From Leclercia adecarboxylata (lineage in GTDB: Bacteria; Pseudomonadota; Gammaproteobacteria; Enterobacterales; Enterobacteriaceae), in assembly GCA_901472455.1 (NCBI GenBank), contig LR590464.1, forward strand, positions 4,278,001-4,342,000: DNA of 64,000 bases, written 5' to 3'. The first letter of the stretch is position 1, and every line of letters starts with the position of its first letter. Shown in pieces: positions 1 through 64,000 of this stretch. Made by a program: the position numbers and the translations under genes. A model generated the notes under the pieces. The model made no database searches. It was not told where the DNA came from and saw only the letters and a program-made list of their open reading frames with translations.

Positions 1-443
1 CCGGGCTGGTGAAGAGTATCGGGGTCTGTAATTTCCAGGTCCACCATCTGCAGCGCCTGATTGATGAGACGGGTGTTGCCCCGGTCATCAACCAGATCGA
101 ACTGCACCCGTTGCTGCAGCAGCGCCAGCTGCACTCATGGAATGCGACCCACAAAATTCAGACCGAATCCTGGAGCCCATTGGCGCAAGGTGGCGAAGGG
201 GTCTTCGATCAGAAAATTATCCGCGATCTGGCGGATAAGTACGGCAAAACCCCGGCACAGATTGTCATTCGCTGGCATCTGGACTGCGGCCTGGTGGTGA
301 TCCCGAAATCTGTGACGCCGGCGCGTATCGCGGAGAACTTCGCGGTGTGGGATTTCCGTCTGGATAAAGACGAGCTGGGTGAGATTGCGAAGCTGGATAA
401 AGGCAAGCGTTTAGGGCCGGATCCCGATCAATTTGGCGGGTAA
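1..443 (+). CDS. dkgA: 2,5-diketo-D-gluconate reductase A / methylglyoxal reductase, 3' part
   Basis: C-terminal ~146 residues of an aldo-keto reductase; the 5' end lies outside the window (reading frame open from base 3). The visible part carries the AKR signatures GVCNF, NQIELHP, SWSPLAQGG and the NADPH-binding IPKS loop, and ends in GPDPDQFGG as E. coli DkgA does. The family reduces 2,5-diketogluconate and small aldehydes such as methylglyoxal in the cytoplasm with NADPH. A strong terminator follows directly. No break is seen in this fragment. Identity is near certain from residue-level similarity. Confidence 0.95.
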   Translation, partial: GLVKSIGVCNFQVHHLQRLIDETGVAPVINQIELHPLLQQRQLHSWNATHKIQTESWSPLAQGGEGVFDQKIIRDLADKYGKTPAQIVIRWHLDCGLVVIPKSVTPARIAENFAVWDFRLDKDELGEIAKLDKGKRLGPDPDQFGG

Positions 444-448
444 TGCCT

Positions 449-483
449 CAAACGAGCCCGGTCTTCCGCCGGGCTCGTTTTAA
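449..483 (+). terminator. Intrinsic terminator after dkgA
   Basis: Perfect GC-rich stem AAACGAGCCCGG / CCGGGCTCGTTT with a short TCTTCCG-type loop followed by TTTTAAT, six bases after the dkgA stop. Confidence 0.85.
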
Positions 484-484
484 T

Positions 485-886
485 CTATAAGCCAGACTGA
501 CATCTCGCCTTTCCGGGCAGGTCAGGCAATGTGCAAATGACGTTATACGCTTTGCCTTCAAGTTCATGTGGTCCACCGGGACCGCCACCTAATTCTGCTT
601 CATATTCCTTTCCGTTGGCACTCATCTGGAGCGAGGTGTGATACATCCAGTCCATCGGACCTATCGGCAGCAAAAAGATCCACTCATGCTGGCCCTGAAA
701 ACCAAAACGACCCTTGTCGACAGAAAGCGTCGGCTCACTCTCTAACGTTATTTTAGCGCCCGGCACTGGCTTACCTGTGCGGTCGATTAGACGTCCTTCC
801 ACCTCTGGCTGTGTCTGGCGGTGCATTATGCAACTGCTTAACGTCAGAGCAATCAACATCGCCCCTGCTATCTTCCCTGGTTTCAT
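485..886 (-). CDS. Small predicted lipoprotein with carboxypeptidase-regulatory-like motif
   Basis: 133 aa. The start has a strong ribosome-binding site (GAAGGAG, 7 nt spacing). Residues 1-18 form a lipoprotein signal with lipobox TLSSC, so Cys19 would be the lipidated first residue; Ile at +2 favours outer-membrane sorting. Residues ~29-50 (VEGRLIDRTGKPVPGAKI) look like the start of a carboxypeptidase-regulatory / transthyretin-like beta fold. The tail has two further Cys residues. It occupies the place of yqhG-yqhH in E. coli, but I do not recognise it as either. Function unknown. It is convergent with dkgA and shares its terminator region. Confidence 0.75.
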   Translation of the reverse strand: MKPGKIAGAMLIALTLSSCIMHRQTQPEVEGRLIDRTGKPVPGAKITLESEPTLSVDKGRFGFQGQHEWIFLLPIGPMDWMYHTSLQMSANGKEYEAELGGGPGGPHELEGKAYNVICTLPDLPGKARCQSGL

Positions 887-943
887 TTTGGGTCTCCTTC
901 CCTTGTGCTGCTATCTGAATTCCCCAGTCAGGAAGACAAAAAA

Positions 944-1018
944 AGCCGGGTAGCGGCTTCGCCTTACCCGGCCTTAGTATCGTTATGTAGGCCCGGTAAG
1001 CGCAGCGCCACCGGGCAT
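944..1018. repeat. Pair of REP-like palindromes
   Basis: Two palindromic units of the enterobacterial REP type, roughly GCCGGGTAGCGGCTTCGCC...CCCGGC and GCCCGGTAAGCGCAGCGCC...CGGGC, in opposite orientation, downstream of ygiQ and next to the lipoprotein promoter. Typical BIME arrangement; probably protects the ygiQ transcript end. Confidence 0.75.
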
Positions 1019-1027
1019 TTTTACCGT

Positions 1028-3204
1028 TTAACCGATCTTACGTTTTACACCCTTCTTCGCAGTCGCCCCGGCGTTCGAACGTTGATGCACAATCGGCGTA
1101 TGCTTGGTCAGAGCCGGACGGGTGTTGCGGTTCTGGCGACGCGCTTCGCGCATTTCATCCAGCGTAGGCGCAGGCACCAGGCAGTCGCGACGTGAGCCGA
1201 TCAGGTGCTTTTTCCCCATCTCTTCCAGCGCCTGGCGGATCAGCGGCCAGTTAGCCGGATCGTGATAACGCAGCAGGGCTTTATGCAGACGACGCTGTTT
1301 GTCACCTTTCGGGATCACCACATCTTCACTCTTATAACCAATCTTGCCCAGCGGGTTCTTGCCGGTGTAATACATGGTGGTCGAGTTCGCCAGCGGTGAC
1401 GGGTAGAAGTTCTGCACCTGATCCAGACGGAAGCGACGCTGCTTCAGCCACAGCGCCAGGTTCACCATATCCTCATCACGCGTACCCGGGTGGGCAGAGA
1501 TAAAGTATGGGATCAGGTACTGCTCTTTCCCGGCCTGTTTTGAGTAGGTATCGAACAGCTCTTTAAAGCGGTCATAGCTACCCATCCCCGGCTTCATCAT
1601 CTTCGACAGCGGGCCTTCTTCGGTATGCTCAGGGGCAATCTTCAGATAACCGCCCACGTGGTGGGTGGCCAGCTCTTTGATGTAGCGCGGATCTTCCACG
1701 GCGATGTCGTAGCGCACCCCGGAAGCGATCAGGATCTTCTTGATGCCTTTCAGGTCGCGGGCGCGACGGTAGAGGTTGATCGTCGGCTCGTGGTTGGTGT
1801 CCATGTGCTCGCAAATGCTCGGATAGACACAGGACAGGCGACGGCAGGTCTGCTCCGCACGCGGTGACTTACAGCGCAGCATATACATGTTGGCCGTCGG
1901 GCCACCCAGATCGGAGATCACGCCGGTAAAGCCCGGTACGGTGTCGCGAATGGCTTCGATCTCGTTGACAATCGACTCTTCGGAACGACTCTGGATAATG
2001 CGGCCTTCGTGCTCGGTAATGGAGCAGAAGGAGCAACCGCCGAAGCAGCCGCGCATGATGTTGATCGAGAAGCGGATCATCTCGTAGGCCGGAATGCGGC
2101 TGGTACCGTATGCCGGGTGCGGTACACGCTTGTACGGCAGAGCAAAGACGCTGTCCATCTCTTCGGTAGAGAGCGGGATCGCCGGCGGGTTGAGCCAGAT
2201 ATAACGCTCGCCGTGTTTTTGCATCAGCGCACGGGCGCAGCCCGGGTTGGTTTCATGGTGCAGAATACGGGAGGCGTGAGCGTAGAGCACTTTGTCCGCT
2301 TTAACTTTCTCGAAGGACGGCAGCAGCACGTAGGTCTTTTCCCATGGCTTTGGACGCGGAGGCTGAACGGTGATGGCTTTCGCTTCGGCTTTCTTCGGCT
2401 CAACAGGCTTGTTATCCGCACACGGCAAATCTTCGCCGTACGGGTGCGGGATCGGATCGATTTTGCCTGGCATATCGATGATACGGGAATCTACCCCGCT
2501 CCAGCCCGGCAGAGCCTCTTTCACCATGATCGCGGTGTTGCGCACGTCGCGGATGTTACCTACCGGCTCGCCCTGCGACAGACGGTGCGCCACTTCTACC
2601 AGCGGACGTTCGCCGTTGCCGAAGATCAGCATGTCGGCTTTGGAATCCACCAGCACCGAACGGCGCACGGTATCAGACCAGTAGTCATAATGCGCGGTAC
2701 GGCGCAGGCTCGCTTCGATGCCACCCAGGATGACCGGCACGTCTTTCCATGCTTCTTTGCATCGTTGGGTGTAGACGAGCGTTGCGCGGTCCGGGCGTTT
2801 ACCCGCCACGTTATCGGGGGTGTAGGCGTCGTCGTGACGCAGTTTGCGGTCGGCAGTGTAGCGGTTGATCATCGAGTCCATGTTGCCCGCGGTGACGCCA
2901 AAGAACAGGTTTTGGTTTACCGAGGCGCATAAAGTCCTCTTTGCTGTTCCAGTCCGGCTGGGCAATGATCCCGACGCGGAAGCCCTGGGCTTCAAGCATG
3001 CGACCACAGATCGCCATGCCAAAGCTCGGGTGATCGACGTAGGCGTCGCCGGTCACCAGAATAATGTCGCAGCTGTCCCAGCCAAGTTGGTCCATCTCTT
3101 CACGAGACATCGGCAGGAAGGGTGCCGGTCCAAAGCAGGCCGCCCAGTACTGGGGCCAGGGAGAAGAGGTCACGATCCGGCTGGATCAGGGAAATGGCGC
3201 TCAT
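1028..3204 (-). CDS. ygiQ: Radical SAM protein YgiQ (two frame breaks)
   Basis: UPF0313 radical-SAM protein of unknown substrate. After repair it would be 724 aa, starting [14 protein letters not shown]. The CxxxCxxC iron-sulfur motif appears as CFGGCSFCS in the middle of the protein, with the N-terminal UPF0313 domain before it and a basic tail (KKGVKRKIG) after it. Two single-base gains break the frame: GGG at 3159-3161 (codon ~16, where FSWPQYW is expected) and TTTT at 2910-2913 (where GKPNLFFGV is expected). Removing one base at each gives a continuous protein nearly identical to E. coli YgiQ. The real start is the ATG at 3204, which the first break hides. Confidence 0.93.
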
Positions 3205-3284
3205 AATGCTTCCGAAGAAAAAATAGACAAAAGGAGCGGGATTATACGCTGGATCATTGGGGGAATTGAAGGAGTATTGTGCGG

Positions 3285-3436
3285 GGTGTTATCCCCTCAC
3301 CCCGGCCCTCTCCCCAGAGGAGTGAGGATGAAAGCGTGCACCGGGCTGTTCCCTCTCCCCAGAGGAGCGAGGGGTGAAAGCGTGCGCCGATCGGTCCCCT
3401 CTCCCCTTTGGGGAGAGGGTTAGGGTGAGGGGAAAA
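3285..3436. repeat. Cluster of C-rich palindromic intergenic repeats
   Basis: Three partial copies of a repeat built on CCCTCACCC...CCCTCTCCCC-(loop)-GGGGAGAGGGTTAGGGTGAGGGG. The last copy (about 3397-3434) is a full palindrome. It lies upstream of the ygiQ start and just past the ftsP stop. The same sequence family recurs at about 26574, 35250 and 59701. Confidence 0.8.
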
Positions 3437-3438
3437 AT

Positions 3439-4853
3439 TTACGGCGCTGGATTGATTAACATTTGCCCAACCGAACCGCGATCCATCATCTCCAGCGTCT
3501 GGCTGTGGAACAGGAACGGGAAGTGTGGCCAGGAGGGCTGACCGTAATAGACCAGCAGTTCAACCTGCCCGTCGACCCAAACGGTATCTTTCCAGCCCCT
3601 GTCTTCCGGGAACGGCATGGCGCCGTTGACGTTACGCACCAGGAATTTCACCCCTTCGATATGGAACGACTGCGGCATGTCGGCACGGACCGTCCAGCGT
3701 TCCCAGGTGCCCTGTTGAGCGGTGATATCAATGCGGTTCACATCCCACAACTGGCCGTTAATGCCCGGATCGTCACCAAGGCTGATATCCCGGCTGCGCA
3801 CCGGCGTCCCGCTCAGCACGTCTTCCGGCAGCAGGCGCATCGGCAGGGTGTCGGTCACCAGCGGCAGAAGGCCGGTTGGACGCAGGGTCAACACCAGGGT
3901 CGAGATCAGAATGCTCGACGGTTCAAAGAAGCCGCGCAGACGGTCAACGATGCTCGCCGCCTCGCCACAGGTGATCGACACTTCGTCGCCGTTGGTCATA
4001 TCCACCAGGATTTCGCGGCGCTCGCCCGGCGCCAGCGCCAGCTGTTTAACCGGCACCGGGGCCGGTAAGAACCCCTGATCCCCGGCAATCACGTGCAGCG
4101 CCCGGCCATCACTCATCTGCAATTGATAGCGCCGCGAGTTGGAAGCATTCAGCAGACGCAGGCGCACCCAGCCGCGGGATACCTCGACATAGGGACTTTG
4201 CGCGCCGTTCACCATCAGCGTATCACCGACAAAACCGCCGCTGCCCGGCTCGCTGTACTCCGGCGTACCGAAGTTATCCAGCCGCTTATCCTGAATAATG
4301 ATTGGGAAGTCATCGACCCCGTAGTGATTCGGGATCGGCAGGGATTTGCTGATCTCATCCTCCACCAGCCACATCCCCGCCAGACCGGTATAGACCTGCT
4401 GCGCGGTGCGGTTTGGGGTGTTAGCGTGATACCAGAGGGTCGCCGCGTTCTGGCGAACGGGCAAGACCGGGCGCCCAGTCAGCGCTGGGGGACATCATGC
4501 GCGGCGCACCGCCCAGCAGCGGGCCTGGCACCTGCAAACCGCTGATGGTCATGGCGACGTTCTCTGCCAGGCGGTTGCTGTAGATCAGTTTGACGTCATC
4601 CCCGCTCCAGACGCGAACGGTCGGACCAAGGTAACGCCCGTTAACGCCCCAGACGTTCGCCCGCGTCCCCTGGGTGAACGACCAGTGGGTACGCTGCAAC
4701 GTCAGGAACAGCGGGCTGACCGCGGCGGGATTCGAGTAACGGCGGGATGGGCAGCGGTTGCTGCTGCCCGGCGGCGTTTGCCCTCAGCGGAACCGCACCT
4801 GCACAAAGGGCGATACCCGATGCCTGAATAAACTGACGGCGACTGAGTGACAT
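3439..4853 (-). CDS. ftsP: Cell division protein FtsP (SufI), Tat-exported (two frame breaks)
   Basis: Periplasmic multicopper-oxidase-like protein that lacks copper and stabilises the divisome under stress. The N-terminus MSLSRRQFIQASG is a twin-arginine signal. Two single-base gains interrupt it: GGG at 4713-4715 (expected RRGQPLFLTLQ) and GGG at 4469-4471 (expected DWAPVLPVRQN). The span of 1415 bases minus two gives 470 aa, the length of E. coli FtsP. The order ftsP-plsC-parC on one strand is as in E. coli. Best read as an intact gene carrying sequence errors. Confidence 0.94.
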
Positions 4854-4912
4854 ATTAGCTCCATGTATAAACGTACTAACAACGCGGGAAGTCGTTTTCC
4901 CTGCAAACCGGC

Positions 4913-5652
4913 TTAAACCCTGCCAGCGGCTTCGCGTTCTGCGACTTCTTTATCGAGTTCGGCGATTTTGTTCAGCATTAATTCGCGGCAATGGGCCGCC
5001 AGCTCACGCACCTGATCTTTGCCATATTTACTGACATCGACCGGCGGCAGCATCTCGACGATAACCAGGCCGTTATGCAGGCGGTTCAGGTTAATCTTAT
5101 TCGATGTGTTGGAAACACACACCGGAATAATCGGTACACCTGCCGCAATTGCGGCGTGAAACGCGCCAGTTTTAAACGGCAGCAGGCCGCGACCGCGGCT
5201 ACGGGTCCCTTCCGGGAACATCCAGATGGAGATTCTGCGTTTTTTTGAAGTGGTTTACCACCTCAGCAATGGTGCCGTGCGCTTTGGCGCGGTTGTTACG
5301 GTCGATCAGCAGGTTGCCGGTCAGCCAGTAGAGCAGGCCAAAGAACGGCACCCACAGCAGGCTTTTTTTGCCCACGGTGACGGTAGGTGGCTGAACGATT
5401 TTTTGCCGCGGTCACCATATCGTAGTTGTTCTGATGGTTGCCGATATAGATAGCGTTGCCATGTTTCTCTGCCCCTTCTGGCAGACGCGTTTCGACTTTC
5501 AGGCCAAACAGCGGCCCCAGACGGGCAAACATGTGGCCAAACGTGGCAACATGCTTTGGATTACGCGGGCTGAACAGGCAGTAAATACAGCCGAAGATAC
5601 AGACCAGAATGCAGTAAATAACGGCAAGAATAGAACGAACAATTAATAGCAT
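4913..5652 (-). CDS. plsC: 1-acyl-sn-glycerol-3-phosphate acyltransferase (two frame breaks)
   Basis: Inner-membrane enzyme that acylates lysophosphatidate to phosphatidate; essential in E. coli. The catalytic NHQNNYD (NHX4D) and the FPEGTRSRGRG block are both visible, after an N-terminal hydrophobic segment (residues ~3-27). Breaks: six T at 5399-5404 (after DMVTAA) and seven T at 5240-5246 (in HFKKR), each one base too long. Correction gives 245 aa, the E. coli length. The start at 5652 (MLLIVRSILAVIY) matches the E. coli start. Confidence 0.95.
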
Positions 5653-5740
5653 AGCGACCTCAAAAACCCCTGACAGTTGACGATTATACTGCAACTATAA
5701 GCGGTTAACTGCTTTGATTTTATACCCGTCATACTTATGT

Positions 5741-5772
5741 GCAGGACAAAACGATTAACTGTTTTGTCCTGC
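5741..5772. repeat. Perfect 12-bp inverted repeat between parC and plsC
   Basis: GCAGGACAAAAC and GTTTTGTCCTGC separated by an 8-base loop. There is no T tract after it on the minus strand, so it is not a standard terminator. It could be an mRNA processing hairpin or an operator. Confidence 0.6.
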
Positions 5773-5847
5773 ATCTCGCATTGTTTAGGGGTGTATAACG
5801 GATGTTTTTTTTACGGCTCCCCCTCCTGAACGAAGGGGGAAGCGCGG

Positions 5848-8111
5848 TTACGCTTCGTTGTCGTCCGCGGTCGCCCGCTGCGGAGAGTCGATCTCCACGC
5901 GGTCAATGCGTTGCAGGCCGCGCATCAACGACCCTTTACGTCCACGTTCGGCCCACCACTTTCTGTAGCTCTTCCGGGCGCAGTTTGATTTTGCGTTTAC
6001 CCACGTGAATGGTCAGGGTGCTCTGCGGCGGCAGGATAAAGAGGTGCGCCAGGCTATCTGCGCCTGAGGCCGCTTCTGCCGCCGAGATGTTGATGATCTT
6101 ATTGCCCTTGCCTTTCGACAGCTGCGGCAGGTCGCTGAGCGGGAACATTAACATCCGGCCAGCAGCGGAGATCGCCAGCAGCATATCGCTCTCGTTCTCA
6201 ATCACCAGCGGAGCCATCACCCGGGCGTTATCCGGCAGGCTAATCAACGCCTTGCCCGCACGGTTACGCGAGATCAGATCGTTAAAGGTACAGATAAAGC
6301 CGTAGCCCGCATCGGAGGCCAGCAGCAGCTTCTGCTCCTCGCCTTCCATCAGCATATGCTCAATGGTCGCCCCCCGGCGGCAGCGTCAGCTTGCCGGTCA
6401 GCGGCTCGCCCTGCCCGCGCGCCGACGGCAGCGTGATCGGATCGATGGCGTAGCTGCGCCCGGTAGTGTCGATAAAGGCCACCGGCTGGTTGCTCTTACC
6501 CTTCACCGCGGCTTTGAAGCTGTCGCCCGCTTTGTAACTCAGGCCCGGAGCGTCGATATCGTGCCCCTTGGCGCTACGAACCCAGCCGCTTTGAGACAGC
6601 ACGATGGTCACCGGCTCGGACGGCTGCATGTCATGCTCGCTCATCGCTTTCGCTTCTTCGCGCTCGTGCAGCGGAGAGCGACGGTCGTCGCCAAACGCGT
6701 CGGCGTCGGCCTGCAGCTCTTTTTTCAGCAAGGTATTCATCTTGCGCTCGGACGCCAGAATCGCCTGCAGCTGATCGCGCTCTTTTTCCAGCTCGTTCTG
6801 CTCACCGCGGATTTTCATCTCTTCCAGTTTGGCGAGATGACGCAGCTTCAGCTCGAGGGATGGCTTCCGCCTGGGTTTCGCTGATACCAAAGCGCGACAT
6901 CAGCGCCGGCTTCGGCTCATCCTCAGTACGGGATGATCTCGATCACTTCGTCGATATTCAGGAACGCCACCAGCAAACCTTCAAGGATATGCAGGCGCTT
7001 AAGCACTTTCTCCAGACGATGGTTCAGACGACGGCGCACGGTATCGCGGCGGAACGTCAGCCATTCAGAGAGGATCTCCAGCAGGTTTTTCACCGCCGGA
7101 CGACCGTCCAGCCCGATCATGTTCAGGTTGATACGGTAGCTTTTTTCCAGATCGGTGGTGGCGAACAGGTGATTCATCACCGGCTCCATGTCCACACGGT
7201 TGGAGCGCGGCACGATCACCAGACGGGTCGGGTTTTCGTGGTCGGATTCGTCGCGCAGGTCGTCCACCATTGGCAGCTTTTTATTGCGCATCTGGGCGGC
7301 GATCTGTTCCAGCACTTTCGCGCCGGAGACCTGGTGTGGCAGCGCAGTGATCACCACCGCGCCGTCCTCTTTTGTCCACACCGCACGCATGCGCACGGAG
7401 CCGCGACCGTTCTGGTAGATTTTGCGGATCTCCGCGCGGGGAGGTGATGATCTCCGCTTCGGTCGGATAGTCCGGCCCCTGGACGATATCCAGCAGCTCG
7501 TCCAGCGTGGTTTTCGGCTGCTCAATCAGGGTGATCGCCGCTTTCGCCACTTCACGCAGGTTGTGCGGCGGGATATCCGTCGCCATCCCCACGGCAATAC
7601 CGGTGGTGCCGTTCAGCAGAATGTTCGGCAGACGGGCAGGCAGCATCTTCGGCTCCTGCATGGTGCCGTCGAAGTTCGGTACCCACTCCACGGTGCCCTG
7701 GCCCAGCTCGCTGAGCAGCAGTTCGGCATATTTAGAGAGACGGGATTCGGTGTAACGCATCGCCGCGAACGACTTCGGATCGTCCGGCGCACCCCAGTTA
7801 CCCTGGCCGTCCACCAGTGGATAGCGGTACGAGAACGGCTGGGCCATCAGCACCATCGCTTCATAACAGGCGCTGTCGCCATGCGGATGGTATTTACCCA
7901 ACACGTCACCCACGGTACGGGCGGATTTTTTAAACTTGGCGCTGGCATTCAGACCCAGCTCAGACATCGCATAAACGATGCGGCGCTGAACGGGTTTCAG
8001 CCCATCACCGATAAACGGCAACGCCCTGTCCATGATGACGTACATGGAGTAGTTCAGGTAGGCGTTTTCCGTGAATTCATGTAGCGCGAGGCGCTCTGCC
8101 ATATCGCTCAT
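5848..8111 (-). CDS. parC: Topoisomerase IV subunit A (five frame breaks)
   Basis: DNA-cleaving subunit of topoisomerase IV, essential for chromosome decatenation. The winged-helix/tower region is intact at the N-terminus, with [13 protein letters not shown] and the active-site Tyr in [11 protein letters not shown]. Five one-base gains break the frame, at GGGG 7438-7441, GGG 6930-6932, GGG 6857-6859, CCCCCC 6370-6375 and GG 5950-5951. Taking one base from each run gives exactly 752 aa (the E. coli length), ending [18 protein letters not shown]. Residues Ser80 and Glu84, linked to quinolone resistance, lie in DSACYE and look wild type. An essential gene cannot tolerate these breaks, so they are almost surely errors. 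Confidence 0.95.
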
Positions 8112-8196
8112 TAAATGGGATTCCTCAACTCAGAAACCAGTTGGTTTCAGGCAATATTGCCGCAGATACTACCTCATCTGGCGAGTCGAGTCACAG

Positions 8197-8226
8197 AGAA
8201 AAAGGGGCCGCACCGGCGGCCCCTTT
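8197..8226 (-). terminator. Intrinsic terminator of ygiW
   Basis: On the minus strand, stem AAAGGGGCCGC / GCGGCCCCTTT followed by TTCTC, starting 6 bases after the ygiW stop. Confidence 0.8.
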
Positions 8227-8231
8227 GTGGG

Positions 8232-8633
8232 TTATTTATTCAGCTTGATAACCTGTTTCACGTCGATTTCGAAATCGTTCCACTCTTTGTCAACTTTACC
8301 CTGCAGCTCAACCTTATCCTGCGGGGTGACGGTCACGCCGTTCCAGCGCTTATTGTCGATCTCGACGTTCACCGTGCCGCTCTCATCGCGGAAGGTGTAG
8401 CGGTCGTCGGAGAGGCGCTCGGTGATGTTGCCGCGCAGTTTCACCCAGCTATCGTCCTTTAGATCCTTGACCTTTGCTGCGGTGGTGAGGTTGGCGTCGT
8501 TATCGACAAAACCGCCCTGCTGAGTTTGCGTCTGGGTTGCCGTCGCCGACGGGCCGTTAAACCCGCCCTGAGCCGCAAAAACCGGCGCAGTGGTGATCAT
8601 CATGATGGCAGCAATAGCAGCGTATTTTTTCAT
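8232..8633 (-). CDS. ygiW: Periplasmic OB-fold stress protein YgiW/VisP
   Basis: 133 aa from the ATG at 8633, which follows a GGGAG ribosome-binding site; a longer upstream reading lacks one. Signal peptide of about 21 residues (MKKYAAIAAIMMITTAPVFA), then a low-complexity Gln/Thr/Gly linker (~22-47) and a BOF (bacterial OB-fold) domain with the hallmarks WVKLRGNI, YTFRDESGTV, DNKRWNGV and FEIDVKQV. In E. coli and Salmonella the homologue is periplasmic, linked to oxidative-stress tolerance and QseC-controlled. It is divergent from qseBC here. The neighbouring ygiS-ygiT-mqsR-ygiV genes of E. coli are absent. Confidence 0.92.
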   Translation of the reverse strand: MKKYAAIAAIMMITTAPVFAAQGGFNGPSATATQTQTQQGGFVDNDANLTTAAKVKDLKDDSWVKLRGNITERLSDDRYTFRDESGTVNVEIDNKRWNGVTVTPQDKVELQGKVDKEWNDFEIDVKQVIKLNK

Positions 8634-8682
8634 CTTAACTCTCCCTTTAATGTCGTTTCGCAATCCATTAAACAGGGTAAAC

Positions 8683-8698
8683 CTTAACAACTTCTTAA
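8683..8698. promoter_or_regulatory. QseB/PmrA-like direct repeat operator
   Basis: CTTAAC-N5-CTTAAG: two half-sites of the CTTAA type at 11-bp pitch, as in PmrA boxes and reported QseB targets. It lies 73 bp before the qseB start and 50 bp before ygiW, so it could serve autoregulation of qseBC and control of ygiW. Inferred from motif and position only. Confidence 0.55.
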
Positions 8699-8771
8699 GC
8701 GGAAAATTTAAATTTTTTTACTGTACAGCGGAGCGTGACAGAGGGTTTACTGGCCTTATCAGGGAGGGAAC

Positions 8772-9431
8772 ATGCGCATTTTACTGGTAGAAGACGACAA
8801 GCTGATTGGCGACGGCATTAAGGCCGGCCTGACGAAACTGGGCTTTAGCCTGGACTGGTTCACCGAGGGTGAAACCGGCAGAGCGGCGCTCTACAGCGCC
8901 CCCTATGACGCCGTGGTGCTCGACCTGACCCTGCCCGGTATTGATGGGCTGCAAATCCTGCGCGAATGGCGGGAACAAGGCCGCAGCGAGCCAGTGTTGA
9001 TCCTGACCGCACGTGATGCGCTCAACCAGCGCGTCGAGGGGTTGCGTCTGGGGGCCGACGATTATCTCTGTAAACCCTTTGCGCTTATCGAAGTGGCCGC
9101 CCGCCTTGAGGCGCTGGTGCGTCGCAGCCACGGGCAGGCGCGCAGCGAACTGCGCCACGGCGGCGTGACGCTCGATCCCAGCCGACTGGTAGCCAGCCTC
9201 AATGGCGAAACCCTGGTGCTCAAGCCTAAAGAGTTCGCCCTGCTGGAGCTGTTAATGCGCAACGCGGGCCGCGTGCTGCCGCGCAAACTGATCGAAGAGA
9301 AGCTCTATACCTGGGACGACGAGGTCTCCAGCAACGCCGTGGAGGTCCACGTTCACCATCTGCGCCGCAAGCTCGGCAGCGATTTTATCCGCACCGTACA
9401 CGGCATCGGTTATACCCTGGGTGATGCATGA
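8772..9431 (+). CDS. qseB: Two-component response regulator QseB
   Basis: 219 aa OmpR/PhoB-type regulator, same length as E. coli QseB. Receiver: acidic pocket EDD at 7-9, phospho-acceptor Asp51 in VVLDLTLPG, conserved Lys in DDYLCKPF (~101). C-terminal winged helix ends [36 protein letters not shown] precedes the ATG. The stop overlaps the qseC start by 4 bp (ATGA), so the two are translationally coupled. Confidence 0.96.
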
Positions 9432-10778
9432 AACTGACCCAACGCCTGAGCCTCAAGCTGCGGCTGACGCTGCTGTTCCTCGCCCTGTCGCTGACCGCCT
9501 GGTTTGCCGCCAGCCTTGTCGCCTGGCAGCAGACCCGCGATACGCTCGATAAGCTGTTCGACACCCAGCAGATGCTGTTTGCCAAACGGCTGCTGACCAT
9601 GGATCTGGACGAGATCCGCGCCCCGGAACGGATGCGCAAGGTGCCAAAGAAAGCGAAACATGGGCGCCTGGACGACGATGCGCTGGCCTTCGCCATCTAC
9701 ACTCCCGACGGCAGGATGGTGCTGAATGACGGTGAAAACGGGCGCGACATCCCGTATCACTATCGCCGGGATGGGTTTGATAACGGCCAACTCAACGACG
9801 ATAACGATGAATGGCGATTCTTATGGCTCACCGCGCCGGACGGCAAATACCGGGTCGTGGTCGGCCAGGAGCATGAGTACCGCCAGGAGATGGCGCTGGA
9901 TGTGGTCAGATCGCAGTTTACCCCCTGGCTGGTGGCGCTGCCGATCATGCTGCTGGTGTTGATTGTCTTGTTAAGCCGTGAGCTCAGGCCGCTGAAAAAG
10001 CTGAGCCAAACCCTGCGCGCCCGTACTCCCGACGCCACCGACCGGCTGGCAACCCAGGGCGTACCCATTGAAGTGCGCCCGGTGGTTGACGCGCTCAATC
10101 AGCTTTTTGCCCGCACGCAGGCGATGATGGCCCGCGAACGCCGCTTCACCTCGGATGCCGCCCACGAGCTGCGCAGCCCGCTCACCGCTCTGAAAGTGCA
10201 GACCGAAGTGGCGCAACTGTCGCTGGACGATCCGCAGGCGCAGGCGAAAGCCCTGACCCAACTGCACGCCGGCATCGACCGGGCCTCGCGGCTGGTTGAA
10301 CAGCTCCTGACGTTGTCGCGCCTGGATTCGCTGGAGAGCCTGGACGATGTTGAGCCCCTTAACATGGCCGATTTACTGCAGTCGGTGGTGATGGACAGTT
10401 ATCATCCGGCGCAGCAGGCCGGGATCGAGATCCGCCTGAACATCCTCGACCCACAGGTCACCCGCACCGGGCAGCAGCTTCTCCTGAGCCTGCTGGTGCG
10501 TAACCTGCTGGATAACGCCGTACGCTACAGCCCGCGGGGGTAGCCGGGTGGAAGTCACGCTCGACACCCACAGCGTTATCGTGCGTGACAACGGCCCGGG
10601 TATTGCCCCCGATGCCCTGACGCGGATCGGGGAGCGTTTTTATCGTCCGCCCGGCCAGGATCAGACCGGCAGCGGCCTGGGTCTGTCGATTGTGAAGCGC
10701 ATCGCCGCCCTGCACCGGATGACGGTCACGCTGGGCAATGGGCAGGACGGTGGATTTGAAGCCAGAATCAGCTGGTAG
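9428..10778 (+). CDS. qseC: Sensor histidine kinase QseC (one frame break)
   Basis: Inner-membrane kinase for QseB. TM1 at about residues 13-33, periplasmic sensor region, TM2 at about 160-180, HAMP-like linker, DHp box with phospho-His in [15 protein letters not shown] box [10 protein letters not shown], then VRDNGPGI and [12 protein letters not shown]. One extra G in GGGGG at 10536-10540 creates a TAG just after the N box. Removing it gives 449 aa, the E. coli length. Without correction the ATP-lid region would be lost, so the intact reading is much more likely. Confidence 0.94.
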
Positions 10779-10883
10779 GCATTATTGCTGTTTCAGCAAA
10801 AGACTTTGCACATTTTGCTAATTTCACCGCACCGCTGTCGCGCGTAGAATGGCCCTCAGACTCGCTACTCTGAGGACAACTTA

Positions 10884-11465
10884 ATGAGCAATATTCTGAT
10901 TATCAACGGTGCGAAAAAATTCGCCCACTCCAATGGCCAACTGAATGACACCCTGACCGAGGTCGCGGATGGTTTCCTGCGCGACGCCGGGCATGATGTT
11001 AAGGTCGTGCGCACCGACGGTGAGTACGATATCCAGGCCGAAGTGCAGAACTTCCTCTGGGCTGACGTCGTTATCTGGCAGATGCCTGGCTGGTGGATGG
11101 GCGCACCATGGACCGTGAAAAAGTACATGGACGATGTCTTTACCGAAGGCCACGGCGCGCTCTATGCCAGCGATGGCCGTACCCGCTCTGATGCGTCGAA
11201 GAAATACGGCTCCGGCGGCCTGATTCAGGGAAAAAAATACATGCTCTCCCTGACCTGGAATGCCCCGATGGAAGCCTTCACCGAAGAAGATCAGTTCTTC
11301 CACGGCGTGGGCGTTGACGGTGTTTATCTGCCGTTTCACAAGGCCAATCAGTTCCTCGGGATGGAGGCGCTGCCGACCTTTATCACCAACGACGTAATCA
11401 AAATGCCGGATGTGCCACGCTATATCGCAGAATATCGCAAGCATCTCGCGGAAATTTTTGCTTAA
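10884..11465 (+). CDS. mdaB: NADPH:quinone reductase MdaB
   Basis: 193 aa flavodoxin-fold protein of the same length as E. coli MdaB. Reduces quinones by two electrons using FAD and NADPH, in the cytoplasm. Recognised by NILIINGAKKFAHSNGQLN, the WQMPGWWMGAPW block and NAPMEAF. RBS TGAGGACAACTTA. Followed closely by ygiN, its usual partner. ygiZ, which lies between qseC and mdaB in E. coli, is absent. Confidence 0.95.
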   Translation: MSNILIINGAKKFAHSNGQLNDTLTEVADGFLRDAGHDVKVVRTDGEYDIQAEVQNFLWADVVIWQMPGWWMGAPWTVKKYMDDVFTEGHGALYASDGRTRSDASKKYGSGGLIQGKKYMLSLTWNAPMEAFTEEDQFFHGVGVDGVYLPFHKANQFLGMEALPTFITNDVIKMPDVPRYIAEYRKHLAEIFA

Positions 11466-11494
11466 CTGGTGGCATGTTATCAGGAGAAATGACC

Positions 11495-11809
11495 ATGCTT
11501 ACCGTTATTGCTGAAATTCGCACCCGTCCTGGACAACATCACCGTCAGGCGGTGCTGGATCAGTTCGCAAAAATTATCCCGACCGTTTTAGAAGAGGCAG
11601 GCTGCCACGGCTACGCGCCGATGGTGGACACCGCCGCAGGCGTCAGCTTCCAGACCACAGCCCCGGACTCGATTGTGATGGTTGAACTGTGGGAAACCGT
11701 GGCCCACCTCGAAGCCCACCTGCAGACCCCACATATGAAAGCGTGGAGCGAGGCGGTGAAAGGGGATGTTCTGGAAACCCATATCCGTATTCTGGAAAAC
11801 GGGGTCTAA
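11495..11809 (+). CDS. ygiN: Quinol monooxygenase YgiN
   Basis: 104 aa, ABM-domain (antibiotic biosynthesis monooxygenase) dimeric alpha-beta barrel. Acts with MdaB in a proposed quinone redox cycle. The start is the ATG at 11495 (MLTVIAEIRTRPG), matching E. coli and preceded by AGGAGAAATGACC; an upstream in-frame ATG at 11474 has no family support. Lies 29 bp after mdaB, very likely one operon. Confidence 0.94.
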   Translation: MLTVIAEIRTRPGQHHRQAVLDQFAKIIPTVLEEAGCHGYAPMVDTAAGVSFQTTAPDSIVMVELWETVAHLEAHLQTPHMKAWSEAVKGDVLETHIRILENGV

Positions 11810-11821
11810 CCTCCCCGTATC

Positions 11822-11939
11822 GCCGGGCGGCGCTGCGTTTGCCCGGCCTGGGTTTTGCTGGTCCGGTAAGCGAAGCGCTACCGGGTAAAACGGCACCACA
11901 TCGAAAGCCTGGTTGCGTAACGCTACCGGGCTTTTTTTA
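11822..11939. repeat. REP-like cluster with terminator-like end after ygiN
   Basis: Three palindromic REP-type units (about 11822-11847, 11861-11885, 11906-11933). The last, AGCCTGGT...ACCGGGCT followed by seven T, can end ygiN transcription. It marks the left border of the accessory block that separates ygiN from parE. Confidence 0.75.
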
Positions 11940-11998
11940 TCACCGTGAGACTCACCTGCTATGCTTATTCCTGATTTCATTGTTATCTGGAGGAAGGA

Positions 11999-12439
11999 AT
12001 GGGAATTTTTAACTTCGTTAAAGAAGCAGGTGAAAAGCTGTGGGACAACCTGACCGATCACAAAGGTCAAAGCGATAAAGTCTCTGAGCATCTTAAAAAA
12101 CTCAACATCCCGGGTGCCGATAAGGTGCAGGTCAACGTCAACGACGGTAAGGCCGTAGTGACAGGCGACGGGCTCACCCAGGAGCAGAAAGAAAAAATTC
12201 AGGTCGCAGTGGGGAACATTGCGGGCGTCAGCGAGGTGGAAAACACCATCACCGCAACCGACACCCAGCATGAGGCCACCTACTACACGGTAAAATCGGG
12301 CGATACCTTAAGCGCCATCTCCAAAACCGTGTATGGCGATGCGTCGAAATACAACAAAATCTTTGAAGCCAACCGACCTATGCTCTCCAGCCCCGATAAA
12401 ATTTATCCAGGGCAGACGCTGCGTATTCCTGAAGCCTGA
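11999..12439 (+). CDS. kbp: BON-LysM protein (potassium-binding Kbp/YgaU family)
   Basis: 146 aa; E. coli Kbp has 149. N-terminus [18 protein letters not shown] domain at ~25-88 ([17 protein letters not shown]), LysM domain at ~94-145 ([19 protein letters not shown] ... [11 protein letters not shown]). No signal peptide, in line with a cytoplasmic protein. Kbp binds K+ and senses its level. In E. coli the gene lies at an unrelated locus (by gab), so this may be the moved gene or a paralogue. RBS GGAGGAAGG. Next gene begins 38 bp downstream. Confidence 0.85.
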
Positions 12440-12477
12440 AACGTAACGTCAATTTAGCGTCACATCGAGGGAAAAGG

Positions 12478-13005
12478 ATGAAGATAGCCTGTCTGGGCTG
12501 GGGTTCATTGATATGGAAAAGCGGCCCACTCCCCGTCGCCGGGGAGTGGCAAACCGACGGTCCGTCGCTGCCCGTGGAATTTTCCCGGGTCAGCGATGGC
12601 GGTGAACTGGCGACGGCCATCTGTATGAATGCACCCGCCGTGCCGGTGCTCTGGGCGTGGCTCGACGCGGAAACGCTGAGCGTTGCCTGTCAGGCTTTGC
12701 GCGAACGCGAGGGGATCCCCGAGGAACGCTGTGATGGCATTGGCTCGTTGTTGATTGCTGGCCGCCCTACCGGTTTGCTCTCAGAATGGGCGGTGGAGAG
12801 AGGCATCGAGGCGGTGATCTGGACCGGGCTACCGCCAAGAAGCGCCTCGCTGGAGGGACGCGTACCCACCGTAGACGAAGCCATTGTCTATCTGGACAGC
12901 CTGAGCGGTGAGGCCCGTCAGCACGCGCGGGACTATATTGGCCAGGTGCCGGAACAAATCGACACCCCCTACCGGCGGGTCATCAAAGATGTGCTGGGGT
13001 GGTGA
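12478..13005 (+). CDS. Uncharacterised protein, possible gamma-glutamylcyclotransferase-like fold
   Basis: 175 aa, cytoplasmic, no signal or membrane segment. It opens with CLGWGSLIWKSG; a GxGSL loop right after strand 1 is the mark of the gamma-glutamylcyclotransferase-like superfamily (usually YGSL). The family assignment is only an inference. Middle and C-terminal parts (PTVDEAIVYLDSL, IDTPYRRVIKDVLGW) are well formed and coding looks certain. The stop lies within a terminator hairpin shared with the convergent GH88 gene. Confidence 0.7.
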   Translation: MKIACLGWGSLIWKSGPLPVAGEWQTDGPSLPVEFSRVSDGGELATAICMNAPAVPVLWAWLDAETLSVACQALREREGIPEERCDGIGSLLIAGRPTGLLSEWAVERGIEAVIWTGLPPRSASLEGRVPTVDEAIVYLDSLSGEARQHARDYIGQVPEQIDTPYRRVIKDVLGW

Positions 13006-13028
13006 TATCCTCACCCCAGCCGTTTTTT
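12992..13028. terminator. Bidirectional terminator between convergent genes
   Basis: Stem GCTGGGGTG / TCACCCCAGC spanning the stop of the 12478 gene, followed by CGTTTTTTACC on the plus strand. Serves the plus gene and probably the GH88 operon on the minus strand. Confidence 0.7.
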
Positions 13029-14215
13029 ACCAGTACAATTTCCAGCTCTGGGTAAAGCGCACCAGGGCTTCAACGTAGAAGTAATCCCCCCAACTGGCGC
13101 ACTCATCCACCCCTTTGTTGCTGGCGAGGTGATAGACCGAGTGCTTCAACAGGCCGTTGCCCTTCTCCTCTTTGCCCATCAGATAGTGCTTCGTCAGGGA
13201 GGACATAATCCCTTTCGCCCATGCCAGATAGCGCTCGCGGTCCGGGTCGGTCACCGGCAGATGCTTCACCAGCTCCAGCAGACCACACACCGCAATCGCC
13301 GCCGATGACGAATCGCGCAAGGCATCCGTGCCCACAAGGGCCAGATCCCAGTGACAGACGTAATCCTCCGGCAGGCGATTGAGGAAGTAGTTCGCCAGCC
13401 GTTTCGACAGGGCGATCATCGTCGCGTCGCCGGTATAGATGTAGCTCAGCAGGAAGCCGTAGATCCCCCACGCCTGGCCGCGCGACCAGCAGGAGTCATC
13501 CGCATAGCCCTGCTGGGTATTGCCGTAGCGCGGCGCGCCGGTAACTACGTCCATATAGTAGGTGTGGAAGGTCGAGGCGTCTTCGCGGATAAGGTAGGTT
13601 GCCGCCTGCATGACATGCGCTCTGGCGGCCTCGGCAAAGCGCGGATCGCCGGTCTGCTCGGTCGCCCAGTAGAGCAGCGGCAGGTTCATGTTGCAGTCGA
13701 TGATCATCCGCCCGGCCTGTTCCGGGTCGGCCAGATCGCCCCAGGCCTGGATAATCTTCGCTTTTTCGTGGAAGCGTTCCAGCAGCGCTTCGGCGGCCAG
13801 CAGCGAGAAACCGCGCGCCTCACGGCTGCCGGTCAACCGCCAGTCTGCCACGCAGGAGAGCGTGTAGAGAAAGCCGAGATCGTGGGTGTTGGTGTCGCTG
13901 CGCCCGGCGATGCGCAGGCCAAACGAGCGGGTATGTTTCTCGGCCATGGCGCGGAATTTCTCCTCGCCGCTCATCTCCCACGCCAGCCAAAGCTGCCCGG
14001 TCCAGAAGCTGGTGGTCCACTCGACGTTCTCCGTCAGCGGGTAGTACCCCCTCCTTGCAGGTTTCTGCCGGAAATTTGTCGCCGAACTCCGTTAAATGAC
14101 GGCTAATCAGGTCGAGGACGTGGCTGCGCGCCGAGCTTAGCTCATCGCTAAACGCGCGTTCATCCACGGGCGCGGGAATATCGGCCAGACGTTCCTCGGT
14201 GATATGACTTAACAT
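13027..14215 (-). CDS. Unsaturated glucuronyl hydrolase, GH88 (one frame break)
   Basis: 395 aa after correction. GH88 enzymes hydrate and release the 4,5-unsaturated uronic acid that polysaccharide lyases leave at the non-reducing end of oligosaccharides. The two conserved acids are in NTHDLGFLY and IIDCNMNLPLLYW, and the family block GYADDSCWSRGQAWGIYG is present. No signal peptide, so it acts in the cytoplasm on imported oligosaccharides. One extra base in CCCCC at 14047-14051 splits it (after AETCKEG). Start ATG at 14215 has RBS AAGGA. Last gene of a DUF2264-MFS-GH88 operon, 28 bp after the MFS gene. Confidence 0.88.
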
Positions 14216-14243
14216 AATTCGATTCCTTCTTTGACGGCGTAAA

Positions 14244-15488
14244 TTAGTGGTGTTCTGCAACGTTCAGCGTTTTAGCGCCGCGCCATTTACTCTGGCAGGC
14301 GGATAACGTAAACGCAGAAATAAGGGTAAAGGTCAGCGCCGTGGCGCCCATGATGATATAGGTCTGCTCAAAGCCGATGCGGTCATACATATAACCGGCG
14401 GGGGACGACACCACGACGTTACCGACGTAGAGCATCGCCTGATAGCCCAGCAGATACATGGTGGCGTTTACGCGCTTATCGAAATGCTCGGCAATATATT
14501 TGAATACCGACACCAGCAGGAGGCAGATTTCCAGGCCGTACAGCGGCTTAAGAACCGAAATTAACAAATGGGAGTCGCACATCCCGGAAATAATCAGTCG
14601 CGCCCCGACAATCAGACCGACGATCAATAATCCACGCTTCGCGCCGATAAAGTTCACGAACAGCGGGATCACCATATACATCACGAACTCCATGCCCGAC
14701 TGCACGGTGCCGAGATAGCCAAATACCGCGTTGCCCTGGTGAACATCATCGAAGAAGGTAACGAAATAGCGCGAGAACTGCTGTTCGGCGATAAACATCA
14801 TCCACGCCACGCCCGCCACATACAGGCAGAACGCCCAGAACTTGCGGCTGCGCAGTAAGGCATAGACATCAGCTGGCGCGATTTTCTCTTTGGTCAGCAC
14901 CTCACCGGCATGCTCGGAGTTAGTGTTCACCTTCAGGCTCAGCAGGACGATGAGCATAATCACCGACGCCACGCTGCCCATAATAAAGTTGTACGCCGGC
15001 GAGAGGTTAAACAGCAGACCGGAAAACGAGGAGGCCACCGCCCAGCCGAGCGATCCCCACATGCGGATCTGCCCAAATTCCATGCCATTCAGACGGCTGA
15101 AACGGTCGGAATAGGATTCGCACGCCGCCACGCCCGCATACCAGGCGAAGCTTAAATAGAGCGCGCCGATAATAATCCCCAGCATGGTGTTAGACATTAA
15201 CAGCGGCTGATAGACGTAAATAAAGAACGGCGCCATCAGGGCAGACATCGCCACCACAAAATAGAGCAGGTATTTGCTCATACCGATCTTATCCAGAATA
15301 TAGCCGTAGATCGGTTTGAGAATAACGGAGAAGATGCCGTTCACCGCAAATACGGTGCCGATCACCGACCCGCTGAGATTGGCTTTTTGTCCGAGCCAGA
15401 TTGCCAGCAGACCAATACTTGCCGACCAGGTAAAGAAATAGAGAAAGATAAAACTGCTGATTTTGTAATATTCAGTTTTGTTATTCAT
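14244..15488 (-). CDS. LacY-family oligosaccharide:H+ symporter
   Basis: 414 aa, twelve predicted membrane segments. The C-terminal half closely follows LacY (FKYIAEHFDKRVNATMYL, GYMYDRIGF, FTLISAFTLS). The LacY residues Glu126 and Arg144 have counterparts in ACESYSDR and FGQIRMWGSLGWA. In the proton-coupling helix, LKPLYGLEIC keeps Lys319 and Glu325 but has Tyr where LacY has His322. It sits between a DUF2264 gene and a GH88 gene, so the cargo is probably an unsaturated uronic-acid disaccharide or similar oligosaccharide (inference). RBS GAGGA. Intact frame. Confidence 0.87.
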   Translation of the reverse strand: MNNKTEYYKISSFIFLYFFTWSASIGLLAIWLGQKANLSGSVIGTVFAVNGIFSVILKPIYGYILDKIGMSKYLLYFVVAMSALMAPFFIYVYQPLLMSNTMLGIIIGALYLSFAWYAGVAACESYSDRFSRLNGMEFGQIRMWGSLGWAVASSFSGLLFNLSPAYNFIMGSVASVIMLIVLLSLKVNTNSEHAGEVLTKEKIAPADVYALLRSRKFWAFCLYVAGVAWMMFIAEQQFSRYFVTFFDDVHQGNAVFGYLGTVQSGMEFVMYMVIPLFVNFIGAKRGLLIVGLIVGARLIISGMCDSHLLISVLKPLYGLEICLLLVSVFKYIAEHFDKRVNATMYLLGYQAMLYVGNVVVSSPAGYMYDRIGFEQTYIIMGATALTFTLISAFTLSACQSKWRGAKTLNVAEHH

Positions 15489-15519
15489 ACCATCCTCGCC
15501 GATATCCAGGGTAAGGGCT

Positions 15520-17328
15520 TTATAAAATGAACGACAGCTGACGTTCGCTTCCAGGCACGCGAATGACGACCTGGTTATTGTTAATGTCCAGTTGAGGGGG
15601 TTCCGCCCTGTTTTTATTGTTAACGGAGGCCGTCACCGCGCAGCAGAGCCAGCTCTCGCCCTGCGGAACTGTGGTGGCGAGCACCGGAATGGCGGCGCAG
15701 TCGGCAAACATGACGCTGCTGTTTGGCGGCGTTACTACGCAGTCCGGCTGGCGGGTAACGGCAGGTGAGAGATCGACAATGGCGCTGCTGCCGTTAGCTG
15801 CACTCAGATAACTGCCCCGTTCGCTCAGCTGCGGTTCGGTTTTCATCACCGCAAATCCACCTTCAACCGTTTGCAACGTGCGGGCGCTGTTGATGCGGTG
15901 CAGACGCAGATGCCACTCACCAAAGGGCACCAGCCAGCTCTCGATATGGACGTCATGCCACGGCGACCAGCGCGAAAAGATGTAATTCTCATCGATGCGG
16001 ACCGCTTCGCACTCGCGACGTCCGCGGAAGTAGTTATCGCCGTCGGCCAGCAGCAGCATGGAATCACAGGCGGCATGCTTAAGGCCGAAACGCCCGCGCT
16101 CAATGGTGAAACCGAAGCGGCTGGAGTAGGCAAATTTGGTGTACTTCGCCTCGGTGTTGACGTAGTTGTTCAGCTCCAGCTGCCCGGCGGTGAGCAGGGG
16201 TGACATGATCGGTGTGGATCAGGATCTGCTGGGCATGGGAATGACGCGCGTTTCAGCAAGCGCGGGCAGCGGCTGCTCGTCGGCCTGCCAGAACGGATGG
16301 CTCTCCGGCAGGGCAAGGATCAGATAGGTTTTCAGCGCCCAGTAGGGCGAGCCAGGGGAGTTATAGTCCTCGCACATCGCCAGGTTCGGGTAGGCAAAGC
16401 CGAGGGTCAGGATCCCATCGCGATCGGTAATCGGCTGCTGCTGCCACCAGCGCAAATGACGGAGGATAATCCCCTTCACGATGCCCGGCGTGAACACTTC
16501 CAGCCCGGAGAAGGCCACTGCGCTCCAGAAGGCGACCATCGCGAAGCGGTAGGTCAGGCTGCGGCCAAAGGGCACCGAGGCGCCGTCGGGGGCAGACATA
16601 TAAATAAAGTCTTCGGCAAACAGGGCGGATCGCTGACGCAGCACCTCTGACCGCGCCTCATCGCCGCTCAGAGTGGCGTAGATCAGGCCGTAGAAGTGAA
16701 ATGCCATTGAGATGTAGTAATCCTTTGGCCGCCCCGGGCCGTCGGAGTACCAGCCATCGCCGAGATAATAGGCATCCATCATCGCAAAGCGCCGATCGAT
16801 GGCCTGCTGGTCATAAGGCAGTCCAGCACGCTTAAAGCCGAGCTGTACCATGATGGCGAAGTAGTTCCAGTTGCTGTCCGGCATCGTCGCGTCGGTGATT
16901 TGGTTCAGCCAGGCGTGCAGGTTCATCAGTTCACGTTCGCTAAACCGTTCGGTAAGGTTCTCCTGCAACAGCGCCAGCCCCAGACCATAGGCCGCCATCT
17001 CCACCAGACGCTGATCGTAAGGCCCCGCCTCGCCCCAGTAACCTGCGCTGTGCGGGTCGGTGCCCTGTTTAATGGCGGCGATGTATTTGTCGCTGTACGG
17101 CGTGCTGTCGCCGGCGGCTATCAGCGGAAACAGCCCCCACAATACGCGGGACAGCCCCTCCATCTGCGCAACATCCGTGGCGTAGTGCGCGCTGGTGTCG
17201 CCCAGCGAAAAGCGAGAAAGACCTGCCGGGAACTGCGTGTCTACCGCCGCAAGCAGGGTGTTCAGTGCCGCCACCAGATCCTGGCGGGATGACAACGGAT
17301 TTGATTTTTCTTTGTTTGCCGCGCACAT
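15520..17328 (-). CDS. DUF2264 protein, probable glycan-active enzyme (local frame disturbance)
   Basis: Span of exactly 603 codons (602 aa). Residues ~1-360 are the DUF2264 alpha-barrel region (GYWGEAGPYDQRLVEMAAY, MPDSNWNYFAIMV, GDGWYSDGPGRPKDYYISMAFH), the rest a beta-rich C-terminal domain. The frame meets a TGA at 16219-16221 and reopens in the same frame 12 bases later. Between them another frame reads QQILIHTDHVT, so a one-base loss near 16238 plus a one-base gain near 16204 explains it better than a true stop. DUF2264 proteins sit in polysaccharide-use loci; I believe some are uronic-acid-releasing glycosidases, but I am not sure. First gene of the operon; RBS GAGGA. Confidence 0.82.
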
Positions 17329-17411
17329 AGGTCCATCCTCGTAATCAACTGCGGCAAAGAATAGTTAATCAGCAAGGTGCAGAAATGTTAGCCGGGTCAC
17401 AGGAGTGAGAG

Positions 17412-17441
17412 ATGAATAAACCCGCAGTTAAGGAAATTTAA
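17412..17441 (+). other. Possible nine-codon leader reading frame before the AraC gene
   Basis: ATG preceded by AGGAGTGAGAG encodes MNKPAVKEI and stops, 53 bp before the regulator start. The good ribosome-binding site contrasts with the lack of one at the regulator itself. It could be a leader peptide or chance. Confidence 0.25.
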
Positions 17442-17494
17442 AAAGGTGGTTTATAAAGTGACAAGGAAAGGGAAAAGTTGAGTTTTATTGCACT

Positions 17495-18334
17495 ATGCGT
17501 GAGACACCCACAGCGGAACATCTGGAGCTTATCGCCCTGAACGACACCATCGTGTCGTTCAGTCGTTTGTTCGCCAACACCGTGCGCTATCATCACTGGC
17601 ACCAGTGTCTGGAAATTCTCTATGTCGAAGAAGGCTTTGGCGTGGCGATTGTCGATAACCGCCACTACACCATGCGCCCGGGGCGGCTGTTTTTCTTTCC
17701 GCCCTTTACCCTGCATAAGGTGATGGTGGATCCGCAGGCCGAAGCCAACTACCGCCGCACCATTATTCATCTCGACCAGCATGCGGTTCTGAAGGCGCTG
17801 CGTGATTTTCCGCAGACCCAGCAGCGGCTACAGAAGCTGTCGCAACGCGGAGGAGAAGCCTGGGTGGCGGATATGGCGCACTGCCACAGCCATCTCGATC
17901 ATCTCTTCAGCTGTTACCCGCCGCCGATGAACAGCGAGCGGATCGCCAGCCTGCTGATCGGCCTGTTTGCCATGCTGCCGCATGACGATGAAGGCCAGCC
18001 CGGCAACAGCCGCGGCATCGCCAGCCAGGTGATGTTCTGGCTTGATGAGCATTATCAGCAAAAATTCAGCCTTGATGCGCTGGCAGACGAGCTGGGGAAA
18101 TCCCGCAGCTATGTGTCGCGGAAATTCCACGCCGAAACGGGGGAGAAGATCCACGATTACCTGAATACGTTACGCCTGCGTAAGGCCTGCGAGAGTCTGC
18201 TGCACTCTGATGCCAGCGTGCGGGATATCGCCGCGCGGGTGGGGTTTTCTGATGTGACCTATTTTATCAGCGCCTTTAAAAAGGGCATCGGAGAGACGCC
18301 CCTGCAATACCGGAAGAATCACGGTGCGGCCTGA
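17495..18334 (+). CDS. AraC-family transcriptional regulator of the glycan locus
   Basis: 279 aa. N-terminal cupin sensor domain (~20-100: HHWHQCLEILYVEEGFG, MRPGRLFFFPPFTLHKV), C-terminal pair of AraC helix-turn-helix motifs (~180-275: SLDALADELGKSRSYVSRKF and SVRDIAARVGFSDVTYFISAF). Divergent from the DUF2264-MFS-GH88 operon with 166 bp between, the usual layout for a local activator that binds the imported sugar. The ATG lacks a close Shine-Dalgarno (GGAAAGGG is ~20 nt away), and no alternative in-frame start exists upstream. Confidence 0.9.
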   Translation: MRETPTAEHLELIALNDTIVSFSRLFANTVRYHHWHQCLEILYVEEGFGVAIVDNRHYTMRPGRLFFFPPFTLHKVMVDPQAEANYRRTIIHLDQHAVLKALRDFPQTQQRLQKLSQRGGEAWVADMAHCHSHLDHLFSCYPPPMNSERIASLLIGLFAMLPHDDEGQPGNSRGIASQVMFWLDEHYQQKFSLDALADELGKSRSYVSRKFHAETGEKIHDYLNTLRLRKACESLLHSDASVRDIAARVGFSDVTYFISAFKKGIGETPLQYRKNHGAA

Positions 18335-18377
18335 GCGCCTCGCCCCGGCTCTCGCCTGCGGGCAGAGGATGCAACAT

Positions 18378-18407
18378 TAAAAAAGGCAACCTGGGTTGCC
18401 TTTTTGC
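18378..18407. terminator. Bidirectional terminator between araC-type gene and parE
   Basis: AAAAAAGGCAACC / GGTTGCCTTTTT stem with two-base loop, A tract before and T tract after. Fits both converging genes. Confidence 0.85.
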
Positions 18408-18427
18408 TATTACCTTGCCAGAGAGGA

Positions 18428-20323
<1,896 letters not shown>

Positions 20324-20348
20324 TTAAACTAGCAATTCGCAGCGATTG

Positions 20349-20930
20349 TCAGAGGCTGTGCAGACCAAGAAAATCGACAATCTGGGTGAAATGATCCTCA
20401 AAGCCCGTGAAGGCATGATTACCGCCCTCTTCTATAGTCTGGCGGCAGGAGGCGTAATACGCCACCGCCTGGCGGTAATCCAGTACTTCATCACCCGTCT
20501 GTTGCAGCAGCCAGATAAGATCTGGCGCTTCCAGCGGATCAATCTGCATAACTTTGAGGTCGTAAATATGGCGTGACTCTAGCACATATTGCTGTCCGGT
20601 GTAGGGGTTCTCGTTGTGACCCAAATAGCCCACCAGCAGCTCAAAAGGCCGCACCGCCGGGTTGACCACCACCGCTGGCACCATAAAGCACTGGGACAGC
20701 CAGGTGGCGTAGTAGCCGCCGAGGGAAGATCCCACCACGCCGAAGGGTTCGCCGCCGTGCTCCATGACAATCGCTTCCAGCATTTCGGCAGCCTCGGCCG
20801 GGTATGGCGGCAGTTGCGGGACGATCATCTGGATGTGCGGATGATGCACCTCCAGCCACTGTCGAAACAGCGTCGCTTTTGCGGAGCGCGGGGAACTGTT
20901 GAACCCGTGCAGATAGAGGAGCGCAGACAT
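20349..20930 (-). CDS. yqiA: Esterase YqiA
   Basis: 193 aa alpha/beta-hydrolase, E. coli length. Nucleophile elbow GSSLGGYYA, oxyanion region [10 protein letters not shown], catalytic His near the C-terminus in GGNHAF. Hydrolyses short acyl esters and CoA thioesters in the known E. coli protein. The start at 20930 overlaps the cpdA stop by one base (TGATG), so translation is coupled; an upstream extension runs out of frame through cpdA and is not used. Confidence 0.94.
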
Positions 20931-21757
20931 CAGTAGCCTTCTGACGCCGTATCCGGGCGGAACTGCGTGCCTTGCAGGCGGCAGACTTCGGTTGTTACCG
21001 AGCCGTCGGCATGCAGGTCCAGCCAGCGCCAGCCAGGAGCAATGGTGTCTAAGGTAAAGTTCGCGCAGTGCGGTTTGAACTGTACGCAGGTGGACGGCGT
21101 AGCCAGCAGGCGACGGCCGTTCCAGTCGAGATCCAGCTCCTGGTGAATATGGCCGCAGAGTAAATGTTTGACCCGCGGGAATTTCTCCAGCACCTGATCC
21201 AGGGCGGCAGAGTTGCGCAGGCTGTGCTGATCGAGCCAGCTGCATCCTGCCGGCAGGGGATGATGGTGCAGTAAAAGCAGGGTATGGCGGTCAGGCTCTG
21301 CCTCGAGCCGGGCTTCAAGCCACTCCAGCTGAAAGTCGCTCAGCTCGCCGTGCGGCACGCCGAAAACCTGGCTGTCGAGGAGCAGGATTTGCCAGCTGTC
21401 ACCCGAGTGAACCCGCTTCGCAGGCGAAATTCCCGCATCCTGCAGCGCGCTGTACATTGAAGGCTGAAAATCGTGATTACCGGGTAACCAGACGCAGGGC
21501 GCGTTAAAGCTCGCGATACCTTCAGCAAAATGCTGATAAGCCGCGGAGGTTTGATCTTGTGCCAAATCGCCCGTGGCGACAATCAGATCGCATTGGCGAT
21601 TCTGAGCATGAATGGCTTCCAGAACAGCCTGATAACTCTCCCAGGTATTTACACCTAACAGGGTTTCATGCTTATTGGCAAACAGGTGAGTATCAGTAAT
21701 TTGCAATACCCTGACTGGCGCCCCACCAGCAACAGTCAGGTTCAACAGGCTTTCCAA
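20930..21757 (-). CDS. cpdA: 3',5'-cyclic-AMP phosphodiesterase CpdA
   Basis: 275 aa metallophosphoesterase, E. coli length. Metal-binding motifs in order: [30 protein letters not shown] and LLCGHIHQE. Hydrolyses cAMP to AMP in the cytoplasm and so tunes CRP activity. Intact. Belongs to the nudF-yqiB-cpdA-yqiA-parE run on the minus strand. Confidence 0.96.
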
Positions 21758-21784
21758 ATGGTGTCCTTAGGTAGGTTTACGACG

Positions 21785-22207
21785 CTAACAAACCGGAATC
21801 GCCATCGCTCCATGTGCTAAACAGTATCTTAACCAATCGGCCAGAAACTGATTAATTTGATGCTTTTCGTCACGTTGATGCAACTTTTTATTTGGGTAAT
21901 CATACCGCGCTTTGAAGCGGAAGATCTGCTGACTTGAACACACTTCAGCGACCATCGCGTCATGATAAAGCCGTACCGTCATTGACGGGAGGCTCCAGTA
22001 GCTGATGGACGGGGCGGTTTGCTCAATTTCCACCAGTGTGGTGTAACGGGTTGATTCAACAATGGTTAACCGATACTGCGCGTTGCTCACCTGATAGCTC
22101 ACTGTTTCACCGACCGCATCGTTACGCGGCAGTAGTCGGCGCAATTGTGCGAAATTGGTCTCGCACAGGCGCATCATTTCAGGGAAGTCAGGTGTATAAC
22201 GCTTCAT
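21785..22207 (-). CDS. yqiB: YqiB family protein (DUF1249)
   Basis: 140 aa, same length as E. coli YqiB, from ATG 22207 ([12 protein letters not shown]). Upstream in-frame codons overlap nudF and are not conserved. Start and nudF stop overlap by four bases (ATGA). Cytoplasmic, function unknown; E. coli genetics links it to lipid A or copper tolerance only loosely. Core reads [17 protein letters not shown] and [15 protein letters not shown]. Confidence 0.92.
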
Positions 22208-22836
22208 TTTTTCCACTCGTTTCGTAAGTCCTGATAATGCAGCTGGAGCCATTGCAAAGCGATGACAGAAGCCGCGTTGTCGATTTTCCCCTCCTCTACC
22301 CATTGATAAGCCTGCTCCCGACTTACCACATGAACACGAATATCTTCGTTTTCATCAACCAGACCGTGAATCCCTTGTGCGGTCGTGGCGTCCACTTCGC
22401 CAACCAAAACGGAAAGGCGCTCGCTGGTGCCCCCAGGACTTGCCAGATAGCTGGTGATCGGTTTTGTGCGACCGACATTAAGCCCGGCCTCTTCCATCGC
22501 CTCGCGGCGGGCGACATCGTCCGGCGTCTCGCCCTCTTCCACCATCCCGGCCACCATCTCCAGCAGCCACGGGCTTTCGCTGGTATCCAGCGCGGCAATG
22601 CGAATCTGCTCTATCAGTACCACTTCGTCGCGCACTGGGTCAAAGGGTAGCAAGACTGCAGCATGCCCGCGCTCAAAAATTTCGCGTCTCACTTCGCCAC
22701 TCATTTCGCCGTTAAACAGACGATGGCGAAAACGGTATAATTCCAGTGAAAAAAATCCGCTGTAGAGCGTTTCTCGTGCAATAATTTCTACATCGTTTTT
22801 TGTGAAAGTCACTGGCAAATTTTCTGGTTTATCCAT
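22204..22836 (-). CDS. nudF: ADP-ribose pyrophosphatase NudF
   Basis: 210 aa. Complete Nudix box [23 protein letters not shown] (positions ~97-119, GX5EX7REXXEEXG). Splits ADP-ribose to AMP and ribose-5-phosphate. C-terminal [17 protein letters not shown] as in E. coli. Divergent from tolC, with a 202-bp shared regulatory region. Confidence 0.96.
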
Positions 22837-22936
22837 TTTTGCATCCTGGTATAAATGGTGGCGTTAGGGTGAAATTCAATTCTGCTCAACTGCGGTTTCT
22901 ACTACAGTATGGTAAATTGGTGCAAGTTACTGCCGC

Positions 22937-22982
22937 ATGGCACGGAACGCCAACCTTTTGCAGTGGCGAAGTCTGCTAGAAT
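22937..22982 (+). promoter_or_regulatory. tolC marbox and promoter
   Basis: A 19-bp sequence at 22937-22955 (ATGGCACGGAACGCCAACC) fits the mar/sox/rob box AYNGCACNNWNNRYYAAAY with one mismatch and agrees with the E. coli tolC box as I remember it. A -10 hexamer TAGAAT lies at 22977-22982, about 22 bp downstream, as expected for a MarA/SoxS/Rob class II promoter. Predicts induction by those regulators. Confidence 0.75.
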
Positions 22983-23038
22983 CGGTAGATATTTTTAATT
23001 AGATCAGCGCTAACTAAGCTTCACAACAAGGAAAGCAA

Positions 23039-24489
23039 ATGAAGAAATTGCTCCCCATCCTCATCGGCCTGAGCCTGACGGGTTTCAGCGCGATGAGTCA
23101 GGCAGAGGACCTGATTCAAGTTTATAAGCAGGCACGTCTGAGCAACCCGGAACTGCGTAAGTCCGCTGCCGATCGTGATGCTGCCTTTGAAAAGATCAAT
23201 GAAGCACGTAGCCCTTTATTACCACAGCTGGGTTTAGGTGCAGACTATAGCTATAACAACGGTTACCGTGATGCTAACGGCGTTGACTCCAATGTCACCA
23301 GCGGTTCACTCCAGTTAACCCAGACGCTGTTCGATATGTCTAAATGGCGTAACCTGAGCCTGCCAGGAAAAATCTGCCGGTATCCAGGATGTCACCTTCC
23401 AGACCGACCAGCAGACGTTGATCCTCAACACCGCAACGGCTTACTTCCGCGTGCTGAGCGCAATCGATACGCTCTCCTACACCGAAGCGCAGAAACAAGC
23501 TATCTATCGTCAGCTCGATCAGACCACCCAGCGTTTCAACGTGGGCCTGGTTGCCATCACCGACGTGCAGAACGCCCGTTCACAATACGACAGCCGTGCT
23601 GGCGAACGAAGTTACCGCGCGTAACGACCTGGATAACGCCGTTGAACAGCTGCGTCAGGTCACCGGTAACTACTACCCGCAACTGGCATCGTTGAACGTG
23701 GATCGCTTCAAAGCTGAAAAGCCAAAGGCGGTGAATGCCCTGCTGAAAGAAGCTGAAAACCGTAACCTGAGCCTGTTGCAGGCCCGTCTGAACCAGGATC
23801 TGGCTCGCGAGCAGATCCGTCTGGCACAGGATGGTCATCTGCCAACCCTGAGCCTGAACGCCTCCAGCAGCCTCTCTAACACCAGTTACAGCGGTTCCAG
23901 AACCAGCGGAGCCGCCGCCGGTCAGTACAGCGATAGCGATGTTGGCCAGAACAAAATCGGCCTGAGCTTCTCTCTGCCGATCTATCAGGGCGGCCAGGTC
24001 AATTCACAGGTGAAACAGGCGCAGTACAACTTCGTGGGTGCCAGCGAGCAGCTTGAAAGCGCGCACCGCAGCGTTGTGCAGACCGTACGCTCCTCGTTTA
24101 ACAACGTGAACGCCTCTGTCAGCAGCATCAACGCTTACAAACAGGCCGTTGTCTCTGCCCAAAGCTCACTGGATGCGTCGGAAGCCGGTTATTCCGTAGG
24201 TACCCGTACCATTGTTGATGTGCTGGACGCGACCACCACGCTGTACAACGCCAAACAGCAGCTCTCCAACGCCCGTTACAACTACCTGATTAACCAGCTG
24301 AATATCAAATCAGCGCTGGGTACGTTGAACGAGCAGGATCTGGTGGCGCTGAATACCGCGCTGGGTAAACCGATCTCCACGACGCCGGAATCCGTGGCAC
24401 CAGAAAATCCACAGCAGGACGCCTCTGCTGACGGTTATAACGGCAATACTCTGACTCAAGCTTCGGCGCTCACCCCTGCCCGTAACTGA
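23039..24489 (+). CDS. tolC: Outer membrane efflux channel TolC (two frame breaks)
   Basis: 482 aa after correction; E. coli TolC has 493. Signal peptide [22 protein letters not shown], then two OEP repeats that form the trimeric channel of AcrAB, MacAB and type I secretion. Breaks: extra C in CC 23363-23364 (expected [13 protein letters not shown]) and extra C in CC 23594-23595 (expected [14 protein letters not shown]). With both repaired the reading is continuous to the stop. RBS AAGGAAAGCAA. Confidence 0.95.
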
Positions 24490-24496
24490 TGCGAAT

Positions 24497-24528
24497 ACCC
24501 GGCCTGGGTTCTCCAGGTCGGGTTTATA
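24497..24528 (+). terminator. Terminator-like hairpin after tolC
   Basis: ACCCGGCCTGG / CCAGGTCGGGTTT stem directly past the stop, followed by a weak TTTATAA tail. Confidence 0.6.
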
Positions 24529-24665
24529 AACGAGCAGCCCGACAAAAAAACGTAAGCCAACGTAAATATCCCCCTGTTTCGCCTCCGTCGCTTCAATTTC
24601 CACCACTCATCCTCTATTCTGAGCGTTATTTGCTGTGTTTTACCACTGGGTCCTGGAAGACAATT

Positions 24666-25340
24666 ATGAAACGGACAAAATCCATTAATCACGCCTCGTT
24701 CCGCAAAAGCTGGAACGCGCGTCATTTCACCCCTGTCGCCCTGGCGCTGAGCGCCGCATTTATGCTGGCAGGCTGTGAAAAAACCGACGAAACGGTTTCT
24801 CTCTATCAGAATGCCGATGACTGTGCGGCTGCTACCGGCAAAAGCGCGGAGTGTACAGCCTCGTACAACAACGCTCTGAAGGAAGCGGAACGTACCGCGC
24901 CGAAATACGCCAGCCGTGAAGACTGCGTGGCAGAGTTCGGTGAAGGCCAGTGCCAGCAGGCTCCGGCCCCGGCGCAGGCTGGCACCGCGCCAGCAGAAAA
25001 CCAGGCACAGGCGCAGTCCAGCGGCAGCTTCTGGATGCCACTGATGGCGGGTTACATGATGGGCCGCCTGATGAGCGGCGGCGCGGGCTATCAACAGCAG
25101 CCGCTGTTCAGCTCGAAGAACCCGGCCAGCCCGGCTTACGGCCAGTACACCGATGCCAGCGGCAAAGGTTATGGCGCAGCCCAGCCGGGCCGCACCATGA
25201 ACGTACCTAAGACCGCGATGGCGCCAAAACCGGCCACCACCAGCACCGTGACCCGCGGCGGCTTTGGTGATTCTGTTGCCAAACAGAACACCATGCAGCG
25301 TAGCGCGACCGGCACCTCATCACGCTCTATGGGCGGCTGA
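24666..25340 (+). CDS. ygiB: DUF1190 lipoprotein YgiB
   Basis: 224 aa from ATG 24666 ([14 protein letters not shown], the conserved start); longer readings run back into tolC's tail. Lipobox FMLAGC gives a predicted lipidated Cys at ~38. Mature region rich in Ala, Gln and Pro, with a Gly/Met-rich stretch ([13 protein letters not shown]) and a basic tail ending [10 protein letters not shown]. Only two bases before ygiC, forming the ygiBC pair. Function unknown; downstream of tolC in E. coli too, where it shares the mar/sox/rob response by readthrough. Confidence 0.93.
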
Positions 25341-25342
25341 TA

Positions 25343-26504
25343 ATGGAACGAGTCAGTATTGTTGAGCGCCCGGACTGGCGCGAAAAAGCCACCGAATACG
25401 GTTTCAACTTTCACACCATGTACGGCGAGCCGTACTGGTGTGAAGATGCCTATTACAAACTGACCCTCGCCCAGGTTGAAAAGCTGGAAGCGGTGACGGC
25501 AGAACTGCACCAGATGTGCCTCAAGGTCGTGGAGAAAGTCATTGCCAGCGATGAGCTGCTGACGAAATTCCGCATTCCGAAGCACACCTGGAGCTTTGTA
25601 CGTCAGTCATGGCAGACGCATCAGCCGTCGCTCTATTCGCGCCTCGATCTGGCGTGGGATGGCACCGGCGAGCCGAAGATGCTCGAGAACAACGCCGATA
25701 CACCAACCTCGCTGTACGAAGCAGCCTTCTTCCAGTGGATCTGGCTGGAAGATCAGCTGAACGCCGGTCATCTGCCAGAAGGCAGCGACCAGTTCAACAG
25801 CCTGCAGGAAAAGCTGATTGAACGTTTCGCTGAACTGCGCGAGCAGCACGGTTTTAGCCTGCTGCATTTTGCCTGCTGTCGTGACACGGTCGAAGATCGC
25901 GGCACGGTGCAGTATTTGCAGGATTGCGCAGCCGAAGCCGAGGTTGCCAGCGAGTTCCTCTATATCGAAGATATCGGGCTGGGCGAAAAAGGTCAGTTCA
26001 CCGACACCCAGGATCAGGTTATCAGTAACCTGTTCAAGCTCTACCCCTGGGAATACATGCTGCGCGAAGTGTTCTCCACCAAGCTGGAAGATGCGGGTGT
26101 GCGTTGGCTGGAACCGGCATGGAAAAGCATCATCTCCAACAAGGCCCTGCTGCCGATGCTATGGGAGATGTTCCCTGACCATCCGAACCTGCTGCCAGCG
26201 TACTTCGCGGAAGATGACTATCCGCCAATGGATAAGTATGTCAAAAAAGCCGATTTTCTCCCGCGAAGGTGCCAACGTGTCGATTATCGAAAACGGTAAC
26301 ACCGTGGAAGCGGTAGAAGGCCCGTATGGCGAAGAAGGGATGATCGTCCAGCAGTTCTATCAACTGCCGAAGTATGGCGACAGCTATATGCTGATTGGCA
26401 GCTGGCTGATCAACGATCAACCAGCCGGGATCGGTATTCGCGAAGATCGGGCGCTGATCACCCAGGATCTGTCACGCTTCTATCCGCATATTTTTGTGGA
26501 ATAA
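25343..26504 (+). CDS. ygiC: ATP-grasp glutathionylspermidine-synthase-like protein YgiC (one frame break)
   Basis: 386 aa once one A is removed from the six-A run at 26243-26248 ([15 protein letters not shown] expected); this equals the E. coli length. Resembles the synthetase half of Gsp (glutathionylspermidine synthase) with the ATP-grasp blocks [29 protein letters not shown] and [19 protein letters not shown]. Reaction not established. Cotranscribed with ygiB. Confidence 0.93.
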
Positions 26505-26510
26505 GCCATG

Positions 26511-26624
26511 GTGCCGGGTAGCGACTTCGCCTGCCCGGCCTACCAGTCTGGGTTTGTGCGGCCTGATGCCTTTACCTCACCCCTCCCCCACACGGAGAAG
26601 GGGCGTGTCCTCACCCCACCTGCA
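26511..26624. repeat. REP unit plus C-rich palindromic repeat
   Basis: A REP-like palindrome at 26511-26540 (GTGCCGGGTAGCGACTTCGCC...) is followed at about 26574-26618 by CTCACCCCTCCCCCACACGG and a second CTCACCCC, a decayed copy of the C-rich repeat seen near 3290. It overlaps the end of ygiD. Confidence 0.65.
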
Positions 26625-27397
26625 CCGACAACATACTCAAACTGCCCATCTCGATGCCATCCACCGCGTGGTAATTGGCTCCTGACCATCCCACGCGCCC
26701 AGGATATAGAGCAGCGGCAGGAAGTGTTCCGCCGTCGGGTTCGAGAGCGAGCCGCCTTCGTGTGCCAGATAGTTGACCAGAGGATGTTCCTCTGCGGGCC
26801 CCTGCCAGGTCAGGTTCATCTTCACGTAATCATTGAATGCCGTCGCCCACGGATAGGGCGTGTTTTCCCCGTGCCAGCGCGCTGTACGCAGGTTATGTAC
26901 CACGTTGCCACTGGCAACCAGCATGATGCCCTCATCGCGCAGAGAGGCGAGCTTACGGCCCATTTCCAGATGCCACGCGCCGGTTTGGTGCTGTCGATGC
27001 TAAGTTGCACCATCGGGATGTCGGCATCCGGGTACATCTTGATCAACACGCCCCAGGAGCCATGGTCAAAGCCCCATGCCTCTTTATCCAGGGTGACAGG
27101 GACAGGCGCCAGCAGATCCACCAGCTGCTGCGCCAGTGCTGGCGAGCCGGGTGCCGGGTAGTGCGTATCGTACAGCGCCTGCGGAAAACCGCCGAAATCG
27201 TGGATCGTTTTCGGGGTCTCCATTGCGGTAACACCGGTGCCACGGGTAAACCAGTGTGCGGATACCACCACGATAGCCCTCGGACGCGGCAACGTCTCTC
27301 CCAGATGACGCCAGGCGCGAGTATAGACGTTATCTTCCAGCACGTTCATGGGGCTACCATGACCCAAAAACAGCGCTGGCATACGAGGAGAAGTCAT
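26611..27397 (-). CDS. ygiD: 4,5-DOPA-type extradiol dioxygenase YgiD (two frame breaks)
   Basis: LigB/DODA family; 262 aa after restoring two lost bases. The N-terminal part is clean (FLGHGSPMNVLEDN with metal His, VVVSAHWFTRGTGV, IHDFGGFP, GFDHGSWGVL). The first loss is at ~26975-26982 (expected KPAAWHLEMGRKL), the second at ~26664-26666 (expected PITTPVDGIEMGSL). With both added the C-terminus MSLSMLSVQVG-type end is reached at a TGA at 26611. Unlike most other breaks here, these are deletions. Zn-dependent in E. coli. Confidence 0.9.
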
Positions 27398-27560
27398 GAT
27401 GATATCCTTACATAAGGTGTCGATTTGATAGCTTTACCTTATCCGTTATCTGGCTAAGATGAACTCAGATAACCATGATGAAGATCATCAGGAAATTTGA
27501 ATGTAAGGGATCTGTAAAGGCTTCTGTACCCACTCGCATTGTGCGCATTTAGCCTTTAAT

Positions 27561-27579
27561 ATGAATGAGAATCATTATC
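27561..27579 (+). promoter_or_regulatory. Fur-box-like operator next to the zupT ribosome-binding site
   Basis: ATGAATGAGAATCATTATC matches the 19-bp Fur consensus at 15 of 19 positions by my count and ends 3 bases before the AAGGAGAGG Shine-Dalgarno at 27582. Binding there would block zupT transcription or act as a roadblock. Motif-based inference. Confidence 0.55.
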
Positions 27580-27593
27580 ATAAGGAGAGGTGA

Positions 27594-28367
27594 ATGTCAG
27601 TTCCCCTGATTCTGACTATTCTTGCAGGCGCCGCCACTTTTATCGGTGCGATGCTTGGCGTACTGGCCAGAAGCCCTCTAACCGGGTGCTGGCCTTTTCC
27701 CTCGGCTTTGCGGCCGGCATCATGCTGCTCATCTCCCTGATGGAGATGTTGCCCGCCGCCCTCGGGACGGAAGGATGTCGCCCGTACTTGGCTACGGAAT
27801 GTTTGTGTTTGGCCTGCTGGGCTACTTTGCGCTGGACAGAATGTTACCCCATGCGCATCCGCAGGATCTGATGCAAAAAGGGAGTCAGCCGCTACCCGGA
27901 AACCTCAGACGCACCGCGCTGTTGTTGACCCTGGGGGATCAGCCTGCATAACTTCCCGGAAGGCGTCGCCACCTACGTGACTGCCAGCAACAATCTGGAG
28001 TTAGGTTTTGGTATTGCGCTGGCAGTGGCGCTGCACAATATCCCGGAAGGTCTGGCGGTGGCTGGCCCGGTCTATGCGGCCACCGGATCCAAACGTAAGG
28101 CGGTATTCTGGGCGGGCATTTCCGGTATGGCGGAGATCCTCGGCGGGGTGCTGGCGTGGTTGATTCTTGGCAGTCTGATTTCACCGGTGGTAATGGCAGC
28201 CATTATGGCGGCAGTGGCCGGAATTATGGTGGCGCTGTCGGTTGATGAGCTCATGCCGCTTGCCAAAGAGATCGACCCCAATAAACAACCCGAGCTATGG
28301 CGTATTATGCGGTATGTCGGTGATGGGGTTGAGCCTGGTCTTATTACAGTCTGCCGGTATCGGTTGA
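27594..28367 (+). CDS. zupT: Zinc/divalent metal transporter ZupT (four frame breaks)
   Basis: ZIP-family importer of Zn2+, Fe2+ and Mn2+ in the inner membrane. Two lost and two gained bases cancel, so the span of 774 bases equals 257 aa, the E. coli length. Breaks: loss near 27665 (expected GVLGQKPSNR), loss near 27772 (expected [12 protein letters not shown]), extra G near 27934 (expected [13 protein letters not shown]) and extra C near 28290 (expected [16 protein letters not shown]). Metal-binding motifs HNFPEG and HNIPEGLA in TM4 and TM5 are present. RBS AAGGAGAGG. Confidence 0.92.
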
Positions 28368-28370
28368 TTG

Positions 28371-28405
28371 ATTGCGCTCCGCTTGTCAGGGGAGCGCAAT
28401 TTTTA
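28371..28405 (+). terminator. Intrinsic terminator after zupT
   Basis: ATTGCGCTCC / GGAGCGCAAT stem, ten perfect pairs, followed by TTTTTATT, four bases after the stop. Confidence 0.9.
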
Positions 28406-28789
28406 TTATCTGCACAAAGTCAACCATCACCATTCTCTATATTAGGGTAAGAAATCGGACTTCTTGCCGTCCATAAATTCATATAAAAAATATTAATGGC
28501 AATTATCATCTGCGAAATAATTAATGCTTCATTTACTTAAAAAGATTCAAAGTTTAAGTATTAATCACAATTCTCGATACGCATTTTCTGGAATAAAAAA
28601 ATACCCTCGAGCCGAAATCATCACCAGATAATATTTATTAATAATTACTACAAATCCCCTATAGCAACGCTGTCGGGATTATTGATATTGCGGCTGATAT
28701 ATTTTGCCCGCTCCAATGTTTAAAAAGTGTTGCAATGTGAATTGCCGCCGTTATTGCATCATCATTTTCATATAAAGGATTATCTCTCT
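28406..28789. other. AT-rich leader of the fimbrial operon, no gene seen
   Basis: About 380 bases, clearly richer in A and T than its surroundings. It contains no convincing reading frame. A short inverted repeat AATCCC...GGGATT lies around 28655-28683. I looked for long flanking inverted repeats of the fimS type and saw none. It should hold the fimbrial promoter; RBS AAAGGAT is at 28775-28782. Confidence 0.6.
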
Positions 28790-29367
28790 ATGTTTAACAA
28801 GACTACCCTTGCAGTCCGCAATGACCGCATTACTTTCTGGTCTGACATTTACGGCTTCTGCAGCGGATAACCAGGGTTCAGGTAAAATTACCTTCACTGG
28901 CGAAGTAATCAGTTCACCCTGCTCTATCAAACCCGGTGACGAAAATCAGACGATTGAATTAGGTGAAGTTGCCGACAGCGTACTGAATAGCGGTAAAAAT
29001 GCTCTCCCTGTAGATGTTAATATTCACCTTCAGGACTGTGTTCTTTTCGCAAACGACCGGGCAAAGCACCACCACCATCAACAAAGTGATGGTCACCTTT
29101 ACCTCCGCAAGCACTGATAGCGGTGATACCAGCCTGATGAAAAACACCCTGGATGGCAATATCGGTGGCGCAACAGGTGTTGGCGTTCGCTTACTGGATA
29201 GCGGCAGTAATAAAGTGACTTTAGGTCAGACAATTGATGTGCCATTCCCAACCGCAAATGCCTATCAGGAGCTGAACTTTAAGGCCCGCATGGAGCCAAT
29301 TCCTGGCAAAACGGCTACACCAGGTAATGTTCAGGCTCAGGTGAATTATATTCTCGCATACCAGTAA
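28790..29367 (+). CDS. Major fimbrial subunit, type 1 family (two frame breaks)
   Basis: 191 aa after repair. Signal peptide MFNKTTLAVAMTALLSGL...ASA (about 24 residues), then a pilin fold: GKITFTGEVISSPCSI with the first Cys, ...LQDC with the second, and the C-terminal donor-strand pattern VQAQVNYILAYQ with penultimate Tyr region. Breaks: CC at 28816-28817 one base long (expected LAVAMTALL), TTTT at 29044-29047 one base long (expected CVLSQTTGQ). First gene of a subunit-usher-chaperone-tip operon. Confidence 0.88.
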
Positions 29368-29389
29368 TCCCCTTTCTTATCGCCTTTAA

Positions 29390-29420
29390 TAATAGCCGAT
29401 GAAGGATTCATCGGCTATTA
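29390..29420 (+). terminator. Long hairpin between major subunit and usher
   Basis: Perfect 14-bp stem TAATAGCCGATGAA / TTCATCGGCTATTA with a 3-base loop, followed by CGTATTCTTTTT. As in other fimbrial operons it probably causes partial termination or stabilises the subunit mRNA so that the pilin outnumbers the usher. Confidence 0.75.
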
Positions 29421-29450
29421 CGTATTCTTTTTACTAAAGCGAAACGGATT

Positions 29451-31974
29451 ATGCTCAGCCATTCAGCACTTCAATTCAATAAACTCCCCTGCCCTGATAA
29501 GACATTCGCTGAGTGCGACGCTTTATTCAGTAATGCTCGTGCTGCCCGTTTCAGCGGTTGAATTCAACACTGATATGATTGATGTTGAAGATCGTAGCAA
29601 TATTGATATTTCCCAGTTTGAAAAGAAGGGGTATATCACCCCTGGTCACTATCTTGTTCGCATCCAGGTGAATAAGAATATCCTGCCTCAACCCGCGACG
29701 ATGGAATGGATTGCAACAGATAATGAAAGCGGTTCGTTGGTGTGCGTAAATGCGAAACAATTAACCCTTTTTGGACTGAATACGGACTTTATTTCTCAGC
29801 TCCCGTATTTACCGGGGGGCAAGTGCCTTGACCTCTCTACCCGGCCAGAACTGGTATTTACCTTAAACAAGGGAACGATGGTGCTTTCTGTAACCGTTCC
29901 TCAGGCATGGATGAAATATCAGGCTCAAAACTGGACGCCCCCCGAATTCTGGGACGACGGCATTGCTGGCGTTTTGCTCAATTACAATCTCTATGCCAGC
30001 CAGTATGATCCGAAAGAGGGCGACGCAAGCCAGAATATCAGTGCCTATGGCACGCTCGGGTTCAACCTGGGCGCATGGCGTTTACGTTCAGATTATCAAT
30101 ACAATCAAAACTTCCGTAACGGTGAGTCGATGGTAGCGACAGCAGTCTGGCGCGAACCTATCTCTATCGCCCTGTGCCTTCCCTGTCGTCAAAAATAACG
30201 ATGGGGCAATATGATTTACGTTCCGATCTCTTCGATACTTTCCACTTTACCGGTGCATCGCTGGAAAGTGACGAGAGTATGCTACCGCCAGATTTGCAGG
30301 GTTACGCTCCGCAGATTACCGGCATCGCGCAAACCAATGCGAAAGTGACCATCTCTCAGTCTGGCCGGGTGCTTTATCAAACAACCGTCGCGCCGGGTCC
30401 TTTTACCATTTCAGATCTGGGTGAAACGTACCAGGGGCAGTTAGATGTGGTGGTGGAAGAAGAAGATGGCCGCAAAACGACCTTTCAGGTCGGTTCAGCC
30501 TCAATTCCCTTCCTGACCCGAAAAGGCCAGGTACGCTATAAAACGTCCATCGGTAAGCCCACCGCAACGGATCATAACGATATCAATAATCCGCTTTTCT
30601 GGACTGGCGAACTCTCCTGGGGTTGGTTAAGTAATGTGTCACTGTATGGCGGTGCCATGCTGACGGCAGATGACTATCAGGCCATAACCACCGGGTTAGG
30701 TTTCAATCTGCATTCCTTCGGTTCGTTATCCTTTGATGTGACAGGGGCCGAGGCGACACTGCGTCAGAAAAAAAATGACCCACAGCGCGGTCTCAGCTAT
30801 CGCGCAAACTACGCGAAGCGCTTTGAGGAAACCGGCAGCCAAATCACGTTTGCGGGCTATCGTTTCTCGGATAAGGAGTACGTCTCGATGAGCGAATACC
30901 TCGCCTCACGGGATGGCAACACCTCCATGACAAACGAAAAAGAGAGCTATGTCATCTCGTTCAACCAGTATCTTGATTCTGCCTGCGCTGAACACCTATC
31001 TCAACGTTACGCGCAACACCTACTGGGATAACAGCAGCAACACCAACTACTCCTTCTCGCTGAGCCGTAATTTCGATATCGGAACGCTCAGAGGTTTATC
31101 TGCTTCCCTGGCGTTGAGCCGCGTGCACTGGGATGACAGCGACGAAAATCAGATCTATTTCTCGTTCACCCTCCCGCTGGAGCAGAGTCGCAACATCATG
31201 TACAGCTACCAGCGTTCAGGCGGTGACAGTGCGTCTCATATGGCCTCTTACTATGACTCCTCCGATCGTAACAATACCTGGAATATGTCGGCGTCGACCA
31301 CTGAGGAGGACTTACGCCAGGGTGAACCTTCCCTGCGCGGCGGCTACCAGCATTATTCGCCTTATGGGCGTCTGAACCTGTCCGGCAGCGCTCAGCCCAA
31401 TCAGTATCGTTCTCTCAGCGCAGGCTGGAACGGATCACTCACCGCCACGCGTCACGGTATGGCGCTGCATGACTATAGCCCGGCAGATAACGCACGCATG
31501 ATGATCGACGCCAATGGCGTCGCAGGGGTTGAAGTCAACAGTTCGCGCACCCGCACTAACGCATTCGGTATTGCGGTGGCACCGTCGCTGAATAACTACA
31601 TCACCTCCACCCTTCGCGTGAACAGCAACAACCTGCCTGATGGGGTAGATATCGAAAACTCCGTCATTCGTACCACGCTGACGGAAGGGGCTATCGGTTA
31701 CAGCAAACTCAACGCCACCACCGGATACCAAATCGTCGGCATTGTTCGACAGGATAACGGGCAGTATCCACCGCTGGGCGTCAGCATCGTCGATAAAGCC
31801 TCCGGCAAAGAAGTCGGGCTGGTTGCCGAAGAGGGGTTCGTGTACCTCAGTGGGATTCAGGAAAACAGTACGTTACGCCTGAACTGGTCGGATAAAACCT
31901 GCGAAATCACGCCGCCGAACCAAAGTAACCTCAGCGGTAAAGCCATCTTATTACCCTGTAATACAGTGCATTAA
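29451..31974 (+). CDS. Fimbrial outer membrane usher (three frame breaks)
   Basis: 840 aa after correction. PapC/FimD family: long signal, N-terminal chaperone-binding domain (FNTDMIDVEDRSNIDISQF...KKGYITPGHYLVRIQVN), beta barrel with plug, C-terminal domains ending ITPPNQSNLSGKAILLPC. Breaks: extra C in CCCC 29486-29489 within the signal region (FNKLPALIRHSL expected), a lost base near 30129 (NGESDGSDSSLARTYLYRPVP expected) and an extra T in TT at 30977-30978 (FNQYLDLPALNTYLN expected). Exports and assembles the pilus with the downstream chaperone. Confidence 0.9.
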
Positions 31975-31989
31975 TTCAGGAAGAACGCC

Positions 31990-32726
31990 ATGAATCTCTC
32001 TTTCATTTCAAAGGGAATTGTCTGTCTGTTGAGCCTCGGCAGTGTCGCGCATGCTACCGTTTCACCCCGACAGGACCCGTATCATTTTCAACGCCTCTGC
32101 AAAGAGTGTATCGGTCAAACTGACGAACCAGAGTAAAACCGATCCCTATCTGGCTCAGTCATGGATAGAAGATAAAACCGGTAAGAAAACGCGCGAGTTT
32201 ATTTCCCCTCTTCCCCCTTTGTTGCGTCTCGAGCCTGACGAACAGGCGCAGGTACGCCTGATGGCACAGCAAAGTCTTTTACAGCTTCCCACCGATCGGG
32301 AGACCTTGTTCTATTACAACATGCGTGAGATCCCGCCCCGGGCTGAACAGAAGAATGTCATGCAAATTGCCATGCAAAGTCGCCTGAAGCTGTTCTGGCG
32401 ACCAAAAGCCATTGAGCTAAAAGAGGGCCAGTACGTTCCACTGGATAAAGTGGTCATATCCCGCACCGCCAGCGATCTGGTTTTAAAAAATAACAGCCCT
32501 TACTACATTACCGTGGGGTATAATCGGCATCAATGGCAAAACCTTATTGCCGGGTGCGGAGAGCCTGATGGTTGAACCTTTCGGCCAGGCCAACCAGAAA
32601 CTGGCGAATCTGCCGGCAGAATTTCACATCGGTTATATCAGCGACTATGGCGGGCTGGAAATGTTCAAAGTGAGCTGTAACGCGGTGCAGACCACATGCC
32701 AGAGCAAACCGGTGAAAAAAGGATGA
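31990..32726 (+). CDS. Fimbrial periplasmic chaperone (two frame breaks)
   Basis: 244 aa after repair. PapD-like: signal MNLSFISKGIVCLLSLGSVAHA, then VSPDRTRIIFNASAKSVSVKLTNQS (G1 strand), family signature around LFYYNMREIPPR, basic anchor RLKLFWRPKAI. Breaks: CCCC at 32065-32068 and GGGG at 32515-32518, each one base long (expected SPDRTRII and ITVGIIGINGKTLLPGAESLMVEPF). Stop overlaps the tip gene start by 4 bases. Confidence 0.9.
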
Positions 32727-33791
32727 TGATGAAGAGGATCTTTTTCGCAGCGATCGCCATTTTTTGTCTGTTTTCAACGCCCGCCTGGGCTTTGGAGTGC
32801 TACAAAAGTACACACGGGGGAGCAAGCATGGTCACTACCACGCTTCCTTCATTTAGCGTTCCTGCAAACGCCCCTGCCGGACAAAAAATCTGGGAAAGCG
32901 GTGATTTACTGGTGACGGTTTACTGCGACAATGCCACTCGTTCCCATGACTTATCCGTTGAACAGGATCCCTGGAGCGAACATGTGTACGCCTATATCCT
33001 GGACAGTTTTCACAACACGGATAGCCTGGTGGTGAGTAATCCTTATCTGGCCTTTGGTGTTACCTATAATGGCGTCGATTACGATACACCTGATTTCAAA
33101 ATTGATACTGGCGCCTGCCTCGATAGAAAAGACGATTATGATGGGAGTTACGGCCAACCCGAGTGCAACGGTACAGTCCCTTCAGGAAAATGTCACCTTC
33201 ACGGTACGCTTTCGTCTCTACGTCAAACTGAAAGCGGTGCCAGCAGAGCGATTTGAATATACTCTTCCTGCCGTGACCGTACTCACCTTTGATGGTGATG
33301 GCGGGATAAATGTCATAGCGGGTGCTCACAATTTACACTACAACATTGACGGGTTTTCTAATATCCATTTTCTGAACTGTGGTGTGAATATTCGAATCTT
33401 TCCCGATAACCAGATTGTGAACTTTGGTCGATTTACGGAAAGTGCGATAGACGAAAAAGCCATTTCATCACCGTTCAGCATATCGACTATCAAAGATGCG
33501 ACAGCGGGTTGCACGGAACAATTTGATGTAACGACCAGCTTTTACACCACCGATACCCTGTATGACGACACGCATCTGGATATGGGAAATGGCCTGCTCA
33601 TGCGCCTCATTGATAAAACGCAGGGCGACGTGACTTATAACCAGTATCTGCCGTTTGCCACGTATTCCCCTGATGGCCAGGAAACGACGCTGACTCACGA
33701 TTACACGGCTGAATTAAGCCGGAAGCCAGGCACCCCTCTTACGATGGGGCCATTCAGCAAAGATATTATCGTCAAAATTAATTATCAGTGA
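32723..33791 (+). CDS. Fimbrial tip / minor subunit (one frame break)
   Basis: About 355 aa. Signal MMMKRIFFAAIAIFCLFSTPAWA; three successive ATGs (32723, 32726, 32729) make the exact start uncertain. Two-domain size with six or more Cys fits a tip adhesin: N-terminal lectin-like part, C-terminal pilin part from ~ISSPFSISTIKDATAGCTEQF to the end MGPFSKDIIVKINYQ. One extra G in GGG at 33143-33145 (expected DDYDGVTANPSATVQSL). Binding target cannot be read from the sequence. Confidence 0.82.
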
Positions 33792-33802
33792 TTGCGTGAC
33801 GT

Positions 33803-33832
33803 AAAAAAGCCGGGCATTGCCCGGCTTTTTTC
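33803..33832 (+). terminator. Terminator between fimbrial operon and ribB
   Basis: AAAAAAGCCGGGC / GCCCGGCTTTTTT, near-perfect, symmetrical, usable in both directions; ends both the fimbrial operon and ribB. Confidence 0.9.
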
Positions 33833-33845
33833 ATTTCAGCGCCAA

Positions 33846-34501
33846 TCAGCTGGCTTTACGCTCATGCGCCTGACGGTATGCCACCAGATCTTCGATAGTG
33901 ACCACAGCCATGTTGTGCTTACCGGCGAATTCGATGCACTCTGGCGCGCGCGCCATAGAGCCATCATCGTTGGTCAGTTCACACAGGACACCCGCAGGCT
34001 TGAAGCCTGCCAGCGTCACCAGATCGATGGTCGCTTCAGTGTGGCCACCGCGGGTCAGTACGCCGCCCGGCTGCGCGCGCAGCGGGAAAAACGTGGCCCG
34101 GACGGTTCAGATCGGAAGGTTTTGCGCCATCTGCAATAGCGGCACGCACGGTGGTCACGCGGTCAGCGGCAGACACGCCGGTGGTCACGCCGCTGGCGGC
34201 TTCGATGGTGACGGTAAAACCGGTTCCGTAGGCGCTGGTGTTGTTTTTCTACCATCATCGGCAGTTCCAGCTGTTTACGGCGATCTTCGGTGATGCACAG
34301 GCAAACGATGCCACTGCCGTGACGGATGGTCAGCGCCATCTGCTCAACGGTCATGGTTTCGGCGGCGAAAATCATATCGCCTTCGTTTTCACGATCTTCA
34401 TCGTCAAGCACCATCACGCCGCGGCCTTCACGAAGCGCAGCAATAGCATGTTCTACACGTTCAGCAGAGGTGCCAAAAGAGGAAAGGAGCGTCTGATTCA
34501 T
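33846..34501 (-). CDS. ribB: 3,4-dihydroxy-2-butanone-4-phosphate synthase (two frame breaks)
   Basis: Makes the four-carbon precursor of riboflavin from ribulose-5-phosphate; essential in E. coli. Active-site loop [14 protein letters not shown] and metal His region RPGHVFPL / RGGHTEAT are present. Breaks: TTTTT at 34244-34248 (expected [16 protein letters not shown]) and AAAAA at 34087-34091 (expected GHVFPLRAQ), each one base long. Correction gives 217 aa, the E. coli length. Controlled by the FMN riboswitch upstream. Confidence 0.95.
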
Positions 34502-34604
34502 GGTAAAAAAACCTCATTAAAATTATGGTTACCAGAATCAGGGCAGTCTTAGGAGCGCCGGTATACGGCAAAAAAATAACGTGAGCGGGCCTTACCCGAC
34601 TGGT

Positions 34605-34753
34605 TCGTTACTCTCTCCCATCCGGACTTTAACCGTCGGCCCCGGAATTACACCCGGATCTGCTGACCTTTAGGTTTGCACCCAAAGCGCTCGCGGGCTT
34701 TCAACGTACGTTGATTTACCGCCGGTGGGGAATTTCGCCCCGCCCTGAGAATA
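34605..34753 (-). ncRNA. FMN riboswitch (RFN element)
   Basis: On the minus strand the conserved RFN segments occur in order: AGGGCGGGGCGAAATTCCCC, ACCGGCGGTAAATC, AGCCCGCGAGCG, GGTCAGCAGATCCGGT, AATTCCGGGGCCGACGG and TTAAAGTCCGGATGGGAGAG. It sits ~105 nt before the ribB start. FMN binding would lower ribB expression; a GGG-TAAGG-CCC type hairpin and a seven-T run (34571-34577, minus strand) lie in the expression platform. Confidence 0.95.
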
Positions 34754-34762
34754 AGCGGAATA

Positions 34763-34791
34763 ACTATAACGCTAATGATTATGTTCGGCAA
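34763..34791 (-). promoter_or_regulatory. ribB promoter
   Basis: On the minus strand TTGCCG, 17-bp spacer, TATAGT. Transcription would start roughly 7 bases upstream of the RFN element, as expected for a riboswitch leader. Confidence 0.7.
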
Positions 34792-34876
34792 CGCATAAGC
34801 ATCACACAATTCTGGTTAAAGGATCGCGGTTACGCGCTACAATGGTCATTAACACCTTTTCTTTAAGGGAACTACG

Positions 34877-35173
34877 ATGATCGACCCAAAAAAAATTGAA
34901 CAACTTGCCCGTCAGGTCCATGAATCAATGCCGAAAGGCGTGCGTGAATTTGGTGACGACGTTGAAAAGAAAATCCGCCAGGTGTTGCAGTCGCAGCTGA
35001 TGCGTCTGGATCTGGTAAGCCGTGAAGAGTTTGACGTGCAGACGCAAGTGCTGCTGCGTACTCGCGAGAAAATCGCCCTGCTGGAGCAGCGTCTGACCGA
35101 ACTGGAAAACCGCGGCACTGCTGAAGAAGTGCGACCCGCCCCGGCCATTCCCCCCGTCAACGACGTGGAATAA
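34877..35173 (+). CDS. ubiK: Ubiquinone biosynthesis accessory factor UbiK (YqiC)
   Basis: 98 aa, acidic C-terminus. Amphipathic N-terminal helix [18 protein letters not shown], then a coiled coil (~55-78: [22 protein letters not shown]). Family (BMFP/DUF526) members trimerise, bind lipid and help the Ubi complex make coenzyme Q. Divergent from ribB as in E. coli. RBS AAGGGAACTACG. Confidence 0.93.
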
Positions 35174-35215
35174 TATTTCGCGGCGCTACGCTTGCGCGGG
35201 CCTGTGAAGTGAATG

Positions 35216-35244
35216 CAAAACGGCAACCTGGGTTGCCGTTTTTA
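35216..35244 (+). terminator. Terminator after yqiC
   Basis: AAAACGGCAACC / GGTTGCCGTTTTT stem with TG loop. A copy of the C-rich palindromic repeat (about 35251-35290) follows and fills the gap to hldE. Confidence 0.85.
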
Positions 35245-35302
35245 CTGTTTGCGCCCTCTCCCTGTGAGAGAGGGGTTCGATGAGGGCATCCGCCCGCACG
35301 AA

Positions 35303-36733
35303 CTATTGACTGTCTTTCTGGATCTTCTTGATGATGTTGGTGGTTGAACACCCGTCCTCAAAGTTGAGCACCATCACTTCCCCACCGTTGGCCCAGACCT
35401 CTTCGCTACCGGCGATTTGCTCAGGCTTATAGTCCCCGCCCTTTACCAGCAGATCCGGCAGGATCCCGGCAATCAGGCGCTGCGGCGTGTCTTCCTCGAA
35501 CGACACCACCCAGTCCACCGCTTCCAGCGCGCCAAGCACAATCATTCGTTGCTCCAGCGGGTTCACCGGACGGGTTTCGCCTTTCAGGCGTTTGGTGGAG
35601 GCATCACTGTTAACCGCCACAATCAGGCGATCGCCCAGTTTGCGCGCGTTCGCCAGATAGGAGACATGGCCCGCGTGCAGAATGTCGAACACGCCGTTGG
35701 TCATCACCACTTTCTCGCCACGCTTACGCGCGGCAGCGACCGCTACTTTCAGCTCATCTTCACTCATCACGCCAAAACCGGTTTCGGCCCGGCCACGCAC
35801 CGCGTTTTCCAGCTCGATCGGTGAAACGGTAGACGTACCGAGTTTACCCACCACCACACCTGCGGCGGCATTGGCAAAGTAGCAAGCCTCTTCCAGCGTA
35901 TTCCCCGCGGCAAGGGTAGCCGCCAACACGCCGATGACCGTATCGCCGGCACCGGTGACGTCATACACTTCCTGCGCCTGGGTTGGCATATGCAGCGGTG
36001 CTTTGCCCGGCTGCAGCAGGGTCATCCCCTGCTCGGAGCGGGTAACCAGCAGCGCGGAGAAGTCAAAGTCGGCAATGATCTTCATGCCGCGTTCAACGAT
36101 CTCATCTTCGGTTTTTGCATTTTCCGGCCACCGCTTCGAACTCGGACAGGTTCGGCGTAAGCAGCGTCGCCCCGCGATAGCGTTCGAAATCGGTGCCTTT
36201 CGGGTCGATCAGTACCGGCACACCAGCGTTGCGAGCCAGCTTAATCATCTGCTGAACGCTGGCCAGCGCCCCTTTGGCGTAGTCCGAGAGCACCAGCGCG
36301 CCGATGTTGCCCAGCGCCTGGTTGATGCGCTCGTGCAGCGGCTCAGGATCCACGCCTTCAAAGCCCTCTTCAAAGTCGAGGCGGATCAGCTGCTGGTTAC
36401 GCGACAGCACGCGCAGCTTGGTGATGGTCGGGTGCGTCGGAACAGAAACAAAGTCACATTTGACGTTCACATCCGCCAGGGTCTTGCTCAGCGCACGCGC
36501 CGCGTCGTCGATGCCGGTCAGCCCCACCAGACGCGAATGCGCGCCGAGGGAAGCAATGTTCATCGCCACGTTTGCCGCGCCGCCAGGACGCTCTTCAATG
36601 GTATCCACCTTCACCACCGGGACCGGGCTTCAGGGGAAATGCGGCTGGTTGGCCCATACCAGTAGCGATCCAACATCACATCGCCAACCACCATAACTCC
36701 AGCACGTTCAAACTCTGGCAGTGTTACTTTCAT
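35303..36733 (-). CDS. hldE: Bifunctional heptose-7-phosphate kinase / heptose-1-phosphate adenylyltransferase (two frame breaks)
   Basis: 476 aa. N-terminal PfkB-type kinase ([27 protein letters not shown], catalytic [15 protein letters not shown]), C-terminal cytidylyltransferase-type domain ([18 protein letters not shown]). Makes ADP-heptose for the LPS inner core. One lost base at GGG 36625-36627 (expected SPEAPVPVVKV) and one gained in TTTTT 36112-36116 (expected KCKTEDEIV) cancel in length. Start ATG 36733 ([17 protein letters not shown]). Gene glgS, which neighbours it in E. coli, is not here. Confidence 0.94.
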
Positions 36734-36773
36734 TCCTGACTCCAGAAAGATTCACAATTTGCGCGCGATAATA

Positions 36774-39635
36774 TCACACTTGTTTTGTTACGCACGGTTC
36801 CACCAGCCACTTCTGCCAGCAGGCACGCACCAGCTCTCGCTCGGCGTTAAAACAGTCGAGCGGCAGATGGCCGGGCTGCTCCTGCAAGGCCAGATGGTGC
36901 AACTCATCGCGCAGCGTGGTGTAAGCGCGGGTCAATGCCAGCGCCTCGTGTTCGTCCATAATGTCGTTTTGCGCCAGCAGCTCCAGAATGCGCACGTTAT
37001 CTGACCAGCGAGTTAGCTTCGGCTTGCTGTGCGCATCACGCAGCACCAGATATTGCGTAATAAATTCAATGTCGGTGATGCCGCCCTCGTCGGCCTTGAT
37101 ATCAAAGCGATCGCGGTGTTTATTCCCCAGATGGGCGCGCATCTTCTCGCGCATCTCCCGAACTTCGGTTTGCAGCGTCGCGCCCTCGCGCGTGGCGGTG
37201 AGCACGTCGCGACGAATGGAATCGAACTGCGCTTTCAGCTGCGGATCGCCATACACCACGCGGGGCGCGCACCAGCGCCTGATGCTCCCAGGTCCACGCC
37301 TCGTTCTGCTGATAATCCGCGAAAGCGTCGGTGGAGGTGACTAACATGCCCGCCGCCCCGGACGGACGCAGGCGGGCATCCACTTCATACAAAATGCCGG
37401 ACGACGTGCGCGTGCTGAACAGGTGCATAATGCGCTGGGCGAGGCGCAGGTAGAACTGGACGGCCATCTATTTCACGCTCGCCGTCGGTCATGACGTCTA
37501 CCGGGCAGTCGTGAAGGAAAATCAGATCCAGATCGGAGCTGTAGCCCAGCTCCCAGCCCCCCAGTTTGCCGTAACCTACCACTGCAAAACCGCGTCCTTC
37601 GCGATCGGCCAGGTGCTTCGGCTGGCCGTAACGCGCCACCATCTGCACCCACGCCTGATGGACAACGGCATCGATGATCGCTTCTGCCAGCCAGGTTAAG
37701 TGATCGCTCACTTTCATCACCGGCAGCGTTCCGGCAATGTCTGCCGCCGCTACGCGCAGCATCTGCGCCTGCTTAAACTGGCGCAGCGCCTCGAGCTGTT
37801 GCTCTTCGTCCTCTTCCGGCACGCGCAGCAGATACTGACGCAGCTCATCCCGGTAGGCATCGGTCGCCGTCGGCTGGTAAAGGGTGTTGGGATCGAGCAG
37901 CTCGTCCAGCAGCAACGGATAACGCGCCAGCTTGCTGGCAATCATCGGCGAGGCGGCGCAGAGGGAAATCAGATGTTTGAGCGCGCCGGGGAACTCACTG
38001 AGCAACTCAAGATAGGTGGTACGGGTGATGATCCCGCTCAGCAGCGGGGTCAGGCGCGACAAGGGTACCGGGGCATCGGCGCGGGAGCAGACGTCGCTGA
38101 GCAGATGCGGCATCAGGTGATCCAGCACCTGCCGGCCGCGCGGGCCAATGGCGCGCTTGTTCAGCTCAAGGCGGAAATCTGCAATCAGCGCCACTACCCG
38201 ATGGCGATCGTCATCGCTGAGGTGGGTTAGCACCGGGGTAGTATCGTCTTCCTGCAAAGCATCCTGCCACAGCTCGCGCCAGTGCTCGGATAGCTCATCG
38301 TCCGGCGATTCGCTCTCATCGTCGCCAATCAGATCGTTAAAAATGCGTCGCACCGCCGCCATGTGGCCATCCAGCGCGTCGGTCAGCGTCTGCCAGTTTT
38401 CCACACGCATCCCCCAGGCGAGACGGGCGCGATTAAGCTCATCCCCCGGCAGGGTCTGGGTTTGTTCGTCATTAATGCTCTGCAGCAGGTTTTCCAGCCG
38501 CCGCAAGAAGAGATAGGCCTCGCGCAGGATCCGGTCATCGCCTTCCGGCAGCAGGTTCAGTTGGGCGATGGCGGCCAGGGTTGGCAGCAGGGAGCGGGAC
38601 TGCAGCGAGGGTTCACGTCCCCCCACGAATCAGCTGGAACACCTGGACGATAAACTCGATCTCGCGAATACCGCCTGCCCCCAGCTTGATGTTGTCTTTC
38701 AGGCCGCGACGACGCACTTCCCGGGCAATCATTCCTTTCATGTTACGTAGCGACTGGATGACGCTGAAATCAATATAGCGACGGAACACGAACGGCCGCA
38801 GCATAGCGCGCAGCTCGTTGGCATACACATCGTCGTTATCGCCCATGATCCGCGCCTTGACCATTGCGTAGCGTTCCCAGTCGCGCCCCTGCTCCTGGTA
38901 GTAATCTTCCAGCGCGGCAAAGCTCAGAACCAATGGGCCGCTGTCACCGAACGGGCGCAGGCGCATATCCACGCGATAGACGAAACCATCCTGGGTGGGT
39001 TGATCCAGCGCTTTAATCAGCCGCTGTCCCAGCCGGGTGAAGAACTGGGCATTATCCAGCTCGCGGCGTCCCCCGCGGGTGGCCCCTTTCTCCGGCCAGG
39101 CGAAGATCAGGTCGATGTCCGAGGAAAAATTGAGTTCGCCGCCGCCCAGTTTACCCATGCCTAAAATCATCAGCGGCTGCGGGGTGCCGTCTTCACTGCA
39201 CGGCGTGCCCCACTCGCGGCAGCAGGCGTCGTACAGCCAGTCGCGAGCGGCGACAATCAGCGTCTCCGCCAGGTGACTTAATTGCTGCAAGGTGCTCTCT
39301 TCACTCACCAGCATCAGCGCCTGCGCCCAGGCGATGCGTACCATCACCCGGCGGCGGAACTGGCGCAGCGTGCGCATCAGTGCCGCTTCATCGCTGATAT
39401 CCACCAGCGCGTCCTGGAGCCACTGCGCATAGTGCTGCCACTCGTCGGCCTGGGGTGGCGAAGCCTCAAGCTCTGCCAGCCAGTCAGGGTGCGCGGTGAC
39501 GCTCTCCTGCACAAAGTCGCTGAAGGTCAGCACCTGCCGGGCCTGCTCGCTTAATGACGAGGCGGGTAATGCTTCCGGCAGACGCTCACATACCGTCTGC
39601 CACTGCTGCTGTAAGGGTGAAGAAAGCGGCATCAT
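36774..39635 (-). CDS. glnE: Glutamine synthetase adenylyltransferase / adenylyl-removase (three frame breaks)
   Basis: About 952 aa after correction; E. coli GlnE has 946. Two nucleotidyltransferase domains with [19 protein letters not shown] (N-terminal, deadenylylating) and [19 protein letters not shown] (C-terminal, adenylylating), separated by the helical regulator region. Breaks, each one base gained: CCCCCC 38619-38624 (expected [11 protein letters not shown]), GG 37458-37459 (expected [12 protein letters not shown]), GGGG 37262-37265 (expected RARVVYGDP). Two adjacent ATGs at the start. Confidence 0.95.
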
Positions 39636-39653
39636 GGGGGTTCCTTGCCTGCG

Positions 39654-40955
39654 TTAACGTTTTCCGCTGTGCAGCCAGAATGGCTCCTGCGAAATGGCTT
39701 CGTTGCGGAAATGCTCAATTTCAATGTGCTGACGGGTCTTAATGGCATACAGCAACCCTTGCCAGTTCTCCAGCCATGCGCGGGCCTGCGGGCCGTCATA
39801 GGCTCCTGACAGCAGAAGAATGCTGTCGATGTTACGCGCCAGACGAATCAGCTGATCGCCATACTGATCCCCCAGCGGATGGCCGAAGATGGTTTTCAGT
39901 TCAGCGGCGTGGCGGGACAAGTGGACATCCGCAAAACGCTTAAAGGAGTCGTCAATTTTGCCCTGTGCCTTCGCATCAAGGAAGGTGCGCCAGCCGCGGG
40001 TAACCAGAAACTCGGTCAGGGTCAGTTTTGCTGTCGCGGTTTGCGGGCTGTAGATCGCCGTCTCGGCAGACACCTCAGAGGCCATCAGGGCTTCGACCTG
40101 GGTCAGCAGATCGCGTAAGTGGGCGCTTGCTTTACGCGGCACGATGCCGCCAAACAGGGTGAGGCTGTGACGCACCAGCGCCATCGCTGCCAGCACCTCG
40201 GCTTTCGCCCCCTTCACGCCGCGGACCCATAGCTCTTCGTGGTATTGCCACTGGCTCAGCGCCAGCTCCAGCGAGGCTTCAAAGCCCTGCTCGACCGAAG
40301 ATTTCGGCGCGATGCGCATAATCTCGGTCGGTCTCAGCAGACGCGGCTCGTTGTTCTGGGCCAGATGATAGCCGCGGGCGGCTTTACTCAGGCTGCCCTG
40401 ACGCAGGCCGCTCTGGGTAACCAGCTTACGGGCCAGCTTCAGCACGTCTTCGGCGTGGCCTTCCAGCAGCTCCAGTTCCAGCTCGCAGATCGGCTCCTGA
40501 AACTCACCGGCTTTCACCTCGCCCAGGTCGAGGGCGATTTCGATTCGGCTTTTACCTTCATTTACCAGCCACTTTTCACGCGCGAAATCGGTGCTGAACA
40601 GCGGTTTAACGCGCTCTGCCAGCCCGTCTGGTAAGGTGCCTTCTGGCCACACTTCCGTCGGGAATCGCCCCAGCTCCAGCTCAGGCTGGTTGATATCAAT
40701 ATTGTATTCCGGGCGCTGATGCAGGCCGCCTACCACGCGACCACCGATTTTCATGGTCATCTCGTAACGCCCGTCAACGCCACGGATGCGCAGGCCACGG
40801 TCATGACGGCGCAGCCACAGGTCCTGCGTTTCGTAATAGATGTTTTGCAGTTGCACCGGCGCATGATGCTCACCGGTCAGCTGATGCAGATGAGTTCGCA
40901 GCGCATCAACACTGCCGCTTTCAACGATAAACTTTAATTCGATTTCCTGAGCCAT
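39654..40955 (-). CDS. ygiF: Inorganic triphosphatase (CYTH-CHAD)
   Basis: 433 aa, E. coli length, intact. CYTH tunnel domain with the EIELKF (ExExK) start and basic/acidic strands to ~200, then a CHAD helical domain (~220-433) rich in His and Arg. Hydrolyses tripolyphosphate. 18 bp before glnE on the same strand, so probably cotranscribed. Confidence 0.95.
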   Translation of the reverse strand: MAQEIELKFIVESGSVDALRTHLHQLTGEHHAPVQLQNIYYETQDLWLRRHDRGLRIRGVDGRYEMTMKIGGRVVGGLHQRPEYNIDINQPELELGRFPTEVWPEGTLPDGLAERVKPLFSTDFAREKWLVNEGKSRIEIALDLGEVKAGEFQEPICELELELLEGHAEDVLKLARKLVTQSGLRQGSLSKAARGYHLAQNNEPRLLRPTEIMRIAPKSSVEQGFEASLELALSQWQYHEELWVRGVKGAKAEVLAAMALVRHSLTLFGGIVPRKASAHLRDLLTQVEALMASEVSAETAIYSPQTATAKLTLTEFLVTRGWRTFLDAKAQGKIDDSFKRFADVHLSRHAAELKTIFGHPLGDQYGDQLIRLARNIDSILLLSGAYDGPQARAWLENWQGLLYAIKTRQHIEIEHFRNEAISQEPFWLHSGKR

Positions 40956-41193
40956 GGCCTTGTTCTTTTGATTGCAACATTGCGGGGTAAATTACGGCGA
41001 ACTTACTCGCCACATTTTTGTCAGTAGATAGTATTTTGCGCCAGATTGCCACGCAATGGGCAATTTGACGGGCGTAAAGTTTGCTACAGTGGCCGTCAAA
41101 GCCCAGAGGAATCCGAATGCTGACGAATCCTTTGCGCCTGAAGACTGTAACCACTAATATCGTTCCACTTTTTATGAAAATAACGACTGACTG

Positions 41194-41814
41194 ATGCTTA
41201 AATTACGCCTGATCGGACTGACATTACTTGCCTTTAGCGCCGCGACAGTAGTCCACGCTGAAGAGAAACGCTACGTTTCTGACGAACTGAATACCTGGGT
41301 ACGCAGCGGTCCGGGTGACAATTATCGCCTCGTGGGCACGATTAATGCCGGCGAGGAAGTGGTGCTGTTACAGAGCAACGCGGAATCCAACTATGGCCAG
41401 GTCCGCGACAGTAGCGGCCGTACCGCCTGGATCCCCCTGAAAGAGCTTAGCACCGACCCGAGCCTGCGCACCCGCGTGCCGGATCTGGAAAACCAGGTCA
41501 AAACCCTGACCGATAAGCTGACCAATATCGACGCCACCTGGAACCAGCGCACCGCTGAAATGCAGCAGAAAGTGGCGCAGAGCGACGGGGTGATCAACGG
41601 TCTCAAAGATGAGAACCAGAAGCTGAAAAACGAGCTGATCGTCGCCCAGAAGAAGGTAAGCGCGGCCAACCTGCAGCTGGATGACAAACAACGCACCATC
41701 ATCATGCAGTGGTTTATGTATGGCGGCGGCGTGCTGGGTATGGGTCTGCTGCTGGGTCTGGTGCTGCCGCATCTGGTGCCGAGCCGTAAACGTAAAGACC
41801 GTTGGATGAACTAA
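41194..41814 (+). CDS. ygiM: SH3-domain inner membrane protein YgiM
   Basis: 206 aa, E. coli length. Signal or N-terminal anchor (~1-21), bacterial SH3 domain (~25-90: [26 protein letters not shown]), coiled coil (~95-165), one C-terminal membrane helix (~172-195) and a short basic tail. Function unknown. Divergent from ygiF; upstream TTGACG and an extended -10 (TGCTACAGT) occur near 41065-41090, but their spacing is short. Confidence 0.93.
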
Positions 41815-41875
41815 GTCGCCATCTCTGCCACACTTACGTATTATTTTGCCAATATTTGATACGGGAGAGTGTGGC

Positions 41876-43117
41876 GTGAAGATTTATCTGGTCGGTGGTG
41901 CGGTTCGTGATGCGTTGTTAGGTCTGCCGGTCAAAGATAAAGACTGGGTGGTGGTGGGCGCCACCCCCCAGGCAATGCTCGACGCGGGTTACCAGCAGGT
42001 AGGCCGCGATTTTCCTGTGTTCCTGCACCCGCAAAGCCGCCAGGAGTATGCTCTGGCGCGTACCGAACGCAAATCCGGCGTCGGCTATACCGGTTTTATC
42101 TGCCATGCCGATCCTGACGTTACCCTCGAAGACGATTTGCAGCGCCGCGATCTGACCATTAACGCCCTCGCGCAAGATGAACAAGGCCATATCGTCGATG
42201 TTTACGGCGGCAAACAGGATCTGCAAAACCGCATCCTGCGCCATGTGTCCCCGGCTTTTTCTGAAGATCCGCTGCGCGTGCTGCGCGTGGCGCGCTTTGC
42301 TGCCCGCTATGCCCATCTGAACTTCCGCATCGCTGACGAAACCATGGCGCTGATGACGTCCATGACCGACGCGGGCGAGCTGGAGCACCTCACGCCGGAG
42401 CGCGTGTGGAAAGAGACCGAGAATGCACTCACCACCCGCAATCCACAGGTTTACTTTCAGGTGCTACGCGACTGCGGGGCGCTGAAGGTACTGTTCCCGG
42501 AAGTGGACGCGCTGTTTGGCGTGCCCGCCCCGGCAAAGTGGCACCCGGAAATCGATACCGGCATCCATACCCTGATGACCTTAAGCATGGCGGCGATGCT
42601 CAGCCCGGAAGTGGACGTGCGCTTCGCCACCCTCTGTCACGACCTCGGCAAAGGCTTAACGCCCCCTGAACTGTGGCCGCGCCATCACGGCCACGGACCG
42701 GCGGGCGTCAGACTGGTTGAAAAGGTCTGTCAGCGCATGCGGGTGCCGAACGAGATCCGCGATCTGGCGAAGCTGGTCGCCGAGTTTCATGACCTGATCC
42801 ACACGTTCCCGATCCTTAAACCGGCCACCATCGTCAAGCTGTTCGACAACATCGACGCCTGGCGCAAGCCGCAGCGCGTGGAACAGATCGCCCTGACCAG
42901 CGAAGCCGACGTGCGCGGGCGCACCGGGTTTGAAGCCAGCGATTATCCGCAGGGGCGACTGCTGCGTGAAGCCTGGGAAGTGGCAAAAGCGGTGCCGACA
43001 AAGGCGGTGGTCGAGGCCGGATTTAAAGGGCCAGAGATTCGGGAAGAGTTAACTAAACGACGGATTCAGGCGGTAGCCGACTGGAAAGAACAGCGTTGCC
43101 CCCAGCCAAAAGACTGA
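41876..43117 (+). CDS. cca: CCA tRNA nucleotidyltransferase (multifunctional, with HD domain)
   Basis: 413 aa from a GTG start at 41876 ([16 protein letters not shown]), preceded by CGGGAGAG; E. coli also starts with GTG at this residue. Class II nucleotidyltransferase: GGAVRD, DxD in [19 protein letters not shown], then ERVWKE. C-terminal HD phosphohydrolase with HDLGKGLTP and HHGHGPAG. Repairs and builds the tRNA 3' CCA. A 7-bp stem (GTTGCCC / GGGCAAC, 43095-43124) spans its stop and may end it and convergent uppP. Confidence 0.96.
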
Positions 43118-43127
43118 GGGCAACCCG

Positions 43128-43946
43128 TCAGAAGAAGACCACGTAGACCGCGGCCGCCACGATAAAGCGATAGATGGCGAACGGGATAAACGAGATGCGC
43201 TTGATCAGCTGCAGGAAGGTTTTGATAGCCACCAGCGCCACGATAAAGGCGGTGATAAAGCCCACGGCAAACATCGGGATGTCGCCCGCGGTCAGGAAGT
43301 GGTAGCTCTTGTAGAGATCGAGCGCGGTCGCACCCATCATCATCGGCACTGCCAGCAGGAACGAGAACTCAGAGGCCGCATAGCGGCTTACGCCCATCAG
43401 CATCCCACCTGAAATGGTCGCCCCGGAGCGGGAGAAGCCCGGCCACAGCGCCAGACACTGGAAGCAGCCAATCATAAACGCCTGACGGTAGGTCATATCG
43501 TCCAGACCCGGCGCGCGCGGCTCCTTCGGCTTCAGCAGTTCGGCGGCAATCAACAGAACGCCACCAACCACCAGCGCGTACATGACGTTTATCGGATTAA
43601 ACAGTGATTTGATGGTGTCGTGCAACACCAGCCCCAGCACCACCGCCGGGATCATCCCGAGCAGAATGTGCAGCAGGGTTAACCGCCCTTTGCCGGATCC
43701 TTCATGCGGCGGGTGGCCAAAGTGAATGCCAATCAGCCCGAACAGACGGCGCCAGAACATCACCACCACCGCCAGAATGGATCCTAACTGGATCACCACC
43801 TCAAAGGTTTTCGCCGTTTCGCCCTCAAACCCCAGCAGATGGCCCACAATAATCATGTGGCCCGTACTGGAAACCGGCAAAAACTCTGTCAATCCTTCGA
43901 CCACACCCAGTATTGCTGCCACCAGCAGGGAGTGCATATCGCTCAT
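43128..43946 (-). CDS. uppP: Undecaprenyl-diphosphatase
   Basis: 272 aa, multi-spanning. Conserved [19 protein letters not shown] and the second motif [15 protein letters not shown]. Recycles undecaprenyl pyrophosphate and gives bacitracin resistance. Start taken as ATG at 43946 (MSDMHSLL); a TTG one codon earlier is unlikely. The 5' leader contains a GGTTACCC / GGGTAACC inverted repeat (about 43978-43997). Confidence 0.96.
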
Positions 43947-44053
43947 CAATAAACCCCTAAAAAGACAGAAAAAAACGGGTTACCCAAGGGGGTAACCACA
44001 GAAGGAACAGCTGTAAGACTGATTTAACAGGAAATGGTTTAACTATTATACCG

Positions 44054-44422
44054 TTAAATGTTTTCTTTCAGATTTTTGCTACGCTCAATGATGACGCCCA
44101 CATTCGCCGCCCGCGCCACCGCGCCCGGCTTGCTGACCTTGATGCGCACCCAGGGGGAATTAAAGCGGCTGAGCAGCAGTTCTGCCACCTCTTCCGCCAC
44201 GCGCTCCACCAGCGCAAAACGCTGGCCTTCCACGTGGCTGATGACCGCTTCACTGACGTCGGCATAGCTCAGACAGTCGTTCACATCATCGCTTTTCGCT
44301 GCGGCGACATTATCCCAGCCCATTTCGATATCGAACACTAACTTCTGTTCGATGGTCTGTTCCCAGTCATACACCCCGATAGTGGTGATTACCGAAAGTT
44401 GCTCTATAAATACTATATCCAT
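44054..44422 (-). CDS. folB: Dihydroneopterin aldolase
   Basis: 122 aa, E. coli length, from ATG 44422 ([21 protein letters not shown]). Folate pathway, tunnel fold: [11 protein letters not shown], catalytic Lys in [10 protein letters not shown], conserved Glu in [13 protein letters not shown]. Divergent from plsY with 107 bp between. Codon GTG just upstream of ATG is not needed as a start. Confidence 0.96.
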
Positions 44423-44529
44423 CACGACCTGCCTGGTTTTTGGCTAAACCGGATACCACTCCCGGCGAATTATGCGTATTATCCACAGATGCTAAGTACA
44501 AAACGATATTTTCAAAACGGAACAGCGTT

Positions 44530-45144
44530 ATGAGTGCAATCGCGCCTGGAATGATCCTCCTTGCTTACCTTTGCGGCTCAATTTCCAGCGCCATTCTGGT
44601 CTGCCGTATCGCTGGCTTACCCGATCCACGTGAGAACGGATCCGGGAATCCGGGGGCGACCAATGTACTACGAATTGGCGGCAAAGGAGCAGCCGTAGCG
44701 GTTCTGATTTTTGACGTCCTGAAAGGCATGCTTCCCGTCTGGGGTGCGTATGCACTGGGCGTTACGCCATTCTGGCTGGGGCTGATTGCTATCGCTGCCT
44801 GTCTGGGCCACATCTGGCCAGTATTCTTTGGTTTCAAAGGCGGTAAAGGCGTGGCCACCGCATTTGGTGCCATCGCCCCCATTGGCTGGGATTTGACCGG
44901 CGTAATGGCCGGCACCTGGCTGCTCAGCGTATTGCTCAGCGGCTACTCCTCTCTTGGCGCTATCGTCAGCGCGCTGGTTGCCCCGTTTTATGTCTGGTGG
45001 TTCAAACCGCAGTTCACCTTCCCGGTGTCGATGCTCTCCTGCCTGATCCTGCTGCGTCATCATGACAACATCCAGCGCCTGTGGCGTCGTCAGGAGACCA
45101 AGATCTGGGCCAGGCTGAAGAGAAAAAAGAAAGAGCCGCAGTAA
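44530..45144 (+). CDS. plsY: Acyl-phosphate:glycerol-3-phosphate acyltransferase
   Basis: 204 aa membrane protein from ATG 44530 ([19 protein letters not shown]). Motifs [25 protein letters not shown] and HHDNIQRL, the three conserved loops of PlsY. First step of phosphatidate synthesis. Upstream codons in frame back to 44440 have no family support. In E. coli the ttdR/ttdABT block follows; here an MFS gene and urease do. Confidence 0.95.
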
Positions 45145-45184
45145 AGCCCCTTGCGCCTCAACCCCTTAGTTATGCCTTATAACC

Positions 45185-45206
45185 AAATGTGATTTAGATC
45201 GTTTTC
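45185..45206 (+). promoter_or_regulatory. CRP-like site ahead of the MFS gene
   Basis: AAATGTGATTTAGATCGTTTTC has a perfect left half-site and keeps the core of the 22-bp CRP consensus; the right half is degenerate. Centre is about 60 bp before the MFS start, in its presumed promoter. Suggests catabolite control. Confidence 0.5.
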
Positions 45207-45254
45207 TTGCTGTGAGTACTCTTTTTGTTCGTACAGCCAACACAACATAAGAAA

Positions 45255-46721
45255 ATGACAGAGATCACTGATTCAACTTCGCTTGCAACGGCAGGAAAAG
45301 CTCCCGACGGGGAGATCAAATGGGTCCGTAACGCAGCGGATGTCACCCAACTGGTCAATGAAGGTTCACAGGGCCGGGCCAATGCCCGCATCGTCATCGG
45401 CATTGCGCTGGGCGGTATCTTTCTGGATGCCTACGACCTGGGGGCGCTGGCGTTCGGCATCAAAGACATTACCCGCGAATTTAACCTCACGCCTGCCGGT
45501 ACCGGCATGGTGGCCTCGGCAATCACCTTCGGTGCCATTGTCGGGGCGCTGATTGGCGGCTACCTGACGGATAAAATTGGTCGTTACCGGGTCTTTATGG
45601 CCGACATGGTCTTCTTTGTGGTCGCGGCTATCGCCTGTGCGTTTGCCCCAAACGAGTACGTGCTGGCCGGGGCGCGCTTTGTCATGGGGCTGGGGGTGGG
45701 GATCGATCTTCCTGTGGCGATGGCCTTCTTAAGTGAGTTCGCCAGGCTGAAAGGCCCCGGCAACAAAGCCGCCAGCGTCGCGATGTGGTGTCCCACCTGG
45801 TATGCCGCCATCAGCATCTCATATCTGCTGGTGCTCTTCTTTTATGCCGTGCTGCCAGAAACGCACAGCGACTGGCTGTGGCGGATTATTCTTGGCTTCG
45901 GGGCGATCCCCGCGCTGGTGATTATCGCGATCCGCAGCAAGTATATGAGTGAGTCACCGGTATGGGCGGCGAATCAGGGCAACCTGAAAGAGGCTGCATC
46001 CATTCTGCGCAAGGCTTACAACATTAATGCCCACGTGCCGCAGGAGGCACTCAACCAGCCCGCGCCGGTGGTGAATAAAGCCAGCTGGAGTAACTATTTG
46101 AATCTGTTCCGCGGGGTCTATCTGCGCCGCACTACGCTGGCCACGCTGCTGTCGATTGTGTCGTCCTTCGCCTATAACGCGGTGGCCTTTGGCCTGCCGG
46201 TGATTATCTCCAGCTTCTTTGTGCAGTCGATGCTGACCACCATTCTGATCTCGCTGGCCCTGAACTTGCTGTTCGCGTTTGTCGGTGGTCTGCTGGCGGT
46301 GCGGCTGGTTCCGCGCTTTGGCGCATGGCGGATGTCGCTGGCGGGTTATGCCTGTCAGCTGACCGCCCTGCTGGGGCTGGCGATTATTGGTCGCCCGGAA
46401 GGCGTTGCGGAAGGGGTTACGGCAGTGGCAATGCTGGCGCTGTTCCTGTTCGGCCAGGGCTTTGGGCCGGGGGCACATACCATGGCGTTTGCTTCGCTCA
46501 GCTACCCGACCTCGCTGCGCGGTGTCGGCGTGGGGCTGAACCAGACGCTGATGCGCAGCAGCTCGACGCTGTCACTGTTTATGTTCCCGCTGCTGGTGGC
46601 CTCGATGGATACCGCTGTTTTCTGGGTCATCGCCCTTGCGCCGCTGATTGGGTTGGTTTCGCTGCTGGCGATCCGCTGGGAGCCATCCGGGTATGATATT
46701 GATGCTGAGGATTATCGGTAG
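45255..46721 (+). CDS. MFS transporter, substrate unknown
   Basis: 488 aa from ATG 45255, twelve membrane segments after a ~45-residue cytoplasmic N-terminus. Carries FLDAYDLGALAFG in TM1 and the MFS loop motif GGYLTDKIGRYR, as in metabolite:H+ and aromatic-acid-type symporters. Middle loop has ESPVWAANQGNLKEA. C-terminus acidic (DIDAEDYR). It is not adjacent to obvious catabolic genes: plsY is upstream, the inverted-repeat element and urease downstream. Weak Shine-Dalgarno (AAGAAA). Confidence 0.88.
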   Translation: MTEITDSTSLATAGKAPDGEIKWVRNAADVTQLVNEGSQGRANARIVIGIALGGIFLDAYDLGALAFGIKDITREFNLTPAGTGMVASAITFGAIVGALIGGYLTDKIGRYRVFMADMVFFVVAAIACAFAPNEYVLAGARFVMGLGVGIDLPVAMAFLSEFARLKGPGNKAASVAMWCPTWYAAISISYLLVLFFYAVLPETHSDWLWRIILGFGAIPALVIIAIRSKYMSESPVWAANQGNLKEAASILRKAYNINAHVPQEALNQPAPVVNKASWSNYLNLFRGVYLRRTTLATLLSIVSSFAYNAVAFGLPVIISSFFVQSMLTTILISLALNLLFAFVGGLLAVRLVPRFGAWRMSLAGYACQLTALLGLAIIGRPEGVAEGVTAVAMLALFLFGQGFGPGAHTMAFASLSYPTSLRGVGVGLNQTLMRSSSTLSLFMFPLLVASMDTAVFWVIALAPLIGLVSLLAIRWEPSGYDIDAEDYR

Positions 46722-46766
46722 GTTACCCTTTTAAATCGGGAAGTATTTATTTTAAAGGAGTGGAAT

Positions 46767-47393
46767 CGTTCCGTTCACTTTCACTCCTCTGCTTTATGTG
46801 TAATCCGCTGCGGTGAACGTGCCAGGGGGGCTCGCCGCCTCCCCCCTGGCTACCCCGGCTCCCGGCAAAGAAAATCGCCGCTTCGCGGAATATTCGCCCC
46901 CATCCCAGGGGCTCACCCCTACGGGGCCAGCGCAAGCGCTGTTCAAAATTGCTCCCGGCAATTTTCTCTTCGGCTTATTCCCTCCGGCTTTCGGGTCGGG
47001 CACCAGCCTGCATCCCTGCAGGCTATGCCCTCTCGGCGCATTCATGCGCCTCGCCCCGGCCTACAGGAAACGCTTCGGCGATTTTCAGCCGGACCAGCCC
47101 CCTCCAGCCTCTCAGTCGCCTGAATGTGGCTCCGGTGTTGCCCCCCGCTGAAATCGGCGAACCGGAGACCGGATGACAAGGGCTGGACGCCAGGGATGGC
47201 GGCCAGAGGCGAATCGAGACAGGATGTCGAGTTGAGCCGACCGCAGGCAGCAGGTCGGGAGGTGAGCGCAGTGCGAAGCACCGATTTCGTCGCGGGGCCG
47301 CGGGGATTGCAAAGGGGGCGGCGGCAAAGCCCCCTTTGCACGTTCACCGCAGCGGGGTGTACATAAAGCAGAAGAGTCATAGTGAACGGAACC
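46767..47393. mobile_element. ~630-bp non-coding element with ~65-bp terminal inverted repeats
   Basis: Left end (46767-46836) and right end (47323-47393) are inverted copies over about 65-70 bases with few mismatches; both hold TTCCGTTCACT, CTCTGCTTTATGT / TTCTGCTTTATGT, CCGCTGCGGTGAACGTGC and a G run. The inside is GC-rich and full of small hairpins (AGCCTGC-ATCC-GCAGGCT, GCGCAAGCGC). Overlapping readings exist on both strands, as palindromes allow, but none has a ribosome-binding site or family likeness. Best read as a MITE-like non-autonomous element or a large structured RNA. Confidence 0.6.
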
Positions 47394-47470
47394 TTCCCCC
47401 TCCCCTAAAAACTCCCCAAAATACTTCCCCCTCACCCAAAAATCCTCCCCCTCCCCAAAATCCTCCAGCC
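47391..47470 (+). repeat. C-rich, strand-biased imperfect repeat before ureD
   Basis: CTTCCCCCTCCCCTAAAAAC, TCCCCAAAATA, CTTCCCCCTCACCCAAAAAT, CCTCCCCCTCCCCAAAAT: about 2.5 imperfect copies of a ~30-bp unit of C blocks and A blocks, almost without G. Directly outside the right inverted repeat and ~100 bp before ureD. Confidence 0.6.
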
Positions 47471-47567
47471 TCGGCTCACCCCCCATCCATAAGTGACTCA
47501 TATGACAGCCTTCATTTCCGCCAGGGCATACTAAAAAACACCCCGATGGCGAGCAGATGGATGAAGC

Positions 47568-48395
47568 ATGTCAGCAACTCAGATGGTGGATAAAACAGTC
47601 AAAGGCTGGCAGGCATCGCTTGCTTTGCAGTTTTGTCACACCCCTGAAAAAACCCTCCTTCACTCTGCCCGCCATGTTGGGCCGCTCACCGTACAACGCC
47701 CGTTCTATCCCGAAGAGGAAACCTGCCACCTCTACCTGCTCCATCCGCCGGGTGGCATTGTCGGCGGGGATGAACTGACGATCGACGTCCATCTTGCAGC
47801 CGGCAGCCACGCGCTCATCACCATGCCCGGCGCCAGTAAGTTCTATCGCAGCAACGGCGCGCTGGCGCGGCTCGATCAGCACTTCACCCTGGACGAGCAC
47901 GCAATCCTGGAGTGGCTACCGCAGGACACCATTTTCTTTCCGGGTGCCAATGCCGCGCTGCGCTCGGTGTTCCATTTGCAGCGCAGCAGTACCCTGCTGG
48001 CCTGGGAGCTGTTTTGCCTCGGCCGCCCGGTGATCAACGAATCCTTTAGCCATGGGCACATTGAGAGTCGCCTTGAGGTCTGGATCGAGGGCGAGCCGCT
48101 GCTGATCGAGCGCCAGCACCTGGCCGATGGCGATCTGACGCCCGTGGCGGAACACCCGTGGGTCGGCACCCTGCTCTTTTACCCTGCAACCGAACCGCTG
48201 CTGGATACGGCCCGTGAAGCACTGGCCCCGCTGGAGCACTTCGCGGGTGCCACCCTCAACGACGGCTTGCTGTCGGTCCGTTTTCTGGCCCATGACAACC
48301 TGATTTGCCAGCAGGCAATGCGCGAGATCTGGCAGCGCCTGCGCCCGCAACTCACCGCCAAAGCCCCCTGCTCGCCCCGAATCTGGCACACCTGA
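47568..48395 (+). CDS. ureD: Urease accessory protein UreD
   Basis: 275 aa; K. aerogenes UreD is 270. First apoenzyme-binding chaperone for nickel insertion. Shared core [58 protein letters not shown]. First gene of ureDABCEJFG, in which gaps are 9-11 bp or overlaps, so one transcript is expected. Start ATG 47568 lacks a strong Shine-Dalgarno; an internal start is possible. Confidence 0.95.
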
Positions 48396-48405
48396 GAGAC
48401 GCACG

Positions 48406-48708
48406 ATGGAACTGACCCCCAGAGAAAAAGACAAGCTATTGCTGTTTACCGCCGCGCTGGTGGCCGAGCGCCGTCTCGCCCGCGGTGTGAAGCTCAATTA
48501 CCCGGAATCGGTGGCCCTGATCAGCGCCTTCATTATGGAAGGCGCGCGTGACGGGCAGACAGTGGCAGAGCTGATGGAAGCCGGTCGCCACGTCCTGAAC
48601 CGCAGCCAGGTGATGGAGGGCGTGCCGGAGATGATCCCGGATATTCAGGTGGAGGCCACCTTCCCGGACGGCTCCAAGCTGGTCACCGTTCACAATCCGA
48701 TCCTGTAA
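48406..48708 (+). CDS. ureA: Urease subunit gamma
   Basis: 100 aa, same length as K. aerogenes Ure[55 protein letters not shown]. Smallest structural subunit of the (ABC)3 enzyme in the cytoplasm. Confidence 0.97.
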
Positions 48709-48719
48709 GGGGGCACAAT

Positions 48720-49034
48720 ATGATCCCAGGCGAATATCAAATCCAACCCGGACAGATCGTGATTAATGCCGGGCGCAACACCCTGACCACGATCGTCGAG
48801 AATCACGGGGATCGTCCGATCCAGGTCGGATCCCATTACCATTTTTACGAAGTAAACCCGGCGCTGAAGTTCGATCGTGAACCCACCAAAGGCTACCGGC
48901 TGAACATTGCCGCCGGGACCGCCGTGCGCTTTGAACCCGGACAGAAACGCGCCGTGACGCTGGTACAGGTAGCGGGCGCCCAACGGATTGTCGGCTTTCG
49001 CGGCGAGGTGATGGGCGAGGTGAACAATGGCTGA
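48720..49034 (+). CDS. ureB: Urease subunit beta
   Basis: 104 aa. [52 protein letters not shown]. Overlaps ureC by 8 bp, giving coupled translation of the two larger subunits. RBS AAGGGGGCACAAT. Confidence 0.97.
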
Positions 49035-50730
49035 GATCTCGCGTCAGGCCTATGCCGACATGTTTGGCCCTACCACTGGCGATAAAGTGCGGCTGGCCGA
49101 TACCGACCTGTGGATCGAGGTGGAACAGGATCTGACGATCTACGGCGAAGAGGTCAAATTCGGCGGCGGCAAAGTGATCCGCGACGGCATGGGCCAGGGA
49201 CAGATGACCGCCCGGGACTGCGTGGATCTGGTTCTGACCAACGCCCTGATCGTCGATCACTGGGGGATCGTCAAAGCCGATATCGGCGTGAAGGACGGCA
49301 GGATCGTTGCCGTCGGTAAAGCCGGTAACCCGGATATTCAGCCCGGCGTGACCATCTCCATTGGCGCGGCCACCGAGGTGATTGCCGCCGAAGGCAAGAT
49401 CGTCACCGCAGGCGGAGTGGATACCCACATTCACTGGATCTGCCCGCAGCAGGCCGAAGAGGCGCTGGTCTCCGGCGTGACCACCATGATTGGCGGCGGT
49501 ACCGGTCCCGCCGCAGGCACCCACGCCACCACCTGCACGCCGGGGCCATGGTACATCGCACGCATGTTACAAGCCGCCGACACGCTGCCGGTCAATGTTG
49601 GTCTGCTGGGCAAAGGCAACGGTTCAAATCCCGATGCCCTGCGCGAACAGGTGGCCGCCGGGGCGATCGGGCTGAAGATTCATGAGGACTGGGGATCAAC
49701 CCCTGCGACAATCGACTGCTCTCTGACGGTGGCGGATGAGATGGATATCCAGGTGGCGCTGCACAGCGACACCCTTAACGAGGCAGGGTTTGTCGAAGAC
49801 ACCCTGGCGGCCATTGCCGGGCGCACTATTCATACCTTCCACACCGAGGGGGCGGGCGGCGGCCATGCGCCGGATATTATCACCGCCTGTGCGCACCCCA
49901 ACATTTTGCCCTCCTCCACTAACCCGACGCTGCCGTACACCATCAACACCATCGACGAGCATCTGGACATGCTGATGGTTTGCCACCATCTCGACCCGGA
50001 TATTGCTGAGGACGTGGCCTTCGCCGAATCACGCATTCGCCGCGAGACCATCGCCGCCGAGGACGTGCTGCACGACATCGGTGCCTTCTCGCTCACCTCG
50101 TCGGATTCGCAGGCAATGGGCCGGGTAGGCGAAGTGATTATCCGCACCTGGCAAGTGGCGCATCGCATGAAGGTGCAGCGTGGCGCGCTGCCTGAAGAGC
50201 GTGGCGATAACGATAACCTTCGGGTGAAGCGCTATATCGCCAAGTACACCATTAACCCGGCATTGACCCACGGCATCGCCCACGAGGTCGGATCGATTGA
50301 GGCCGGGAAGCTGGCGGATCTGGTGGTCTGGTCCCCCGCCTTCTTTGGCGTCAAGCCCGCCACCATCGTTAAAGGCGGGATGATCGCCTGCGCGCCGATG
50401 GGCGACATTAATGCCTCGATCCCCACCCCGCAGCCGGTGCACTATCGGCCCATGTTTGGTGCGCTGGGCGCAGCCCGCCATGCCACCCGCCTGACGTTTC
50501 TCTCGCAGGCCGCCGCCGATAACGGCATCGCGCAGCAGTTGAACCTGCAGAGCGCCACCGCGGCGGTCAAAGGCTGCCGGACGGTGAAAAAGGCCGACAT
50601 GATCCACAACGGCCTGCAGCCCAACATTACCGTCGATGCGCAAACCTATGAGGTGCGCATCGACGGGGAACTGATCACCAGCGCACCGGCAGAGATCCTG
50701 CCGATGGCGCAACGCTATTTCCTGTTCTGA
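49027..50730 (+). CDS. ureC: Urease subunit alpha (catalytic)
   Basis: 567 aa, the same as K. aerogenes UreC. All nickel and catalytic residues are present: DTHIHW (His134, His136), GLKIHEDWG (carbamylated Lys217, His219), ALHSDTL (His246), [10 protein letters not shown] (His272), MVCHHLDPD (flap His320 region) and SSDSQAMGR (Asp360). Hydrolyses urea to ammonia and carbamate. Intact and expected to be active. Confidence 0.98.
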
Positions 50731-50739
50731 GGAGGATTC

Positions 50740-51210
50740 ATGATCACCTTAACCCAACGCCTCGACCATCCCCATCCCGTTACCGCGAGCGTGACGCTGC
50801 CGATTGATGTGCGGGTAAAAAGCCGCGCCCGCGTGGTTCTGGACGACGGGCGCGATGCGGGGCTGATATTGCCGCGCGGCTTGCTGCTGCGCGGCGGCGA
50901 CCTGCTCACCAGTGAAGACGGGCGTGAGGTGGTGGAGGTAATTGCCGCCGCCGAGCCGCTGTCGGTGGTGCGCTGCGCCGATCCGTTCCTGCTGGCGCGC
51001 GCCTGCTATCACCTGGGCAACCGCCACGTGCCGCTGCAAATTCTGCCCGGCGAGCTGCGCTATCACCACGATCATGTGCTGGATGAGATGCTGCACCTGT
51101 TCGACCTGGAGGTGACCTTCGCCAGGCTACCCTTTGAACCCGAAGCGGGCGCGTACGCCAGCGAAGGGCATTCGCATTCACATTCGCACTCTCACGCTCA
51201 TTCACATTAA
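50740..51210 (+). CDS. ureE: Urease nickel metallochaperone UreE
   Basis: 156 aa. N-terminal peptide-binding domain, central metal-binding domain (ACYHLGNRHVPLQI, YHHDHVLDEM), and a His-rich tail with seven His alternating with Ser/Ala (GHSHSHSHSHAHSH). Delivers Ni2+ to UreG/UreC. Confidence 0.96.
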   Translation: MITLTQRLDHPHPVTASVTLPIDVRVKSRARVVLDDGRDAGLILPRGLLLRGGDLLTSEDGREVVEVIAAAEPLSVVRCADPFLLARACYHLGNRHVPLQILPGELRYHHDHVLDEMLHLFDLEVTFARLPFEPEAGAYASEGHSHSHSHSHAHSH

Positions 51211-51219
51211 GGATCCCTC

Positions 51220-51759
51220 ATGCGTAAGTTCTTAGCCCTGCTGTTGCTGGCATTTTCGCTGCCCGCGCTGGCCCATCCCGGTCACGGTGCTGACAGTTTT
51301 CAGGCAGGCTTTTTCCATCCCCTGACCGGTCTTGACCATCTGCTGATGCTCACCGGGGCGGGCGTTCTTGCCGCGTTGAGTGGCCGTCAGCTGCTGATGC
51401 CCTTTGCCACCCTCGGCATGATGTTAACCGGTGCTATCGCGGGTAGCCTGCTGGGCGGCTTTGGCGGGATGGAGATGCTGATCATCGCCTCGCTGGCGGT
51501 ATGCGGCGCGATGATGTTCAAAACTGAAAACCGCCTGCTGCTGGCCGTTCCGGCGCTGGCGATGTTCCACGGCTGGGCGCACGGCGTTGAGATGGCAGGC
51601 CACAGCTTCTGGCTGTTCACCAGCGGCTTTATGCTCGCCAGCGCCGCCGTGCTGTGCGTCAGCTTTGCTGCGGGTAGGCTGCTGCGCCGTCATGATGGGC
51701 TGCGTAAAATCTTTGGCGGCGGGCTGATCGCCTCTGCCCTGCTGGCGCTGATGAGCTGA
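51220..51759 (+). CDS. ureJ: HupE/UreJ-family nickel permease
   Basis: 179 aa. Signal peptide (~1-18) then HPGHG, family motifs [11 protein letters not shown] and FHGWAHGVE, six membrane helices. Members import or help retain Ni2+. Placed inside the urease operon between ureE and ureF; K. aerogenes lacks it there. Its stop overlaps the ureF start (TGATG). Confidence 0.93.
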
Positions 51760-52430
51760 TGGAACCCTCCCGCCAGCTGCGTCTTATGCAGCTTGCCAGC
51801 AGCAGCCTGCCGGTGGGGTCGTTTACCTGGTCGCAGGGGCTGGAGTGGGCAACGGAAGCAGGCTGGGTCACCACCCCGGAGGCTTTCAAAGCCTGGCAGT
51901 GTCAGCAGATGGAGCAGAGCTTTTTCTGCGTCGATCTGCCGCTGTTTTCGCGCCTGTATCATGCCTGCGAGCAGCAGGATATCGCTGCGGCCTCACGCTG
52001 GACGGCGTACCTGCTCGCCTGCCGTGAGACCCGCGAGCTGCGCGAAGAGGAGCGCAACCGCGGCGCGGCGTTTACCCGTCTGATTAAAAGCTGGGAGACG
52101 GACTGCCCGCTCGACTGGCTGCCGCTGTTTTCGCAAAGCCAGCTGTGCGGCATGGCATGGCTCGGCGTGCGCTGGGGCATTCACCTGCGCGAGATGGCGT
52201 TAAGCCTCGGCTACAGCTGGATTGAGAGCGCGGTAATGGCGGGCGTTAAGCTCGTGCCCTTTGGCCAGCAGGCGGCCCAGCTGTTGATCATCGACCTCTG
52301 CGATTACTTTGCCGACGGGCTGGAACAGGCGCTTTTGCGCCGCGATGACCAGTTGGGGGCGGCCACGCCGCTCTCTGCCATCGCCTCGGCGCGTCACGAA
52401 ACCCAATATTCACGGTTATTCCGTTCCTGA
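51759..52430 (+). CDS. ureF: Urease accessory protein UreF
   Basis: 223 aa, all-helical. [24 protein letters not shown] near the start and [10 protein letters not shown] late in the protein. Acts as gatekeeper of UreG GTPase in the UreDFG complex. Confidence 0.95.
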
Positions 52431-52439
52431 GGAGTCTCT

Positions 52440-53057
52440 ATGTCTGAGTACAAACATCCCCTGCGCGTGGGCGTCGGCGGCCCGGTGGGTTCGGGTAAAA
52501 CCGCGCTGCTGGAAGCGTTATGTAAAGCGATGCGCGACCAGTATCAGCTGGCCGTGGTGACCAACGATATCTACACCAAAGAAGATCAGCGCATCCTCAC
52601 CGAAGCGGGCGCCCTGGAGCCGGAGCGCATTGTCGGCGTGGAAACGGGCGGCTGCCCGCATACCGCGATCCGCGAAGATGCCTCAATGAACCTGGCGGCG
52701 GTGGAAGCGCTGAGTGAAAAATTTGGCAATCTGGATCTGATCTTTGTCGAGAGTGGCGGGGATAACCTGAGCGCCACCTTCAGCCCGGAGCTGGCGGATC
52801 TGACGATCTATGTGATCGACGTAGCGGAAGGGGAAAAGATCCCGCGTAAGGGCGGGCCGGGGATCACCAAATCTGATTTTCTGGTGATCAACAAAACCGA
52901 TCTGGCCCCCTATGTCGGCGCTTCGCTGGCGGTGATGGAGAGCGACACCAACCGTATGCGCGGCGAACGGCCATGGACGTTTACCAACCTGAAAGCGGGC
53001 AACGGTCTGTCGACCATTATTGCCTTCCTGGAAGAGAAAGGGATGCTGAAGATGTAA
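52440..53057 (+). CDS. ureG: Urease accessory GTPase UreG
   Basis: 205 aa SIMIBI GTPase, K. aerogenes length. P-loop [15 protein letters not shown], metal-binding Cys-Pro-His in [26 protein letters not shown]. Energises nickel insertion. Last gene of the operon. A hairpin GCCTGGC / GCCAGGC at 53063-53081 follows without a T tract. Confidence 0.97.
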
Positions 53058-53112
53058 ACAAGCCTGGCGCAATGCCAGGCGGTTGCGCTGAGTTACCGCG
53101 GCGCCCTGCTCA

Positions 53113-53238
53113 TCAGGTGCCGCCGGAGATCGCCCCGGCATGATGGATGTAAAGATCGAACGTGCCGCCCGGCGATGCGTCCTCCAGGTGATGCGGCTGC
53201 CAGGTCTTCTCCCCGGGATCAACGTCACTGGCGGCACG
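53113..53238 (-). pseudogene. Possible 41-residue remnant of a lost gene
   Basis: The minus strand holds an open stretch after a TAA with no start codon, reading ...VDPGEKTWQPHHLEDAS then TFDLYIHHAGAISGGT and a stop. The composition is protein-like (acidic/aromatic, no odd runs) but too short to identify. It may be the 3' end of a gene whose body was removed when the urease block or the next regulator arrived. Confidence 0.3.
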
Positions 53239-53363
53239 TTAATATGAAATATGTCAAATCCCTGTGGCGGATAAAAATATTGCTTCCCGTGCAATCCAGC
53301 CGAAGTCGCGCCATATAAAATCGCCTTCTGCGCAAATAATTAATACCGCTTAAGGAAAATCCA

Positions 53364-54011
53364 ATGACAATGAAAATGGTGATCGCGGATGAGTACACCG
53401 TGATTCGCCGGGGTGTCCGCGCCATGATCAGCAACAACGCCTCTCTGACGCTCTCTTTTTGTGGAGAAGCGGACTCGGTCGGCGAGCTTCTGGCGTTGCT
53501 GGCACGCGAAACCCCCGACATTTTGTTGCTGGGCTATACGCTGCGGGATCCGCAAAACGGCATGGAGGGGCTGGCGCTGGTGAAGTGGTTAACCCGCCAT
53601 TATCCGGCGCTGCAGGTGATGATGCTCTCGCCCGACACCAATCCGCTGATGATCCGCCTCGCACTGGAAGCAGGGGCGAAAGCCTGGCTCAGCCGCCACA
53701 GCGATGAAAAAATTCTCAGCCAGGCGCTACAGTCGGTGATCGATGGCGAAGTGTACGTCGAGCGCACCCTGATGAATGCCCTCTTTAAAGGCGGGAAAAT
53801 GATGAACGAGACGCTGTCCGTCCGGGAGACCGACGTGCTGCGCTTGATTTGTCGGGGGCTGAGCCTGACGGATATCTCGCGGCGTATGCATTTGAGCATT
53901 AAAACCGTGAGCGCCCATAAAATGCGGGCCATGGAAAAGCTGGGGGTGAAGAACAGCTGCCAGCTCTATTGTCTGTTAGCGAAAACCCGGATGTTTGATA
54001 TGGCGCTTTAA
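53364..54011 (+). CDS. LuxR/FixJ-type regulator with degenerate receiver domain
   Basis: 215 aa. N-terminal receiver fold (MKMVIADEYTVIRRGVRAM) keeps the acidic pair, but the phospho-acceptor position is Gly57 (DILLLGYTLRD) and the conserved Lys loop reads GAKAWLSRHS. C-terminal LuxR helix-turn-helix ~145-205 (LSVRETDVLRLICRGLSLTDISRRM). RcsB/FimZ-like in plan; probably a phosphorylation-independent regulator or a partner of another one. No kinase gene beside it. Upstream sequence is AT-richer than urease. Identity unknown; not the E. coli gene at this place. Confidence 0.85.
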   Translation: MTMKMVIADEYTVIRRGVRAMISNNASLTLSFCGEADSVGELLALLARETPDILLLGYTLRDPQNGMEGLALVKWLTRHYPALQVMMLSPDTNPLMIRLALEAGAKAWLSRHSDEKILSQALQSVIDGEVYVERTLMNALFKGGKMMNETLSVRETDVLRLICRGLSLTDISRRMHLSIKTVSAHKMRAMEKLGVKNSCQLYCLLAKTRMFDMAL

Positions 54012-54028
54012 CATCCGGGTTTCTTCCA

Positions 54029-55042
54029 TCAGGCGGCCGGCAGTTCAGCCAGTGGCCAGCGTGGACGTACAGAGACGCTCAGATCCGCCGTGGCATCGGG
54101 CTTCAGGCGCACCATCCCGGCATAGGCGATCATCGCCCCGTTATCGGTACAAAATTCCGGGCGGGCATAGAACACTTCACCGCGACGCTTTTGCATCATC
54201 TCTGCCAGCTTCGCGCGCAGGGTACGGTTGGCGCTAACGCCACCCGCCATCACCAGACGCTTAAAGCCCGTCTGATCCAGCGCGCGCTTGCACTTGATCA
54301 TCAGGGTATCCACCACAGCATCTTCAAAAGCACGGGCGATATCCGCGCGAGTCTGGTCGTCGTCGGCATTATTACGGATGGTATTCGCCGCAAAGGTTTT
54401 TAGACCGGAGAAGCTGAAATCCAGACCCGGACGATCGGTCATCGGACGCGGGAAAACGAAGCGCCCTTCCGTCCCCTGCGACGCCATTTTTGACAGCATT
54501 GGGCCGCCCGGGTAATCAAGCCCCAGCAGCTTGGCGGTTTTATCGAAAGCTTCGCCCGCCGCATCGTCAATGGATTCGCCCAGCAGTTCATACTGACCAA
54601 TGCCGGTGACGCTGATCAGCTGGGTATGGCCGCCGGAAACCAGCAGCGCCACGAACGGAAATTCCGGTGGATTCTCTTCCAGCATCGGTGCCAGCAGATG
54701 CCCTTCCATATGGTGAACCGGGATTGCCGGTACATCCCATGCGAATGCCAGCGAACGGCCAATAGTGGCACCGACCAGCAGCGCGCCAACCAGCCCGGGA
54801 CCGGCCGTATAGGCCACGGCATCGATATCTTTAGCCGTTAAGCCCGCCTCTTTCAGCGCCGCCTGAATCAATGGCACCGTTTTACGCACATGGTCGCGGG
54901 AGGCCAGCTCCGGCACCACGCCGCCGTAGTCAGCGTGTAATTTCACCTGACTATACAGTTGGTTGGCGACCAGCCCTTTTTCATCGTCGTAAATCGCGAT
55001 GCCGGTTTCATCGCAGGACGTTTCAATACCCAGTACACGCAT
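54029..55042 (-). CDS. tsaD: tRNA threonylcarbamoyladenosine transferase subunit TsaD
   Basis: 337 aa, E. coli length, intact. ASKHA ATPase with metal His pair in [10 protein letters not shown], substrate loop [30 protein letters not shown], and [10 protein letters not shown]. Makes t6A37 on tRNAs reading ANN codons. Divergent from the rpsU-dnaG-rpoD operon, 236 bp apart. Confidence 0.97.
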
Positions 55043-55224
55043 GACTTGTTTTACCTCACTCAGATATCGCGCAGTGTAGAGCCTGGGCGGGTTGATGTAA
55101 AACTTTCCTCACCCCTGGAGTTCTCTTCGTGTATACTCCTCACCCTTATAAAAGTCCCTTTCAAAAACGACCGCGGTGCTTTACAAAGCAGCAGCAATTG
55201 CAGTAAAATTCCGCACCATTTTGA

Positions 55225-55494
<270 letters not shown>

Positions 55495-55500
55495 TCTTTT

Positions 55501-55516
55501 GAGGACGCACGTCCTC
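55501..55516 (+). terminator. Attenuator hairpin between rpsU and dnaG
   Basis: GAGGAC / GTCCTC with a 4-base loop, six bases past the rpsU stop, preceded and followed by short T-rich sequence. E. coli has a partial terminator (T1) at this place that keeps dnaG low relative to rpsU. Confidence 0.6.
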
Positions 55517-55652
55517 AATTGTCAGACAGAGTAGTAGTCGTAAGGCCGTGCTTCCGGAAGGAATGCGCGGCTTGTTTTCGTTTATGAATCAGAATTTACA
55601 CAAAATCATTCACACTGTATCAGTTGAAGGATGAAGTGTAATCACGGGGCCT

Positions 55653-57398
55653 ATGGCTGGACGAATCCCACGCGTTTTCATCAATGATCTGCTTGCCAGA
55701 ACCGACATCGTCGATCTCATCGACGCGCGGGTAAAGCTGAAGAAGCAGGGCAAGAACTACCATGCGTGCTGTCCATTCCATAACGAAAAAACCCCCTCTT
55801 TCACCGTAAACGGTGAAAAACAGTTCTACCACTGCTTCGGCTGTGGCGCGCACGGCAACGCCGTCGACTTTTTGATGAACTACGACAAGCTCGAGTTCGT
55901 TGAAACCGTCGAAGAGCTGGCAGCCATGCACAACCTTGAAGTGCCGTATGAAGCAGGCAGTGGGCCAAGTCAGATAGAGCGTCATCAACGACAAACGCTG
56001 TATCAGCTGATGGACGGCCTGAACGCATTTTACCAACAGTCTCTCAAGCAACCTGCCGCTGAGCCTGCGCGTCAATATCTGAACAAGCGCGGACTGAGCG
56101 ACGATGTTATTGCGCGTTTCGCTATTGGTTACGCCCCTCCCGGCTGGGATAACGTGTTAAAGCGTTTTGGCGGCAATAGCGAAGATCGTAAATCCCTCAT
56201 CGACGCGGGCATGCTGGTCACTAATGACAAGGGACGTAGCTATGACCGCTTCCGCGAACGGGTGATGTTCCCCATTCGCGACAAGCGTGGCCGGGTTATT
56301 GGTTTTGGTGGCCGCGTGCTGGGCGATGCCCTGCCGAAATACCTCAACTCCCCGGAAACCGATATTTTCCATAAGGGCCGCCAGCTGTATGGCCTGTATG
56401 AAGCCCAGCAGGATAACGCTGAACCGCAGCGCCTGTTGGTGGTCGAAGGCTATATGGATGTGGTGGCGCTGGCGCAGTTCGACATTAACTATGCCGTTGC
56501 GTCTTTGGGTACCTCTACCACCGCCGACCATATTCAGCTGCTGTTCCGGGTGACCAACACCGTGGTCTGCTGCTACGACGGCGACCGGGCCGGACGCGAA
56601 GCCGCCTGGCGCGCGCTCGAGACAGCGCTGCCTTATATGACCGACGGACGCCAGTTACGCTTTATGTTTCTGCCCGACGGCGAAGACCCCGATACGCTGG
56701 TGCGTAAAGAGGGCAAAGCGGCATTTGAAGCGCGGATGGAGCAGGCTCAGCCGCTCTCCACGTTTCTGTTTAACAGCCTGATGCCGCAGGTGGATTTGAG
56801 TACCCCGGATGGCCGCGCTCAGCTGAGCACCCTGGCCTTACCGCTGATTACTCAAGTGCCCGGCGAAACGTTGCGCATCTATCTGCGTCAGGAACTGGGT
56901 AAGAAACTCGGCATCCTGGATGACAGTCAGCTTGAACGTTTAATGCCAAAGCAGGCGGATGGCGGAGCAGCTCGCCCCGCGCCTCAGCTAAAACGCACAA
57001 CCATGCGTATACTGATAGGACTGCTGGTACAGAACCCGGAACTGGCGCCAAAAGTGCCATCCCTGGCGGGTCTGGATCAGGAAAAGCTGCCTGGACTTGG
57101 CTTATTTGCAGAACTGGTCAACACTTGTCTTTCTCAGCCAGGTCTGACCACCGGGCAACTTTTAGAGCACTATCGCGGAACAAAAGCGTCCGCAACCCTT
57201 GAAAAACTGTCGATGTGGGACGATATAGCAGATAAAGATATCGCTGAAGAGACCTTCACCGACTCGCTCAACCATATGTTTGATTCGATGCTTGAGCTAC
57301 GTCTTTCCGAATTGATCGCGCGCTCGCGAACCCACGGGTTAACGCCAGCCGAACGCGAAGAGGTGCGTGTGATTACTGAAGCACGTGCCCGAAAATGA
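55653..57398 (+). CDS. dnaG: DNA primase
   Basis: 581 aa, E. coli length. Zinc-binding domain (CHACCPFHNEK ... YHCFGCGAHGN), RNA-polymerase core with TOPRIM acids in VVEGYMDVVAL and YDGDRAGREAA, C-terminal helicase-binding domain (~435-581). Makes RNA primers. Start has almost no Shine-Dalgarno (GGGGCCT), as in E. coli, where low translation keeps primase scarce. Confidence 0.97.
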   Translation: MAGRIPRVFINDLLARTDIVDLIDARVKLKKQGKNYHACCPFHNEKTPSFTVNGEKQFYHCFGCGAHGNAVDFLMNYDKLEFVETVEELAAMHNLEVPYEAGSGPSQIERHQRQTLYQLMDGLNAFYQQSLKQPAAEPARQYLNKRGLSDDVIARFAIGYAPPGWDNVLKRFGGNSEDRKSLIDAGMLVTNDKGRSYDRFRERVMFPIRDKRGRVIGFGGRVLGDALPKYLNSPETDIFHKGRQLYGLYEAQQDNAEPQRLLVVEGYMDVVALAQFDINYAVASLGTSTTADHIQLLFRVTNTVVCCYDGDRAGREAAWRALETALPYMTDGRQLRFMFLPDGEDPDTLVRKEGKAAFEARMEQAQPLSTFLFNSLMPQVDLSTPDGRAQLSTLALPLITQVPGETLRIYLRQELGKKLGILDDSQLERLMPKQADGGAARPAPQLKRTTMRILIGLLVQNPELAPKVPSLAGLDQEKLPGLGLFAELVNTCLSQPGLTTGQLLEHYRGTKASATLEKLSMWDDIADKDIAEETFTDSLNHMFDSMLELRLSELIARSRTHGLTPAEREEVRVITEARARK

Positions 57399-57547
57399 AT
57401 TTAACGGCTTAAGTGCCGAATACCGTTCGGGTAGATCCCGACAGCCGCACTGAGAGGCAGCGGCAAAAATACAAGTACGCCCTCGCTTTAAAGGTTGGCA
57501 GCCGTATCGCCGACACCAATCAAACGAATAAGTGTGGATACCGTCTT

Positions 57548-59395
57548 ATGGAGCAAAACCCGCAGTCACAGCTGAAACTTCTTGTCCAACGTGGTAAGGA
57601 GCAAGGCTATCTGACCTATGCCGAGGTCAATGACCATCTGCCGGAAGATATCGTCGACTCCGATCAGATCGAAGACATCATCCAAATGATCAATGACATG
57701 GGTATTCAGGTGATGGAAGAAGCCCCTGATGCCGATGATCTGTTGCTTGCTGAAAACTCAAACAACACCGACGAAGATGCAGAAGAAGCTGCTGCACAGG
57801 TTCTGTCGAGCGTTGAGTCTGAAATCGGCCGCACGACAGACCCGGTGCGCATGTACATGCGTGAAATGGGTACCGTTGAACTGTTGACCCGCGAAGGCGA
57901 AATTGACATCGCTAAACGTATCGAAGACGGGATCAACCAGGTTCAGTGCTCTGTTGCCGAGTACCCTGAAGCCATCACCTATCTGCTCGAGCAGTACGAT
58001 CGTGTAGAAGCAGAAGAAGCACGTCTGTCCGATCTGATCACCGGCTTTGTCGATCCGAACGCGGAAGAAGACATGGCGCCTACGGCGACGCACGTCGGCT
58101 CTGAACTGTCTCAGGAAGAGATGGACGATGACGAAGACGAAGACGAAGAAGAGAGCGACGACGACAGCAGCGACGATGATAACAGCATCGACCCTGAACT
58201 GGCGCGCGAGAAGTTCGCTGAACTGCGTACGCAGTATGAAGTGACCCGTGACACCATTAAAGCCAAAGGCCGTAGCCATGCTGCCGCGCAGGAAGAGATC
58301 CTGAAGCTTTCTGAAGTGTTCAAACAGTTCCGCCTGGTGCCAAAACAGTTCGATTACCTGGTTAACAGCATGCGCGTCATGATGGACCGCGTCCGTACCC
58401 AGGAACGCATCATCATGAAGATGTGCGTTGAACAGTGCAAAATGCCGAAGAAGAACTTTATCACCCTGTTCACCGGCAACGAAACCAGCGAAACCTGGTT
58501 CAACGCGGCTATCGCGATGAACAAACCGTGGTCTGAAAAACTGCGTGATGTGGCTGAAGACGTACACCGTGGTCTGCAGAAGCTGCAACAGATTGAAGAA
58601 GAGACCGGCCTGACCATCGAGCAGGTAAAAGACATTAACCGTCGTATGTCCATCGGTGAAGCGAAAGCCCGCCGTGCGAAGAAAGAGATGGTTGAAGCGA
58701 ACTTGCGTCTGGTTATCTCTATCGCCAAGAAATACACCAACCGCGGCCTGCAGTTCCTGGATCTGATTCAGGAAGGTAACATCGGTCTGATGAAAGCGGT
58801 TGATAAGTTCGAATACCGTCGTGGTTACAAGTTCTCCACCTACGCAACCTGGTGGATCCGTCAGGCTATCACCCGCTCTATCGCGGATCAGGCGCGCACC
58901 ATCCGTATTCCGGTGCATATGATTGAGACCATCAACAAGCTCAACCGTATTTCTCGCCAGATGCTGCAGGAGATGGGCCGCGAGCCGACGCCAGAAGAGC
59001 TGGCTGAGCGCATGCTGATGCCGGAAGACAAGATCCGCAAAGTGCTGAAGATCGCCAAAGAGCCAATCTCCATGGAAACGCCAATCGGCGATGATGAAGA
59101 TTCGCATCTGGGTGATTTCATCGAGGATACCACCCTCGAGCTGCCGCTGGACTCTGCGACCACCGAGAGCCTGCGTGCCGCCACGCACGACGTACTGGCT
59201 GGCCTGACCGCCCGTGAAGCGAAAGTCCTGCGTATGCGTTTCGGTATCGATATGAACACCGACCACACGCTGGAAGAAGTGGGTAAACAGTTCGACGTTA
59301 CCCGCGAACGTATCCGTCAGATCGAAGCGAAGGCGCTGCGTAAACTGCGCCACCCGAGCCGCTCTGAAGTGCTGCGTAGCTTCCTGGACGACTAA
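57548..59395 (+). CDS. rpoD: RNA polymerase sigma factor RpoD (sigma-70)
   Basis: 615 aa from ATG 57548 ([19 protein letters not shown]); E. coli has 613. Region 1.1 at the start, acidic spacer in the non-conserved region ([11 protein letters not shown], ~195-210), region 2 with the -10 recognition helix [19 protein letters not shown], region 3, and region 4.2 ([20 protein letters not shown]). In-frame codons upstream to 57413 are leader. RBS is weak. Intact. Confidence 0.98.
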
Positions 59396-59406
59396 TTGTC
59401 CTGAAC

Positions 59407-59437
59407 GTAAAAAGCTCCCTTCGGGGAGCTTTTTTTG
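59407..59437 (+). terminator. Terminator of the rpsU-dnaG-rpoD operon
   Basis: AAAAAGCTCCC-TTCG-GGGAGCTTTTTTT: perfect stem with a stable TTCG tetraloop and a T tract, 14 bases past rpoD. Confidence 0.95.
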
Positions 59438-59440
59438 TTT

Positions 59441-59735
59441 CTTCTTCCCATGGAAATGGAAGAGATTCGTTTTTCTTCCTTTCCCTATGGGAGAGGACTC
59501 GTCTTTCTTTCTCTCCTATGGAAGGGGGCTCGTCTTCCCCCTCTCCCATTAAAGAGGCTCATCTTTCCGCTCTCCCCATGAAAGAAGACTCGTCTTTCCC
59601 CCTCCCGCCCGTGGAAGAGGATTCGTCTTTCCCCCTCTCCCCATAGAAGAGAACTCGTCTTTCCGCCGCTTCCCGTGGAAGGGGGCTCGTTTTTCTCCCT
59701 CGACCTGTGGGAGAGGGTCGGGGTGAGGGTATCAG
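59441..59735. repeat. Tandem array of about nine ~32-bp palindromic units
   Basis: Units of 30-35 bp follow one another without spacers; consensus about CCTCTCCCCATGGAAGAG then GACTCGTCTTTCC. Each holds an inverted repeat (CTCTTCC-AT-GGAAGAG type). The last unit (59696-59735) ends GGGAGAGGGTCGGGGTGAGGG, matching the dispersed C-rich palindrome seen near 3397-3434. The array lies between the rpoD terminator and mug; no coding frame. Confidence 0.85.
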
Positions 59736-59748
59736 GCCGCAGAGGGCT

Positions 59749-60255
59749 TCACAGCCCCCGTGTCACCAGCGCCTGATCCAGCTCCCGATACGCCTCTACC
59801 AGCTTATCCAGCGTCGCCCTGTTCAGCCCGCTCGGATTAGGCAGCACCCATACCTGCGTTACGCCGATGGTGATCTTCTGCTTTCCCCACTGCACCCCAC
59901 GCTGGCTGAATGCCTGCTCGTAGGCCTGCTTGCCCAGAATCGCCAGCGCCGCAGGCTGGTAGTCCTCAATCTTCTTAATCAACTCGCGCCCGCCGCTGCG
60001 CAGCTCATGCAGATTCACCTCGCTCGCCTGCACCGTGGGCCGTTCCACCAGCATGGTGATGCCGCAGCGCGTATCCAGCAGCTGTTGCTCCTCTTCCGGC
60101 TTCAGCAGCTTGTCGGTAAACCCCGCCTGATAGATCACCTTCCAGAAGCGATTTCCCGGATGGGCAAAGTGAAAACCGGTGTGGGCGGAGGACTTACCCG
60201 GGTTGATACCGCAGAACACCACTCGCAGTCCTGGTGCCAGTATGTCGTTGATCAT
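59749..60255 (-). CDS. mug: G/U mismatch-specific DNA glycosylase
   Basis: 168 aa, E. coli length. Catalytic loop [10 protein letters not shown] (Asn), HPGNRFWKV, and the wedge motif NPSGLNR near the C-terminus. Removes uracil and ethenocytosine from mispairs. Intact. Confidence 0.96.
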
Positions 60256-60380
60256 GATTACTCCTGCTTAGTAGTTCATGCTCTAAGTATAAAAGATTGA
60301 AAATACATTGTTTATAAAAACAGCAGGCAGGTGGGTATGGCTGGATTGCAGCGAGGAGTTACTTTATAATCCTCCGCCAC

Positions 60381-60456
60381 GGCCCCTTAGCTCAGTGGTT
60401 AGAGCAGGCGACTCATAATCGCTTGGTCGCTGGTTCAAGTCCAGCAGGGGCCACCA
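60381..60456 (+). tRNA. ileX: tRNA-Ile2 (anticodon CAU, lysidine-modified)
   Basis: 76 nt with encoded CCA. Acceptor GGCCCCT / AGGGGCC, D arm AGCTCAGTGGTTAGAGC, anticodon CAT at 60414-60416, T arm GCTGGTTCAAGTCCAGC. The sequence is that of E. coli ileX, which reads AUA after TilS modifies C34, and its place beside mug is the same. A -10 TATAAT lies at 60365-60370. Confidence 0.95.
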
Positions 60457-60462
60457 AATTTC

Positions 60463-60498
60463 AAGGGCTTAGACAGGTAACTGGCTAAGCCCTTTTCG
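60463..60498 (+). terminator. Terminator after ileX
   Basis: AAGGGCTTAG / CTAAGCCCTTTTC stem with a 12-base loop and T-rich tail, six bases past the tRNA. Confidence 0.85.
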
Positions 60499-60903
60499 TT
60501 TGAGTTGATGTGTGAACATGCCCGTTCTATCCCCTCATCAGCAAACCAAAACAAAAACATTCTTTTTCTCTCGCCGACTCACCACTGTTACTGGCTTTTT
60601 AAACGCTTATCGCCTCTTTAAGACATTATAAATACATATAAAAATCAAATTACCTGGCTGTAATTATTATAGAAATCTATCAAGGTAACTGCTGAGATAA
60701 AAAAATTACATTCCGTAAAAATATATCATCGTATTGCCTGGTTAACTCCCTGATTAAATAGAAGCCAAAGCACCGAGAATGTGCATAGGAATGGCACGCC
60801 CTACTGCTTATTTCTGGTTTGATAATAAAGCCAGAAATAGTGGTCCGTGAGATTACAAACACAAAAACCAGAGCCCAAAAATGGATAAAGCAAGGTATTG
60901 ATT
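60499..60903. other. AT-rich intergenic stretch downstream of ileX
   Basis: About 400 bases, markedly AT-rich. No gene is supported: the only reading over 50 codons (minus strand) lacks a ribosome-binding site and family likeness. A hairpin TATTTCTGG / CCAGAAATA lies at about 60809-60840. It borders the orphan membrane-protein gene and may hold its promoter. Confidence 0.5.
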
Positions 60904-61341
60904 ATGCGATACAGCACGGTTATTAAAACCCTACACCGTACTCTGACTCTTGTTCTGCTTCTGCTGGTGGTATGTTTCGCCATCTACCAGTATATGCTCG
61001 GCAAGCCTTACGACGATCGCTTGTACGCATCAAAACAACTGAATGAAAACACCTGGCTTTATGTCACGCAATATCAGGGAGGAAACGCGACCGTATCTGA
61101 TGTCTTTCGTTATTACTTATCGGGAGAGCTTTCAGGCGATCCCCTTAAAGCCGTGGGTGAAATGAAACCCTTTTTAATGGCAGAGACAGGTACAGCCGTC
61201 GTAACAAAAATTGGGCGGCTGGTTACGGTTCACGTGAAAGGTAAGATCTACAACTTTACTAACTCAGTAATGTATACATCAAAGGATACAGCTGTATTTC
61301 CGGTCATAGAACTGTATGCCAGCGGGGAGTGGCAGCGCTGA
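60904..61341 (+). CDS. Orphan small membrane-anchored protein
   Basis: 145 aa from ATG 60904 (MRYSTVIKTLHRT); a TTG two codons earlier is less likely. One membrane helix at ~13-31 (TLVLLLLVVCFAIYQYM), then a soluble region of mixed beta character (NENTWLYVTQYQGGNATVSD, VVTKIGRLVTVHVKGKIYN), probably periplasmic. Not recognised. Lower GC than the neighbours and next to a tRNA gene, so recent arrival is possible. No Shine-Dalgarno of note. Confidence 0.6.
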   Translation: MRYSTVIKTLHRTLTLVLLLLVVCFAIYQYMLGKPYDDRLYASKQLNENTWLYVTQYQGGNATVSDVFRYYLSGELSGDPLKAVGEMKPFLMAETGTAVVTKIGRLVTVHVKGKIYNFTNSVMYTSKDTAVFPVIELYASGEWQR

Positions 61342-61475
61342 CAGGGTCAGGAACCGGAACTCAACGGCAATCGGCCAGCCTTTCGGCTGCTCCGCCAGCG
61401 CCACCATAATCTTATCGGGGCGCTGGCAGGACACCAGAAAGTGAATCTGGGTCACCTTGTACTGGATCGGGTTCC
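61342..61475 (-). pseudogene. Possible decayed coding remnant
   Basis: Minus strand reads QYKVTQIHFLVSCQRPDKI then MVALAEQPKGWPIAVEFRF without a start; just upstream the frame is lost. It looks like the 3' part of a real protein, cut by the end of the membrane-protein gene. Family unknown. Confidence 0.3.
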
Positions 61476-61536
61476 TATGCCCGGCTGCAGTTTCTCCTGC
61501 AACGCGCTGACTCTACGCCTGCTCTCCCCCCACAGA

Positions 61537-61580
61537 AAGCAAAAAGCGCCACCGCAATTCAGTCTTGCGAGGCGCTTTCC
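61537..61580 (-). terminator. Terminator of the bcs operon
   Basis: On the minus strand GAAAGCGCC ... GGCGCTTTTTGCTTT stem-loop, about 28 bases past the bcsZ stop. Confidence 0.7.
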
Positions 61581-61607
61581 AGAATCCCGACAACGGCAGG
61601 ATAAAAA

Positions 61608-62603
61608 CTACTTCGCCAGCGACACCAGCATCTTCAGACTCGCAGAATAGTAATCCTCCTGCGCCGTAATCTGCGGCTCGCCTGCCGGAAGTTGCCCCAT
61701 CCGCCAAATCACGCACCGCCAGCAGGCCGCCTTCCATCATATAAGGCGCCGGATCGTTGGTGGTGATGTTCACCCACGCAGGTGTCTGGTTACGGGCAAA
61801 ACGTCCCCAGTAGGCGGTATAAGGCGCCATTAACGGGCTGGTTGGCTGATACCACTTCACATACAGCGGCACGCGGATCGCATCGTAGCTGAAGCGTGCA
61901 GGCCACTCTTTCGCCGGGGTCACGTGCCCGTCGGCATACAAAGAAAACCCAGTCCGCCGGCAGTTGGGTATTGCCAAAGCGCATTTTCACCAGCAGCTTC
62001 TGCCCGTCATTAATCAGGTCACGCCACACCGTCAGATGACTGCGCTTCGCGAAAATCTTCCCATGCCGGAAAGATAAAATAGGACGGGTTAAGGTTCACG
62101 TAGCTGTTGAGGTTAAAGCCTTTTCGCCCCGGCAGCATCACGCGGTAACCGGCAAAGCTGATGACGTTGCGGGCCAGCAGCGATTTGGTGATCGCGTCCG
62201 AGGCGTTCAGATAATTGTTGTCATTCCACTGAGTACCCGCCTTTAACAGCGCCCAGGCGATAAAGGTATCGCCGTCGGTGGCATTGTTTTTATCCATAAT
62301 CGGATCGGCGGCCACCGGGTTGAAGCGCCAGTAAAAACAGCCCCGTCTGTGGGTTTTGCAGGTTCTTTTTTCGTCCAGTTCCAGATTTTTTCAAAACCGG
62401 CGCGATCGTTATTGCGCACCGCCATCATCATGGCGAAGCCCTGCCCCTCAGTGTGGCTCACACTGTTGTTTGCCGGTATCAATGATGCGACCATCCGCCA
62501 TCAAAAATCGCGCTTTGTAGCTGTCCCAGGCGCTGCCTGCCAGAGCCTGATAACTCATCAACAGCCCCAGCACCAGAATCAGGGTTTTACTTCGCTGCCA
62601 CAT
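61608..62603 (-). CDS. bcsZ: Cellulase BcsZ, GH8 (six frame breaks)
   Basis: 329 aa after correction. Signal peptide [24 protein letters not shown]8 acids: Glu in [10 protein letters not shown], Asp in [11 protein letters not shown] and Asp in [12 protein letters not shown]. Periplasmic endo-1,4-beta-glucanase needed for normal cellulose export. Six one-base gains: 62469-62471, 62366-62371, 62333-62337, 62052-62055, 61940-61942 and 61695-61698, all in runs. Corrected end reads [12 protein letters not shown]. Closer to the BcsZ of bcsD-containing operons than to E. coli's 368-aa one. Starts 9 bp after bcsD. Confidence 0.88.
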
Positions 62604-62612
62604 GGCCGATCC

Positions 62613-63080
62613 TTATTGATTATTTTGATATCTGAAATGGATAACCGTAGCCGAGGGGGATGCCTCCCGCCACAGTGATACGTGTGATTTTCCGCCCTGT
62701 TCGCGCAGCCAGCGGGCGTACAGCCCCTCCAGCACCGCACTGAAAGCGTGGTTCCACGCCATCTGCTTTGACTCTTCTGGCGGAATCGGTAACGCGGTAT
62801 GCGCGATGCGGATCGCTGTCTCGCTGGCATCAATATCAATATAGCCCCAGTTAAAGGCTGCGAGCCGGGCATTGATCTGCGCTTCAAGCTCCCCCACCGT
62901 GTGGGCCAGCGCCAGCGGGAAACGCTCGCCCAGCGAGTCGCCCATCTGCACGAGGAACGAGCGGCTCTGCGCTTCGCCGACGTTCGCTACCATACTCTCA
63001 ATCATCACGTGGATCAGCGAAAACCAACCGGACTGCGTCTGTTGATGCTGGTAATACTGCAAAAGCTGTTGGTCATTCAT
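62613..63080 (-). CDS. bcsD: Cellulose synthase subunit BcsD
   Basis: 155 aa; Komagataeibacter BcsD is 156. MNDQQLLQYYQHQQTQSGWF start, MVANVGEAQSRSFLVQMGDSL, then a helical middle. Forms periplasmic octameric rings that order glucan chains into ribbons. Its start codon overlaps the bcsC stop by one base. E. coli K-12 has no bcsD, so the operon is of the type I (bcsABCD) kind. Confidence 0.87.
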   Translation of the reverse strand: MNDQQLLQYYQHQQTQSGWFSLIHVMIESMVANVGEAQSRSFLVQMGDSLGERFPLALAHTVGELEAQINARLAAFNWGYIDIDASETAIRIAHTALPIPPEESKQMAWNHAFSAVLEGLYARWLREQGGKSHVSLWREASPSATVIHFRYQNNQ

Positions 63081-64000
63081 CACTTATTCCCCAGAAGATA
63101 ACGGAAGTAGAGGCTCGCGGTACTTTCGTTGTAATCACCAAAGGTGTCATACCCCACCTGCCCGCCGATGGTCATGTCTTTATTCAGTTTGTAATCCGTT
63201 GACGCGCGCAGGGTATATCCCAGGCCGTTCTCGCTGCTGCCTTTGTAATGGTCCTCTTTGGCGAACCCACGGGCCACGTAATCTTCCAGCTGGTTCTGCA
63301 TGGCCTTATCCGTCGGGAAGTACGGGCTCTCATCCTGCGAATAGGACTGATACCCCACCGACGCCCCTAAGCCCAGCTTCCAGTTGTCGAACTTCTGGGT
63401 GTAATCCACCGGGAAGGAGACGCTGATATAGTCCTGCGGACTGAAATAGCCCCCCTGACCGTAGCTGAAGTAGCTCAGGTTTTTGTCGAAGTTCATGTAG
63501 TTCATGTTGATGCCGGCTTTTAACTCGCGATCGGCAGCATAGAACGGACGGAAATAGACCCCCGCCGAGCCGTTGACGCTGGTGTTGCTCGGCACGTTTT
63601 CCCCGATGTAGTCATACACGCCAAATCCGGCGTAGAAGCCTGCATCGGTATTGTCGTAGCTCAGCTGGGCGCTACCGCCGTTTTTGGTGACCTGGCCCCA
63701 CTTCTTGCCGCTGTATTTGTCTTCCACCCCGACATACGACAGCAGGCTGTCCACCACCGCGCGACGCTCGCCGGTTAGTATCAGCTTGAGGTAATCCGTC
63801 AGCTGCGGCGACCACTGTACGCCGCCCACCAGGGTGTTCAGATCCTGGCCCAGCGGCGTGGAGCCGACATCAATTTTGTACTGCTCGCCAGTGAGCGCCA
63901 TCGCCACTTCAACGCCCTGCGCACTTTGCGAGCCTTGTGACGGCACCTTGATTTTGTCGATGTTCGGCAGCTCAGGCGGCGTGGTGGTGGAGGCGTTATA
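63080..64000 (-). CDS. bcsC: Cellulose export outer membrane protein BcsC, 3' part
   Basis: Only the C-terminal ~306 residues are in the window; the frame is open to the right edge. This part is the beta-barrel domain (BcsC_C): alternating aromatic strands such as YYMDVV-like GVYDYIGENVPSNTSVNG, SVGYQSYSQDESPYFP, YTLRASTDYKLNKDM, ending ASLYFRYLLGNK with the C-terminal aromatic pattern of outer membrane proteins. The N-terminal TPR region and bcsAB should lie beyond the edge. Confidence 0.9.
   Translation of the reverse strand, partial: YNASTTTPPELPNIDKIKVPSQGSQSAQGVEVAMALTGEQYKIDVGSTPLGQDLNTLVGGVQWSPQLTDYLKLILTGERRAVVDSLLSYVGVEDKYSGKKWGQVTKNGGSAQLSYDNTDAGFYAGFGVYDYIGENVPSNTSVNGSAGVYFRPFYAADRELKAGINMNYMNFDKNLSYFSYGQGGYFSPQDYISVSFPVDYTQKFDNWKLGLGASVGYQSYSQDESPYFPTDKAMQNQLEDYVARGFAKEDHYKGSSENGLGYTLRASTDYKLNKDMTIGGQVGYDTFGDYNESTASLYFRYLLGNK

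Follow-up and report, generated by a model that had tools for sequence, protein, structure and literature searches.

TwoAYGGAY (RF01731) has been tabulated as a probable RNA (PMC2864571) and, in the available part of another report, is proposed to be a CsrA-binding RNA (PMC4333381). The sequence CANGGANG is given as the Rsm-binding motif in the accessible text of a third source (PMC6849547). In Rfam, TwoAYGGAY belongs to the same clan (CL00106) as PrrB/RsmZ.

Among dispersed DNA repeats, REPIN/BIME and ERIC sequences are intergenic, palindromic, and multi-copy in enterobacteria, as is the element described here. The record of IS4 from Escherichia coli K-12 gives the ends TAATGCCGATCAGTTAAGG and TAATGCCAGTCAGTTAAGC, with a 12-bp duplication (by eye). 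ISRm22, a member of the IS4 family, occurs in nine copies that lie in REP palindromes, according to the available portion of its report (PMC1525189). Neither IS4 nor CsrA occurs in the accessible part of a review of prokaryotic MITEs (PMC10969869). Our search of the open-access literature found no description of the element family presented below, an absence that is not proof, and a preference of the IS4 family for terminator-like hairpins did not stand out there. The available text on asmA/yegH names yegH as a miRNA target and was set aside as irrelevant to the element.

Here, we compare these systems with an element from Leclercia adecarboxylata. The window is a 64,000-nucleotide stretch of this species, and its own genome is 5.06 Mb in a single contig.

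RESULTS

An inverted-repeat element upstream of ureD

Positions 46767-47393 of the window are flanked by an MFS transporter gene (45225-46721) and by ureD (47568-48395, UreD), both identified with Pfam and both on the plus strand. A previous sequence-only reading had placed an inverted-repeat element here, and its coordinates proved correct to within a few bases. The inverted arms of this copy (46750-46847 and 47313-47410) are 98 nt long, 78% complementary, and 465 nt apart, and they match each other at E 1.4e-21 in a blastn search of the own genome. The predicted RNA fold greatly exceeds shuffled sequence in stability, with a z score of -15.5 on the plus strand and -11.2 on the minus strand (20 dinucleotide shuffles each). 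None of the eight ORFs of at least 60 aa that overlap the element has a Pfam match at E 0.1. The earlier view that no ORF here is credible therefore holds, and we ruled out a protein-coding reading of 46767-47393.

In a search based on UreC, the nearest named urease neighbor was Enterobacteriaceae bacterium RIT691 (90% UreC identity), and the 80 loci kept included one enterobacterial neighbor. Between the element and ureD, positions 47390-47466 hold a C-rich short tandem repeat that is CTCCCCAAAATCC-like. The parts of the window copy are listed in Table 1.

Table 1. Parts of the element copy in the window
Feature	Positions	Strand	Sequence or detail	Basis
Left terminal arm	46767-46821	minus	GTTCCGTTCAC (46768-46778) ... 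GTGAACG (46813-46819), stem with ~34-nt variable loop	direct reading
G-rich hairpin adjoining left unit	46821-46850	minus	GCCAGGGGGG / CCCCCCTGGC	direct reading; equivalent in other units
Structured unit A (predicted)	46860-47093	minus	5' end at 47093; split by ~81-bp insert	covariance model R2
Optional insert within unit A	46889-46969	minus		parts found alone elsewhere in own genome
Unit A hairpin 2	47006-47025	minus	loop GGGA	sequence; conserved GGA loop in A3
Unit A hairpin 1	47036-47051	minus	loop UGAA; GGA lost in window copy	sequence; alignment row L001:1621-1854
Structured unit B (predicted)	47143-47298	plus	reads toward ureD	R2; some single-sequence folds have the unit A topology
Unit B hairpin 1	47183-47206	plus	CTGGACGCCAGGGATGGCGGCCAG; GGA at 47194-47196	sequence; inside sub-threshold TwoAYGGAY match
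Unit B hairpin 2	47218-47228	plus	GACAGGATGTC; GGA at 47222-47224, 28 nt from first	sequence
C(GNA)G triloop hairpin of unit B	47271-47281	plus	GTGCGAAGCAC	GNA columns nearly invariant in A3
G-rich hairpin adjoining unit B	47308-47340	plus		inverted-repeat search
Right terminal arm, A-type	47340-47393	plus	ends GTGAACGGAAC (47382-47392)	92% identical to right arm at same locus in L220

A mirrored pair of homologous units

Units of the left half are referred to as A-type and those of the right half as B-type. A profile built from A-type units only matched 26 of 26 B-type units end to end (best E 2.2e-13); the E-values of the iterative profile follow three rounds in which A and B matches were mixed, and the A-only profile is the unmixed test. 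The covariance model R2, also built from A-type units only, scored B units at 30-63 bits. In the window, R2 gave 138 bits (E 2.4e-29) for unit A (L001 1621-1854, minus strand) and 56 bits (E 6.3e-11) for unit B (L001 1904-2059, plus strand). When sequences were folded singly, several A units and some B units shared a topology, and other B units differed in the middle. By these matches and predicted folds, the window element consists of two homologous ~155-nt structured units that have one fold and form an inverted, divergent pair. Because the two types are homologous, the element can be described as a single unit present in two inverted copies whose 5' ends face each other. From the 77 units found, 40 A-type and 26 B-type rows were used, and 11 duplicates or truncated units were left out.

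The same arrangement was found elsewhere. Among 68 units at 42 chosen loci, neighbors within 700 bp of each other were oriented (-,+) in 22 cases, (+,-) in two, and (-,-) in two, and the spacers of the (-,+) pairs measured 37-350 bp. The search of the Enterobacteriaceae yielded a divergent pair at 15 of 29 loci; one of the 29 (L176) is from the window's own genus. We tested for a central promoter between the units and rejected this candidate, as 10 of 12 pair spacers held no promoter-like site. By eye, a G-rich hairpin and an arm of the form CGTTCAC-N~36-GTGAACGGAAC lie outside most of the units printed. The stem of this arm varies pairwise across units (GTTCGC/GCGAAC, GCGCTC/GAGCGC; seen by eye, not counted).

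Many sister copies lack query positions 150-230 in the own-genome blastn search, and positions ~165-214 are matched alone at other places. The 81-bp insert at 46889-46969 is GC-rich. Stretches like it stand alone in the own genome, for example as three spaced copies near 339 kb, and are found as well in Proteus mirabilis and K. pneumoniae records. The insert has a weak, sub-threshold match to AaHKsRNA22 in Rfam.

Other arrangements of the units were also seen. By eye, the single A-type units at six loci (L018, L019, L022, L024, L027, and L030) have a different pair of flanks in common, one resembling CTCTCCCC..GGGGAGAGGGTTGGGGTGAGGGG and the opposite one resembling GAGTCGCTGTAAGTC, which would fit a second mobile form. 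At L017:1740-2337, four further partial tandem units (unit positions 1-72) lie beside a complete one, and a C4 antisense RNA lies just beyond them, as does a match to isrK below threshold. Outside the arms of L184 and L175, tandem AACGGAACNNTTCCAC-like repeats run on from the GTGAACGGAAC end.

Conservation of base pairing and hairpin loops

RNAalifold predicted only 15 pairs from a mixed alignment of A and B units (A1, 29 rows hand-picked for diversity), and the covariance model made from it (R1) was dropped for R2. In our opinion, R1 has so few pairs because helices of the two types are misplaced relative to each other by MAFFT. Alignment A2, a sequence-only alignment of 20 rows (19 distinct) that were likewise hand-picked for diversity, had double changes at 13 of 47 pairs versus 6.5 in shuffles, and 97.9% of its cells were paired versus 34-40% in slid controls. 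The larger alignment A3 consists of 68 units from 42 hand-chosen loci. It showed compensatory double changes at 46 of 47 pairs, with 94.2% of cells paired versus 71.5% (shuffled) and 33-42% (slid); because A3 was fitted to the covariance model, these pair counts lean toward structure. Judged by these paired changes, a conserved inverted fold is established at the level of the element family.

Six columns of A3 are invariant where occupied, four of which are inside the two GGA loops. Sixty-two of the 68 units have letters at both loops, and GGA is present in both loops in 58 of these 62. The spacing between the loops is 26-30 nt (mode, 28; 62 units). The full CANGGANG is found at loop 1 in 50/62 units and at loop 2 in 40/62. 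In the third hairpin of the unit, the loop is C(GNA)G in nearly all cases, and the GNA columns are nearly invariant. In the window copy, both GGA loops are kept in unit B and one is kept in unit A.

The sequence-only reading proposed that sequence rather than protein is kept at this locus. Its non-protein part stands; the conserved features are base pairing and loop sequence, not the sequence as a whole. Single-copy matches or frame-wise conservation would have spoken against that reading, and we found a multi-copy element conserved as base pairs.

The variable pairs also bear on which strand folds. On the strand carrying GGA, G-U cells numbered 72 versus 34 A-C cells, or 37 versus 12 when thinned to 29 units, and 500 shuffles gave ~1:1 (pair 1-157, with consensus U-G, was left out of the count). 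The alignments that were not fitted to the model gave 26 versus 8 variable cells for A-type units and 12 versus 3 for B-type units. This excess of G-U suggests that the strand carrying GGA is probably the strand that folds.

Relationship to TwoAYGGAY and CsrA-binding RNAs

A scan of the window element alone with Rfam returned nothing at gathering score. Below that score, unit B matches TwoAYGGAY at 47181-47242 with 32.2 bits, short of the 43 bits required for membership in RF01731. Among 18 loci searched, two matches inside units of two other genera pass the cut-off (L187:1047-1112, 53.2 bits; L191:1308-1373, 43.2 bits). The full model can be aligned to two E. coli copies at 31 bits, with E-values of 0.6-0.8 that are not significant alone. 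Two further Rfam scans of related sequences likewise gave TwoAYGGAY matches only under the cut-off. Because the window units score below the cut-off and two outside units score above it, we regard the window unit as a TwoAYGGAY relative and not as a filed member. Paired GGA hairpin loops within CANGGANG, the hallmark of a CsrA-binding RNA, are present in the units with the frequency given above (58/62 with both GGAs). With their spacing of ~28 nt, the paired loops are like a CsrA/RsmA dimer site.

Family size and spread

Blastn against the own genome returned 88 matches to the element in about 28 distinct places (counted by hand, excluding places where the optional insert alone is matched). 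Long copies are mostly 79-90% identical, with or without the 81-bp insert, and shorter single-unit copies are also present. Within the genus, 37 of 40 genomes (own genome included) match the element at E 1e-20. The multiple copies anticipated by the sequence-only reading are thus present both in the own genome and across the genus.

The window query finds matches in 4673 of 5426 complete E. coli genomes, all of them partial and none over 80% of the query. A query made from an E. coli copy, including flanking repeat sequence, matched 5375 of the 5426. The match is intergenic and without annotation in each of six E. coli stretches examined. Copies in E. coli lie at asmA/yegH, at yohP/dusC, and in the proX region. 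With R2, and at most 20 candidates scored per genome, matches were found in 40 of 148 genomes of the Enterobacteriaceae, representing 39 of 147 genera, and the other 108 genera gave no match. Across the order, with at most 10 candidates scored per genome, 16 of 295 genomes matched, three of them outside the family.

IS4-like ends, target duplications, and insertion sites

Ten copies in the own genome have both inverted TAATGCC..GGCATTA-like ends, like TAATGCCAGTCAGTTAA, with at most three mismatches. The outer end of the best-kept copies, TAATGCCAGTCAGTTAAGC, is identical to the right end of IS4 from E. coli K-12 across 19 bases. Target duplications score 7-13 at seven of the ten two-ended copies, whereas none of 90 mismatched flank pairs scores more than 6 (the best control score), and five of these seven duplications are perfect (11-13 bp). 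The duplication at L003 is weak (score, 4) and falls within the controls, and L002 and L008 have no recognizable duplication. The MITE or non-autonomous IS4-family element is defined by dispersed copies without a transposase gene, ends common to an autonomous IS, and an 11-13 bp target duplication. We found the first in the element, the second in the family and not in the window copy, and the third at 7/10 sister copies. On the evidence of these ends and duplications, mobility with IS4-like ends is established at the level of the element family.

These results qualify one claim of the sequence-only reading and bear out another. The ~65-bp terminal repeats that it described are real as inverted arms and are not the transposition ends, since the IS4-like ends of sister copies lie further out. 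Its suggestion of a mobile history agrees with a multi-copy element whose sister copies have IS4-like ends and target duplications. At the window copy, neither IS4-like ends nor a target duplication was seen, and no both-end place was found at this locus. Because this copy lacks the outer mobile ends, the duplication that the earlier reading had proposed to look for is demonstrable at sister copies and not here.

Insertion sites of the two-ended copies resemble terminators. When the ten empty sites were reconstructed, all scored at least 6 in a terminator scan (range, 6-16) and seven scored at least 10; the empty sites of L002 and L008 rest on an assumed 12-bp overlap. Among 2000 random 60-mers from the same loci, 25% scored at least 6 and 4% at least 10. 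The scan was positive at the near (entry) side in 0/20 cases and at the far (exit) side in 16/20, counts that are no more than suggestive, as 31% of random 60-mers exceed zero in this permissive scan. The genes flanking 24 of the about 28 own-genome places are convergent at 13, tandem at 11, and divergent at none, by a count that used hand-set extents and a crude ORF caller.

Of the 61 genomes searched in the genus, 7 contain relatives of the IS4-family transposase, several of which are broken or partial. Both IS4-like ends are present at five of seven loci examined, in the same kind of hairpin (by eye). The IS4-family elements at L253, L254, L256, L260, and L264 of the genus sit in terminator-like hairpins (by eye). 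The own genome has three DDE_Tnp_1 matches at 4.16-4.18 Mb and no IS4 transposase relative at E 1e-20, and present mobility of the element is putative for this latter reason.

The MFS-ureD locus across the genus

We found ureD in 54 of 61 genomes of the genus and examined 34 upstream stretches, two of which gave no ureD match. Element sequence is carried by eight of the 34. It lies opposite to the window orientation in L216, L217 (truncated), L218, L220, L225, and L243, and it is present in part only, in the window's orientation, in L244 and L222 (contig edge). Remnants of the element were found in three stretches (L223, L233, and, by eye, L215), nine have a short MFS-ureD gap (117-248 bp) without an element match, and 12 matched neither the element nor the end of the MFS gene. 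In L219, L215, L217, L224, and L236, the gap holds REP-like sequence (GCCGGGTGGCG..ACCCGGC; by eye). This sequence is joined to a truncated element copy in L215 and L217 (by eye).

The right arm of the window copy is closest to the same locus in L220, which is from another species (Table 1). Unit B matches two sequences at 95% identity, the unit at this locus in L220 and the own-genome copy L010; unit A is closest to the own-genome copy L011 (94%). We infer that the window locus is an old insertion that was later rearranged by recombination with a sister copy. The two arms are so alike because both are of one type (by eye), and such recombination would explain how they came to be so and why the terminal repeats look so good.

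DISCUSSION

We lean, at somewhat better than an even chance, toward a decayed non-autonomous IS4-type element (a large MITE) whose cargo is a divergent pair of RNA units, read through by host transcripts and serving as a putative CsrA module. The sequence-only reading had offered a MITE or a large structured RNA, and both halves appear to be true at once. Mobility and structure are well supported; transcription through the element and binding of CsrA we infer, as follows. An IS4 transposase acting in trans would move the element. Insertion into a terminator would break the near one and leave a weaker one at the far side; with such target sites, host transcripts would run through the element and end beyond its far side. 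Since the units mirror each other, a transcript entering from either side would always hold one sense unit, and this unit would offer one CsrA dimer two CANGGAYG-type hairpin loops ~28 nt apart. Loop sequence, pairing, and spacing suggest that the sense unit is probably presented to CsrA. The element would then act as a 3'-UTR module or sponge that binds CsrA. A transcript that crosses the window copy toward the urease genes would include unit B, ~270 nt before the ureD start.

A bolder form of this proposal is a transposable CsrA sponge, IS4-driven and terminator-inserting, whose mirrored units expose a putative CsrA-dimer site. Such a sponge would titrate CsrA and would put the transcripts joined by the element under CsrA control. 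We offer this form tentatively, as its chance falls a little short of even. The window copy itself counts against the preferred explanation in that it displays neither IS4-like ends nor a target duplication and its unit A has a lost GGA loop and the 81-bp insert.

The main rival is a role of the hairpins at the DNA level, which we consider unlikely. The GGA strand would fold as single-stranded DNA or a cruciform in replication or transposition, where a transposase or replication protein would recognize its hairpins as RAYTs recognize REP hairpins, and the CsrA-like loops would be coincidental. The C(GNA)G triloop, nearly invariant in the units, forms a very stable DNA mini-hairpin and is favored in single-stranded DNA too, so it fits a DNA role as well. 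A divergent mirrored pair would yield similar hairpins on either strand, 10/12 pair spacers lack a promoter-like site, and the G-U excess could also arise in folded single-stranded DNA. However, IS4-type transposition, with its target duplication, acts on double-stranded ends, and internal hairpins should be unneeded. The loops also fit the Rsm-binding consensus, in which the varying loop position is the free N.

Ranking below this is the improbable reading that the folds of a mobile element serve as generic 3'-end RNA structure (stability, exonuclease block, or attenuation), REP/BIME-like and without CsrA. The element does lie at gene 3' ends (0/24 between divergent genes), its folds are very stable, and REP-like sequence replaces it at this position in L219 and other relatives (by eye), but stability alone would not keep a GGA pair at 26-30 nt in 58/62 units while the stems are replaced. 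That the window copy is a decayed intergenic palindrome, functionless now in a family formerly active, is very improbable: the ends and one GGA loop are gone from this copy, and some species (L223 and L233) keep only remnants at the locus, but unit B retains both GGA loops and its 95% identity to the L220 same-locus unit and to L010, and compensatory change runs across the family.

If the CsrA-module explanation is true, mobile DNA distributes ready-made post-transcriptional regulatory sites, and terminator targeting would allow a promoterless element to be expressed in either orientation. The orphan Rfam family TwoAYGGAY would gain a carrier and a testable partner, CsrA. The explanation would also account for the unannotated repeat matched in part in 4673/5426 complete E. 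coli genomes.

Comparison with known systems sets the element between mobile DNA and regulatory RNA. It shares with IS4 (the E. coli K-12 insG element) the 19-bp outer end of its best-kept copies and target duplications of 11-13 bp. Unlike IS4, it has no transposase gene, its cargo consists of non-coding structured units, and for about 18 of its about 28 places in the own genome the search did not recover both ends. ISRm22 and other REP-targeting IS likewise place an IS4-family member in palindromes, but ISRm22 is autonomous in the available account, and the element targets terminator-like hairpins rather than REP (PMC1525189). By description, the element is set apart from REPIN/BIME and ERIC by its much larger size, IS4-like ends, and target duplications, and it differs from REP/RAYT elements in size and ends. 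On the RNA side, it resembles CsrB/CsrC/RsmZ-type sponge RNAs in having GGA loops in the CANGGANG consensus; in contrast to these, its unit has two conserved sites rather than many, no promoter was found, and it is a dispersed repeat. Like TwoAYGGAY (RF01731), the unit has two adjacent hairpins with AYGGAY-type loops, but here the motif lies within a larger unit, in a mirrored pair, on a mobile element.
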